Assembly: GCA_021300535.1 (NCBI GenBank) | Contig: JAJTED010000039.1 | Span: 1 to 44,375 of the forward strand | Source of the DNA: Planctomycetaceae bacterium | Lineage (GTDB): Bacteria > Planctomycetota > Planctomycetia > Pirellulales > UBA1268 | DNA length: 44,375 nucleotides | Direction: 5' to 3' | In this document: piece after piece, positions 1 through 44,375 of the stretch | Numbering within the stretch: the stretch's first letter is position 1 | Layout of the letters: every line of letters begins with the position of its first letter | The notes under the pieces: generated by a model | Told to the model about the DNA's origin: nothing | What the model saw: only the letters and a program-made list of their open reading frames with translations | Database searches by the model: none | Made by a program: the position numbers and the translations under genes

Positions 1-525
1 GGGGGCCGCGGGCTCGAGCCCCTCGCGGGCGAATCGCTCGAGCACGAAGTGATCGAGCGGATCGGTGGGCCACGCGGCGAGTTTTGCGGGCGGCTGCGGC
101 GGCGCGGGGTCGCGGACCGGCTCGAACGACCAATGCGGTGCATAGGGGGCGTTGGCGTCGATCCATTCACGGAGGATTTTTTTCTGCTCCGCCGTCAGCG
201 GCTTCTTGAACTCGGGGGGCGGCATGACGATGTCGGGATCGGTCGACTCGATCCGGGCGACGAGTTCGCTCTTGGCAATCGAGCCGGGCACGATCGCCCG
301 CGTGCCTGACGGCAGCTCGGCGAGGGCGGCGGGGCGTTCGTCGAGCCTGAGGTCGGCCTGTCGCGAATGCGGGTCGCGGCCGTGGCAGTTGAAGCAGTGG
401 GCCGCGAGGATCGGCCGCACGTCGCGGGAGAAATCGACCGCCCGCGCAGAATCAGCCGCGATCGCCACCGCGATCAGGGCGGCGCCTGCTGGAATCCGAA
501 CCAGGATGGTGGAACGTCGCCGCAT
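1..525 (-). CDS. PSCyt1/DUF1549 cytochrome-c protein, N-terminal part
   Basis: The gene runs off the left edge, so only about 175 N-terminal residues are visible. The start ATG (525) follows a GGAG ribosome site with 9-nt spacing. A signal-peptide-like stretch (MRRRSTILVRIPAGAALI...) is followed by DFSRDVRPILAAHCFNCHG, whose CFNCH is the single haem-binding CxxCH of planctomycetal cytochrome C (PSCyt1). PDIVMPPPEFKKPL closes the haem domain, and WPTDPLDHFVLERF marks the start of DUF1549. It is a paralogue of the complete gene at 3243-5657. Such proteins are exported and accompany DUF1501 proteins; their biochemical role is not established, though they are often found beside sulfatases and glycan-degrading enzymes. 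The downstream DUF1553 half should lie beyond the window. Confidence 0.9.
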   Translation of the reverse strand, partial: MRRRSTILVRIPAGAALIAVAIAADSARAVDFSRDVRPILAAHCFNCHGRDPHSRQADLRLDERPAALAELPSGTRAIVPGSIAKSELVARIESTDPDIVMPPPEFKKPLTAEQKKILREWIDANAPYAPHWSFEPVRDPAPPQPPAKLAAWPTDPLDHFVLERFAREGLEPAAP

Positions 526-555
526 GCGGCAAATCTCCGTTACATTGAGCATCAT

Positions 556-569
556 AGTTTATCGAATCC
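556..569 (-). promoter_or_regulatory. Candidate promoter of the partial PSCyt1 gene
   Basis: On the minus strand GGATTCGAT is followed immediately by a TAAACT -10-like box (556-561), about 30 nt upstream of the ATG at 525. The same GGATTCGAT block sits directly upstream of the -10 box of the paralogous gene at 5657, which supports a functional element. No convincing -35 box is visible. Confidence 0.4.
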
Positions 570-683
570 CGGCGCCGGCGGATGAGATGTTTTCCGGCGA
601 ACAGCCTGGCATTTCGCCGGCTTTTTTCGCCGACTCGCACCCGCGTTTGCCGGTCAGCCCCGTGGGCACGGGAATCCAGCCGC

Positions 684-1761
684 ATGACGCTTGAGTCACA
701 TCGCGTCATGGCAACTCGCGTTTCCGGCCTGTCGGCCATGTTGCTCGTCGCCTGGTCGTCGTCGGCCGCGGCGGAATTGGTGGTCGTGGCGCCCGTGGCC
801 TGGCAGGTGTCGCAGCGTGGCGTCCCTGCGCGGATCGAACTCTCGGGCACCGGCCTCTTCGCCGCGGGGGCGCGCATCGAATGCCGGCTGCTGACGGCGA
901 GCATGGGACCGGAGCCGGCCCCGCCGCTGCCGGCCGCTGCGTCCGCGTGGCGGCCGCTCGCGGTCGAACCCGCCGACCCCAACGCGCCGAATCGAGCCCG
1001 GGCCTCGGTCGACCTGCCGGCGGGTGGCTGGTATCGGCTCGAGGTGCGCGCGGCGTCGGCCGGGATTGCGGCCGTCGAGCCCTTCGGTGTGGGAGAAGTC
1101 TTCGTCGTCGCCGGCCAGTCGTATGCCACCAACACCAACGACGAGCGGCTCGTCGTGGCGGATCCGCGGCGTCGGGTCGCGGCGCTCGACGTCGAAACCG
1201 GCCGCTGGCGGCTGGCGAACGATCCGCAGCCCGCCCCGGACCGCAGCGATGGCGGATCGATCTGGCCCGCGGTCGGCGACCGCCTGGCCGCCGAACTTGA
1301 CATGCCGATCGGGTTCGTGAACGTGGCCTTCAGCGCCACGTCGACGCAAAAATGGGCGGCGGATGGGCCACTCTCGGCACGGCTGCACAAGGCCGGGCGG
1401 ATGGTGGGGCGGTTTGGCGCCGTCCTCTGGCAGCAGGGGGAATCCGACGTGATGGCTGGCACGTCGACCGACGACTACGTGGCCCGCCTCCAGGCGATCC
1501 GTGCCGCCGCCGTCGAGGCCTGGGGCTTCGAGCCGGTCTGGCTCTGTGCGTTTTCCACGCATCACCCGACGGTCTATCAAAATCCGGAAGGGGAAACCCG
1601 CATTCGCGCGGCGATCTCCCGACTCGGCACGCTGCCGGGATTCGGCCTGGGCCCCGACACCGACACGCTGCAGGGCCCCGATCGCGGTGGCCCGGGGTCG
1701 CGCCGCCATTTCAGCCCGGCCGGCCAACGCAACGCCGCCGCGTTGTGGAGCGACCTGCTGC

Positions 1762-1781
<20 letters not shown>
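684..1781 (+). CDS. Secreted SGNH/sialate O-acetylesterase-like protein
   Basis: This is a predicted carbohydrate esterase of the SASA (DUF303) group, about 365 aa. Seen in the sequence: an N-terminal export signal (MATRVSGLSAMLLVAWSSSAAA from the alternative ATG at 708), an Ig-like N-terminal part, then the SGNH blocks VVAGQSYA (nucleophile Ser in GQS), FSATSTQKW, LWQQGESD and a C-terminal HFSPAGQ that would supply the catalytic His. The family removes acetyl groups from sialic acids or other decorated polysaccharides outside the cytoplasm; the true substrate here is unknown. Either 684 or 708 could be the start, and neither has a strong ribosome site. Its 3' end overlaps the convergent DUF1501 gene by 20 bp. 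It is divergent from the partial PSCyt1 gene. Confidence 0.82.
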
Positions 1782-3216
<1,435 letters not shown>

Positions 3217-3242
3217 GCTGTCGTCTCCGAAAAGCGGCTTCC

Positions 3243-5657
3243 TCACGGACACATGAAGGCTTCGTCGAGATTCAGGATCACGTTCGCCACGACCGTCCAG
3301 GCGGCGAGGTCGGCCATATCGGCCGGGAAATCGGCGGGCACGGGGCCGAGCGGGTCGGTGGCCATTTTTTTGGCGTCGTCGGGGGCTTGGAGGAAATCGG
3401 CTTGGGCGTCCGCGCGCAGCCCGACGAGCCGGTCCACCTCGTCGGTCGCCGGGCGCCGGGCCAGCACGAGCCGGAAGCCGAAGGCGGCCCGCTCGGCGTC
3501 CGTCGATCCCCCCTCGCGCACCATCCGCCTGGCGAGCGCCTGCGCGGCCTCGACGAAGGCCGGGTCGTTCATCGTCACGAGGGCCTGGAGCGGCGTGTTG
3601 GTCCGCGGCCGGCGAACCGTGCAGACCTCGCGGGACGGGGCGTCGAAAGTGGCCATCGAAGGATAGGGATTGCTCCGCCGCCAGGCCGTGTAGACCGCGC
3701 GGCGGTAGCGATCTTCGCCGGTGCTCGTCTTCCAGTCGGTGCTGCCGCCAAAGGCCGCTTTCAAGCCCAGGTTCGGCTGCGGCGGGTGCACGCTCGGGCC
3801 ACCCTTCTTCCGCGAGAGCAATCCCGACGCCGCCAAGGCCTGGTCGCGGATCACCTCGGCCGAGAGCCGCACCCGTGGTCCGCAGGCGACGAGCCGGTTT
3901 TCCGGATCGCGGGCCACGACGTCGGGCGGGCACTTCGACGACTGCCGGTAGGCGGCGCTGGTCACGATCAGCCGCTGGATGGCCTGCAGGTTCCACCCGC
4001 TCGCCACCAACTCGCAGGCCAGCCAGTCGAGCAGTTCGGGATGGCTCGGCAGGTCGCCCTGGCTGCCAAACTCCTCGCTCGTCGACACGATCCCGATCCC
4101 GAAGAGCCGCTCCCAGAGCCGGTTGACGATCACGCGGGCGGTGAGCGGATTGGCCGGGTCGACGACCCACCTCGCGAGCGCGAGCCGATCGACGCGGCCG
4201 CCCTCGGCCACCGGCGCGTCGTTGAACACCTCCGGCACGCCCTCGCGGACCTCGTCGCCGAGGTTTTGCCAGTTGCCACGGAGCTGGATCTTCGTGATCC
4301 GCCGCTTGTCGCCGGCGAGTTCCTCGAGCACCGGCACCGTCGCCGCGGGGGTTTCGGCGAGCCGCTTCCGCAGGTCGGCGACGATCTTCCGCGCCGGCTG
4401 AAACTCGGGCGGCTCGGGCCGGTCCTTCGCGACCGGTGTCTTGAGTTCGGGAATGCCCGCCTCGATCTCCGCGATCTCCCGCTCGATCGCGGCCCGCGTG
4501 GCATCGGCCTCCGCCCACGGGATCCGGACCACGGGCGACTCATCCTTCCGATCGGCATCGGCCGTGTTGTTCAACACCGCGTAGAGCTGGAAGTATTCCC
4601 TTTGCGAAAGCGGGTCGTATTTGTGGTCGTGGCATTGGGCGCAGGCCATCGTCGTGCCCATCCACGTGCTCATCGTCGTGTTCACGCGGTCGATGACGGC
4701 GACGGTGCGAAACTCCTCGTCGATCGTACCGCCTTCATTGTTGGTGAGCGTGTTGCGGTGGAAGGCGGTGGCCACCCTGTCGTCGAGCGTGGCGTTTGGC
4801 AGGAGGTCGCCCGCGAGTTGACGAAGCGTGAACTCGTCGAACGGCATGTTGGCGTCGAAGGCCCGGATCACCCAGTCGCGCCAGCCCCAGATCGTGCGCG
4901 GCGGGTCGTCGGCGTAGCCGGCGCTGTCGGCGTAGCGGGCGAGGTCGAGCCACTGCCGCGCCATGTGCTCGCCGTAGCCGTCGTGATCGAGCAGCCGATC
5001 GGCGAGCTTTTCGACGGCGGCGGCTGATGTGTCGGCCACGAACGCATCGACCTCGGCGGGGGTCGGCGGCAGGCCGGTGAGATCGAGGGCGAGCCGGCGG
5101 GCGAGCGTGGCCCGGTCGGCCTCGGGCTGCGGCACGAGGCCCTCGGCCTCCAGTCGTGCGAGGATGAAGTGATCGATGGCGTTTCGTGGCCAAACCGTGT
5201 GCTTCACCTTCGGCACCGCCGGCCGCTTCGGGGGCACGTAGGCCCAGTGCGGCTCGTAGGTCGCGCCAGCGGCGATCCAGCGTTTCAGGAGATCGACCTG
5301 CTTGGCCGGAAGCCGCTCGCCAGCCTCAGGGGGCGGCATCACGAGATCGGGATCCGTCGACGTGATCCGGGCGATGAGTTCGCTCTCGTCGGGCTTGCCC
5401 GGCACGATCGCGGCATGGCCACCGAGGTCGGCCGTCGCTCCCGCGAACGTATCGAGCCGCAGCCCCCCCTCGCCGCCGCCGGCCCGCCCCTCGGGGTCGG
5501 GCCCGTGGCAGCGCACGCAGCGGTTTGACAGGATGCCCTTGATGTCGCGGGTGAACGACGGAACTGCATCCGCGGCCGCGGCCCAGGCGGGGAGCAGCAG
5601 GACCGCCGCAACCGCGATGACCGGCATCCGATAAGTGATGCCTCGATTTCGCAGCAC
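3243..5657 (-). CDS. PSCyt1-DUF1549-DUF1553 protein
   Basis: 804 aa from a GTG start at 5657, chosen because a GGAGG ribosome site lies 8 nt upstream; an in-frame ATG at 5627 has none. Domain order: signal peptide (MPVIAVAAVLLLPAWAAAADA), PSCyt1 haem domain with RCVRCHGPDP, a PDLVMPPPEAGERL segment, DUF1549 (WPRNAIDHFILARLEAEGL, RRLALDLTGLPPTPAEVD, MARQWLDLARYADSAGY, and the second cysteine-pair site TMACAQCHDHKYDP), then DUF1553 (NPLTARVIVNRLWERLFG, SHPELLDWLACELV, RPRTNTPLQALVTMNDP) ending LNLDEAFMCP. It appears complete. It is first in a two-gene operon with the DUF1501 gene. The role in extracytoplasmic carbohydrate use is an inference from family context. Confidence 0.93.
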   Translation of the reverse strand: MLRNRGITYRMPVIAVAAVLLLPAWAAAADAVPSFTRDIKGILSNRCVRCHGPDPEGRAGGGEGGLRLDTFAGATADLGGHAAIVPGKPDESELIARITSTDPDLVMPPPEAGERLPAKQVDLLKRWIAAGATYEPHWAYVPPKRPAVPKVKHTVWPRNAIDHFILARLEAEGLVPQPEADRATLARRLALDLTGLPPTPAEVDAFVADTSAAAVEKLADRLLDHDGYGEHMARQWLDLARYADSAGYADDPPRTIWGWRDWVIRAFDANMPFDEFTLRQLAGDLLPNATLDDRVATAFHRNTLTNNEGGTIDEEFRTVAVIDRVNTTMSTWMGTTMACAQCHDHKYDPLSQREYFQLYAVLNNTADADRKDESPVVRIPWAEADATRAAIEREIAEIEAGIPELKTPVAKDRPEPPEFQPARKIVADLRKRLAETPAATVPVLEELAGDKRRITKIQLRGNWQNLGDEVREGVPEVFNDAPVAEGGRVDRLALARWVVDPANPLTARVIVNRLWERLFGIGIVSTSEEFGSQGDLPSHPELLDWLACELVASGWNLQAIQRLIVTSAAYRQSSKCPPDVVARDPENRLVACGPRVRLSAEVIRDQALAASGLLSRKKGGPSVHPPQPNLGLKAAFGGSTDWKTSTGEDRYRRAVYTAWRRSNPYPSMATFDAPSREVCTVRRPRTNTPLQALVTMNDPAFVEAAQALARRMVREGGSTDAERAAFGFRLVLARRPATDEVDRLVGLRADAQADFLQAPDDAKKMATDPLGPVPADFPADMADLAAWTVVANVILNLDEAFMCP

Positions 5658-5678
5658 GTGGCACGCCTCCGGACCCAA

Positions 5679-5694
5679 ACTATAGATCGAATCC
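5679..5694 (-). promoter_or_regulatory. Candidate promoter of the PSCyt1-DUF1501 operon
   Basis: The minus strand reads GGATTCGATC followed by a TATAGT -10-like box (5679-5684), roughly 22 nt upstream of the GTG start and just upstream of its GGAGG ribosome site. The GGATTCGAT block is shared with the promoter region of the paralogue at 561-569. Confidence 0.45.
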
Positions 5695-5729
5695 GTGCCG
5701 GCGTCATGGTTTTCCGTTTGTTCGCCGGC

Positions 5730-6178
5730 TCACGCCGGCTCGTCGCGGATTCCCGGCGGGGCCGGCGCCGCCAGGTGCGTCGTGTCGTTGAAGGCTCGCA
5801 GCTCGGGGCCCGGCCACTCGAGGAGCGACACCGAGCAGTTGTCGAGCGCTGGGAGCTTCGTGAACGGCCGCTCGGCTGCCGCTGCGAGCAGCGGATGCCG
5901 GCGGCCGAGCAGGCTGCCAAACGCCGCGGTGAGGATGCCGCCGTGCGCCACCACGATCATCCCGCGAACGTCGCGGCGATCGGCTCCGCCGTGGCCCGCG
6001 CCCGCTCGAGCGGGCTCGACCACAGCTCCTCGATCTCGGCTGCGATCTCCCGCGCCCAGGCGGCCATGGTCGCGGCCTGCTGCACACCGAGCGGCGAGAG
6101 CGGCACGTCCTCGCGGCCCTGTACGCGGCCGGCGGAGTTGGAAACGCTCTGGCCGTGGCGGACGAGATACTGGCGCAT
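5730..6178 (-). pseudogene. Histidine phosphatase, internally deleted and split
   Basis: The N-terminal piece (6178 to 5957) begins MRQYLVRHGQSVSNSAGR, the RHG catalytic motif of the phosphoglycerate-mutase-like superfamily, and continues through SSPLERARATAEPIAA. It then stops at TGA. A second frame starts on the overlapping ATG (ATGA, 5960-5957) with MIVVAHGGILTAAFGSLL, the second catalytic His motif, and NCSVSLLEW...LRAFNDTTHL, ending at 5730. Family members normally have roughly 60-70 residues between these blocks, carrying the catalytic acid; they are absent here. The two halves (73 and 76 aa) could be translated in a coupled way but would lack the middle of the fold. The gene follows the thioredoxin-trypsin gene by 4 nt. 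It is either a real deletion or an assembly join. Confidence 0.8.
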
Positions 6179-6182
6179 GCCG

Positions 6183-7619
6183 TCAGCGTACAGGATTGGC
6201 CGGCGGCAGTGCCGCCACGTCGGAGCGGCCCGGATGCTGCTGCCCGTGGCCAGGGGCATCTGGAGCCGACCCGCGGTGGGCGGCGGACAAATGATCGACG
6301 AACTCACGGCTGGCGTCCTTGAGGACGTACACCTCGCTGGCGTTCTCCGCGGCCCCGTGGGGCCGCACGATGCAGATCACCTCCGCCCGGCCTCCCTGCT
6401 GCCGCACATGGTCGAGCAGCGCCCGCTCGCCGGACGACAGCGGCGCCGGGCCGAAAGCCGCCGGCGGTGGAGCACGTTCGCCCGCCGGGGCAGTGGATGC
6501 CGTGGGCACCGCCCCGGCGCGGTCGCGACGGTCGAAGGCGACGGCCGGCATCTCGGCCGGCATCGCCGGCACGTGCGCCGAGCCGCCGGGACCCGCCGCG
6601 ACGGCGTCGAAGCCGCCGCTGGGATAGACGTTGCGATAGACGAAGGCGAGCCCCGCCTCCTCGAGCTGCTCGTGGATCGTGGGCAATGCGGCGAACAGCC
6701 CCTCGTTGTCGGCCGGGTCGGCCGCGTTGCACACGCCGATGAGCGTGCCGTCGACGGCGAACAGGCCGCCGCCGCTGCGGCCCTGCACGGGCTGCCCGGC
6801 CGGGCCGCCGGGCGCGAAGCAATCGACCTCGATCCGGCCGGCGCCCTGGGAGTCGCGAAAGATGTGGCCGCACGTGAGGATCAGCGCCTCGCCCTGCCGG
6901 CTGTCGATGACCGTGCCGGTGCCCCACGAACTGCCCTGCGCATCCTCGACCTTGAGGCGGGCCGTCGCCGCCAGGAGCCGCTGCTCGAGCGCCGTCCGCG
7001 CGGCGGCGGGCAACGCGGCGGCGGCCACGGGGGCGACCGGCTCGCGGGCGGTGGCGGGTGTGGACCGTTCCGGCGGCACGGCGGCCCGGGGCGGCGTGAC
7101 TATCGGCGTGGCGGCGAGGGCGGCCGCGGGCGTGCGCGACCGGGCAGGCGGTTCGGTGGCCAGCGGCGCGGCGGCCTGTCCGCCCGGCAGCGGCATGCCG
7201 GCCAGCGGCTGCTGGGTCGCTGCCGCCGCGGTCGCGGCCGGGGCCACACCGCCCAGCGGGGCCGCGGCTTTGGCGAGCAGCTGCTCGAGCTCACCCCGCG
7301 TCGTGGCGCCGTTGATGCGGCCAACCTCGTGGCCTTTCACGAGCATCACGTAGCATGGCACCCCACTGACGCCGAAGCGGCGGACGATATCGAGCTCGCG
7401 ATCGACGTCCACCTGCCGCACGACCCAGCCGGCCGCGGCGATCTCGTCGATCAAGGGTGCCATCTGACGGCACGGTCCGCACCAGGCGGCGGAGAAGTCG
7501 AGCAGCATGGCTTCGCCGGAGGTGGCGGCGGCGGCGGGATTGGCCCGCGCGGGTCCCGCCCAGACGGCGATGGCGAGGACGGCGGCGCCGCAGGCATACA
7601 GGCGTGACGATCGGATCAT
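6183..7619 (-). CDS. Thioredoxin-trypsin-like fusion protein, protease domain shortened
   Basis: 478 aa. A signal peptide (residues 1-26, ending AGPARA) is followed by a thioredoxin domain with the CGPC active site in [12 protein letters not shown] (Cys47/Cys50) and the cis-Pro in GVPCYVM. Next comes an Ala/Pro-rich linker (about 120-205) and a trypsin-like domain with [15 protein letters not shown] (His252) and GRSGGGLF (nucleophile Ser282), then [15 protein letters not shown]. Only 30 residues separate His from Ser; chymotrypsin-fold proteases need well over 100, including the catalytic Asp and several strands. The join is near 6800-6812 and is in frame. The product is probably exported and the thioredoxin part looks intact, but the protease as written cannot fold normally. 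GGAG precedes the ATG. Confidence 0.8.
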
Positions 7620-7818
7620 CCTCGAGGCTCCACGCGTCCAAATGATGCCGGGGCACGGCGGCCTGCAGGCGGCCCGGAGGCTGCCCGCGGGCCGGCGTCA
7701 CCCGGAAGGGGGCGGGATACTGCCGGGGCCGGCAGACGGCGACAAGGCCACTTTGCTCCGCCGCGGGCTTGCCCAATCGCCCATCTCGACCGCTGTTTCC
7801 CCGGTCGCAGGCCGCTTC

Positions 7819-7824
7819 TACAAT
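7819..7824 (+). promoter_or_regulatory. Candidate -10 box of metG
   Basis: TACAAT lies 37 nt upstream of the metG ATG in the 241-nt divergent gap (7620-7860) between the thioredoxin-trypsin gene and metG. No clear -35 box is seen, and the rest of the gap holds nothing I can identify. Confidence 0.35.
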
Positions 7825-7860
7825 CCGCGTTCATCCCGCCCCGCCCGAGCCCGTCGCCGC

Positions 7861-9969
7861 ATGGCCGCTTCCTCCGCCCGCCGCATCCTGGTCACGTCGG
7901 CCCTGCCCTACGCCAACGGCCACATTCATCTCGGGCATCTCGTCGAGTACATCCAGACCGACATCTTCGTTCGCTTCCAGAAGCTCCGCGGGCACCGCTG
8001 CATCTATCTCTGCGCCGACGACACCCACGGCACGGCGATCATGATCCGCGCCCGGGCCGAGGGCCGCAGCGAGCAGGCACTGATCGCCGCGATGCGTGAG
8101 GCGCACTGCAACGACTTCGCCGGCTTCCGCGTCGCCTTCGACCACTACGGTTCCACCGACAGCCCCGAGAACCGCCGCCTGTGCGGGATGATCTGGCAGC
8201 GGCTGCGGGACCGCGGGCTCGTGGTGTCGCGTGGCGTCGAGCAGCTCTACGATGCGACCGCGGGCGTGTTTCTCGCCGACCGGTTCGTGAAGGGCACCTG
8301 CCCGAAGTGCGGCGCCGCCGATCAATACGGCGACTCCTGCGAGAAGTGCGGCGCCGCCTACGCGCCGGGCGACCTCCGCGACCCGGCGAGCACGCTTTCC
8401 GGCACCCGCCCCGAGATCCGCTCGGCCGAGCACCTGTTCGTGACGCTGGAGCAGATGCACGGCTTTCTCGCGACGTGGACCCGCGAATCGGGGGCCCTCG
8501 ACCCGCGGATCGCCAACTACCTGGCCGGCCACTTTCTCGGCGAGGAACTCCGCGACTGGGACGTCTCCCGTCCCGCCCCGTACTTCGGCTTCGAGATTCC
8601 CGACGCCCCCGGTCACTTCTGGTACGTGTGGTTCGACGCCCCGATCGGCTACCTCGCCGCCACCAGCGAGTGGTGCGCGGCGCACGGCGGCACGCTCGAC
8701 GACTGGTGGGGCCGCGGCGGCACGAACACCCCCGCCGCCGAGATCCACCACTTCATCGGCAAGGACATCACCTACTTCCACACGCTCTTCTGGCCGGCGA
8801 TGCTCGAGGCGGCCGGGCTCGCCCTGCCCACGAAGGTCCGCATCCACGGCTTCCTCACCGTCAACGGCGAGAAGATGTCGAAAAGCCGCGGCACCTTCCT
8901 GCTCGCGCGGACGTACCTCGACCACCTCGATCCGGGCATGCTGCGGTATTTCTACGCGGCGAAGCTCTCCGGCGGCATCGACGACATCGACCTCGACCTC
9001 GACGAGTTCGCCACGAAGGTGAACGCCGATCTCGTCGGCAAGGTCGTGAATCTCGCCAGTCGCACGGCGCGGTGGCTGGAGGCGACCGGTCTGGCCGCCG
9101 CCTATCCCGACGACGGCGGCCTGTTCGCCCGCGCGGCGGCCGACGGGGCCGAGATCGCCGCCGCCTACGAAGACTGCGACACCGCCCGCGCCATGCGGGC
9201 GATCATGGCGGCGGCCGACCGGGCCAACGCCTACGTCGATGCCGAGCAGCCCTGGAAACTCGCCAAGGCCGGCCCCGACGCCGCCGCGAAGCTGCGGGAC
9301 GTGGCCAGCGTGGCCCTCAACCTCTTCCGGCAGCTGGCCGTCTACCTGGCGCCGGTGCTGCCGACGCTGGCCGAGCAGGCCGGGGCGCTCGTGGGCGGCC
9401 CGATCCGCGTCTGGGACGAGTCGCAGACGCCGCTCGTGGGCCTGCCGGTGGCGGCCTTTCAGCCGCTCATGAACCGCGTCGAAAAGACACAGCTCGAAGC
9501 CCTGCTCGCCGCGGCGCGGGCGGAGACCGTGACAGACACACCACCCCAGGGAGCCCCGCAGATGGATGCCACACCACCGACCACGGCCACGGCCACGGAG
9601 GATTCGGGAGCGGCGCTTGCCGCCGAGCCGCTCGCGGCCCAGTGCACGATCGACGACTTCGCGAAGGTCGACCTCCGCGTGGCGCGGATTCTCGCGGCCG
9701 AGGAGGTGCCCGAGGCGAAGAAGCTCCTCAAGCTCACCATCAGCCTCGGCGGCGACGCGACGCGGACCGTGTTCGCGGGCATCAAGGGCTTTCACGAGCC
9801 GGCGGCCCTCGTGGGCCGGCTGGTCGTGGTCGTGGCCAACCTCGCGCCGCGGCAGATGAAGTTCGGCTTGAGCGAGGGCATGGTGGTGGCGGCCAGCGGC
9901 GCCGGCGGCCCAGGTGTCTACCTCCTCGCCCCCGACGCCGGAGCGTTGCCCGGCATGCGGCTCCACTAG
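7861..9969 (+). CDS. metG: Methionyl-tRNA synthetase with C-terminal tRNA-binding domain
   Basis: 702 aa, full length for the MetG type with a C-terminal extension. The class I signature is HIHLGHL (21-27). A zinc knuckle, CPKC...CEKC, lies near residues 147-162. The KMSKS loop is [10 protein letters not shown] near residue 338, and the anticodon-binding helical domain follows (AEQPWKLAK). After a short Thr/Pro-rich linker (about 555-590) comes a Trbp111/EMAP-like OB-fold domain with [11 protein letters not shown] and [15 protein letters not shown]. It charges tRNA-Met and formyl-initiator tRNA in the cytoplasm. The start at 7861 gives the standard N-terminus [14 protein letters not shown]. 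No internal loss is apparent, unlike several neighbours. A strong hairpin follows 7 nt after the TAG stop. Confidence 0.97.
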
Positions 9970-9975
9970 CTGTCC

Positions 9976-10006
9976 GTGGACAAAGCCCTCCATGGCCTTT
10001 GTCCAC
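9976..10006 (+). terminator. Stem-loop after metG
   Basis: GTGGACAAAGCC pairs with GGCCTTTGTCCAC around a 6-nt loop with one bulged base, giving a 12-bp stem just after the metG stop. No T-tract follows, so it may be a non-canonical terminator or the first member of the hairpin chain that continues to 10188. Confidence 0.55.
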
Positions 10007-10019
10007 TTGGCCGACCGTT

Positions 10020-10188
10020 GAAACCCAGCGGGTTTCCACGGCCGGCATGCCTCGCATCCTGCTCGGGCAGACTTATCCCACAGTCTGTGGGGCGATTCCG
10101 GCAGCCGACAAACGCCCCCTCGGCGTCCCTGGAAAGGGAGGCGAGGGGGTCGGCGAACGCTCGACGAGCGTGTGGCTGCCTCGGCCAC
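10020..10188. repeat. Chain of five further intergenic hairpins
   Basis: The 319-nt gap between metG and the stress-protein gene holds no credible gene. It carries successive inverted repeats: GAAACCC-agc-GGGTTTC (10020-10036), CCCACAG-t-CTGTGGG (10077-10091), CCCCCTCG...CGAGGGGG with an inner CCCT/AGGG pair (10115-10149), CGCTC-gac-GAGCG (10158-10170) and GTGGC...GCCAC (10172-10188). It could be a structured RNA, a REP-type composite element or a multi-step terminator. Confidence 0.55.
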
Positions 10189-10257
10189 AGCGAGAATCTG
10201 CAAGACCGCGTAGTGGCGACTTTTGCCGCCTCCGAGCCGGCGGGCAACTGCTTCGAG

Positions 10258-10263
10258 TAGAAT
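10258..10263 (+). promoter_or_regulatory. Candidate -10 box of the stress-protein gene
   Basis: TAGAAT lies 25 nt upstream of the ATG at 10289, and GGGAG (10276-10280) could serve as the ribosome site. No -35 box is evident. Confidence 0.35.
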
Positions 10264-10288
10264 CGCTCGAAACCTGGGAGTTTGCGTC

Positions 10289-10674
10289 ATGGCCCACAAA
10301 ACCATTCTCTTCCCGACCGACTTTTCCACCGGGAGCCGCCCCTGGCCTACGGCGGCGGCGAACTGTATTACGGCCTGCCCGAGCCGAACTCGGAGCGGAT
10401 CCTGAAGATGCTCGAGGACGTGAAGCCCTCCGATCCGTCGGTGCCCTACACCCACCGGCTCACGATGGGCGATCCCGCCGGCGAGGTGGTGCGGATGGCG
10501 ACCGACGAGAACGCGGAGATGATCATTCTTGGCACCCATGGCCGCACGGGCATGACGCGGCTCCTGATGGGGAGCGTCGCCGAGGCGATCGTGCGGCGGG
10601 CCCCCTGCCCCGTACTCGTCTACCGGGAGACGGCCGAGAAGCTCGCCCACAAGAAGGCCGCCGCCACCGCATGA
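10289..10674 (+). pseudogene. Universal stress protein (UspA family), internal deletion with frameshift
   Basis: The first frame reads MAHKTILFPTDFSTGS, the standard UspA N-terminus (strand 1 and the PTDFS nucleotide-binding start), up to about 10336. The rest of the protein continues in another frame: PPLAYGGGELYYGLPEPNSE, then AGEVVRMATDENAEMIILGT and HGRTGMTRLLMGSVAE (the G-2x-G-9x-G(S/T) ATP-binding motif), PCPVLVYRE, ending at TGA 10674. About 25-30 residues normally present between these blocks (helix 1 and strand 2) are missing. The join falls on GGGAGCCG; GGAGC could be shared by both original edges, consistent with a microhomology join. The stop overlaps the epmA ATG (ATGA). If the join is real the gene is dead. 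Confidence 0.82.
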
Positions 10675-11618
10675 CGGCCCGGCCGATCCTTGAACTGCGG
10701 GCGTCTGTCCGGAAGCGGATTCGCGACGTGTTTGACGGGCTCGGCTTCGTCGAGGTCGACACGCCGGTGCTCTCGCGCGAGGTGCTGCCGGAGGCGCACA
10801 TCGACCCGATCGCGGTGCCGCTCACCGGCGAGCCGACCCGCTTCCTCCAGGCCAGCCCCGAGGCCTTGATGAAGCGGCTGCTCGCGGCGGGGGCGGGGCC
10901 GATTTACCAGTTCGCCCGGTCGTTCCGCGCCGGCGAGCGCGGGCGGCAGCACGACGTGGAGTTCGTGCTCCTGGAGTGGTACGCGCCCCAGACGTCGCTC
11001 GCCGACGCGGCAGACCTCCTCGACCGGCTCTGCGGGGCGGCGTTGGGCACGCAGGGCATCGAGCGGGTGTCGTGCCGCGAGGCCTTTCTCGCGCACGCGG
11101 GCGTCGATCCGCTCGTGGCGCCGTTCGAGGAGATGCGCGCCGCGATCGGCCGGGCCGGGATCGCGGTGCCGGCGGCCTGGGAAGCGGCGGCGGCCGACCG
11201 CTGGGACAGGGCGTTCGAGATCCTGCTCGCGGAAGCCGTGCAGCCACGGCTGGGCCACGGCCGGCCGACGCTGCTCGAAGCCTGGCCGGTGTCGCAGGCG
11301 GCCTTCGCCCGCCTCGATCCCGACACGGGGCGCACGGCCCGGCGGTTCGAGCTGTTCGTGGGCGGCGTGGAACTCGCCAATGGCTGGGAGGAGGAGACGC
11401 GGCGTGAGGTCGTCGCCGCGCGAATCGCCGCGGCCAACGCCGCGCGTGTGGCCGACGGCCGGCCCGCGCTGCCTGAGCCCGCGCGGCTGCTGGCCGCTCA
11501 TGGCGCAGCGATGCCCGCCGGTGTGGGCGCCGCGCTGGGCTTCGACCGCCTTGTCATGCTCGCCGCCGGCGCCGCATCGATCGACGCGGTGCGGTGCTTT
11601 TCCTCGACCGACGCCTGA
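10671..11618 (+). CDS. epmA: EpmA-like lysyl-tRNA synthetase paralogue (EF-P lysyltransferase)
   Basis: 315 aa, matching EpmA/GenX/PoxA, a class II lysyl-tRNA synthetase catalytic core without the anticodon-binding domain. Motif 1 is FVEVDTPVLS, motif 2 is YQFARSFRAGERGRQHDVEF with LEWY, and motif 3 is GAALGFDRLVMLA. FELFVGGVELANGWEEET is the substrate-pocket block. In characterised bacteria EpmA attaches (R)-beta-lysine to elongation factor P, relieving ribosome stalling at polyproline; polyproline tracts do occur in this genome (WD40 protein at 18217-19389). No efp or epmB gene is in the window. The ATG overlaps the stop of the stress-protein gene (ATGA), so translation is coupled. Its end lies 3 bp from the stop of the convergent gene. 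Confidence 0.88.
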   Translation: MTARPILELRASVRKRIRDVFDGLGFVEVDTPVLSREVLPEAHIDPIAVPLTGEPTRFLQASPEALMKRLLAAGAGPIYQFARSFRAGERGRQHDVEFVLLEWYAPQTSLADAADLLDRLCGAALGTQGIERVSCREAFLAHAGVDPLVAPFEEMRAAIGRAGIAVPAAWEAAAADRWDRAFEILLAEAVQPRLGHGRPTLLEAWPVSQAAFARLDPDTGRTARRFELFVGGVELANGWEEETRREVVAARIAAANAARVADGRPALPEPARLLAAHGAAMPAGVGAALGFDRLVMLAAGAASIDAVRCFSSTDA

Positions 11619-11621
11619 CGG

Positions 11622-12290
11622 TCACCGCTCGAGCGTGAAGCCCGTCACCAGCCAGCGTTCGACGGATCCGCCCTGCCGCTGCGCATGGCCCGGCTCGACG
11701 ACCAGCCGCAGCGACAGCTCCGGCCGGCCGCAGGGGGCGAGCGAAGCGACGACGACCCAGCCCCCCTCGGTTTCGGCGGCCGGCTCGATCGCCCTCACCC
11801 GCGGCGGCTCCGCGCCGCAGGCCGCAAGTCCACGCACCGCGGCCAGCGCCGCAAAGGCGGCCTCCCGGTCATTGTCCGCCGCCGAAGCCGCCGCGGCTGG
11901 ATGGGCATGCGGCTCACCGCCGGGGAGCGATCGCGGCTCACACACGGCCATCGCGTCGGCGAGCCGGCCCGCGCGGACCGCGTCGATCCAATGCCGTGCC
12001 ACGGCTGCCGCCCGCCGCTCCAACAGCCAGCGCGACACGACCGCCGACGTCACCGCCTGCGCGCCGAAGCCGACGGCCAACGCCAGCCCCGCGACCGCCG
12101 CCCAGCCGCCCGCCTTCTTCGCGCCGGGCCGGTTGACGTCGGCCAGGGCAGCGACGGCCACGCCGATCGCCACGAGCGGAATCACCCAGCCGAGCGGGCT
12201 CACCAGCGCCGCAGCCGCCATCACGCCCGCCGCAAGCGCCGCCACCGCCAGCCGGCTCACCGGCCGGTAGTCGCCACCGGTCTCGTCCAT
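11622..12290 (-). CDS. Small membrane protein of unknown function
   Basis: 222 aa. Two or three hydrophobic segments lie at the N-terminus (about 12-30, 34-52 and 62-85), arranged like the DUF4190-type membrane domain (SPLGWVIPLVAIGVAVAALADVNRPG). A soluble C-terminal part follows (RHWIDAVRAGRLADAMAVCEP and onward), resembling small accumulation or stress domains but not assignable. It is the last gene of the leftward operon, 10 nt after the CvpA-like gene. No catalytic motif is visible. Function unknown. Confidence 0.75.
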   Translation of the reverse strand: MDETGGDYRPVSRLAVAALAAGVMAAAALVSPLGWVIPLVAIGVAVAALADVNRPGAKKAGGWAAVAGLALAVGFGAQAVTSAVVSRWLLERRAAAVARHWIDAVRAGRLADAMAVCEPRSLPGGEPHAHPAAAASAADNDREAAFAALAAVRGLAACGAEPPRVRAIEPAAETEGGWVVVASLAPCGRPELSLRLVVEPGHAQRQGGSVERWLVTGFTLER

Positions 12291-12300
12291 CGCAGCCTCG

Positions 12301-12888
12301 TTACCGGTTCACCCGCAGGCCGGGCTCGCCTTCGAGCCGCTGGCGGCGGTCGGCGTAGCGGATGATGAAATCGGCGTCCTTGTCGAAGGCCGAGCCCGGC
12401 ACCGCAAACGGCCCGGTGAGCGTCGCCCCGCGCACCCACGCCAGCCACTTTCGGTCGGGGGCGAGGCCGAAGAACATCCGCGCCTCGGGCGTCGGCTGCA
12501 CCACGTCGCGTGGCACGGGCGCCGTGTGGAGCGTCGCCGCCGTGAAGCAAATCATCACCCAGCCGACGAGGGCGGCGACGAGCGGACCGCCGAACAGCTC
12601 GACGGGCCGCCGCAGCTTGACCCGCGTCCGCGAGATCCGATCGGTCGCCTCCCGCAGGCCGAGCAGCAGCAGGCAGAACAGGCCCCACAGGGCGACGAAG
12701 TCGAGCAGGTAGGTGAAGCTCGGCAGCCGCGGTTCGAGGACCGCGACGAGCTTCTCGTACCAGGCCGTGGCCACGGTCGCCGCGAGGACGACATTCAGCA
12801 GCATCACGAGGGACGACCAGATGCCCTCCTTCCACAGCGCGGCCGTGACCGTCACGAACACCGCCAGCAGGATCAGCGTGAGGATCAT
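12301..12888 (-). CDS. CvpA-like inner-membrane protein
   Basis: 195 aa with four hydrophobic segments: MILTLILLAVFVTVTAALW, SLVMLLNVVLAATVATAWY, YLLDFVALWGLFCLLLLGL and LVAALVGWVMICFTAATLHT. The spacing and the glycine-poor helical pattern resemble CvpA (colicin V production) family proteins, and planctomycetes encode a longer version with a C-terminal soluble tail as seen here (DKDADFIIRYADRRQRLEGE). The ATG overlaps the stop of the GspE-like gene (ATGA), so it is translationally coupled to the pilus-type ATPases. The CvpA assignment is by pattern only and is less certain than the topology. Confidence 0.7.
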   Translation of the reverse strand: MILTLILLAVFVTVTAALWKEGIWSSLVMLLNVVLAATVATAWYEKLVAVLEPRLPSFTYLLDFVALWGLFCLLLLGLREATDRISRTRVKLRRPVELFGGPLVAALVGWVMICFTAATLHTAPVPRDVVQPTPEARMFFGLAPDRKWLAWVRGATLTGPFAVPGSAFDKDADFIIRYADRRQRLEGEPGLRVNR

Positions 12889-14702
12889 TTCGCCCGCGCC
12901 TCCGCCGTCTCGGGCCGGACCGTAGCCGCCGCGGAAAACACCCGCTGCATCTCCTCCAGCGACGTGACGCCCTCCACCACCAGCGCCATGCCGGCCTCCC
13001 GCATCGGCTGCATGCCGTCCTTGGTGGCGGCCTGCCGGAGGATCTTCGGTTCGGCCTTGGCCGCGATCGCCTGCCGAAAGGTCGAACCCGAGGCGAGCTC
13101 GAACACAGCCGTGCGGCCGAGGTAGCCTGTGCCGCGGCACAGCCGGCAGCCATGGGCCGAGGGCTTGCGGAGGTGGGGCAGCTTCTCGGCTGTCGTCTTC
13201 AGCCGCGCGAGAATCTCGCCCGGCGTGGGATACTCCTCGCGGCACTTCGGGCAGAGCTTGCGGACCAGACGCTGGGCGAGCGATCCCACCAGCGTGCGGG
13301 CCAGGTGGTCGGGCGGGACACCGCAGGCCTCGAGCCGGGCCACCGCGTCCACGGCGTCGGTGGCCTTCATGCTCACGATCACGAGTTTGTCGTCCGCGGC
13401 GAGCCGCACGAGCTCCACGGCCAGCGCCCGATCCCGCAGGTCGCGGGTCACGATGGCGCGGGGATACTCCCGCAGCACCGCCGTCAGCGCGTCGAGCGGC
13501 GTCTTCCCGGTACGGGCGTCGAACTTCACCGGCCTGACGTTCTGAATCTCCCGCGGCGGCAGCGCCGCGTCCTCCAGCGAAATGAAGTCGCGCAGCAGCC
13601 GGTCGGCCGACTGCACGACGACGTCGAACGTGGTCGTCAGCCCGGAGGCCGGCGGCGACGAGACCACGATCAGCCCCTTCTCCAGGGCGAGCAGCTCGCC
13701 GAGCCGGTCGGCGATCGCCGCCGGCATCCCCACGTCGGCGGGCGTCTTGAAGATCGCGGCCGGCGGCTCGATCTGCACCACCACCTGCTCCCCGCCGGAC
13801 GCGGCGCGGACGGCCAGCCGGCAGTTCCGCGGCTTGCCGTCGACCTGCAGCGCAAACGTGCCCGAGCGGCCGCCGCGGGCCTGCGGCAGGCCGGCCAGCG
13901 TGGCCAGCGTGTCGATGACCGCCAGCGCCGCCGCGCGGTCGGGCCGCGGCGCCTCGGGGAAGGTTTCCTTCTCCTTGCGGCTGCGCGGCGGCTTCCGCAC
14001 CCGCGGCTTCTCCCACACGCCGTCCACCTCGTGTCGCACCAGGATGCCCTGCGGGTCGGGCTCGATGAGCACCGTCGCCGCGCGGGCCACGACGGCCCCT
14101 TGCAGCAGCTTGATCGCCTCCTCGCATCCCGGCGTGGCGCCGGCCCGTTGCTCACGGTCGCCGTTCTCGGCGGCGTCGCGGCCGCCCGCCGCCGCGAGCT
14201 TCACGACGGGCAGCACCTCGGCCTCGTCGCGAGCCAGGCCCAGGTCGATGCCCAGGGGTGCGAGCAGGCCGGCGACCACGCGGCGGGCGTGCCCCGCCGT
14301 CAGGATCCGCTCCCCCTCGGCCACCTCCCGGTTGCGCAGCACCGCAAACCCCACCACCGGCCCGAGCCACGCCAGGAGCATGAGCACGAGCCCACCGAGC
14401 GCCGATGGAATCCACCAGGCCAGCAGGGCGGCGACCACGAAGGGCAGCGCCACCACGGTGCTCCACAGCGCCGGGCGGAACGTGTGCCTCCGGGTGTCGC
14501 GGTTGACCGCGTCGACCGTCGCCGCCCAGCCGAGCACGCACAGCCACCAGGCCACCAGCGGCACCACCGCCAGGCCGCCGCCCGGCCCGCGGGAGGCGAA
14601 CTCCACCGGCAGCGCCGCCGGCCAGCCGCCGTCGGCGCGGGCCACGGCCGCCGCCAGGGCGGGCGCGACCGCGGCGACCACGATCCGCACCGGCCGCCTC
14701 AT
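12885..14702 (-). CDS. Membrane-anchored GspE/PilB-like protein with degenerate ATP site
   Basis: 605 aa. The N-terminal 120 residues hold a signal-like segment and three or four membrane segments (VPLVAWWLCVLGWAATVDAV, VVALPFVVAALLAWWIP, LGGLVLMLLAWLGPVVGFAV). The rest follows GspE/PilB: an N2-like domain (RAATVLIEPDPQGILVRHEV) and a C-terminal ATPase fold with the tetracysteine zinc element LCPKC...GCRLCRGTGYLGR and FELASGSTFRQAI. The P-loop is VVSSPPASGLTTTFDVV, lacking the Walker A lysine, and the Walker B region is RAIVTRDLRD instead of a DEIRD-type motif. ATP hydrolysis is therefore doubtful. It is coupled by ATGA to the PilT-type gene upstream, which has an intact P-loop, so it may be a structural partner for it. 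Confidence 0.85.
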   Translation of the reverse strand: MRRPVRIVVAAVAPALAAAVARADGGWPAALPVEFASRGPGGGLAVVPLVAWWLCVLGWAATVDAVNRDTRRHTFRPALWSTVVALPFVVAALLAWWIPSALGGLVLMLLAWLGPVVGFAVLRNREVAEGERILTAGHARRVVAGLLAPLGIDLGLARDEAEVLPVVKLAAAGGRDAAENGDREQRAGATPGCEEAIKLLQGAVVARAATVLIEPDPQGILVRHEVDGVWEKPRVRKPPRSRKEKETFPEAPRPDRAAALAVIDTLATLAGLPQARGGRSGTFALQVDGKPRNCRLAVRAASGGEQVVVQIEPPAAIFKTPADVGMPAAIADRLGELLALEKGLIVVSSPPASGLTTTFDVVVQSADRLLRDFISLEDAALPPREIQNVRPVKFDARTGKTPLDALTAVLREYPRAIVTRDLRDRALAVELVRLAADDKLVIVSMKATDAVDAVARLEACGVPPDHLARTLVGSLAQRLVRKLCPKCREEYPTPGEILARLKTTAEKLPHLRKPSAHGCRLCRGTGYLGRTAVFELASGSTFRQAIAAKAEPKILRQAATKDGMQPMREAGMALVVEGVTSLEEMQRVFSAAATVRPETAEARAK

Positions 14703-15856
14703 CCTCCCATCACTCCGATGCCCTTCAATGCCATCTCCAGCGCCTCGCGGCTGGGCGCGATCTCGAGGGCCGCGTTGCGGTCGATCAGCCCCTGGTCGAC
14801 GAGGCTCTTGAGGCTCATCGTGAAGTCCTGCATGCCGTCCCGAAACGACTTCTTGATATGGTCGGCCAGCTGGTGGTCGAGCCCCTCGAGCACGTACTTC
14901 TTCACGAGCACGTCGAAAAACATCAGCTCGACGATGGGCACCCGGCTCACGCCGGGCTTGATCGACTTGAGCAGCTTCTGGGCGACGATGCCCTTCATGT
15001 TGAAGGCGATGGCGCTGCGGATCGCGGCATGCTCCTCCTGCGGAAACAGGTCGAGAATGCGGGTCACCGTGCTCGGGGCGTTGGCCGCATGGATCGTGCC
15101 GAAGACGAGATGCCCCGTCTCGGCGGCGTGGATCGCCGTCTTGAAGGTCTCCACGTCGCGCATCTCGCCGACCACGATGATGTCGGGATCCTCGCGAACG
15201 GCGTGCTTCATCCCGATCTCGAAGTTCCGCACGTCGGTGCCGATCTCCCGCTGATTGATCAGGCACTTGTCGTCCGTGTAGACGAACTCGATCGGATCCT
15301 CGAGCGTGAGGATGTGCTTGCGGTAGTTTTGGTTGATGTAGTTGAGCATCGAGCCGATCGTCGTGCTCTTGCCGGAGCCCGTCACGCCGGCGAGCAGCAC
15401 GAGCCCCTGGTCGAGCTGGCAGAGCCGTTCGATCGCCGGCGGCAGGAAGAGCCCCTTGAAATCGGGAATCGTGTTGTTGACGCGGCGGGCCACGAGGCCG
15501 AGCGACCCCTGCTGGTAGAGCAGGTTCACGCGAAACCGCCACTTCACGCCGTCGACGACGGCGGAATGCGCGAAGTCGGCGCCGCCGTCGTGCTCGAGGA
15601 TCTTCCGCTGCCGGTCATCGAGCATCGGCAGGCAGAGCCGTTCCATCTGCTCGTCGTCGAGCTTCGGGGCCTTGAGCGGCTGCAGCGCGCCCTTCACCCG
15701 CATGAACGGTGGCTGACCAACCTTGAGGTGCAGGTCACTGCCTTGCAGCCTGACGAGCGCCTCGAACAGGCGGTCGATCTCGAGCGGCGTTCGGGGGCCT
15801 TGGGCGGACCGCACACCGGAGGCCGCCTCGGTGGTGGGTGATTCGCTGGTGGCCAT
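14699..15856 (-). CDS. pilT: PilT/PilU-type secretion ATPase
   Basis: 385 aa. All PilT features are present: an N-terminal PAS-like domain (GSDLHLKVGQPPFMRVKG), Walker A GVTGSGKST (157-165), the Asp box LTLEDPIEFVY, Walker B DPDIIVVGEMRD, the His box GHLVFGTIHAANAPST, and RVPIVELMFFDVLVKKYV downstream. PilT ATPases power retraction of type IV pili; planctomycetes use type IV-like systems for motility, adhesion and possibly uptake. The AIRAGK motif of canonical PilT is replaced near the C-terminus (LDHQLADHIKKSFRDGMQDF), so assignment to PilT rather than PilU or a planctomycete subgroup is open. The start ATG is 61 nt after the hisF stop and the gene is coupled by ATGA to the GspE-like gene. 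Confidence 0.9.
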   Translation of the reverse strand: MATSESPTTEAASGVRSAQGPRTPLEIDRLFEALVRLQGSDLHLKVGQPPFMRVKGALQPLKAPKLDDEQMERLCLPMLDDRQRKILEHDGGADFAHSAVVDGVKWRFRVNLLYQQGSLGLVARRVNNTIPDFKGLFLPPAIERLCQLDQGLVLLAGVTGSGKSTTIGSMLNYINQNYRKHILTLEDPIEFVYTDDKCLINQREIGTDVRNFEIGMKHAVREDPDIIVVGEMRDVETFKTAIHAAETGHLVFGTIHAANAPSTVTRILDLFPQEEHAAIRSAIAFNMKGIVAQKLLKSIKPGVSRVPIVELMFFDVLVKKYVLEGLDHQLADHIKKSFRDGMQDFTMSLKSLVDQGLIDRNAALEIAPSREALEMALKGIGVMGG

Positions 15857-15917
15857 CGTGCGGGGGGCGTGCAGGCGGAGAGTCGGAAAAAGGCGGCGTG
15901 GGAGCGGACTGCGTGGA

Positions 15918-16697
15918 TCAGCCGCCGGCGGGACGGACGGGAATCCCCCGGCGGGCGAACTCCTCCTTGACCGCCCGGATCGTACACTCTCCGAAGTGGA
16001 AGATGCCAGCGGCCAGCGCCGCGTCGGCACCCCCGATGGTGACTGCGTCGGCGAGGTGCCCGGGGCCGCCGGCGCCGCCGCTGGCCACGACCGGAATCCC
16101 CACCGCACGGCTCACCGCCGCCGTGATCTCGAGGTCGTACCCGTCCCGGGTGCCATCGCGATCCATGCACGTGAGCACGATCTCGCCGGCGCCGAGCTCC
16201 TCCACCCGGCGGGCCCAGGCCACGGCGTCGAGTCCCGTCGGCACGCGGCCGCCGTTGATGAACACCTCCCACACCTCGCGGCCGTCACGGGCGACCCGCT
16301 TGGGGTCGATGTTCACCACCGTCGCGCAGCTGCCGAGCCGGTCGGCGACGGCGGTGACGAGTTCCGGCGTGCGAACCGCCGCCGAGTTGATGCTCACCTT
16401 CTCGGCGCCCGCCTGCACGAGCCGCGCGGCGTCGTCGAGCGTGGCGATCCCACCGCCGACGGTGAACGGCATGTAGATCGTCTCGGCGACCCGGCGAACG
16501 ACGTCGAGCATGATCGCCCGCCCCTCGTGGCTGGCGGTGATGTCGAGGAACACGAGCTCGTCGGCCCCCTCGGCCTCGTAGCGGGCGGCGACCGCCACCG
16601 GATCGCCGGCATCGACGAGGTCGAGGAACTTCGTCCCCTTCACGACCCGGCCCCGCTCCACGTCGAGGCAGGGGATGACCCGTCTGGCGAGCGTCAT
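15918..16697 (-). CDS. hisF: Imidazole glycerol phosphate synthase cyclase subunit
   Basis: 259 aa, normal length. The (beta-alpha)8 barrel markers are [19 protein letters not shown] (catalytic Asp12), [25 protein letters not shown] (first phosphate site), [19 protein letters not shown] (second catalytic Asp), [17 protein letters not shown] and [14 protein letters not shown]. HisF uses ammonia from the HisH glutaminase to form IGP and AICAR in histidine synthesis. No hisH or other his gene is in the window; instead hisF is coupled to thiG (ATGA overlap at 16694-16697). The appearance of a thi-his-pil operon is therefore by position only. Confidence 0.96.
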
Positions 16698-17478
16698 CCC
16701 GGCCGCCTCGTGCCGCCGATCGTGCCCTCGTCGGGACTCGAGGCCGTGGCGTAGAGCCGGCGCGGAATCCGGCCGGCGAGAAAGGCCTGCCGCCCCGCGA
16801 TGCAGGCCGCCCGCATCGCCGCGGCCATCCGCAACGGGTCGGCAGCATGGGCGATCGCCGTGTTGAGCAGCACGCCATCGACACCGAGTTCCATGGCGGC
16901 GGCCACGTCGCTGGCGGTGCCCACACCGGCGTCCACGATCACCGGATAGTCCGGATCGTCGCCCTTGAGATACTCCATGCAGATCCGCAGGTTGTTGGCA
17001 TTGAGGATTCCCTGCCCGGAGCCGATCGGACTGCCGGCGGGCATCACGCTGGCGGCCCCAAGGGCCTTGAGCCGCTTCGCCACCACGGGATCGTCGCTGG
17101 TGTAGACGAGCACCATGAAGCCGTCGTTGACCAGGCGCTCCGTCGCCGCCAGCGTGCCGACGGGATCGGGCAGGAGGGTCTTCTGGTCGCCGAGCACCTC
17201 GAGCTTCACCCACTCGGCCCCCGGGTTGCCGAGGTCGCGGAGGAGCTCGCGGCCGAGGCGGGCCACGCGGACGGCGTCGTCGGCCGTATAGCAGCCGGCC
17301 GTATTGGGCAGCAGCGTGTAGCGGGCGGCGTCGAGGTGATCGAGAATGTTCTCGCCGGCGGCGTTCACGAGCCGCTCGCGGCGCACCGCCACGGTCACGC
17401 AGTCGGCCCCGGAGATCTCCAGTCGGCACACGCCTCGGCCGCAGCATCCGTCCGCATCGAGTCCTGCACCTCTGCCAT
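16694..17478 (-). pseudogene. thiG: Thiazole synthase ThiG with N-terminal internal deletion and frameshift
   Basis: A GGGAG ribosome site precedes ATG 17478, which opens [16 protein letters not shown]. After about 17430 the ThiG sequence continues in another frame: [37 protein letters not shown] (Schiff-base Lys), [34 protein letters not shown] and [12 protein letters not shown], ending at 16694. ThiG normally has some 25-35 residues before this point (the ...GRxFxSRLxxGTGKY... first strand and loop), and these are missing. A GTG at 17431 could restart translation, but the barrel would lack its first strand. ThiG makes the thiazole phosphate of thiamine with ThiS thiocarboxylate. Either a real deletion or an assembly join. 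Confidence 0.85.
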
Positions 17479-17500
17479 CGCTGCCTCGCTCCCGCTGTCG

Positions 17501-17770
17501 TCAGCCACCGCCCACGAGCGTGACGATCTCCACTCGATCATCTGCGGCCAGCATACAGCCTGGCAGATCCGCCCGCGGCACCACCGCCTCGTTGACCTCC
17601 ACCGCCAGGGGCCGGCCTGCGAAACCGAGCGCCGCGACCACATCGTGCGCGGTCGCGCCACGGGCCACGCGATGCGGCTCGCCGTTGACCGTGACCGTGA
17701 TCGTCTCCGCCGCGCCGTCCGGCGCGAGGGTCTTGACGGCGGTTTCCCGCCGCGGGCCGGGGCCCGTCAC
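17501..17770 (-). CDS. thiS: Sulfur carrier protein ThiS
   Basis: 89 aa from a GTG start whose last bases overlap the upstream stop (GTGA, 17767-17770). The ubiquitin-like fold is recognisable ([53 protein letters not shown]), and the protein ends in the essential Gly-Gly that is adenylated and thiocarboxylated by ThiF. The N-terminal ~17 residues upstream of TITVTVNG are longer than usual, so an internal start is possible. It donates sulfur to ThiG, which is the next gene. Confidence 0.9.
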
Positions 17771-18168
17771 GGCGCCTTGTCGCCGCCGCCGCGAGGCCGG
17801 ACGACATCGAGGAGCATCAGTGGATTCACGCCTGCACCTCCGCCCGTGGCGGCCGAGGTCGTCCACGGCACGCCGTACGCCGCCGTCACGCCCGTGCTCA
17901 CGTCGGTGACGTAGAGCACCGACTCGCCGGACACGTCGCCGGTTTCAAAGTCGAGCATGAACAGCCCATCCATGCCATCGCCCACGGGCGTGGTGCAGAC
18001 TGCGAACGAGTCCTCGACGGCCGCCGCCGCCGCGTGGGCCCGCAGCGGCTCACCCCGCAGCCAGCCGCCGACGGCCAGGCCGAGGCCGACCGCCACCACG
18101 GCGAGAAGGGCCATGAAGCCGTACGGAACCCGCGTCTGTTCGCAATCGCTCTGCCGGACATCGGTCAT
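17767..18168 (-). CDS. Membrane-anchored planctomycete protein, probably internally shortened
   Basis: 133 aa. AGGAG lies upstream of the ATG. A single membrane anchor (YGFMALLAVVAVGLGLAVGG, 16-35) precedes an extracytoplasmic part with CTTPVGDGMDGLFMLDFETG, then SVLYVTDVSTGVTAAYGVPW. I recognise these as the two ends of a planctomycete family in which a DFETGD segment is followed by some 40-50 residues before the LYVTD..TG...YG.P segment; here they are joined directly at residue ~81 (near 17925), in frame. Function unknown. The gene lies between the WD40 gene (48-nt gap) and thiS (GTGA overlap). Confidence 0.7.
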   Translation of the reverse strand: MTDVRQSDCEQTRVPYGFMALLAVVAVGLGLAVGGWLRGEPLRAHAAAAAVEDSFAVCTTPVGDGMDGLFMLDFETGDVSGESVLYVTDVSTGVTAAYGVPWTTSAATGGGAGVNPLMLLDVVRPRGGGDKAP

Positions 18169-18216
18169 CGGATCACTCCTGAAGGAGAAACAAGGAAGAC
18201 GAAGGCAAGGATGCGG

Positions 18217-19389
18217 TCACGGCTTCTGGCCATTGGGGGCGGCCGCCGGCGGCGGCGCGACTGCCTCCGCCTTGGGGGGAGCGTCAGCCTTCGGCTTGTC
18301 AGACTCGGGAGCCGCCGGCTTTTCGGGGTCCGCGGCCGACGGCGGTGGTGGGGGCGGCGGGGGCAACAACTTCGCCGCCGGAGTGGGCACGCGGCTACAG
18401 CCGGCGCGCGTGCCGACGAAGATCGTCTTGCCGTCGGGCGCGAAGGCGACGGTCCACACGCTCGACTTCTGCAACTCAGGCCCCTCCTGCTCGCCCTTCG
18501 CGACGACGTCCCACAGCTTCACCGCGCCGTCGAGACTGCCGCTGGCCAGCCGCGTGCCGTCGGGCGCGAAGGCCACGCTCGTCACCCAGTCCTTGTGGCC
18601 CGTCAGCGTGGCGAACTCCTTGAAGTCGGACGTCGTCCACAGCCGGATCGTGCGATCGGCTCCGACCGTCGCCAGCCGCCCGCCGTCGGGCGAATAGGCC
18701 ACCGCCCAGATGCTGTCGCCGTGCCCCTCGAGTTTGCCCTTCTCCGCGCCGCTGGCCGGATCCCAAAGCTTCACAAGCTTGTCACTGCCGCCGCTGGCGA
18801 GCGTGGCCCCGTCTGCCGAGAAGGCCACCGCCGTCGCCGCGCCGGTATGGGCCGCGATCGCCTTGAGCTCCGTGCCCATGGCCGTGTCCCAGATCACGAC
18901 GGTACCGTCCTCACCGGCCGTCGCCAGCCGCGCACCGTCTGGTGAAAAGTCGAGCGACCGCACCCAGCCCTTGTGCTTCTTGATATCGTGCTTGAGCGCG
19001 CGGGCAGGCAAGTCCCAGAGCTTCACGACCCCGTCGTAGCCCGCGGTCGCCGCCAGCATGCCGTCCCGCGACACGCGGACCGCCCAGACGGCTGTGCCGT
19101 GACCGGCAAGATCGCCCACGCGGCCGCCGTCGGCCGCCCGCCACACCACCACGTCACCCGGCCGATAGAGCAGGCTCTCACCGCCGACGGTGACGAGCTG
19201 CTGGCCGTCGCGGGTGAAGTCGGCGGCGATCACCCAGCGCTTGAAGTCGCCGAGGCTCGTGGCCGGCACGGCAGCCGGAGCCGCCGCGGGCGGCGGATCG
19301 GCCGCCAGGCCGGCCCCGGCGGTCAGCAACGCGGCGCCCAGCGCCACCGACAAGTCAACTGCACGAAACCCTCGCCCTGCCGCACGCAT
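18217..19389 (-). CDS. Secreted WD40-repeat protein with polyproline tail
   Basis: 390 aa. The start ATG has GGAG nine nt upstream. A signal peptide (ends GAGLAADPPP) is followed by about seven WD40 blades from residue 45 to 330, each with the (S/A)PDG.xLA(T/S)xG..Dxxx(K/R)LWD pattern, e.g. LDFSPDGARLATAGEDGTVV and VAFAPDGTRLASGSLDGAVK. The tail (about 335-390) is PAAKLLPPPPPPPPSAADPE followed by Pro/Ala/Lys-rich sequence. Beta-propellers of this sort are protein-interaction platforms; the partner is unknown. The eight-proline run is a typical EF-P-dependent stall site, and an epmA-like gene is in the window. First gene of the leftward operon, sharing a divergent promoter with the sugar operon. 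Confidence 0.88.
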   Translation of the reverse strand: MRAAGRGFRAVDLSVALGAALLTAGAGLAADPPPAAAPAAVPATSLGDFKRWVIAADFTRDGQQLVTVGGESLLYRPGDVVVWRAADGGRVGDLAGHGTAVWAVRVSRDGMLAATAGYDGVVKLWDLPARALKHDIKKHKGWVRSLDFSPDGARLATAGEDGTVVIWDTAMGTELKAIAAHTGAATAVAFSADGATLASGGSDKLVKLWDPASGAEKGKLEGHGDSIWAVAYSPDGGRLATVGADRTIRLWTTSDFKEFATLTGHKDWVTSVAFAPDGTRLASGSLDGAVKLWDVVAKGEQEGPELQKSSVWTVAFAPDGKTIFVGTRAGCSRVPTPAAKLLPPPPPPPPSAADPEKPAAPESDKPKADAPPKAEAVAPPPAAAPNGQKP

Positions 19390-19454
19390 CGTGAATCTCC
19401 AGGGATTTTGCCGCGCTGGGCCGCTGTGTGCATGGCCTGCCGCCGGACCGCTTC

Positions 19455-19462
19455 AGTATAGT
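19455..19462. promoter_or_regulatory. Overlapping divergent -10 boxes
   Basis: The sequence AGTATAGT reads TATAGT on the plus strand (19457-19462) and TATACT on the minus strand (19455-19460). The plus box would serve the sugar operon (ATG 19500, preceded by GGAGG), and the minus box the WD40-thiS-hisF operon (ATG 19389). Shared bases would make the two promoters mutually exclusive. Confidence 0.5.
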
Positions 19463-19499
19463 TGTCCCGCTTCCATCCATTTCAACCGGAGGCCCACCG

Positions 19500-21104
19500 A
19501 TGGCCGCGCCACATCGTGCATCGACCCGCCGCCCCTCCAAGGACCGCCACGCCGTGCTCGTCGCCAGCGGTGACCTGCGCGAGGAGGCGAACCGCACCTG
19601 CTGGCCGGCCCAACGGCAGATGGAGGCCGACCTCACCGCGGCCTTCGCCCGGGCCGGATGGCGGCTCGACCGCGGCCACGGGGTGTCGCGTTCCCGCGGC
19701 CACGGCTTTCTCGCCAGCGCCCGCGAGGGGCTCGACGCGTTCGCCACGCTCGACCCCGCCACGCCCCTCGTCGTGGCGGAGGCCGTCTGGCAGTACTCCA
19801 ACCACGTGCTGCCCGGCCTCACCACCCACACCGGCCCGATCCTCACCGTCGCCAACTGGTCGGGCCAGTGGCCGGGCCTCGTCGGCATGCTCAACCTCAA
19901 CGGCTCGCTGACGAAGGCGGGGGTGCCCTACGCGACCCTGTGGGCCGACGACTTCGCGAGCCCGAGCTTCGACCGCCACCTACGGGCCTGGCTCGACCGC
20001 GGCACGGTGCACCACGACACCAGCCACGTCGTGCCGCTGGACCGGGTGCGGATCCCGGCGGCGCTGGCGCGGCAGGGAGAGGCGATCGCCGCCGACCTCG
20101 GCCGCCGCAAGGCCCTGATGGGCGTCTTCGACGAAGGCTGCATGGGAATGTTCAACGCCATCATTCCCGATCGGCTGCTGCACGCCACCGGCGTGTTCAA
20201 GGAGCGGCTCAGCCAAAGCGGGCTGTACTATGAGACGATGCAGGTCTCGGACACGGAGGCGAAGGGCGTGCTCGCCTGGCTGGAGAAGGCGGGGATGACC
20301 TTCCACTTCGGGAAGGACGAGGCCACGGCGCTGACGCGGCGGCAGGTGCTGCTGCAGTGCAAGATGTACGTGGCGGACCTCGTGGAGGGCATGCTCAACG
20401 ACGCCCGGCGGCCGCCGGTCACGGCCGCGGGGTCCGGCCGCATCCTTTATAAGGGAGCGCCGCTCGTGCACTTCAACGAGGTGGACGAGTGCGCCGGCCT
20501 CGACGGCCTGCTCACGCAGCGGATTCACGCGGCCCTCGGCGAGCCGGTGGAAAACACGCTCCACGACGTCCGCTGGGGCGACTGGGACCGCTCCGGCACG
20601 ACCGACCAGTGGGTGTGGGTGTTCGAGATCTCGGGCGCGGCGCCGCCGGCCCACTTCAGCGGTGGCTGGAAGGGGGCACAGGGCTTCCGCCAGCCGCCCA
20701 TGTACTTCCGCCTCGGCGGCAGCACGCTGGCCGGCGTGAGCAAACCCGGCGCGATCGTGTGGAGCCGAATCTGGGTCGACGGCACGGGCGGCACGGAGAA
20801 GCTCTGCATGGACATCGGCCTGGCGGACGTGGTGCGTCTGCCCGAGGCGGAGACCCGCCGGCGGCTCGACGCCACCACGCCCTGCTGGCCGATCATGCAC
20901 GCGGTGACGCACGGCGTCTCCCGCGACCAGATGATGGCTCGCCACAAGGCCAACCACGTGCAGGTCGCCTACGCCCGCGACGCCGCCGGTGCCGAGCGGG
21001 CGGCCCTGGCGAAGGCCGCCTGCGCCCGGGCGCTGGGCATCGAAGTCTCGATGTGCGGCACCCGCGGCCCGGGCGGTGCGGCGGCGGTCCGCTGGGACGC
21101 ATGA
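19500..21104 (+). CDS. L-fucose/L-arabinose isomerase-like protein, probably lacking an internal block
   Basis: 534 aa. The ribosome site is GGAGG, 8 nt before ATG. Recognisable parts of the FucI/AraA fold include [63 protein letters not shown] and [17 protein letters not shown], and a C-terminal [20 protein letters not shown]. In the relatives I know, QCKMY-A is followed by about 25-30 residues with a GIQYQQGLKD-like motif before DLVEG; here KMYVA joins DLVEG directly (near 20370-20378), in frame. That segment lies in the region that should provide metal ligands or substrate contacts, so activity is doubtful as written. The next gene is an FGGY kinase, as expected for an isomerase-kinase sugar pathway. 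Confidence 0.78.
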
Positions 21105-21128
21105 GGCCGGACGCCACCCATGGCCCGG

Positions 21129-21134
21129 TAGGAT
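21129..21134 (+). promoter_or_regulatory. Possible internal promoter before the FGGY kinase
   Basis: TAGGAT lies 49 nt before the kinase ATG in the 78-nt gap between isomerase and kinase. Support is only the -10-like sequence. Confidence 0.2.
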
Positions 21135-21168
21135 AGTCGCACCCCGCGCGGCGGGAGTTTCGCCACTC

Positions 21169-21186
21169 ATGGACCACCACGCATGA
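21169..21186 (+). CDS. Five-codon minicistron coupled to the kinase start
   Basis: ATG GAC CAC CAC GCA TGA encodes MDHHA. A GGGAG ribosome site (21153-21157) sits upstream of this ATG, whereas the kinase ATG has none of its own. The minicistron stop overlaps the kinase start (ATGA, 21183-21186), so ribosomes would load on the minicistron and restart. It may be chance; the real function would be translational coupling. Confidence 0.35.
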   Translation: MDHHA

Positions 21187-22745
21187 CCAAGACACGCGGT
21201 TATCTGGGCATCGATGCCGGCACACAGGGGCTGTCGGTGATCTTCGCCGACGAGGAGATGCGGATTCGTGCCGCCGGCACCGGCTCCTATGACATGGTCC
21301 CCGGCCTCGACGCGGGCTGCTACGAGCAGCAGCCGGCCGACTGGGAGGCGGCGCTCGGCGGCGCCATGGCCGACCTGCGGCGGAAGCTGGCCGCGGTCGG
21401 GGTGGAGATGGAGGTGCTCGCCATCGGCATCTCGGGGCAGATGCACGGCGAAGTGCTCGCCGACGCGGCGGGGGCGCCGCTCGGCCCGGCACGGCTGTGG
21501 TGCGACGGCCGCAACGAAGCGGAGGGGCACGAGCTCACGGAACGGCTGGGCGTGAAGATGCCGAAGCGGATCACGGCCGCCCGCTGGCTGTGGACGATTC
21601 GCAACCAGCCCGAGAAGGCCGCGCGGACGGCCCACATCACCACGCCCGCCGGCTGGATCGCCCACCTGCTCACCGGCGGCTGGACGCTCGGCATCGGCGA
21701 CGCCGCCGGGATGTTTCCCATCGACCAGCGGTCGCTCGACTACGACGCGCGGCTGCGGGCCGACTTCGACGCGCTCGTCGCCGCGCTGCCCGGCGGCCCA
21801 CGGGTGCCGCCGCTCGGCGACCTGCTGCCGGCGGTGCGTCGGGCGGGCGCGGACGGCGGCACGCTCGACGCCCGCGGCGCGAAGCTCCTCGGGCTGCCGC
21901 AGGGCATTCCCGTGGCGGCCGCGGAGGGCGACCAGCCGGCGGCGTTGGCCGGTTCGCTGATCGGCGACGCCGGCCAGGTGTCGATGAGCTTCGGCACGAG
22001 CGTGGTCGCCAACGCGGTCGGCGACCGGCCGTTTCAGGGCATCGCCCGGGCGATCGACCACTTCTGTGCCCCCGACGGCAAGCCGATCAACATGGTGTTT
22101 CTCCGCAACGGCACGACGGCGATGAACACCGTGGTGGAGATGTTCGGCCGGGCGCTGCCGGCCGGTGGCGACCAGGCCGCCGCGTTCGCGGCCGTGATGC
22201 CGCAGGTGCTCACGGCTCCCGACGACTGCGGCGGCGTGACGGCGCTGCCCTTCCTCGACGACGAGCCGGGACTCGGCGTATCGCGTGGGGGCACGGCGGG
22301 CCTGATCGGCCTCGATGCCACGAACGCCAGGCCGGGCAACGTGGCCAAGGCGATGCTCCTGGCCACGATCTTCAACCTGCGGATGGGCAGCGACCTGCTC
22401 GATGCCCAGGGCTTCCCGCGCACGGAGATCATCCTCTCCGGGGGCCTCACGAAGACGCCCGGTCTCGCCCAGATCCTCGCCGACGCATTCCACACGCCGG
22501 TCGTGCTGCTGGATGGCGCCGACGAGGGCACGGCCTGGGGCGCGGCGTTGATGGCGAAGTTTCGCGCCGAGACGCTGGCCGGCAAGGCCGCGACCTGGCC
22601 GGCCTTCCTGCAACGCCACGCCACGGGCACGCCGACGCGGTTCACACCCCGGCCACAGGCGGCCGCCGCGCTCGACCGCGCGTTCGCGCGGCACCAGCGG
22701 CTCCTGGCGATCCACGCACACCTCGACGCGGCCGTCCACGGCTGA
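21183..22745 (+). CDS. FGGY-family carbohydrate kinase (xylulokinase-like)
   Basis: 520 aa, full length for FGGY kinases. Markers are YLGIDAGTQGLSVIF (phosphate-binding loop of the actin-like ATPase fold), AIGISGQMHGEVL (xylulokinase-type M-H pair), LWCDGRNEAEG, SFGTSVVANAVG, and the C-terminal adenosine-binding LSGGLTKTPGLAQILADAF with AWGAALMA. The closest group is xylulokinase, which phosphorylates D-xylulose; but the upstream isomerase is of the fucose/arabinose type, so L-fuculose or L-ribulose or another ketose is equally plausible. No internal loss is seen. Confidence 0.9.
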   Translation: MTKTRGYLGIDAGTQGLSVIFADEEMRIRAAGTGSYDMVPGLDAGCYEQQPADWEAALGGAMADLRRKLAAVGVEMEVLAIGISGQMHGEVLADAAGAPLGPARLWCDGRNEAEGHELTERLGVKMPKRITAARWLWTIRNQPEKAARTAHITTPAGWIAHLLTGGWTLGIGDAAGMFPIDQRSLDYDARLRADFDALVAALPGGPRVPPLGDLLPAVRRAGADGGTLDARGAKLLGLPQGIPVAAAEGDQPAALAGSLIGDAGQVSMSFGTSVVANAVGDRPFQGIARAIDHFCAPDGKPINMVFLRNGTTAMNTVVEMFGRALPAGGDQAAAFAAVMPQVLTAPDDCGGVTALPFLDDEPGLGVSRGGTAGLIGLDATNARPGNVAKAMLLATIFNLRMGSDLLDAQGFPRTEIILSGGLTKTPGLAQILADAFHTPVVLLDGADEGTAWGAALMAKFRAETLAGKAATWPAFLQRHATGTPTRFTPRPQAAAALDRAFARHQRLLAIHAHLDAAVHG

Positions 22746-22751
22746 CCAGCC

Positions 22752-23312
22752 ATGCCGACACCCGCGGCCCGCGGGCCAGTCTTCCTGATCGGCGCCGCGC
22801 TCGTCGTCACGACGCTGGTTCCCGGCTGCGGCCGGTCGGCACGCGGGCCGCGCCGCCGGCCGCTCGTCGGCGCGGTCGTCGTCGACGGCACGCCGGCATT
22901 CTCGGGGGCCGTAAGCCTCTATCCGCGGGCCGGCCACACCGGGCCGGTGGCGACGGCCGAAATCCGCGCCGGCCGGTATACGTTCACCGTCACCACCGGC
23001 CCGACCGCGGGCCCGCATCGTGCGGTGGTGGTGTTCCTGCGCGATGCCGCCGAGGCGACCGCCTTCCAGCCGCGGCACGGCAAGGCACGACCGCCGAAAC
23101 CGGCCCCGCCGCCGGAGGGCGCGGATGCGGAAGATCCGGCTGCCGCCGCCCAGACTGAACCCGAAACCGCGGACACACCGGCCGTTGACTCCGACGCGCC
23201 GCCTCCCACGCCTGCTCCGCCTCCGACAAACATGCGCGAGTTCGACGTCGAGGTGCCCGCCACCGACCCGCCCCGGCTCGACTTCACGATCGACCGCGGA
23301 GCATCCCCATGA
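22752..23312 (+). CDS. Planctomycete lipoprotein, carboxypeptidase-regulatory-like
   Basis: 186 aa. The N-terminus FLIGAALVVTTLVPGCGRSA is a lipoprotein signal with lipobox-like VPGC. A small beta-sandwich follows (VGAVVVDGTPAFSGAVSLYP, then ATAEIRAGRYTFTVTTGPTA and HRAVVVFL), typical of carboxypeptidase-regulatory-like domains in planctomycete lipoproteins. It then has a Pro/Ala/Glu-rich linker (118-160) and a short FDVEVPATDPPRLDFTID ending. Such proteins are commonly encoded next to DUF1559 genes, as here: the stop overlaps the DUF1559 start (ATGA, 23309-23312). Function unknown. Confidence 0.85.
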   Translation: MPTPAARGPVFLIGAALVVTTLVPGCGRSARGPRRRPLVGAVVVDGTPAFSGAVSLYPRAGHTGPVATAEIRAGRYTFTVTTGPTAGPHRAVVVFLRDAAEATAFQPRHGKARPPKPAPPPEGADAEDPAAAAQTEPETADTPAVDSDAPPPTPAPPPTNMREFDVEVPATDPPRLDFTIDRGASP

Positions 23313-24259
23313 CCGCCCGGAGCCCGCGTCTCGTCGCCGTTCCGCGGCGCCAGGGGCTGACGCTCGTCGAGCTGCTCGTCGTGATGGCGATCATCGGCCT
23401 CCTGGCCGCCATGCTCTTCCCGACGATCCAGGGCGCGCGGGAGGCGAGCCGACGGATGGCGTGTTTGAACAACATCCGGCAGCTCGGCCTCGCCGCCAGC
23501 GTCCATCACGACGCCCGCGGCTGGTTTCCCGCCGGCAGCCTGATCGCAGCCGACGGCACCTCGTGGGGGCTGACGGTGTCGCTGCTGCCCTACCTCGAGG
23601 AGCAGGTGCTGTTCGACTCCGTCGTGCTGCACGCCGGCGGGGCCTGTGGCCAGGTGCGGGCACTGCAGGCCGCCGGCAAGCCCGATCCCGCCTCACGACG
23701 GCTGGCCGTGCTCGCCTGTCCGTCCGACCCGCAGGCCGGCCGGCCCCTGCAGAGCGGCCCATCCGGCCCGCTGCCGACGTCGGGCGACTGCGGCATCGTC
23801 CATCCGGGCAACTACCTCGGCGTGGCCGGCCGCGAGGAGGCGGTGGACGCCTCGCAGCCGATCAACAAGTGCTACACCAGTCGCGGCATCGACGCGGGCA
23901 CGGGGCTCTTCTATGACGACAGCCGCACACGGATGAAGGACGTCGCCGACGGCCTCTCCAAAACGCTCGCCATCGGCGAGCGGGGCGTGCCCGAGGACCT
24001 CGGCTGGGGCTGGGTGATCGCCGGCGGGCAGGAGTGCGAGCAGTATCTGGGAGCCGCCCGCGGCGTGTTCCGTCCGACGCTTCCGGGCAACGCCTCCACG
24101 GCCGACGAGGAACTGCTCCACTGGTGGAGCTGGCACGCCTCGGGCCCCCACTTTGCCCTCGCCGACGGCAGCGCACGGGCGATCTCCCCTGACGTCGACC
24201 ACGCCGTGTTCATGGCTCTGTCCACCCGTGCCGGGGGAGAGGTCGCGGCGGTGCCGTGA
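23309..24259 (+). CDS. DUF1559 pseudopilin-like protein
   Basis: 316 aa. After a short basic leader the type IV prepilin-like segment is RQGLTLVELLVVMAIIGLLA: the G|LTLVE cleavage and N-methylation site with a hydrophobic helix. The family core follows: AREASRRMACLNNIRQLGLA, GTSWGLTVSLLPYLEEQVLF, LACPSDPQAG, NYLGVAG, GLFYDDSRTRMKDVADGLSK, TLAIGERGV, and the C-terminal HASGPHFALADGSAR. DUF1559 proteins occur in many copies in planctomycete genomes and are thought to be exported by a type II/IV-like apparatus; the PilT and GspE-like genes at 12885-15856 could belong to such a system. Last gene of the sugar operon, followed by a strong hairpin. Confidence 0.94.
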   Translation: MTARSPRLVAVPRRQGLTLVELLVVMAIIGLLAAMLFPTIQGAREASRRMACLNNIRQLGLAASVHHDARGWFPAGSLIAADGTSWGLTVSLLPYLEEQVLFDSVVLHAGGACGQVRALQAAGKPDPASRRLAVLACPSDPQAGRPLQSGPSGPLPTSGDCGIVHPGNYLGVAGREEAVDASQPINKCYTSRGIDAGTGLFYDDSRTRMKDVADGLSKTLAIGERGVPEDLGWGWVIAGGQECEQYLGAARGVFRPTLPGNASTADEELLHWWSWHASGPHFALADGSARAISPDVDHAVFMALSTRAGGEVAAVP

Positions 24260-24304
24260 CCGGTGGGGCTGCCACATATTCGCGGCTCATGCGTGTGGCC
24301 CAAC

Positions 24305-24352
24305 AAGCCCCGGGTGGAAACCCGGGGACTCCGGTCACAACAACCACCCCAC
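24305..24352 (+). repeat. REP-like hairpin element, copy 1, also a terminator candidate
   Basis: CCCCGGGT-ggaa-ACCCGGGG (24308-24327) forms a perfect 8-bp stem between the convergent DUF1559 and nadA genes. The surrounding sequence (AAGCCCCGGGTGG...CTCCGGTCAC...AACCACCCC) recurs in opposite orientation at 26191-26238, and its first half again at 26089-26118, so it is a dispersed element as well as a possible bidirectional terminator. Confidence 0.65.
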
Positions 24353-24354
24353 GG

Positions 24355-25494
24355 TCAGGACACGGCGAGCATCCGCTCGAGCGCCGTCACGGCCCACCGC
24401 GCCGTCTCATCGTCCACGCGGATCACGTTGACAGGCTTGCACGCCTCGAGGTGCTCCAGGCTCCAGCAGAGGTGGGCAAGATCGATGCGATACATCGTCG
24501 CGCACATGCAGATCGTGGGCGACAGGAAACGGATCGTCTGCTCGGGATGGTTCTGTTCCAGCCGCTTGACGAGGTGCAGCTCGGTGCCGATCGCCCACTT
24601 CGACCCGGGCGGCGCCGCCGCGACGGTCTTGAGGATGAAACTCGTGGAGCCCGTCAGATCGGCCTTGTCCACCACCTCCATCGCGCACTCGGGATGGACG
24701 AGAATCTGCACGCCGGGGAGGTTGGCCCGGAAGGCGTCGACGTGCTCGGGACGAAACATGGCGTGCACGCTGCAATGCCCCTGCCAGAGGATGACGCGGC
24801 TCTTCTCCAACTGGGCCCGGGCGTTGCCGCCGAGCGTGGGGTCGTGCGGGTTCCACACGCACATCTCGTCGAGCGGGATGCCCATCTTCCGAGCCGTGTT
24901 GCGGCCCAGGTGCTGGTCGGGAAAGAAGAGCACCCGCCTGGTGCGGGCGAACGCCCAGTCGAGCACGGCCCGGGCATTGCTCGACGTGCAGACGATGCCA
25001 CCATGGCGGCCGCAGAAGGCCTTGAGGCTGGCGGCCGAGTTGATGTAGGTGACGGGCGTGACGTCGGCGGTGTCGATCACGGTGCCGAGGTCGGCCCAGG
25101 CGTCTTCCACCTGCTCGATGGCGGCCATGTCGGCCATCGAGCAGCCGGCGGCCATGTCGGGGAGCACGACCGTCACCCGCCGGCCGCCGCGGGCGGCGAC
25201 CTTCTCCGGCGTGTTCACGAGGATGTCGGCCGTCTCGGCCATGAAGTGGACGCCGCAGAAGGCGATCGCCTCGCAGGCGTCGCGGCCGGCGGCCGACTTC
25301 GAGAGCTGGTAGCTGTCGCCCTGGAAGTCGGCGTGGGCGATGACGCCGTCCTGCTGGTAGTGGTGGCCGAGGATCACGAGCCGCGGGCCCATGCGGCCGC
25401 GGACGGCCGCGATCCGCGCGTCGAGCTCGGCGTCGCCGAGACCGCGGTAGTGGGCGAAAGGCTGCGGAGCGGGAGCGAGCGTGGCGGAGGACAT
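24355..25494 (-). CDS. nadA: Quinolinate synthase
   Basis: 379 aa. Conserved blocks are LVILGHHYQQDGVIAHADFQ, GDSYQLSKSAA, AIAFCGVHFMAETADIL, LPDMAAGCSMADMA, VTYINSAASLKAFCGRHGG, IVCTSSNA, FFPDQHLGRNTARKMG, WQGHCSVH, VHPECAMEVVDKAD, GSTSFIL and LSPTICMCATMYRI. The cysteines in VCTSSNA, HPEC and the TICMCATM block are the expected [4Fe-4S] ligands. It condenses iminoaspartate with dihydroxyacetone phosphate to quinolinate in NAD synthesis; nadB and nadC are not here. A TATACT box ends 8 nt upstream of the ATG, implying a leaderless or nearly leaderless transcript. Confidence 0.96.
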   Translation of the reverse strand: MSSATLAPAPQPFAHYRGLGDAELDARIAAVRGRMGPRLVILGHHYQQDGVIAHADFQGDSYQLSKSAAGRDACEAIAFCGVHFMAETADILVNTPEKVAARGGRRVTVVLPDMAAGCSMADMAAIEQVEDAWADLGTVIDTADVTPVTYINSAASLKAFCGRHGGIVCTSSNARAVLDWAFARTRRVLFFPDQHLGRNTARKMGIPLDEMCVWNPHDPTLGGNARAQLEKSRVILWQGHCSVHAMFRPEHVDAFRANLPGVQILVHPECAMEVVDKADLTGSTSFILKTVAAAPPGSKWAIGTELHLVKRLEQNHPEQTIRFLSPTICMCATMYRIDLAHLCWSLEHLEACKPVNVIRVDDETARWAVTALERMLAVS

Positions 25495-25500
25495 CGAGTC

Positions 25501-25543
25501 CAGTATACGCCCGTCGAACGCCCGGCGGCCGTGCGGTATACTG
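25501..25543. promoter_or_regulatory. Divergent TATACT promoters in an inverted repeat
   Basis: CAGTATAC (25501-25508) and GTATACTG (25536-25543) are perfect inverted repeats 27 nt apart. Each contains a TATACT -10 box pointing outwards, one for nadA (minus, 25502-25507) and one for the Lys-rich gene (plus, 25537-25542). Confidence 0.5.
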
Positions 25544-25592
25544 CCGCCCTCCTGGGGCCCGCCGGCAGCGGCCGGCTGCGGCGCCCCGGCAC

Positions 25593-25901
25593 ATGTCTCG
25601 GCGGCCCCAGGCCGCCACGCACGGGAAGGACGGCGAGACGAAGAAGGCCGCCAAGGAGAAGCCGGCCAAGGAGAAGAAGGAGAAGGCCGCCAAGGAACCG
25701 AAGAAGGCCGCCGCCAAGAAGCCAAGCCGGAAGAAGGTCGCCAAGGAGGCCCGCATGAAGGCCTACTGGGGTGTGTTCAACCAGGCGATGAAGCGGCTGG
25801 CGATGTTCGAATACGCCGACAAGAAGGCGGCTGAGAAGAAGGCCGCGGAATTGGGCGGGAACCACTTCATCCAGCTCCTCAAGGAACCGATCTCGGAGTG
25901 A
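25593..25901 (+). CDS. Lys/Ala-rich histone-H1-like small protein
   Basis: 102 aa. Residues 10-52 are a run of KKAAKEK-type repeats that would be disordered and strongly basic, as in bacterial histone-H1-like proteins. The C-terminal half (MKAYWGVFNQAMKRLAMFEY, then DKKAAEKKAAELGGNHFIQL) is a small helical domain found in planctomycete proteins of this type. It may bind DNA or RNA; this rests on composition only. The start is uncertain: the ATG at 25593 has no ribosome site, while GGAAGGA (25623-25629) lies further in, ahead of a lysine codon run that has no ATG, so the 5' end may be damaged. Confidence 0.72.
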   Translation: MSRRPQAATHGKDGETKKAAKEKPAKEKKEKAAKEPKKAAAKKPSRKKVAKEARMKAYWGVFNQAMKRLAMFEYADKKAAEKKAAELGGNHFIQLLKEPISE

Positions 25902-25905
25902 CGCA

Positions 25906-25987
25906 GCGGGCCTCCGCCCGCACGCAGGCAACCCGGCCCTCCGGGCCTGGCGCTCTCACAAAAAGCCCCCGGCGGGAGCCGGGGAGG
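25906..25987. repeat. REP-like composite repeat, unit A
   Basis: About 80 bp with a 5' GCGGGCCTCCGCCCGC hairpin, a GGCCC-tcc-GGGCC hairpin, the block CTCTCACAAAAAGCCCC and a CCCCGGC-ggga-GCCGGGG hairpin. It is nearly the same as unit B 124 bp downstream. Lies directly after the Lys-rich gene in the 485-nt gap 25902-26386. Confidence 0.7.
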
Positions 25988-25996
25988 ATGATGTAC

Positions 25997-26025
25997 GCGA
26001 ACCTGCGGCATCGTGCCGCAGTTCG
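25997..26025. repeat. Hairpin between the two composite repeats
   Basis: GCGAACCTGCGGCA and TGCCGCAGTTCGC pair around a TCG loop with a single bulge, giving a 13-bp stem. No coding potential. Confidence 0.6.
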
Positions 26026-26029
26026 CTTG

Positions 26030-26118
26030 GCGGGCCGCCGCCCGCGCGCAGGCAACCCGGCCCTCCCCGGCCTGGCGCTCTCACAAAAAGCCCCGGCGGA
26101 AGCCGGGGGACTCCGGGT
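26030..26118. repeat. REP-like composite repeat, unit B
   Basis: Second copy of unit A (GCGGGCCGCCGCCCGC hairpin, GGCAACCCGGCCCTCC, CTCTCACAAAAAGCCCC, CCCCGGC-ggaa-GCCGGGG), continuing into GACTCCGGG, which matches the end of the element at 24305. It may be a recombination product of the two repeat families. Confidence 0.7.
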
Positions 26119-26190
26119 GGCATGCCTGCCCAGGTGCCATGCGATCTGGGTTTGAACCGGAAAATTGCAGGCCGTCATCCGGCATGGACG

Positions 26191-26238
26191 ACGGGGTGGT
26201 TTTCGTGACCGGAGGCCTTGGGTTTCCACCCGGGGCTT
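26191..26238 (-). repeat. REP-like element, copy 2, inverted
   Basis: The reverse complement (AAGCCCCGGGTGGAAACCC...CTCCGGTCAC...AACCACCCC) matches 24305-24352 with three mismatches over the first 34 positions. The two copies bracket nadA and the Lys-rich gene as inverted repeats. The remainder of the gap to 26386 shows nothing recognisable. Confidence 0.65.
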
Positions 26239-26386
26239 CTCGGATGGGCGACAAGACCGATTCCCAAATCACAGGATCTGCAAAACAACGTTCGCAACCG
26301 GATTCCTTCAGCGGCGACGCTCTGTCGAGCCACTCGGCGCACCATCAAAACCCGTAGGCGCGGGCTGCGCGGCGGTCTCGGGCCGC

Positions 26387-27202
26387 TCACGGCCAGGGAC
26401 TTTTCCAGTCCCCCCAGGCGGCGAGGTACCGGGCCAGGCCCGGGCTGGTCTCGGCCTTCTGCTCGATCCACCCGCGGGCCTGCTCGATCAGGGCATGCTC
26501 CCGCTTGACGTCGATGTCGCCGGCCACCACCCGCGACCGCAAAAACACGAAATACGTGTCGAGCACGTCGCCGCGGCAATAGTCGTTGATCTCCGCCGCC
26601 TTCCCCGCGTCCCACAGGTCCTGAACCATGTGGCCGGCGACGTCCATCTTGCCCGGCTTGCCGATCAGGTTCGCCGCCAGCGACAGGCCGCCGGTGAACC
26701 GCGAGGCGCCCGAGTTGGTGAGCCACTCGTGGAGGTCGAAGTGGGCGGCCGTGTTGTAGCGATAGCGGGGCTGGTCGAAGTTTCGCGCGTCCTCGGCGAA
26801 CCAGTCGGGAATCGGCAGGCCGTAGCGGAAGGCGCACAGCTCCAGGAGCGGGATGTCGAAGCCCCGGCCGTTGAAGCTCACCAGCCGCGGCCGCTGATGC
26901 TTCATCCACCCCGCCCAGAACTGCTTCGTGATCTCGTGCGGCCGCGACTGCTGCTCGTCGAGGGCCACGAGATCCTGGAGGGCGAGGTCGCGGCCAAGCT
27001 TGGCCACGACCAGCGACACCGGCACCTGGAACGTGTAGGGGATGAAATCCTTGCCGTTCTCCGCGAGCAGTTCCTGGCGGTAGCGGGCGATGGCCGCGGC
27101 GGCCGTCAGCCCCGCGCCAGGATAGCGCAGCCGAGACACGAGGTCGCCGTCGGCCACGCTCTCGATGTCGAAGACGAGGTATTTCGTGTCGGTCGCGGCC
27201 AT
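26387..27202 (-). CDS. Predicted PolB-like 3'-5' exonuclease (DEDD fold)
   Basis: 271 aa, typical for the stand-alone PolB-exonuclease-like family. KYLVFDIESVADGDLV holds the DxE pair of Exo I, LVSFNGRGFDIPLLELCAF the ExoII Asp with the N(G)xxFD signature, and YCRGDVLDTYFVFL the last acidic residues. PRYRYNTAAHFDLHEWLTN and LSLAANLIGKPGKMDVAGH are family-specific. It would degrade single-stranded DNA ends or RNA in the cytoplasm; the exact substrate is unknown. The ATG is 8 nt after the Gfo/Idh stop, so the two are co-transcribed. Confidence 0.86.
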   Translation of the reverse strand: MAATDTKYLVFDIESVADGDLVSRLRYPGAGLTAAAAIARYRQELLAENGKDFIPYTFQVPVSLVVAKLGRDLALQDLVALDEQQSRPHEITKQFWAGWMKHQRPRLVSFNGRGFDIPLLELCAFRYGLPIPDWFAEDARNFDQPRYRYNTAAHFDLHEWLTNSGASRFTGGLSLAANLIGKPGKMDVAGHMVQDLWDAGKAAEINDYCRGDVLDTYFVFLRSRVVAGDIDVKREHALIEQARGWIEQKAETSPGLARYLAAWGDWKSPWP

Positions 27203-27210
27203 GACGCGGC

Positions 27211-28407
27211 TCACCGCCTGGCCAGCGGGTGCTTGAGCGGCAGCCAGGCGCCGTCGGCCTTGCTCGAAGCCACCGCCTGCTCGATGAAGTACATCCCCTC
27301 GACGCCGTCGTGGATGTTGGGGTAGACGGTGTTCGTCCGCTCGAAGGCCCCGCCGCCGGCCGCCTCTGCCATGGCGTCGAAGGCGGCCCGATAGACGTTG
27401 GCGAAGGCCTCGAAGAATGCCTCCGGATGACCCGAGGGAAGCCGGCAGGCGGCCCGGCCCGAGTCGTTCATGAACGGGGCGTTGGGGTCGCGGGTGTAGA
27501 GCTGGTGCGGCTTGCCGTTGTGCCGCACGAGCATCTTGTTGGGCTCCTCCTGGCGCCACTCCAGGCTGCCGAGCGTGCCGTCGATCTGGATCCGCAGGTC
27601 GTTCTCGCGACCATGGCTGATCTGCGAGGCCGTCACCGTGCCCAGGGCGCCGTTCTCGTAGCGGATCACGGCGGTGCCGTAATCGTCGAGCGGCCGGCCT
27701 GGCACGAAGATCTTCAGATGGCCGCTGATCTTCTCCGGGAGCAGCCCGGTCATGTAACGGCCCAGGTTGTAAGCGTGGGTGCCGATGTCGCCGAAGCAGC
27801 CCGCCGCGCCGCTCTTGGCAGGATCGGTCCGCCAGGCGGCCTGCTTCTGCCCCTCGCTCTCGAGCCGGGTCCGCAGCCAGCCCTGGATGTACTCCGCCCG
27901 GATCGCCTGGATCTCGCCGAGCTGACCGGAGAGGATCATCTCCCGGGCCTGCCGGACGAGCGGATAGCCGGTGTAGTTGTGGCTCACGGCGAACACGGAC
28001 CGCGCCGTGGCCACCACCTTCGCCAGTTCCTCCGCCTCGGCGAGCGTGAGCGTCAGCGGCTTGTCGCAGACGACGTGGAAGCCGGCCTCGACCGCGGCCT
28101 TGGCCACGGGAAAGTGCATGTGATTGGGGGTCGTGATCGAGACGAAGTCGATCCGCTCTCCGGCCGGCAGGGTCCGCTCCTTGTCGAACATCTCCTGATA
28201 GGAGCCGTAGGCCCTCGCCGGGGCGACGTCGTAATCGGCGGCGCTGGCCTTGGAGCGGGCCGCGTCGCTGGAGAAGGCTCCGGCCACGAGGGCGGCCCGG
28301 TTGTCGAGGACCGCTGCGGTGACATGCACCCGCCCGATGAACGAGCCCTGCCCGCCGCCCACGATGCCCATCCGCAGTTTGCGGCCCAGCGTTCCATTCG
28401 GCGCCAT
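27211..28407 (-). CDS. Gfo/Idh/MocA family oxidoreductase
   Basis: 398 aa. AAGGA lies 8 nt before the ATG. The Rossmann fold is [18 protein letters not shown], followed by [16 protein letters not shown], the [19 protein letters not shown] segment equivalent to the EKP motif, [20 protein letters not shown], and the C-terminal substrate domain with [20 protein letters not shown] (G.h.D.g.H catalytic His). It is an NAD(P)-dependent sugar or inositol dehydrogenase-type enzyme, of the class planctomycetes have in large numbers; the substrate is unknown. A TAGAGT box (28491-28496, minus) is a possible -10. Confidence 0.93.
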
Positions 28408-28611
28408 AGCGCGGTTCCTTTTCCCCTTCCTGTCCGGATGCGTGCTCCTCGGCTGCGCCGCCCCGTGGCGGCCGCCGGAGGATCGCGACTCTAGCACACG
28501 GCCGGCCCGGCCACACGGGGCGGGGCCGTTGCCGCGGGCATGGCGGACAGCCTACGATGCGCCGACGGGCCGGGGCAGAGTTGACCGCCCGCCTCCACTC
28601 TCGGGCATGCC

Positions 28612-29571
28612 ATGGGATTTCAGGACCGCGGCTATTACCGTTCGCCACGCGGATCGTTCGCGTCCGAATGGAGCGGCGTGTCGATCCTCATCGCTCTCAA
28701 CGTCGGCCTCTGGCTGGCGAACTTCATCCTCTCGGGCGATCTGATCCGCGAGGTGTTCCCGCTGCGGCTGTGCCTCAACGACATCTTCTCGCTGCACTCG
28801 AACCTCACCAGCCATCCCTGGAACTTCTGGCAGCTGCTCACCTACGGCTTCCTCCACGACGGCCCGAGCCTGGAGCTGCAGGACACCCTGCGGACCGTGG
28901 GCCGGACGCAGACCTTCTCGCCGTTCCATCTCCTCGGCAACATGCTGATGCTCTTCTTCTTCGGCCGCGAGGTCGAGGCGACGATGGGGCGGGCCGAGTT
29001 TCTCCGCTTCTACTGCACGGCGATCGTCATGGCGGGGCTGTTCTGGGTGGTGGGAGAGCAGTTCCAGGAGCCGGGGATCAACGTTCGCCTCGTGGGGGCC
29101 AGTGGCGGCGTAATGGCGGTGCTCGCCGTCTTCATCTGGTACTTCCCCCAGCAGACCGTCTATTTCTGGGGCGTGCTGCCGGTGCCGGTGTGGGCGCTCG
29201 GCGTGCTCTACATCGCCATCGATTTCGGCGGCGCCCTGACCGGCGGCCGCGGCGTCCCGCAGGACGCGAAGCTCGTGGTGGCGCACATCGCCCACCTGGC
29301 AGGCGCCGCTTTCGGCCTCCTCTATGCCTGGCGGGGCTGGAGCCTGGAGGACCTCGGCACCTGGACGCAGCAGCTCCTCCGTCGCCGACCACGGATGCGG
29401 GTCGTGCATCCCAATGCCGACCAGGCCGAGGAAGAGGACGAACGGTCGCTTCACGAGACGGTGGATCGCATCCTCGCCAAGATCAGCCGCAGCGGCGAGT
29501 CGAGCCTCACCCCCGCGGAGCGGGCGACGCTCACCCGCGCCAGCCGCAAACTCAAGGATCGCTCGCGGTAG
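28612..29571 (+). CDS. Rhomboid-family intramembrane serine protease
   Basis: 319 aa. Six or seven membrane segments are seen, beginning with VSILIALNVGLWLANFILSG. HPWNFWQLLTYGFLHD and FSPFHLLGNMLMLFFFGREV correspond to the HxxxN region. LVGASGGVMAVLAVF gives the nucleophile in GxSG near residue 163, and VVAHIAHLAGAAFGLLYAW the catalytic His in TM6. A soluble C-terminal tail (about 255-319, EEEDERSLHETVDRILAKIS, then SSLTPAERATLTRASRK) resembles the C-terminal helical segment common in planctomycete and bacteroidete rhomboids. It cleaves transmembrane proteins within the membrane. Divergent from the Gfo/Idh gene. Confidence 0.93.
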   Translation: MGFQDRGYYRSPRGSFASEWSGVSILIALNVGLWLANFILSGDLIREVFPLRLCLNDIFSLHSNLTSHPWNFWQLLTYGFLHDGPSLELQDTLRTVGRTQTFSPFHLLGNMLMLFFFGREVEATMGRAEFLRFYCTAIVMAGLFWVVGEQFQEPGINVRLVGASGGVMAVLAVFIWYFPQQTVYFWGVLPVPVWALGVLYIAIDFGGALTGGRGVPQDAKLVVAHIAHLAGAAFGLLYAWRGWSLEDLGTWTQQLLRRRPRMRVVHPNADQAEEEDERSLHETVDRILAKISRSGESSLTPAERATLTRASRKLKDRSR

Positions 29572-29748
29572 AGCGGTTCCTGCATACCTGCAGCGTTTCC
29601 CGGCCACCTTGGGCTGGCGCGAGGGCTGCACGCAATTGTGGCGCCGCTGAAGCAGCGGGCGACCCTGTCGCCGCGTGGCGGATGAACGGGCCGGAAATGC
29701 TGCGCCGCGGGGTCCGGTCCGAGGGTGCCATGGCGTCTCGATGCGCGG

Positions 29749-29754
29749 TAAACT
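29749..29754 (+). promoter_or_regulatory. Candidate -10 box directly before 29761
   Basis: TAAACT ends 6 nt before the ATG at 29761, so transcription would begin at or next to the start codon and give a leaderless message. There is no ribosome site. The preceding gap 29572-29748 holds nothing recognisable. Confidence 0.35.
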
Positions 29755-29760
29755 TTTGTC

Positions 29761-30054
29761 ATGCACGACGATCACCATCAGGATCAGACATCGACGCGGG
29801 GTCTTCCCTGTCGGCGCTCGAGCGAGCGTGAGACGATCATCGCTGCGGCGCGACATGTCGTTCATCTGGATCCTGCCACGCGGGCCGCCGCGTTCGTCGG
29901 CCTCAGCAGGACGCTGGAGACGGTGCTCGGGCCATTGTCAGCACCGGAGCGTCGCCGTCGTCGGCTGGCAGCGGAGCGGCTCGACCCGCTTCCGAGTCCG
30001 TGGTGGAAGTACATGCGTCGCACCGAGTGGCCGACCGCCGATGCCGCCTCCTGA
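29761..30054 (+). CDS. Small protein upstream of a nucleotidyltransferase
   Basis: 97 aa, not recognised. It is basic and helical (ERETIIAAARHVVHLDPATR, then SAPERRRRRLAAERLDPLPS) with no signal peptide. It is in the same reading frame as the next gene, separated by one TGA and a 30-nt stretch that is open. It might be a partner or regulator of the nucleotidyltransferase, or both may be halves of a gene arrangement damaged between 30040 and 30085. Confidence 0.5.
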   Translation: MHDDHHQDQTSTRGLPCRRSSERETIIAAARHVVHLDPATRAAAFVGLSRTLETVLGPLSAPERRRRRLAAERLDPLPSPWWKYMRRTEWPTADAAS

Positions 30055-30084
30055 ACAGCCGACGTCGTCGTTCTGCTCGCGGCG

Positions 30085-30648
30085 GTGTTCGACAGACTCC
30101 GGATCCCCTACGCGTTCGGCGGGGCGTTGGCCGCGAGCTTCTGGGGCATCCCGCGGACCACCCAGGATGCGGATTGTCTCGTCGCCGTGCCGGCGCTCGG
30201 GTACCAGAAACTTGCCGATGCACTGTCCGCAGCCGGATTCCTCATCGACGAGCTGGACGGCACGCGGCCGGTGGCCGTGGCCGAATTGCGGAGGCAGATC
30301 GCCGACAGGGGATTCATGAGCCTGGTCCACGAGTCGACGACCGTCGAACTGTTCGTGCCGCTGGTGCCGCTCCAGCACGCCATCCTCGAACGGGCCCAGG
30401 AGTTTCCGTTTGCCGACCGCACGATCCGGGTCACGACGGCCGAGGACCTGATCCTGCTGAAGATGGCGTTTCATCGCCAGAAAGACCTGATGGACGTCAA
30501 GGGTATCCTGCACGTGCAGCAGGGCCGGCTCGATGTCGGCTATGTACGGCAGTCGGCCACGCGGATGCTCGAAGCGAGTGTGGCGGCGGAGCTGGAGACG
30601 CTGCTCGGCGAGTACGGTGGTGGCAGCTCGGCGCACGGGGTGCAGTGA
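30085..30648 (+). CDS. Nucleotidyltransferase-fold protein (AbiEii/DUF6036-like)
   Basis: 187 aa from a GTG at 30085; the open frame extends back to the TGA at 30052, and no ribosome site is visible, so the 5' end is unsure. FDRLRIPYAFGGALAASFWG with TTQDADCLVAVP is the GG...S/A...DxD pattern of minimal nucleotidyltransferases; IRVTTAEDLILLKMAFHRQK and DLMDVKGILHVQ are the typical C-terminal blocks (third acidic residue, RxKDxxDV). Such proteins often serve as the toxin or modifier in two-gene modules or as housekeeping nucleotidyltransferases of unknown target. The small gene upstream makes a two-gene module possible. Followed by two strong hairpins. Confidence 0.78.
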   Translation: MFDRLRIPYAFGGALAASFWGIPRTTQDADCLVAVPALGYQKLADALSAAGFLIDELDGTRPVAVAELRRQIADRGFMSLVHESTTVELFVPLVPLQHAILERAQEFPFADRTIRVTTAEDLILLKMAFHRQKDLMDVKGILHVQQGRLDVGYVRQSATRMLEASVAAELETLLGEYGGGSSAHGVQ

Positions 30649-30687
30649 AGGATCCAGCCGCTGATTTTCGCACGCGCTCCCGGTCAT

Positions 30688-30711
30688 CTGCCGTGAACGT
30701 GTTCACGGCAG
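30688..30711. terminator. Perfect 11-bp inverted repeat after the nucleotidyltransferase
   Basis: CTGCCGTGAAC and GTTCACGGCAG are exact complements around a GT centre. It lies 40 nt after the gene and no T-tract follows. It could be a terminator or an operator-like dyad. Confidence 0.5.
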
Positions 30712-30725
30712 CGTGTGCCGGCGGC

Positions 30726-30744
30726 GCGGCCGTCTCACGGCCGC
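30726..30744. terminator. Second hairpin in the same gap
   Basis: GCGGCCGT-ctc-ACGGCCGC forms a perfect 8-bp GC stem with a 3-nt loop, 15 nt after the previous dyad. The rest of the 269-nt convergent gap (30649-30917) shows nothing else. Confidence 0.5.
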
Positions 30745-30917
30745 GTAAGGTCGGCGGCCGCCGCCAAGGGCAGCGGGCACACGAAGCGGCTGCCGCCGTC
30801 GGTGAGCACCTGCTGCGATCCTGTGCCCGGCCGGTCCCGGCTGTTGCGCCTCATGATCCGCCCCGCCAGGCCGACGCTTGCCGACGGGCCATTGGCCGAC
30901 CTATCCATTATCCATGG

Positions 30918-31586
30918 TCACCGCGGCATGGCCGCGGGCAGGGCGGCAGTGCGGGCGTCGGGCCGGGCCTGCATCCGCAGGCGGGTGATCGCCGCCACCA
31001 CCTCCTCGAACTTCAGCTCGTCGAGGTGGCCCGAAAGCGTGGCCTGCGCCCGTCCGTGGATGTCGAGGATCGCGACGTTGGGCGTCTGGGCCACCATGCC
31101 GAAGTGCCGCCGCATGCTGTCGTCGAAGTCGAGCCACACCGAGACGAACTCGGATTCCTTCCGCAGCCGCGACCGGGCCACCGCCCGCAGCGGCTTGGGC
31201 ACCTCCGAGATGCAGGCCACCGGTATGACGTGGACGTCGGGCACGCGGGCGTTCGCCGGCCAGCCGGGCAGCCCGACCACCGGCTGCCGCGACCACTCGG
31301 TCGCCGGGGCACCCGCCGCGGTCGGATGGAAGCGGACGTGCAGTTTGCGGCCCATTTCCAGGGCCGCCTCGGCCCCGTGACGGTCGGCGTACACGAGCAC
31401 GACCACGTCGCCGCGCAGGAGCGCCGTCTCGCGGCGGTTCTTGAACTGGTCCTCGAGAACGACGTCCACGACGCGGTCGGCCACCTGGGCCGATGCGTCC
31501 GGCACGACGCCGAGCACGAGGCACGTCGCGAGCAGCGGCAGCCACGGACAGAGGGGACGCAGGCATGTCGCACGCGGCTGGTTCAT
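30918..31586 (-). CDS. Exported thioredoxin-fold protein without CxxC
   Basis: 222 aa from the ATG at 31586. Signal peptide: LCPWLPLLATCLVLGVVPDASA. The following VVDVVLEDQFKNRRETALLR and GDVVVLVYADRHGAEAALEM are arranged as in redoxin/YtfJ-like domains, where the second block should carry the active-site cysteines; none is present. VARSRLRKESEFVSVWLDFD and QTPNVAILDIHGRAQATLSG, then HLDELKFEEVVAAI, complete the fold. Hence a redox-inactive thioredoxin-fold protein, periplasmic. It lies 67 nt after the MMPL gene and may be co-transcribed with it. Function unknown. Confidence 0.7.
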   Translation of the reverse strand: MNQPRATCLRPLCPWLPLLATCLVLGVVPDASAQVADRVVDVVLEDQFKNRRETALLRGDVVVLVYADRHGAEAALEMGRKLHVRFHPTAAGAPATEWSRQPVVGLPGWPANARVPDVHVIPVACISEVPKPLRAVARSRLRKESEFVSVWLDFDDSMRRHFGMVAQTPNVAILDIHGRAQATLSGHLDELKFEEVVAAITRLRMQARPDARTAALPAAMPR

Positions 31587-31653
31587 GGGGCACCGTTGGG
31601 ATGTGGGGAGCGGGGGAGGTACCGCGCCATCGGTCGCCGGGGCAAGCCGGGTT

Positions 31654-34470
31654 TCAGGCCGCGGCCCGGAGTTCGCCGGCGCCAACCGGTTCGTCGGCGG
31701 TCGCCGGCGCCGCGACAAGCTCCCCGGCCTCATCGCCGCCCGCGTCGGCCGCGCCGCCCAAGGGCCGCACGACCGCCAGGATCGCCGGCAGCAGGACCAG
31801 CGACGTGATCGTGCAGGTGGTGACGCCCAGGGTGAGCACGCGGCCCAGGCTTTCCAGGCCCTTGTGGCTGGCCACCATCAGCGCGCCGAAGCCGAGAATC
31901 GTTGTCAGCGCGTCGACGAGCACGGAGTTGGCGGTGGAGGCGCTGATCCGGTATGGTCCCGGCCGCTCCAGGGCGTCGTGGACGATGTGCACGCCATAGT
32001 CGACGGCGATGCCCAGAATCAGCGGAATACCGATCAGGTTCGCGGGATTGAGGTCGATGCCGACGAGCCCCATGAGGCCGAGCGTCTGCGCCATGCCCAG
32101 GGCCAGAGGCAGCGCCGCGAGCAGCGCGTGCAGGATGCTGCGGAAGTCGAGCCACAGCACGGCGAGGATCACGATCAGGGAGTACAACGCCGCCTGCTCG
32201 TAACTCCGCTTCATCTCCAGCGACGCCTCGTAGGCCTGGAGCGGATTGCCGGTGGCCCGCGGGTCGACGGCGCGGACGTCCTTCACGAACCGCTCCAGCG
32301 CGTCGAAGTTCCAGATGTCGCCACGGCCGTAGATCTTCAGCAGGTGGCGGCCACTGGAGCCCACAAACCGCTCCACGAGGCTCGGCGGCAGGTCGGCGAG
32401 CTGCGGCGGCTCGGGATCGGCGACGCCGGCGAGGGCGTGGAGACGGGTGAGCAGATCGCCCGCGGCCCGCTGCTGGAAGGCGGCCAGCGTCCGGAAGCAG
32501 TCTTCCGGCCCCATCCGCCGCAGCGCCTCGCGGGCCCGTTCCAGATGCCATGCGGTCCGCAGACCGCCGGGCCGCTTCACCGCCTCACCCTGCGCCCAGC
32601 CGAGCGTCTCGCCGAGGGCTTCGAGCCGATCGACCGGGATCTCCGGCGGCCGCTCGGGCAGGTTCGCCAGCCGGCCGCGGATTCGCTCGATGATCGGTCG
32701 CTTCAGGTCCTCGTCCACGGGCAGCAGCGACGCGATCTCGTCCACCCGCTCCACGCTGGGCAGCGCCTTCAGCTGCTCCTTCCGCGCGAGCAGCTCCTCG
32801 CGGGAGTTGGCGATCGACAACGCGTACCACACGCTCTGGTCACACTCCTCGAGCAGTTTCTTCTCGACGGCCACGCTCTCCAGGCCGTCGGGCTGGAGGT
32901 TGAGCAGGTTGTGGTCGTAGTCGAGCTCGTGAAGGCCGCCCGCCAGCGCCATCGTGCCGGCCATGGCTGCCAGAGCCACGAACCGCGGATGCCGCAGGAC
33001 CGGCGCCAGCCAGGCATGCACGGGCACCGGTTCGGGAATCCGGCTCCCGAGCCAGCTGCGATCGACGATCGCCACCACCGCCGGCAGCACGAGCAGCTCC
33101 GCCGCGCAGCAAAGGAGAATGCCGCCGCCGGCGATCATGCCCAGCTCCGCCACGCCGACGAAACTCGTCAGCGCCGCGCAGAAGAAGGCGACGGCCGTGG
33201 TGATCGCGCCGGTGAGGATGCCGGGGCCGACCGAGCCGCTGGTTTCCAGGAGCGCCGCGTCGCAGGCATGCCCCGCCCGCCGGAACTCCAAATAGCGGCC
33301 GATGTAGTAGGTGCCATAGTCGATGCCCACGCCGATCATCGTGACCGTGAAGGTCACGCTGAGAATGTTGAGGTGGCCGACGCTCACCGTCGCCCAGCCG
33401 AAGGCCCAGGCCATGCCGATCACGAGCACGCCGTTGGCCATCATGGCGTGCCGGATGCCGCCGAAGCCCGCGATGATGACGATCGCCACGGCCGCCAGCG
33501 ACAGGCCGCTGGCCCACACCATCGACTGCTGGCTCGACCGCATCTCGTCGTCTTCCATCACCGGCAGGCCGGTGAGGCCGATCGTGGTGTCGGGATGCCG
33601 CGCGGCCACCACCGCGATGATCCGCCGCAATTCGTCGGTGGCGGCCGACGCCCCCGCGAAGCCGCCCTCCGCCTTCACCATCCGCAGGAGCACGAAGCCG
33701 AGCCGGCCATCCTTCGCCAGGAGGTGCTCGCTCGACAGGTCGCGGAGCGTGGACAGGGACTCCGGCATGCTCGGCCAGGGCGAAAGATACTCCGCCAGCC
33801 GCGGGTCGGCCGGCTGGGCCGCCGGCTCCATGCCCGCCAGCAGCGCCTCGCTGTACCGCTCGAGCGCGGCCGTGGGGGACTCCGCCTGGCCGGAAACACC
33901 GCCGGCCACCATCTGGCCGGCCATCCCGGCGACCATGGTACCGACCTTCAACTGCGCCCAGCCGCCGGCCAGGATCGGCTCCGTCCGCTCGATGAACCGG
34001 TCGATGGCGGCGAGGTCGGCGGGCGCGAGATAGTGCAGGCCCTTGGCACGGATTCGCGACAGGTCCACCTCGTGGAGCACCGAGCGGAAGAGGTCGCCCT
34101 CACGGGCCACCTCGCGCGACACCTCCTCCAGGACGGCGATCACGTCCTCCCGCACGCGGCCCTCGACCACGACCACCGCGTCGTCGTCCTCGCCGAACTC
34201 GTGGATGTAATCGATCCACAGCTTGTTGTATTCGCTCTCCGGGTCGAGCAGGTCCACGCGGCTCACCTTGTAGCCGAGATGCCGGGCCGTCCAGAGACCG
34301 GCCAGGCCCGCGGAGAGGATGGCGGCGATCACGATCGCCAACGGCCAGCGCAGACAGGCATGCGTCCAGGCCACGAGGCCACGGCCCAGAAGGCTCTTCG
34401 GCGGGGGGAGCGTTCGGGCGGGCGCGGCGGCCGGGGCGGCATCGGCGTTGGGGTCGTGGAGGTGCAGCAT
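31654..34470 (-). CDS. MMPL/RND transporter, HpnN-like
   Basis: 938 aa with two RND halves. Each half has one N-terminal helix (WPLAIVIAAILSAGLAGLW; FVALAAMAGTMALAGGLHEL), a large extracytoplasmic loop, and a five-helix bundle, for example SLAAVAIVIIAGFGGIRHAM, SVTFTVTMIGVGIDYGTYYI, FVGVAELGMIAGGGILLCCA in the first half and LIGIPLILGIAVDYGVHIVH, LTTILGFGALMVASHKGLES in the second. The GxGxDYG motifs are the conserved TM4 sequences of MMPL proteins. The closest known group is HpnN, which moves hopanoids to the outer membrane; planctomycetes make hopanoids in some lineages. No hpn genes are nearby, so the cargo is uncertain. Full length. Confidence 0.9.
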   Translation of the reverse strand: MLHLHDPNADAAPAAAPARTLPPPKSLLGRGLVAWTHACLRWPLAIVIAAILSAGLAGLWTARHLGYKVSRVDLLDPESEYNKLWIDYIHEFGEDDDAVVVVEGRVREDVIAVLEEVSREVAREGDLFRSVLHEVDLSRIRAKGLHYLAPADLAAIDRFIERTEPILAGGWAQLKVGTMVAGMAGQMVAGGVSGQAESPTAALERYSEALLAGMEPAAQPADPRLAEYLSPWPSMPESLSTLRDLSSEHLLAKDGRLGFVLLRMVKAEGGFAGASAATDELRRIIAVVAARHPDTTIGLTGLPVMEDDEMRSSQQSMVWASGLSLAAVAIVIIAGFGGIRHAMMANGVLVIGMAWAFGWATVSVGHLNILSVTFTVTMIGVGIDYGTYYIGRYLEFRRAGHACDAALLETSGSVGPGILTGAITTAVAFFCAALTSFVGVAELGMIAGGGILLCCAAELLVLPAVVAIVDRSWLGSRIPEPVPVHAWLAPVLRHPRFVALAAMAGTMALAGGLHELDYDHNLLNLQPDGLESVAVEKKLLEECDQSVWYALSIANSREELLARKEQLKALPSVERVDEIASLLPVDEDLKRPIIERIRGRLANLPERPPEIPVDRLEALGETLGWAQGEAVKRPGGLRTAWHLERAREALRRMGPEDCFRTLAAFQQRAAGDLLTRLHALAGVADPEPPQLADLPPSLVERFVGSSGRHLLKIYGRGDIWNFDALERFVKDVRAVDPRATGNPLQAYEASLEMKRSYEQAALYSLIVILAVLWLDFRSILHALLAALPLALGMAQTLGLMGLVGIDLNPANLIGIPLILGIAVDYGVHIVHDALERPGPYRISASTANSVLVDALTTILGFGALMVASHKGLESLGRVLTLGVTTCTITSLVLLPAILAVVRPLGGAADAGGDEAGELVAAPATADEPVGAGELRAAA

Positions 34471-34692
34471 CGACGCGGTCCGGCGGACGAACGGGGGGCG
34501 GGATGGTAGGGAACCTGCGGCACCCGGCCAAGCCCCGATTCGCCGCGCGACGGCAACCCCGGCAAGGTGGGCAAACCCTGCGAATTTCGCGAGGAAATCA
34601 CTGGGCCGAGCGGCTCTCGCAGGCCGAAAACTCCCCGGGGAGACGGCGGACCGCCGCCGTCCAGAGGGGCCTGTCGATCCGGGGGGATTCGC

Positions 34693-35604
34693 ATGGGTGG
34701 GCGCGCAATCGCACTGGCCGTGGGGCTGGCGTTGGTGGCCGGAGTGATCCGAGCCGCCGAATCACCGCACATGGCGCAGGGCGGCATCGCCGCGGCGTTG
34801 GCCGATGCGGGCGCATCGGGCCGCGACGCACGGCGCCGGGCCGCGGAGGCGGTGCCGCTCGACCGCATGCCGGAGGCCCAGCGAAAACTCGCCGCCCAGA
34901 GCCTGCGGTCGGCCACGCTGTTCCGCCACCTGCCGGCCGAAACCGTGACCTGCGATCCCGCGCTGCTCGAGTTCATCCTCGCGCGGCCCGAGGTGATGGT
35001 CGATCTGTGGCGGGCGCTGGGCATCAGCCGGCTCGCGCTCGATCCCGCCGGCCCGGGCCAGTGGCGCATGTCAGACGGCTACGGCACGACAGGCACGGTG
35101 CGGCTGCTCCATCAGGAGCGGACGCCGCACGGCGGGCTACTCGTGTTCCATGGCCGCGGCGGCTACACCGGCCCGCTCGCGCCCCGCCAGCTCACCGGCT
35201 CCTGCCTGGTCGTCATCCGCCACGCGACGCTCGATCCCGACGCCCAGGGGCGGCCGCAGCAGGCCGTGCAGATCGACGCCTTCCTCGACGTGGACGGGCT
35301 CGGCCTGGAGATCGTGACCCGCACCCTGCAGCCGCTGATCATCCGCTCCGCGGCCGCAAACCTCCACGAGATCTGCCTCTTCATCTCGCAGTTCGCGGCG
35401 GCCGCCCAGCGCAACCCGGCCGGCGTGGAGCGGCTCGTCGAGCGAATGAGCCGCACCGCACCGCCGGACCGCCGGACCCTCGCCCGGCTGGCCGCGGGCA
35501 GGCCGTCGTCCCGGTCGCAGCCGGCGGTTTCGCCCGACGAGATGCAGGCTGAACTCGCCGCCCGCTGGATGCCGGCGGACCAGCTCGCGCCGGCCCGGCG
35601 GTGA
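34693..35604 (+). CDS. Exported planctomycete protein of unknown function
   Basis: 303 aa from the ATG at 34693, preceded by GGGGGG seven nt upstream; a start at 34567 would add an unlikely 42 residues. Signal peptide: MGGRAIALAVGLALVAGVIR. No known domain is evident. Conserved-looking blocks are LPAETVTCDPALLEFILARP, EVMVDLWRALGISRLALDPA, GTTGTVRLLHQERTPHGGLL, GRGGYTGPLAPRQLTGSCLV and VQIDAFLDVDGLGLEIVTRT, then IIRSAAANLHEICLFISQF. The middle part looks like a lipid- or ligand-binding beta fold. The gene is divergent from the MMPL transporter across a 222-nt gap, which suggests a link to envelope transport without proving it. Confidence 0.75.
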   Translation: MGGRAIALAVGLALVAGVIRAAESPHMAQGGIAAALADAGASGRDARRRAAEAVPLDRMPEAQRKLAAQSLRSATLFRHLPAETVTCDPALLEFILARPEVMVDLWRALGISRLALDPAGPGQWRMSDGYGTTGTVRLLHQERTPHGGLLVFHGRGGYTGPLAPRQLTGSCLVVIRHATLDPDAQGRPQQAVQIDAFLDVDGLGLEIVTRTLQPLIIRSAAANLHEICLFISQFAAAAQRNPAGVERLVERMSRTAPPDRRTLARLAAGRPSSRSQPAVSPDEMQAELAARWMPADQLAPARR

Positions 35605-35748
35605 CGATTGCATCCCGCCAGCCGATCCTCTCGGCAGCCTTGGGCGGCTGCGCGACCCGCGGTGGTCGACAAGGCAGGCGGCACCACCAGCACGCATCTG
35701 CTCCGGCCCCACCGAAAACCATGGCGCCGCGGGCATCCCCTCGACCGC

Positions 35749-37593
35749 TCAGCGATTCTTTTTGGTCGACGTGCCGGCTGTCGAATCGGTCGACACACCG
35801 TAGATCGCGAAGGCAGCCAGCGTCGCCTGCGTGGTAACGCCATCGTCATTGACGATGGTGCCGGTGCCGGCACCAGCCGAGATCGTCGCACCCACGGCGC
35901 TCGACAACCTCACGAAAAACGTCTCATCGGGCTCCACGGACGCGTCATTTCTCACCGCCACGTTCACGAGCTTCGAGGTCTCGCCTGGGTTGAACGTCAG
36001 CGTGCCGCTCGTGGCCGTGTAGTCGCCATTGCGACCGCCCGTGGCCGTGCCATTTGCCGTCGCGAAGTTCACCGTCACCCTCGTGGTGCCGGCACGGTTC
36101 AGGCTGACAACAAAACTGAACACTCCCTGACTTTCGGGAGCCGATACCGACGAGACCGTGACCGCGAGCGGCGCGGGCGGTGCAGCTTGAACCAATGCTC
36201 GGACATCCAAGCGACCGCCTGTGGCGGTCTTGCCCGTGAGCGAAGACGTCGCCCTCGGCGTGCCCAGAATGGCCTCCCGCACCTGCTGGGCGGACGCCGC
36301 CGGATGCGCGGCTGCGTAGAGCGCCGCCGCACCGGTCACGTGCGGAGTCGCCATCGACGTGCCGCTGAGGGTGCCATAACCACCTCCGGGAAGCGTCGAA
36401 TAGATTCCGGTTCCGGGCGCGGCGATGTCTACGGTCGTTGAACCGTAGTTCGAATACGACGCCAGCGACCCGTCCGAGTTCAGAGCCGCGACGGCGACGA
36501 CGGCCTCGTAGGCCGCGGCCTTCGTCGTCTTCGTCCCCTGCAGCGTCGAGTAGTTGGACGGGTAGTTCGCCACGGAGTCGTTGTTGTCACCAAGGCCGTC
36601 GCTTCCGCCGTTTCCGGCCGCGGCAATGAACAGGATGCCCGCGTTGGCGCCACGAATGATCGCGCTGTGGAGAGCCGACGAGTAGCCGCCACCGCCCCAA
36701 GAGTTATTCGAGGCCACGATGTTGATGCCGTGGCGGCTCTTGAGGTCGGTCAGGTAGTCGATCGCCTTCACGGCATTGGCGAGCGTGCCCCCATTCGGGC
36801 CGAGGAACTTCGTGGAAATCATCGTGACGTTCCAGTTCACGCCAGCCACGCCGGCACCGTTGCCGCCAACGCCTCCGATGGTGCCTGCCACATGCGTTCC
36901 GTGGTCGTCTGCAACGCCGTCGTAGACCGTCTTGTCGTTCGCGTAGAAGTCCCAGCCATTGACGTCATCGACGTAGCCGTTGCCGTCGTTGTCGATCCCG
37001 TCCGGGGCATCGAACGGATTCACCCAGACGTTGGCCGCGAGATCGGGGTGGTCGACCTGAAATCCCTCGTCAACGATACCGACCACCACCGACTTGGAGC
37101 CGACAATCCCGGCATCCCAAGCCTTCTCCGCCTGTGATCCGAATTGATTCGTCGTTCCTGCCGGACCGCTTGCCGTCGGTTGGTCGTCGCCGTACATGCC
37201 CCACAACTGGCCGGTGGTGGCGTACGCGGGATCATTGCTGACGGCCGCAGGCGACAGCCGCCAGTTGGGTTCGGCGAACAGCACGTCCGGTCGCCTTGAG
37301 ATCGCCGCGATGGCCTGCTCGACGCTCAGCCCCTTGCCAATCCCGACGCGTTCCAAAACACCGGTCGCGTTTTTCGCCATCGCACGGGTTTGGATGGCCT
37401 CGATCTGCCGCCCTTGCACCAGACCGCGGGCGAACTGTCGGGCGGCCGCCGTCGCGCCATCCGCAAATTGGACGAGTATTTCGCCGTCTACATAGGCCGC
37501 CAGCATCCGGCGATCTTCGAGGTGCTCACAGCCAAACCCCCGCCCGCCTGTGGCCATCGATCGACCACAGCGCTTGTGTCGTCGCACTGCCAT
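35749..37593 (-). CDS. Secreted subtilisin-like protease with Calx-beta domain
   Basis: 614 aa from ATG 37593 (AAAGG upstream). The N-terminus has the planctomycete LEPR-XLL-like motif FGCEHLEDRRMLAA, found on large surface or secreted proteins. A fervidolysin-type propeptide region (EILVQFADGATAAARQFARG, RPDVLFAEPNWRLSP) leads into a peptidase S8 domain with Asp in VGIVDEGFQVDHPDLA, His in DDHGTHVAGTIGG, the oxyanion Asn in ASNNSWGGGGYSS and Ser in LSGTSMATPHVTGAAALYAA. DGIDNDGNGYVDDVNGWDFY is the calcium-loop insert common to this subgroup. A Calx-beta-type repeat (VSSVSAPESQGVFSFVVSLN ... VEPDETFFVRLSSA) closes the protein. All catalytic residues are present. Probably a secreted or surface degradative protease. 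Confidence 0.94.
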   Translation of the reverse strand: MAVRRHKRCGRSMATGGRGFGCEHLEDRRMLAAYVDGEILVQFADGATAAARQFARGLVQGRQIEAIQTRAMAKNATGVLERVGIGKGLSVEQAIAAISRRPDVLFAEPNWRLSPAAVSNDPAYATTGQLWGMYGDDQPTASGPAGTTNQFGSQAEKAWDAGIVGSKSVVVGIVDEGFQVDHPDLAANVWVNPFDAPDGIDNDGNGYVDDVNGWDFYANDKTVYDGVADDHGTHVAGTIGGVGGNGAGVAGVNWNVTMISTKFLGPNGGTLANAVKAIDYLTDLKSRHGINIVASNNSWGGGGYSSALHSAIIRGANAGILFIAAAGNGGSDGLGDNNDSVANYPSNYSTLQGTKTTKAAAYEAVVAVAALNSDGSLASYSNYGSTTVDIAAPGTGIYSTLPGGGYGTLSGTSMATPHVTGAAALYAAAHPAASAQQVREAILGTPRATSSLTGKTATGGRLDVRALVQAAPPAPLAVTVSSVSAPESQGVFSFVVSLNRAGTTRVTVNFATANGTATGGRNGDYTATSGTLTFNPGETSKLVNVAVRNDASVEPDETFFVRLSSAVGATISAGAGTGTIVNDDGVTTQATLAAFAIYGVSTDSTAGTSTKKNR

Positions 37594-37874
37594 GCTTTCG
37601 CCTTTCGAAGGACGCCCCCTTGCCCAATTGAAGGATAGCCGTCTGTCGCGACGACCGCAACGGTTCAACGGGCAGCAACGGTCGATTCGCGGGCTAGAAT
37701 GTCGCATGCGCGTGCCGATACCGGCTCTGGACGGCGGGACCTGGCCGCCTTGACGGCCTTTTCTGCGATGCGGAACCAATGGCCCCGCTCCGGCAGGCGT
37801 GGAAATGTCGCTCGTCGGTGTATCCTCAGATACGCCGTGTTGGACGAGTCAGCCAAGGCCCGAAACGAACACCC

Positions 37875-39046
37875 ATGATCCGGCAGATGAATGTGGCTTG
37901 GATGTCAGCCATCGTGATGGCCGGGATGGTCTTCGCCCAAGGCCAAATCGCCCCCGGCAAAGAGGATGACGGGGACGACAGCGGGGCCCCGACGGTGGTG
38001 GCGCAGGATTGGTCGGTGGCGGTGCAAGGCTGGAAGCCGGTCGCCGCGAACGAGCATCCGCGATTGATCTTCAGGAAGGACGACGTGCCGACGTTGCGGA
38101 AACGGGCGCAGACGCCGGCCGGCACGGCCATCATCGAGCGGGCCAAAAAACTATTGGAGTCGCCATTGACGACGTGGCACGCGGCCGGCCATGCGTTCCT
38201 CTATCAGGTCACCGGCGACCAGGCGTGGGCGGACAAGGCGAAGGAAGCCGCCGAGCAAACCCTCGCCCGCAGGCCCAATCCCGACGGTCGGTACACGTGG
38301 CCGGCTCAGGGGCAGTTGCGGGCGGGACCGTGTTTGTCGGCGTTGCGCGGGGATGCAGGCGTGGATGCGAACCGGATCGAGGAACTGCTCGGGAAGGTCG
38401 TCAACAACGCCCGCCGCGAGAGCGCCGCGGGGTACGGCAGCCGGGGCCATTCCTACGAGGGACATCATTGCGGCCGGTTGTCGTCCCATACCGGACTGGT
38501 GCCATTCATCCAGGCGTACCGGGTCGCCATGGGACGCGACCTTGTGCCGAACAGTTCCAACGCACAATGGCTGTTGGCGAAATGGGTGTATGGGTTCGTG
38601 GATCACCCGCCGAGCACGGGATCGGCGGGGTTGTACATGTACAACTCCCGCGGGATGTATGCCCAGGAATTCGGTCACGGAGGGGGGTCGAGCGGTGGAG
38701 ACTTTTCGCAAGGCTGCGGCATCTGCCCGAAGGAACACGTCCCGGCCGTGCTCTCGCTGTACAACCACATCATCGAGCCGGGCGAGAAGACGTATGGGTC
38801 GGTTACCGGGTCGAGTACTGGATGGACATCAAGAAGCTAAAACTGCCGAACGACGTGAAAGACGTGACCGGCGCGGATGGTTTCGCGACGAAGACGACCA
38901 TTCACACCGCCGACCCGGCCATGCCGTGGGCAATCATGACATTGCAGAAGGGCGACCCGCCCGCGGTGGTCGTGGATGGCAAGCAGGTCAAGGTCGGCGA
39001 GCAGACGTTGACGTTTGACGGCGAGAAGATCGTACTGGGCCGGTGA
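37875..39046 (+). pseudogene. Heparinase-like polysaccharide lyase gene, large internal loss with frameshift
   Basis: The first frame starts MIRQMNVAWMSAIVMAGMVF (signal), then EHPRLIFRKDDVPTLRKRAQ, the N-terminal motif of heparinase II/III and alginate-lyase-like proteins, an alpha/alpha toroid with GHAFLYQVTGDQAWADKAKE and GYGSRGHSYEGHHCGRLSSH, up to HIIEPGEKTYG. Near 38795-38803 the frame changes to GYRVEYWMDIKKLKLPNDVK, which reads as the C-terminal end of the same kind of protein (TGADGFATKTTIHTADPAMP ... FDGEKIVLGR) and stops at 39046. Full-length relatives are roughly 600-700 aa; here only about 390 codons remain, so a block of several hundred residues appears absent. The first frame alone would end after SSTGWTSRS. 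Confidence 0.72.
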
Positions 39047-39084
39047 CGGCTCCGGGTTGGATTTCCTGCATCAGGGGAGCCGCC

Positions 39085-41358
39085 ATGCGAACCATTTCCG
39101 CCGTCGCCGCCGCCGCCCTGGTCGTGGCGTCCGTGGCGCCCCGCGGCATCGCCGCCGATCCGCAGACCGCCGCGCCGCAGTCGGTCGAGGAGATCGTGAA
39201 GCGGTCCAGGAGTTCCATCGTCACGATCCGGTTCGAGGGACGGCGAGAGTCCGACGCGGGGCTGGGGACGGGTTTCGTCGTCGGCGACGGCCTCGTCGCC
39301 ACCAACCTGCACGTCATCGGCGAGGCCCGCCCGATCACGGTCGAACTCGCCGACGGCTCGTCCCACGAGGCCACCGCGGTGCATGCGACCGACCGCGACG
39401 GCGACCTGGCAGTCGTGCGGATCGCCGCCCCGGGACTCGCCGCACTGCCGCTCGCCGAGGCGGGCACGCTCGTCGACGGCCAGGAGGTCATCGCGATCGG
39501 CAACCCGCACGGCCTGAAGCGCAGCGTCGTGGCCGGCCGCGTGTCCGCTCTGCGGGAGATGAACGGCATCGGCATGATCCAGCTCGCGCTGCCGGTCGAG
39601 CCGGGCAACAGCGGCGGACCGCTGCTCGACCTCGAAGGCCGCGTGCACGGCATCGTGTCGATGAAGTCGCTCGTCACGCCGAACCTCGGATTCGCGGTGT
39701 CGGTCGCAAGGCTCCGCGGGCTGCTCGACCGCCCCAATCCCGTGTCGATGGAGCGATGGCTCACGATCGGCGCGATCGACCCCGCGGAGTGGACGCCCAT
39801 CGGCGGCGCGCGGTGGCGGCAGCGGGCCGGCCGGATCTCGGTGAGCGGGGCTGGAAACGGCTTCGGGGGCCGCTCGCTCTGCCTCGCCGTCGCCAAGCCG
39901 CCGGAGCCGCCCTACGAACTGGCCGTGTGGGTGAAGCTCGACGACGAGGCCGGGGCGGCCGGCCTGGCGTTCGCCGCCGACGGCGCCGACCGGCACTACG
40001 GCTTCTACCCGACCGCCGGCCGGCTGCGGCTCACACGGTTCGACGGCCCCGACGTGCTCTCCTGGAGGATCCTCGACGAGAAGCCCGCGACCCGATACCG
40101 GCCCGGCGAATGGAACCACCTGCGGGTCCGGGTCGAGGCGGACCGGACCTCGTGCTTCGTGAACGACGCGCCGGTCTTCACGACGGCCACCCCGGCGCTC
40201 TCCGGAGGACGCGTGGGGCTCGCGAAGTTCCGCGACACGGAGGCGGAGTTTCGCGGGTTCGCGGCCGCTCGAGACCTGCCGCGGGCCGCGCCGGCGGCAG
40301 ACGTGATGGCCCGCATCGAGGCCGCCACGGCGGCCCTTTTCCAGGACGACGGCCGGACCGCCGACGAGTCGGTTCGGGAGCAGATCGTGCGGAAGCTCCT
40401 GCCCGACGGCCCGCTTGCGCGGGCCGGCCTGCTGCGGCAGGCCGCGGAGCTCCAACAGCGGGCGGAGCGGCTCGAGGCGCTCGCGTCGAGCGTGCACGAG
40501 CGGCGGACGCTCGACGAACTCGGCAGGCTCGTGGGGGCCGCCGACGCCGAGATCGACCTCTTCCACGCGGCGCTCTTGATCGCGAAGCTCGACAATCCAG
40601 ACGTCGACGTCGCCGCCTCGCGCCGGGCACTCGACCGGCTCGCCGCCGACGTGGCCCGGGCGGTGCCCGCGAAGGCCGACGAGGCGGTGAAGCTCGCGAC
40701 GCTCAACCGGGTGCTCTTCGACGAGCTCGGATTCCACGGCAGCCGCGGCGACTACTACAACCGGTCCAACAGCTACGTCAACGAGGTCCTCGACGACCGC
40801 GAAGGCATCCCGATCACGCTCGCGATCCTCTACATGAACCTGGCACGTCGGCTCGGGCTGATGGTCGAGGGGGTCGGGTTCCCCGGTCACTTCCTCGTGC
40901 GGTACGAGCCCACCGCGGGCGAGCCGCGTTGGCTCGACGTGTTCGAGCGGGCGGCCGAGCGGACACGCGAGGAGCTCGCGGCACGCCGACGCGACGAGGC
41001 CGGCGCGGAGATCACCGACGACGACCTGGCGGTGGCCACCCCGAAGGCGATCCTCGCACGGATGGTCAACAACCTGCTCAGCATCGCGGTCCGGGAGGGT
41101 GGCCAGGCCGACGTGCTCCGCTACCTCGACGCCATTCTCGTGATCACCCCCGAGTCCGCCTCCGACCGGGTGATGCGGATGGTCACGGCCGCGCGACTGG
41201 GCCGGCGCGAGGCCGCGGTTGCCGACGCCCGTTGGCTGCTCGAACGGATGCCGCCGGAGATCGACCTCGACCAAGTCCGCGGACTCCTCGACCGTCTCGA
41301 GAGCGACCGCCCCGAGACGATTCGGGCCGACGCCGATCGGCCGGGCGACCGGCGTTGA
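39085..41358 (+). CDS. Trypsin-like protease fused to LamG-like and SirB1/transglutaminase-like domains
   Basis: 757 aa from ATG 39085, preceded by GGGGAG. Signal peptide: MRTISAVAAAALVVASVAPR. Residues ~30-220 are a complete trypsin-2/DegP-type domain: GTGFVVGDGLVATNLHVIGE (His), DRDGDLAVVRI (Asp), EPGNSGGPLLDLEGRVHGIV (Ser). Residues ~225-390 are a LamG/DUF1080-like beta sandwich (LAVWVKLDDEAGAAGLAFAA, RPGEWNHLRVRVEADRTSCF). Residues ~470-680 are a SirB1-type transglutaminase-like domain (LNRVLFDELGFHGSRGDYYN, REGIPITLAILYMNLARRLG, GVGFPGHFLVRYE), followed by a TPR-like end. In SirB1 proteins the transglutaminase Cys is usually lost, as here. Function unknown; the combination suggests a periplasmic protease with carbohydrate or partner binding. 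Confidence 0.88.
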   Translation: MRTISAVAAAALVVASVAPRGIAADPQTAAPQSVEEIVKRSRSSIVTIRFEGRRESDAGLGTGFVVGDGLVATNLHVIGEARPITVELADGSSHEATAVHATDRDGDLAVVRIAAPGLAALPLAEAGTLVDGQEVIAIGNPHGLKRSVVAGRVSALREMNGIGMIQLALPVEPGNSGGPLLDLEGRVHGIVSMKSLVTPNLGFAVSVARLRGLLDRPNPVSMERWLTIGAIDPAEWTPIGGARWRQRAGRISVSGAGNGFGGRSLCLAVAKPPEPPYELAVWVKLDDEAGAAGLAFAADGADRHYGFYPTAGRLRLTRFDGPDVLSWRILDEKPATRYRPGEWNHLRVRVEADRTSCFVNDAPVFTTATPALSGGRVGLAKFRDTEAEFRGFAAARDLPRAAPAADVMARIEAATAALFQDDGRTADESVREQIVRKLLPDGPLARAGLLRQAAELQQRAERLEALASSVHERRTLDELGRLVGAADAEIDLFHAALLIAKLDNPDVDVAASRRALDRLAADVARAVPAKADEAVKLATLNRVLFDELGFHGSRGDYYNRSNSYVNEVLDDREGIPITLAILYMNLARRLGLMVEGVGFPGHFLVRYEPTAGEPRWLDVFERAAERTREELAARRRDEAGAEITDDDLAVATPKAILARMVNNLLSIAVREGGQADVLRYLDAILVITPESASDRVMRMVTAARLGRREAAVADARWLLERMPPEIDLDQVRGLLDRLESDRPETIRADADRPGDRR

Positions 41359-41360
41359 TA

Positions 41361-41376
41361 CCGCGGCCCGCCGCGG
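41361..41376 (+). terminator. GC hairpin after the protease fusion gene
   Basis: CCGCGG-cccg-CCGCGG lies 2 nt after the stop, with an outer TACCG/CGGTA extension. It lies in the 128-nt convergent gap before the AraC gene. Confidence 0.4.
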
Positions 41377-41486
41377 CGGTACACGCCCATCGCGATACTA
41401 CGAGTGTCAGGAGTGTAGGAACAAAGAGGTGTCCGGGGCTGGCATACACCGTCATGCCAACGCCTAGTCAGTTGCCGGTGTCGGCA

Positions 41487-42347
41487 TCATCCCACCGCCT
41501 GTCTGAATTGCTTGCGGTACTTCGCGGGCGTCATGCCGGTGTGGTCGCTGAACAACCGCGTGAAGTGGCTCTGTGAAGCGAAGCCGAGATCGAGGGCAGC
41601 GCCGGTCAGAGTGGACGTATTGGCTTTGAGCAGTTCCAGCGACTTGCCGATTCGCCTCCGATTGATGAAGCGATGAAGGCTCAAGCCCGTCGAGTGCCTG
41701 AACTTCCTGGCAAAGTGGCCCGGCGAAAGCCCCACGCGCACGGACATGTCGCTCAACGAGGGAGCCAGCCGAAGATGTTCGTCGATGTAGGCGACGAGAT
41801 TCGCAAGGGTGCTGCGTTCAAACACGGTTGCGTCGGTCATCCACTCGGGACGACGACAGCCATTTATCTCCAAGAGTCGTCGTATGAGACTGCGGGCTGC
41901 CAATTCTCTGCCGCCATCCGCCGCCCCTGAAGGCTTATCAGCGTAGCGGGACAATCGTGCCATGCAGGACGTAAGCACGGCGTCTTGATGAGACAGCGAC
42001 TGTCGCAACTCCGGGACAGCGGAGATGCCTTCTGATTCCGTCACGCTCTGCAAATGCGCACGCGGAATGAGAAGCATGTAGAACTGGTGGCCGGGATGAC
42101 ATCGGTAGATCAGCGCGTGCACCTCACCATCGGCTGGAACAAACTGCACCGTGCCAGCAGCGACTGCGAACTGTTCTTCCGAGCCACGGCATATCAATCG
42201 CACGGAAGCCGTGGAGTGACTCGTGTAGATGCAACAATGAGCCACCTGTCGCATGTGGATCGCGACCGTGGAACCGTGGCCACTATCGGTCTTCCATGCC
42301 CCAAGCCATGCGTAGTGCTGAAAAAGGGAATTGCATGTTTCGTCCAT
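41487..42347 (-). CDS. AraC-family transcriptional regulator
   Basis: 286 aa from ATG 42347, which has AAGGGGGG upstream; a GTG at 42368 is an alternative. The N-terminal half resembles a cupin-type sensor (AVAAGTVQFVPADGEVHALI and RCHPGHQFYMLLIPRAHLQS). The C-terminal AraC DNA-binding domain has two helix-turn-helix units: LSDMSVRVGLSPGHFARKFR and LTGAALDLGFASQSHFTRLF, ending HTGMTPAKYRKQF. Effector and target genes are not apparent; the divergent 274-nt region (42348-42621) would be the natural place for its operator. Base composition is clearly less GC-rich than the first 35 kb, which suggests acquisition. Confidence 0.92.
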   Translation of the reverse strand: MDETCNSLFQHYAWLGAWKTDSGHGSTVAIHMRQVAHCCIYTSHSTASVRLICRGSEEQFAVAAGTVQFVPADGEVHALIYRCHPGHQFYMLLIPRAHLQSVTESEGISAVPELRQSLSHQDAVLTSCMARLSRYADKPSGAADGGRELAARSLIRRLLEINGCRRPEWMTDATVFERSTLANLVAYIDEHLRLAPSLSDMSVRVGLSPGHFARKFRHSTGLSLHRFINRRRIGKSLELLKANTSTLTGAALDLGFASQSHFTRLFSDHTGMTPAKYRKQFRQAVG

Positions 42348-42621
42348 AAGGCCCCCCTTGATGTGCACTCCGGCATCCTAGCCAGCCTTCTGCGATAGCC
42401 CACAACTCCACCGCTGTGTTTGTTCTCAGACACGAACCGCACGTCGGCACGGTTGGTCTCTGCAGAACGGATGACTGGCACACAGGCCGCGTGCAATGCA
42501 CGCCCATGACCGTGCTGTGACAAAACGGCCTGCCGGACAAGACGCCATCGAGAACGTCCTGTCCAATCGCCCCGATGCCCAGCGGGACGCTCGGCCTAAC
42601 CCGGGGAACAAGGATGTCGCC

Positions 42622-42801
42622 ATGAAGATGCCCAACGCTCTGCCCATTGCTCAGTCAGCAGTTCTCGCACTTGCCGAGATCAAAGCCGCGACGGAAGCCT
42701 TTGACCGAGGCGAGAACAACGTGTTCGACGCCTTGGATGCTATCGCCGTGGCCGTCGCGGCATATCTGAACGCGTTGGCATCGTGTCGAGATGCCGCGTA
42801 G
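42622..42801 (+). CDS. Small helical protein
   Basis: 59 aa from ATG 42622, with AAGGA 7 nt upstream (42609-42613). MKMPNALPIAQSAVLALAEI and KAATEAFDRGENNVFDALDA, then IAVAVAAYLNAL, form two or three amphipathic helices. No known family. The acidic helical pattern would fit a small antitoxin- or chaperone-like protein, but there is no direct support. Same low-GC accessory region as the AraC gene. Confidence 0.5.
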   Translation: MKMPNALPIAQSAVLALAEIKAATEAFDRGENNVFDALDAIAVAVAAYLNALASCRDAA

Positions 42802-43041
42802 CGCCGCCCCGTCCAGAAGCAAGACAGCACTCCATCCAAGCCCGGGACGTCCACTTCGAAGCGGTCGTGGCCGGCTCCGAAAGGCACGACGCAAAAGACG
42901 ACGCGCGCACGACGCATTTGCCGACGCAGCAGGCAGCCGCCCCCAATCGCACCGTTTCGCCACGGTCGCTCGAAGACCATGGGGCGAAGGGACTTGCGCG
43001 AGGTGACGCGACGACCGGCGAAATGGTGCGAGCAACGAAAG
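42802..43041. other. Stretch without recognisable gene
   Basis: An open frame of 90 codons exists (42783-43055) but has no ribosome site, no family resemblance and overlaps the end of the small gene. I see no RNA gene or strong repeat in this stretch. Together with the tRNA fragment and repeat that follow it makes a non-coding interval up to 43371. Confidence 0.4.
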
Positions 43042-43083
43042 TAGGCCCGGTGTGATTCGAACACACGACCAAGGGATTATGAG
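43042..43083 (-). tRNA. 3' half of tRNA-Met(CAU), probable attachment-site remnant
   Basis: On the minus strand the fragment begins exactly at the anticodon loop (CTCATAA, anticodon CAT), continues with the 3' anticodon strand (TCCCT), the variable loop (TGGTC), a perfect T arm (GTGTG-TTCGAAT-CACAC) and the 3' acceptor strand CGGGCCT plus discriminator A. The sequence before the loop (GACTCCTTTCGTC) does not pair as a tRNA 5' half. Tyrosine integrases often recombine at the anticodon loop and leave such 3' halves as attR. The geometry places the element to the right and an intact tRNA beyond the window. Confidence 0.75.
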
Positions 43084-43226
43084 GACGAAAGGAGTCTCCG
43101 GCGAGAGTGACCGAAAAACCTGGCATTTCCTCATTTAGTCCGCGAAAGACTGAGGTTTTGGTCAAAGTCGGGCAGTATCAAAACTGTCTCGGAACCGTCT
43201 ACGAATCGTCTCACATCGCCTCTTTT

Positions 43227-43320
43227 GGGTTCAAACCCAAACCCCTCCGCCCCTAGTCCGACTCCATGCCATCTGGGTCCATAGCAGGGTCTCATGCCCA
43301 GGCTCAGGCGGCGAGGCAGC
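43227..43320 (+). repeat. Direct repeat flanking the toxin-antitoxin genes, copy 1
   Basis: About 94 bp, starting GGGTTCAAACCCAAAC and ending GGCAGC. It aligns with 44038-44132 almost without gaps, with a 26-bp identical core at 43284-43309. It lies 50 nt before the HigB-type gene. Confidence 0.75.
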
Positions 43321-43337
43321 GGCATGCGATTCTGCCG

Positions 43338-43365
43338 TTGCCCGATGTACCAAATGCGATACACT
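43338..43365 (+). promoter_or_regulatory. Promoter of the toxin-antitoxin operon
   Basis: TTGCCC (43338-43343) and TACACT (43360-43365) are separated by 16 nt, the best sigma70-type pair seen in the window. TACACT ends 6 nt before the ATG at 43372, so the message may be leaderless if that start is used. Confidence 0.45.
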
Positions 43366-43371
43366 CTGAGC

Positions 43372-43743
43372 ATGGTGTCAGGTGGCCATGGACGCGGATC
43401 GCGACGGCCGATTTTGGAGGTCGTGTTCTTTCGCACTGAGACCGGCAGTGAGCCAGTGCGGGATTGGCTGCGAGGCCTGGCCCGGGAAGACCGCAAAGCC
43501 GTCGGGGAAGATATCAAGACAGCTCAGTTCGGATGGCCGATGGGAATGCCGCTCATCCGCAAACTGGCGAGCGGTCTATGGGCAGTCCGGTCGCGGATCA
43601 GTTCTGGCATTACGAGAGTGATTTTTACAGTGGATGGGCAGACGATGGTTCTCCTGCACGGCTTTCAAAAGAAATCACAACGTACACCCCCGGCCGACCT
43701 CATGACGGCGAAGCGAAGGCTCGCTCAACTACGATCGGAGTGA
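43372..43743 (+). CDS. higB: HigB/RelE-type toxin (phage-derived Gp49-like)
   Basis: 123 aa from ATG 43372; the start could also be the GTG at 43419. EVVFFRTETGSEPVRDWLRG with DRKAVGEDIKTAQFGWPMGM, PLIRKLASGLWAVRSRISSG, ITRVIFTVDGQTMVLLHGF and QKKSQRTPPADLMTAKRRL form the RelE-superfamily Gp49-like fold. Such toxins cleave mRNA on the ribosome; the basic residues in RKL...RSR and the FQKKSQ motif are the expected active-site surface. The toxin-first order, with the antitoxin 3 nt downstream, is that of HigBA. Both genes are enclosed by direct repeats. Confidence 0.88.
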   Translation: MVSGGHGRGSRRPILEVVFFRTETGSEPVRDWLRGLAREDRKAVGEDIKTAQFGWPMGMPLIRKLASGLWAVRSRISSGITRVIFTVDGQTMVLLHGFQKKSQRTPPADLMTAKRRLAQLRSE

Positions 43744-43746
43744 CGC

Positions 43747-44028
43747 ATGAAAAAGAAGCACCTTGGTAGCAGTTTCGATAATTTCCTGCAGACAGAACGT
43801 CTCCTCGAAACGGCGACCGCCACGGCAACGAAGCGAGTCATTGCGCATCAGATCGCCAAGGAGATGAAGCGGCGGCGACTGACGAAAGTTGCCATGGCGA
43901 CCCGTATGAAGACCAGCCGGGCTGCACTCGATCGGCTGCTCGATCCGGACAACCCATCGGTGACGATCGGCACGCTCGAGAAGGCTGCGACAGCGCTCAA
44001 CCGCCGACTAAAAGTAGAGTTGCGTTGA
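43747..44028 (+). CDS. higA: HigA-type XRE antitoxin
   Basis: 93 aa. Residues 30-90 hold a Cro/C1-type helix-turn-helix: RVIAHQIAKEMKRRRLTKVA, MATRMKTSRAALDRLLDPDN and SVTIGTLEKAATALNRRLKV. The N-terminal 29 residues (KKKHLGSSFDNFLQTERLLE) would contact the toxin. It neutralises HigB and represses the shared promoter in known modules. ATG follows the toxin stop by 3 nt, and the end of the toxin gene (GGAG at 43737-43740) supplies the ribosome site. Confidence 0.9.
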   Translation: MKKKHLGSSFDNFLQTERLLETATATATKRVIAHQIAKEMKRRRLTKVAMATRMKTSRAALDRLLDPDNPSVTIGTLEKAATALNRRLKVELR

Positions 44029-44037
44029 ATGTTGCCG

Positions 44038-44132
44038 GGGTTCAGACCCAAACCTCTCCGCGTTCAATGCGACCCCATGCCATAGGGAGCCTATCGCAGG
44101 GTCTCATGCCCAGGCTCAGGCCCCGGGGCAGC
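44038..44132 (+). repeat. Direct repeat flanking the toxin-antitoxin genes, copy 2
   Basis: Matches 43227-43320, with the identical 26-bp core at 44096-44121. It begins 10 nt after the antitoxin stop. Within it, ATAGG-gag-CCTAT and TGCGA/TCGCA form a small cruciform not preserved in copy 1. Confidence 0.75.
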
Positions 44133-44307
44133 AGGCGAACTCGCTACCCCGGCACCCGAACAGCGTCCTCCTCGGCGTGGTCCCGTACTCCTCGCCCCAG
44201 ACGCTCATCTGTTCGCCGTCCGGGAGCGGCGCCAGATTCTTGAAGAGTTCGCTCCGCTTGAAGGCGAACCGCTCCGTCCCGCGGATAGTGTACGGCAGTT
44301 TACTCAT
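44116..44307 (-). CDS. Small protein of unknown function
   Basis: 63 aa from ATG 44307 (MSKLPYTIRGTERFAFKRSE, then LFKNLAPLPDGEQMSVWGEE, YGTTPRRTLFGCRGSEFACC). Composition is protein-like up to about residue 50; the last residues overlap the end of direct repeat copy 2, so the C-terminus may be replaced by repeat sequence and the gene truncated. No family recognised. The remaining 68 nt to the window edge show nothing I can identify. Confidence 0.45.
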   Translation of the reverse strand: MSKLPYTIRGTERFAFKRSELFKNLAPLPDGEQMSVWGEEYGTTPRRTLFGCRGSEFACCPGA

Positions 44308-44375
44308 GCCGTCCACCTGCCGGTCCGCCCATGGTCGCCGCGGTCACAGGGTTTCCCGCGCGAACCCGCCTCCGC

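Follow-up and report, generated by a model that had tools for sequence, protein, structure and literature searches.

GspE/PilB proteins are known as soluble motors. There are functional data on related systems: in Vibrio cholerae, PilU-driven retraction is still supported by a PilT whose Walker A motif is dead (PMC6821130), the tetracysteine zinc element is essential for EpsE function (PMC5061722), and in Escherichia coli CvpA, encoded beside purF, has been connected with resistance to bile salts and with the production of colicin V (PMC6705877). A link between CvpA and GspE was not found in the literature searched, and a literature search returned no paper describing the protein reported here or its locus. 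In this study, we analysed a membrane-anchored GspE-type protein (mGspE) encoded in the window, i.e., the whole 44,375-nucleotide stretch of DNA under analysis. The identification of mGspE as a conserved membrane pseudo-ATPase of the GspE/PilB family is well supported.

The gene lies on the minus strand in the order hisF, pilT, GspE-type gene, cvpA-like gene and a gene for a 222-amino-acid (aa) membrane protein (Table 1). The stop of pilT overlaps the start of mGspE by ATGA, as does the stop of mGspE the start of cvpA, and both overlaps had been read correctly in an earlier note on this DNA. Upstream of pilT, hisF is found at ~30 distant loci of the window's order, in other classes and in genomes without GspE and cvpA. 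Pfam and NCBIfam searches with the fourth operon protein gave no match, an Rfam search of the surroundings was likewise without a match, and pilin, platform and secretin genes were sought at the locus and none was found. The idea that the locus serves the many DUF1559 pseudopilins finds no footing here: ~25 copies are scattered in the genome and none is at the locus (the one copy in the window is at 23429-24199), and a separate live pilB-pilT-gspE-pilC-pilin locus is present elsewhere in the same genome.

Table 1. Features of the mGspE locus in the window, with coordinates, strand and supporting evidence.
Feature	Position	Strand	Evidence
hisF (imidazole glycerol phosphate synthase cyclase subunit)	15918..16697	-	PF00977 E=3e-76
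pilT-type ATPase	14699..15856	-	NCBIfam pilT_fam (TIGR01420) 385 bits, cut-off 319; catalytic motifs all intact
Membrane-anchored GspE-type pseudo-ATPase (dead mGspE), 605 aa	12885..14702	-	PF00437 E=9e-39; Walker A K absent; fold
N-terminal membrane region of mGspE	14331..14702	-	Hydropathy, model helices, charge pattern
Degenerate P-loop of mGspE, residues 348-358 (SPPASGLTT; Lys to Leu)	13629..13661	-	No operon copy from the order has the K
Zinc-binding tetracysteine element of mGspE, Cys484, 487, 519, 522	13137..13253	-	Four Cys invariant, alignment A1
cvpA-like inner-membrane protein gene	12301..12888	-	PF02674 31.5 bits, cut-off 29.3, E=2e-7; ATGA-coupled
Fourth operon gene, 222-aa membrane protein, family not assigned	11622..12290	-	Same-place homologues in 23 loci of the order

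The P-loop of mGspE reads VVSSPPASGLTTTF (SPPASGLTT) and departs from the Walker A pattern GxxGxGK[ST], with the lysine gone. The Walker B region, RAIVTRDLRD, carries TRDLRD in the place of GE[IM]RD, the Asp box EDPxE has become EDAALPP with a two-residue insertion, and the His box GHxVxxTxH is represented by DKLVIVSMKATDA, in which both conserved histidines are gone. The zinc motif, C484-x2-C487...C519-x2-C522, is intact. In the window protein, the altered P-loop (given earlier as SPPASGLTTT), RAIVTRDLRD, and the retained zinc element and GspE fold markers are therefore as the earlier note had described them. At 166.7 bits, mGspE stays well below the cut-off of TIGR02533 (630) and far under every GspE/PilB equivalog cut-off in NCBIfam. 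In an AlphaFold model made with 26 sequences (mean pLDDT 71), the ATPase part matches PilF, EpsE and PilB (Foldseek E down to 9e-31; target-normalised TM ~0.8). The mGspE of the window is confirmed as a GspE-type protein that lacks key catalytic residues and has kept its fold and zinc site. Because these residues are missing, ATP catalysis has probably been lost by mGspE next to PilT in the window's order; the lysine-less P-loop may bind nucleotide even so.

At the N-terminus, the soluble N1 domain is replaced by predicted membrane helices. Hydrophobic segments in the window protein span residues 5-23, 45-63, 78-96 and 104-122 (three to four helices), and the model places helices at 3-22, 46-72, 77-95 and 101-124 with modest confidence. 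Hydropathy gives two to four such segments in nearly all mGspE copies, and the proposed N-terminal membrane anchor proves to be real and conserved. W59, D69, W80, P115, Y119, N124, T135 and H138 are near-invariant in or near this region. The ATPase part is predicted to be on the cytoplasmic side, because positive residues are present in the loops 64-77 and 123-140.

To follow mGspE through the window's order, we searched 60 genomes from the same genus, family and order, and nearly all relatives found in them are at the same operon. The Walker A lysine is absent from every operon homologue read (69 membrane-anchored and six without transmembrane (TM) segments, from ~20 families), its place being taken mostly by L and also by M, F, Y, C, G or T. 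Absence of the lysine in all families rules out a sequencing or frame error as its cause. Both His-box histidines are likewise missing from all the operon copies that were read in the order. At Walker B the Gly-Glu has changed, in most cases to Arg-Asp, with the Glu retained by a few homologues; what dead mGspE has lost uniformly is the Walker A lysine together with the His-box pair. A single TM-less tandem copy (L206) alone retains the lysine, and its other motifs are degenerate. The QRLVRKLC and DG motifs are retained in mGspE, and the four zinc cysteines, D227, D367, R368, R371 and R481 are among the positions that are invariant in alignment A1. The neighboring PilT is of another kind. In the window it carries GVTGSGKST, TLEDPIEF, VVGEMRD and GHLVFGTIH (Pfam T2SSE E=1e-40), and the catalytic residues (Walker A K, Walker B E, Asp-box ED, histidines) are complete in all 130 PilT-type sequences. 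The gene pair of a lysine-less mGspE and an intact PilT, first pointed out from this single stretch, is thus conserved across the whole order, and the start-stop overlap between the two genes is nearly universal among the homologues there.

We tentatively propose, and would put it at a little under an even chance, that mGspE is a pseudo-ATPase, held in the membrane with CvpA, that docks or regulates a live PilT-type motor. The two proteins would form a nucleotide-independent membrane complex, the live soluble PilT-type hexamer would dock on, or be regulated by, the dead mGspE ring, and PilT alone would supply the power. This suggests a former motor turned into a membrane-bound mount or regulator. 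A dead ring as a required partner is plausible since Walker-A-dead PilT supports retraction by PilU (PMC6821130), and retention of the zinc element in mGspE fits with its being essential in EpsE (PMC5061722). We infer the contacts among mGspE, CvpA and PilT, and any filament role, from the comparative pattern. Counting against the proposal are the lack of pilin, platform and secretin genes at the locus and the chance that the lysine-less P-loop binds nucleotide.

The tightest genetic partner of mGspE is CvpA rather than PilT, because the membrane region tracks cvpA and the two are lost jointly in lineages that keep pilT. Of 143 GspE copies that have the membrane region, 137 adjoin a same-strand cvpA; none of the 17 copies lacking the region does (counts that exclude two further TM-less entries, one a cut contig and the other a tandem copy). 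This comparison is not phylogenetically independent and corresponds to two to three independent pairs on the tree, nearly all in the expected direction. Of the six exceptions without an adjoining cvpA, at least one comes from a genome with cvpA at another place, and for two a short inverted copy is close by. Sought genome-wide, cvpA was absent in 20 of 20 genomes that lack either the whole membrane protein or just the membrane region; several distant CvpA homologues score under the PF02674 cut-off. Membrane region and cvpA have been lost together in several lineages, and those cvpA-less genomes of the window's class that were checked retain PilT, often beside hisF.

The tie to PilT is looser. 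In several lineages, hisF-pilT is retained without mGspE or cvpA, so the mount is dispensable for PilT there. In G057 (92% complete), dead mGspE and cvpA are present and PilT of the hisF-pilT type is absent. Genomes carrying just one of the two weaken the case for an obligatory mGspE-PilT partnership, and, with the membrane region tracking cvpA, the role of anchor for PilT seen in the earlier note is not the tightest genetic link of mGspE. The main rival explanation starts from here: mGspE and CvpA could be a membrane machine or sensor of their own, independent of PilT, with the coupling to pilT reflecting co-expression only. We regard this as possible and rather doubtful. The almost perfect covariation of membrane region and cvpA with their shared losses speaks for it, as do the G057 pair without its PilT, the additional live mGspE-cvpA pair of the window's family, which has no PilT beside it, and the frequent unlinking of pilT from mGspE-cvpA in the sister lineage f21. 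However, adjacency and start-stop overlap of pilT and mGspE run through the whole order and recur in other classes.

The dead state is not universal in the mGspE family, being ruled out as such by live copies in sister lineages. In the same-class lineages f21, f78, f79 and f80, mGspE has the membrane region and a downstream cvpA, with G[AS]GKST, EDP, GEIRD and GHMVF intact, and the live genes adjoin cvpA and mostly also pilT; in f81, f82 and part of f78, mGspE is partly degenerate. The hisF-pilT-mGspE-cvpA order is also present in other Planctomycetota classes, where the mGspE copies read adjoin pilT (42–48% identical) and a cvpA-like gene, and where almost all copies read have R, V, L, Q, G or T instead of the Walker A lysine. 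The lysine is present in two copies from these classes, and in one of these (f43) every motif is intact. Genomes of the window's own family often encode, in addition, a fully live membrane GspE that has a separate cvpA-like gene. Intact P-loops at the same locus had been named in the earlier note as the case against a dead, membrane-fixed ATPase anchoring PilT. They occur in the sister lineages, and thus the family cannot be defined by a dead-anchor function; across the window's order the description itself (dead, membrane-fixed, beside a live PilT) stands.

In a quick tree, the membrane GspEs group together in one clade, separate from canonical PilB/GspE (SH-aLRT 100); live copies are basal, and L159, a live GspE in which a membrane region is not clearly present, is placed inside it. 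Since live copies are found at the base of the clade and in sister lineages, mGspE catalysis was lost secondarily. The loss may have happened once or more than once: some dead copies are grouped in quick trees, with weak support and long branches, and a tree joining the order's dead copies with live copies of their own class was not rejected (AU p=0.31). Among the genomes searched, the family was found only in Planctomycetota; outside the phylum, none of the matches listed from 96 genomes of the phylum of a Verrucomicrobia record and 10 others reaches the membrane region. The system can in this sense be called planctomycete-specific, as suggested earlier, but its dead state is not family-wide. 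Under the proposed docking or regulation of PilT by mGspE and CvpA, in lineages with a live mGspE the same complex would contain a GspE-like and a PilT-like motor, both of them working. A wider version, which we consider unlikely, is that hisF-pilT-mGspE-cvpA encodes an undescribed, phylum-wide filament or envelope machine, in which CvpA would take the role of GspL/GspF and hold a GspE motor in the membrane, and in which at least two lineages would independently have converted this motor to a dead ring, a stator or mount for a PilT-type rotor.

The live paralogues raise another explanation, that dead mGspE is a regulatory subunit mixing or competing with live GspE/PilB, either chromosomal or the second live mGspE, and tuning assembly rather than serving PilT. 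It is homologous to extension-type ATPases, its ring-interface motifs are retained, and live paralogues are present in the same genomes, with live and dead membrane copies within ~5 kb of each other in G022. However, a live membrane paralogue was not found in many genomes, including the window's (an 86% complete assembly), and the synteny of mGspE is with PilT and CvpA, which makes this explanation improbable. Less probable again is a nucleotide sensor that binds, and perhaps slowly hydrolyses, nucleotide through the unorthodox P-loop. The loop is indeed non-random, with Gly354 invariant and Leu355 and likewise Glu377 in >90% of alignment A1 sequences, yet no operon copy has the Walker A lysine or either His-box histidine, and the Gly-Glu of Walker B has changed as well. 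That mGspE is a functionless, decaying remnant, as its lost catalytic residues and the loss of the membrane region in some relatives could imply, is hardly credible: dN/dS between relatives is 0.08–0.25 and mGspE is therefore under purifying selection and no decaying pseudogene, its reading frames are open in all families, the zinc cysteines are invariant and the operon is conserved.

It is important to see what such a locus offers. The window's order amounts to a natural experiment in which mGspE has given up its catalytic residues but not its fold, zinc site or membrane anchor, and in which the PilT beside it never loses its own catalytic residues. If the proposed role is true, the structural and the power-giving roles of two rings, so far addressed by point mutants, are separated here, and Planctomycetota, whose envelope machines are little known, gain a conserved and testable module. 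The function of CvpA is unclear, and its covariation with mGspE also gives a way to approach this membrane protein. The comparison yields a clean pattern that can be tested; the mechanism is our reading of it.

Among the systems closest to mGspE, the live membrane GspE-CvpA pairs of sister Planctomycetota and of the window's family share with it the membrane region, GspE domain, zinc cysteines and downstream cvpA, but most of them, unlike the window's mGspE, have all catalytic motifs. The CvpA-like product resembles the PF02674 family as a small inner-membrane protein and passes the Pfam cut-off. The PilT-PilU pairs of V. cholerae and A. baylyi are alike in that two related motor ATPases are encoded together; there, however, both are PilT-type and naturally live, whereas mGspE is GspE-type, membrane-anchored and naturally without catalytic residues. 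With GspE/PilB, mGspE shares the T2SSE domain, the N2D-ATPase-zinc order, the four zinc cysteines and the fold of PilF, EpsE and PilB, and it differs in having no Walker A lysine or His box, an altered Walker B Gly-Glu, membrane helices instead of the soluble N1 domain, and cvpA as its partner.

Across the phylum the steadiest neighbour of the operon pilT is hisF, which still lies beside it even in genomes that have neither GspE nor cvpA. The 222-aa membrane protein, encoded by the fourth operon gene in 23 loci, matches no known family.

The window's family has an additional membrane GspE, fully live (catalytic motifs intact) and paired with its own cvpA-like gene (L246; L247-L255); a search of the window's own assembly (86% complete) did not turn up this second GspE. 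An extra GspE paralogue in the sister lineage f21 is soluble, lacks the Walker A lysine and is located outside the operon (loci L154-L158), with a dapA-type gene immediately upstream in three of the five loci.

Coordinates of the features discussed
Feature	Location	Positions
hisF	window	15918-16697
222-aa membrane protein	window	11622-12290
Second membrane GspE (live) with its cvpA-like gene	L246 (genome G022)	4530-7262
Tandem GspE copies	L206 (genome G325)	4253-7601
Orphan GspF/PilC-like platform gene	L259 (C189, window's own genome)	5786-6817

The orphan platform gene lies near a purL-like gene, apart from other pilus genes. Downstream of pilT in G325, the first tandem GspE has the P-loop GDGTTT and a membrane region; the second is soluble, with GDGKST and other motifs degenerate.
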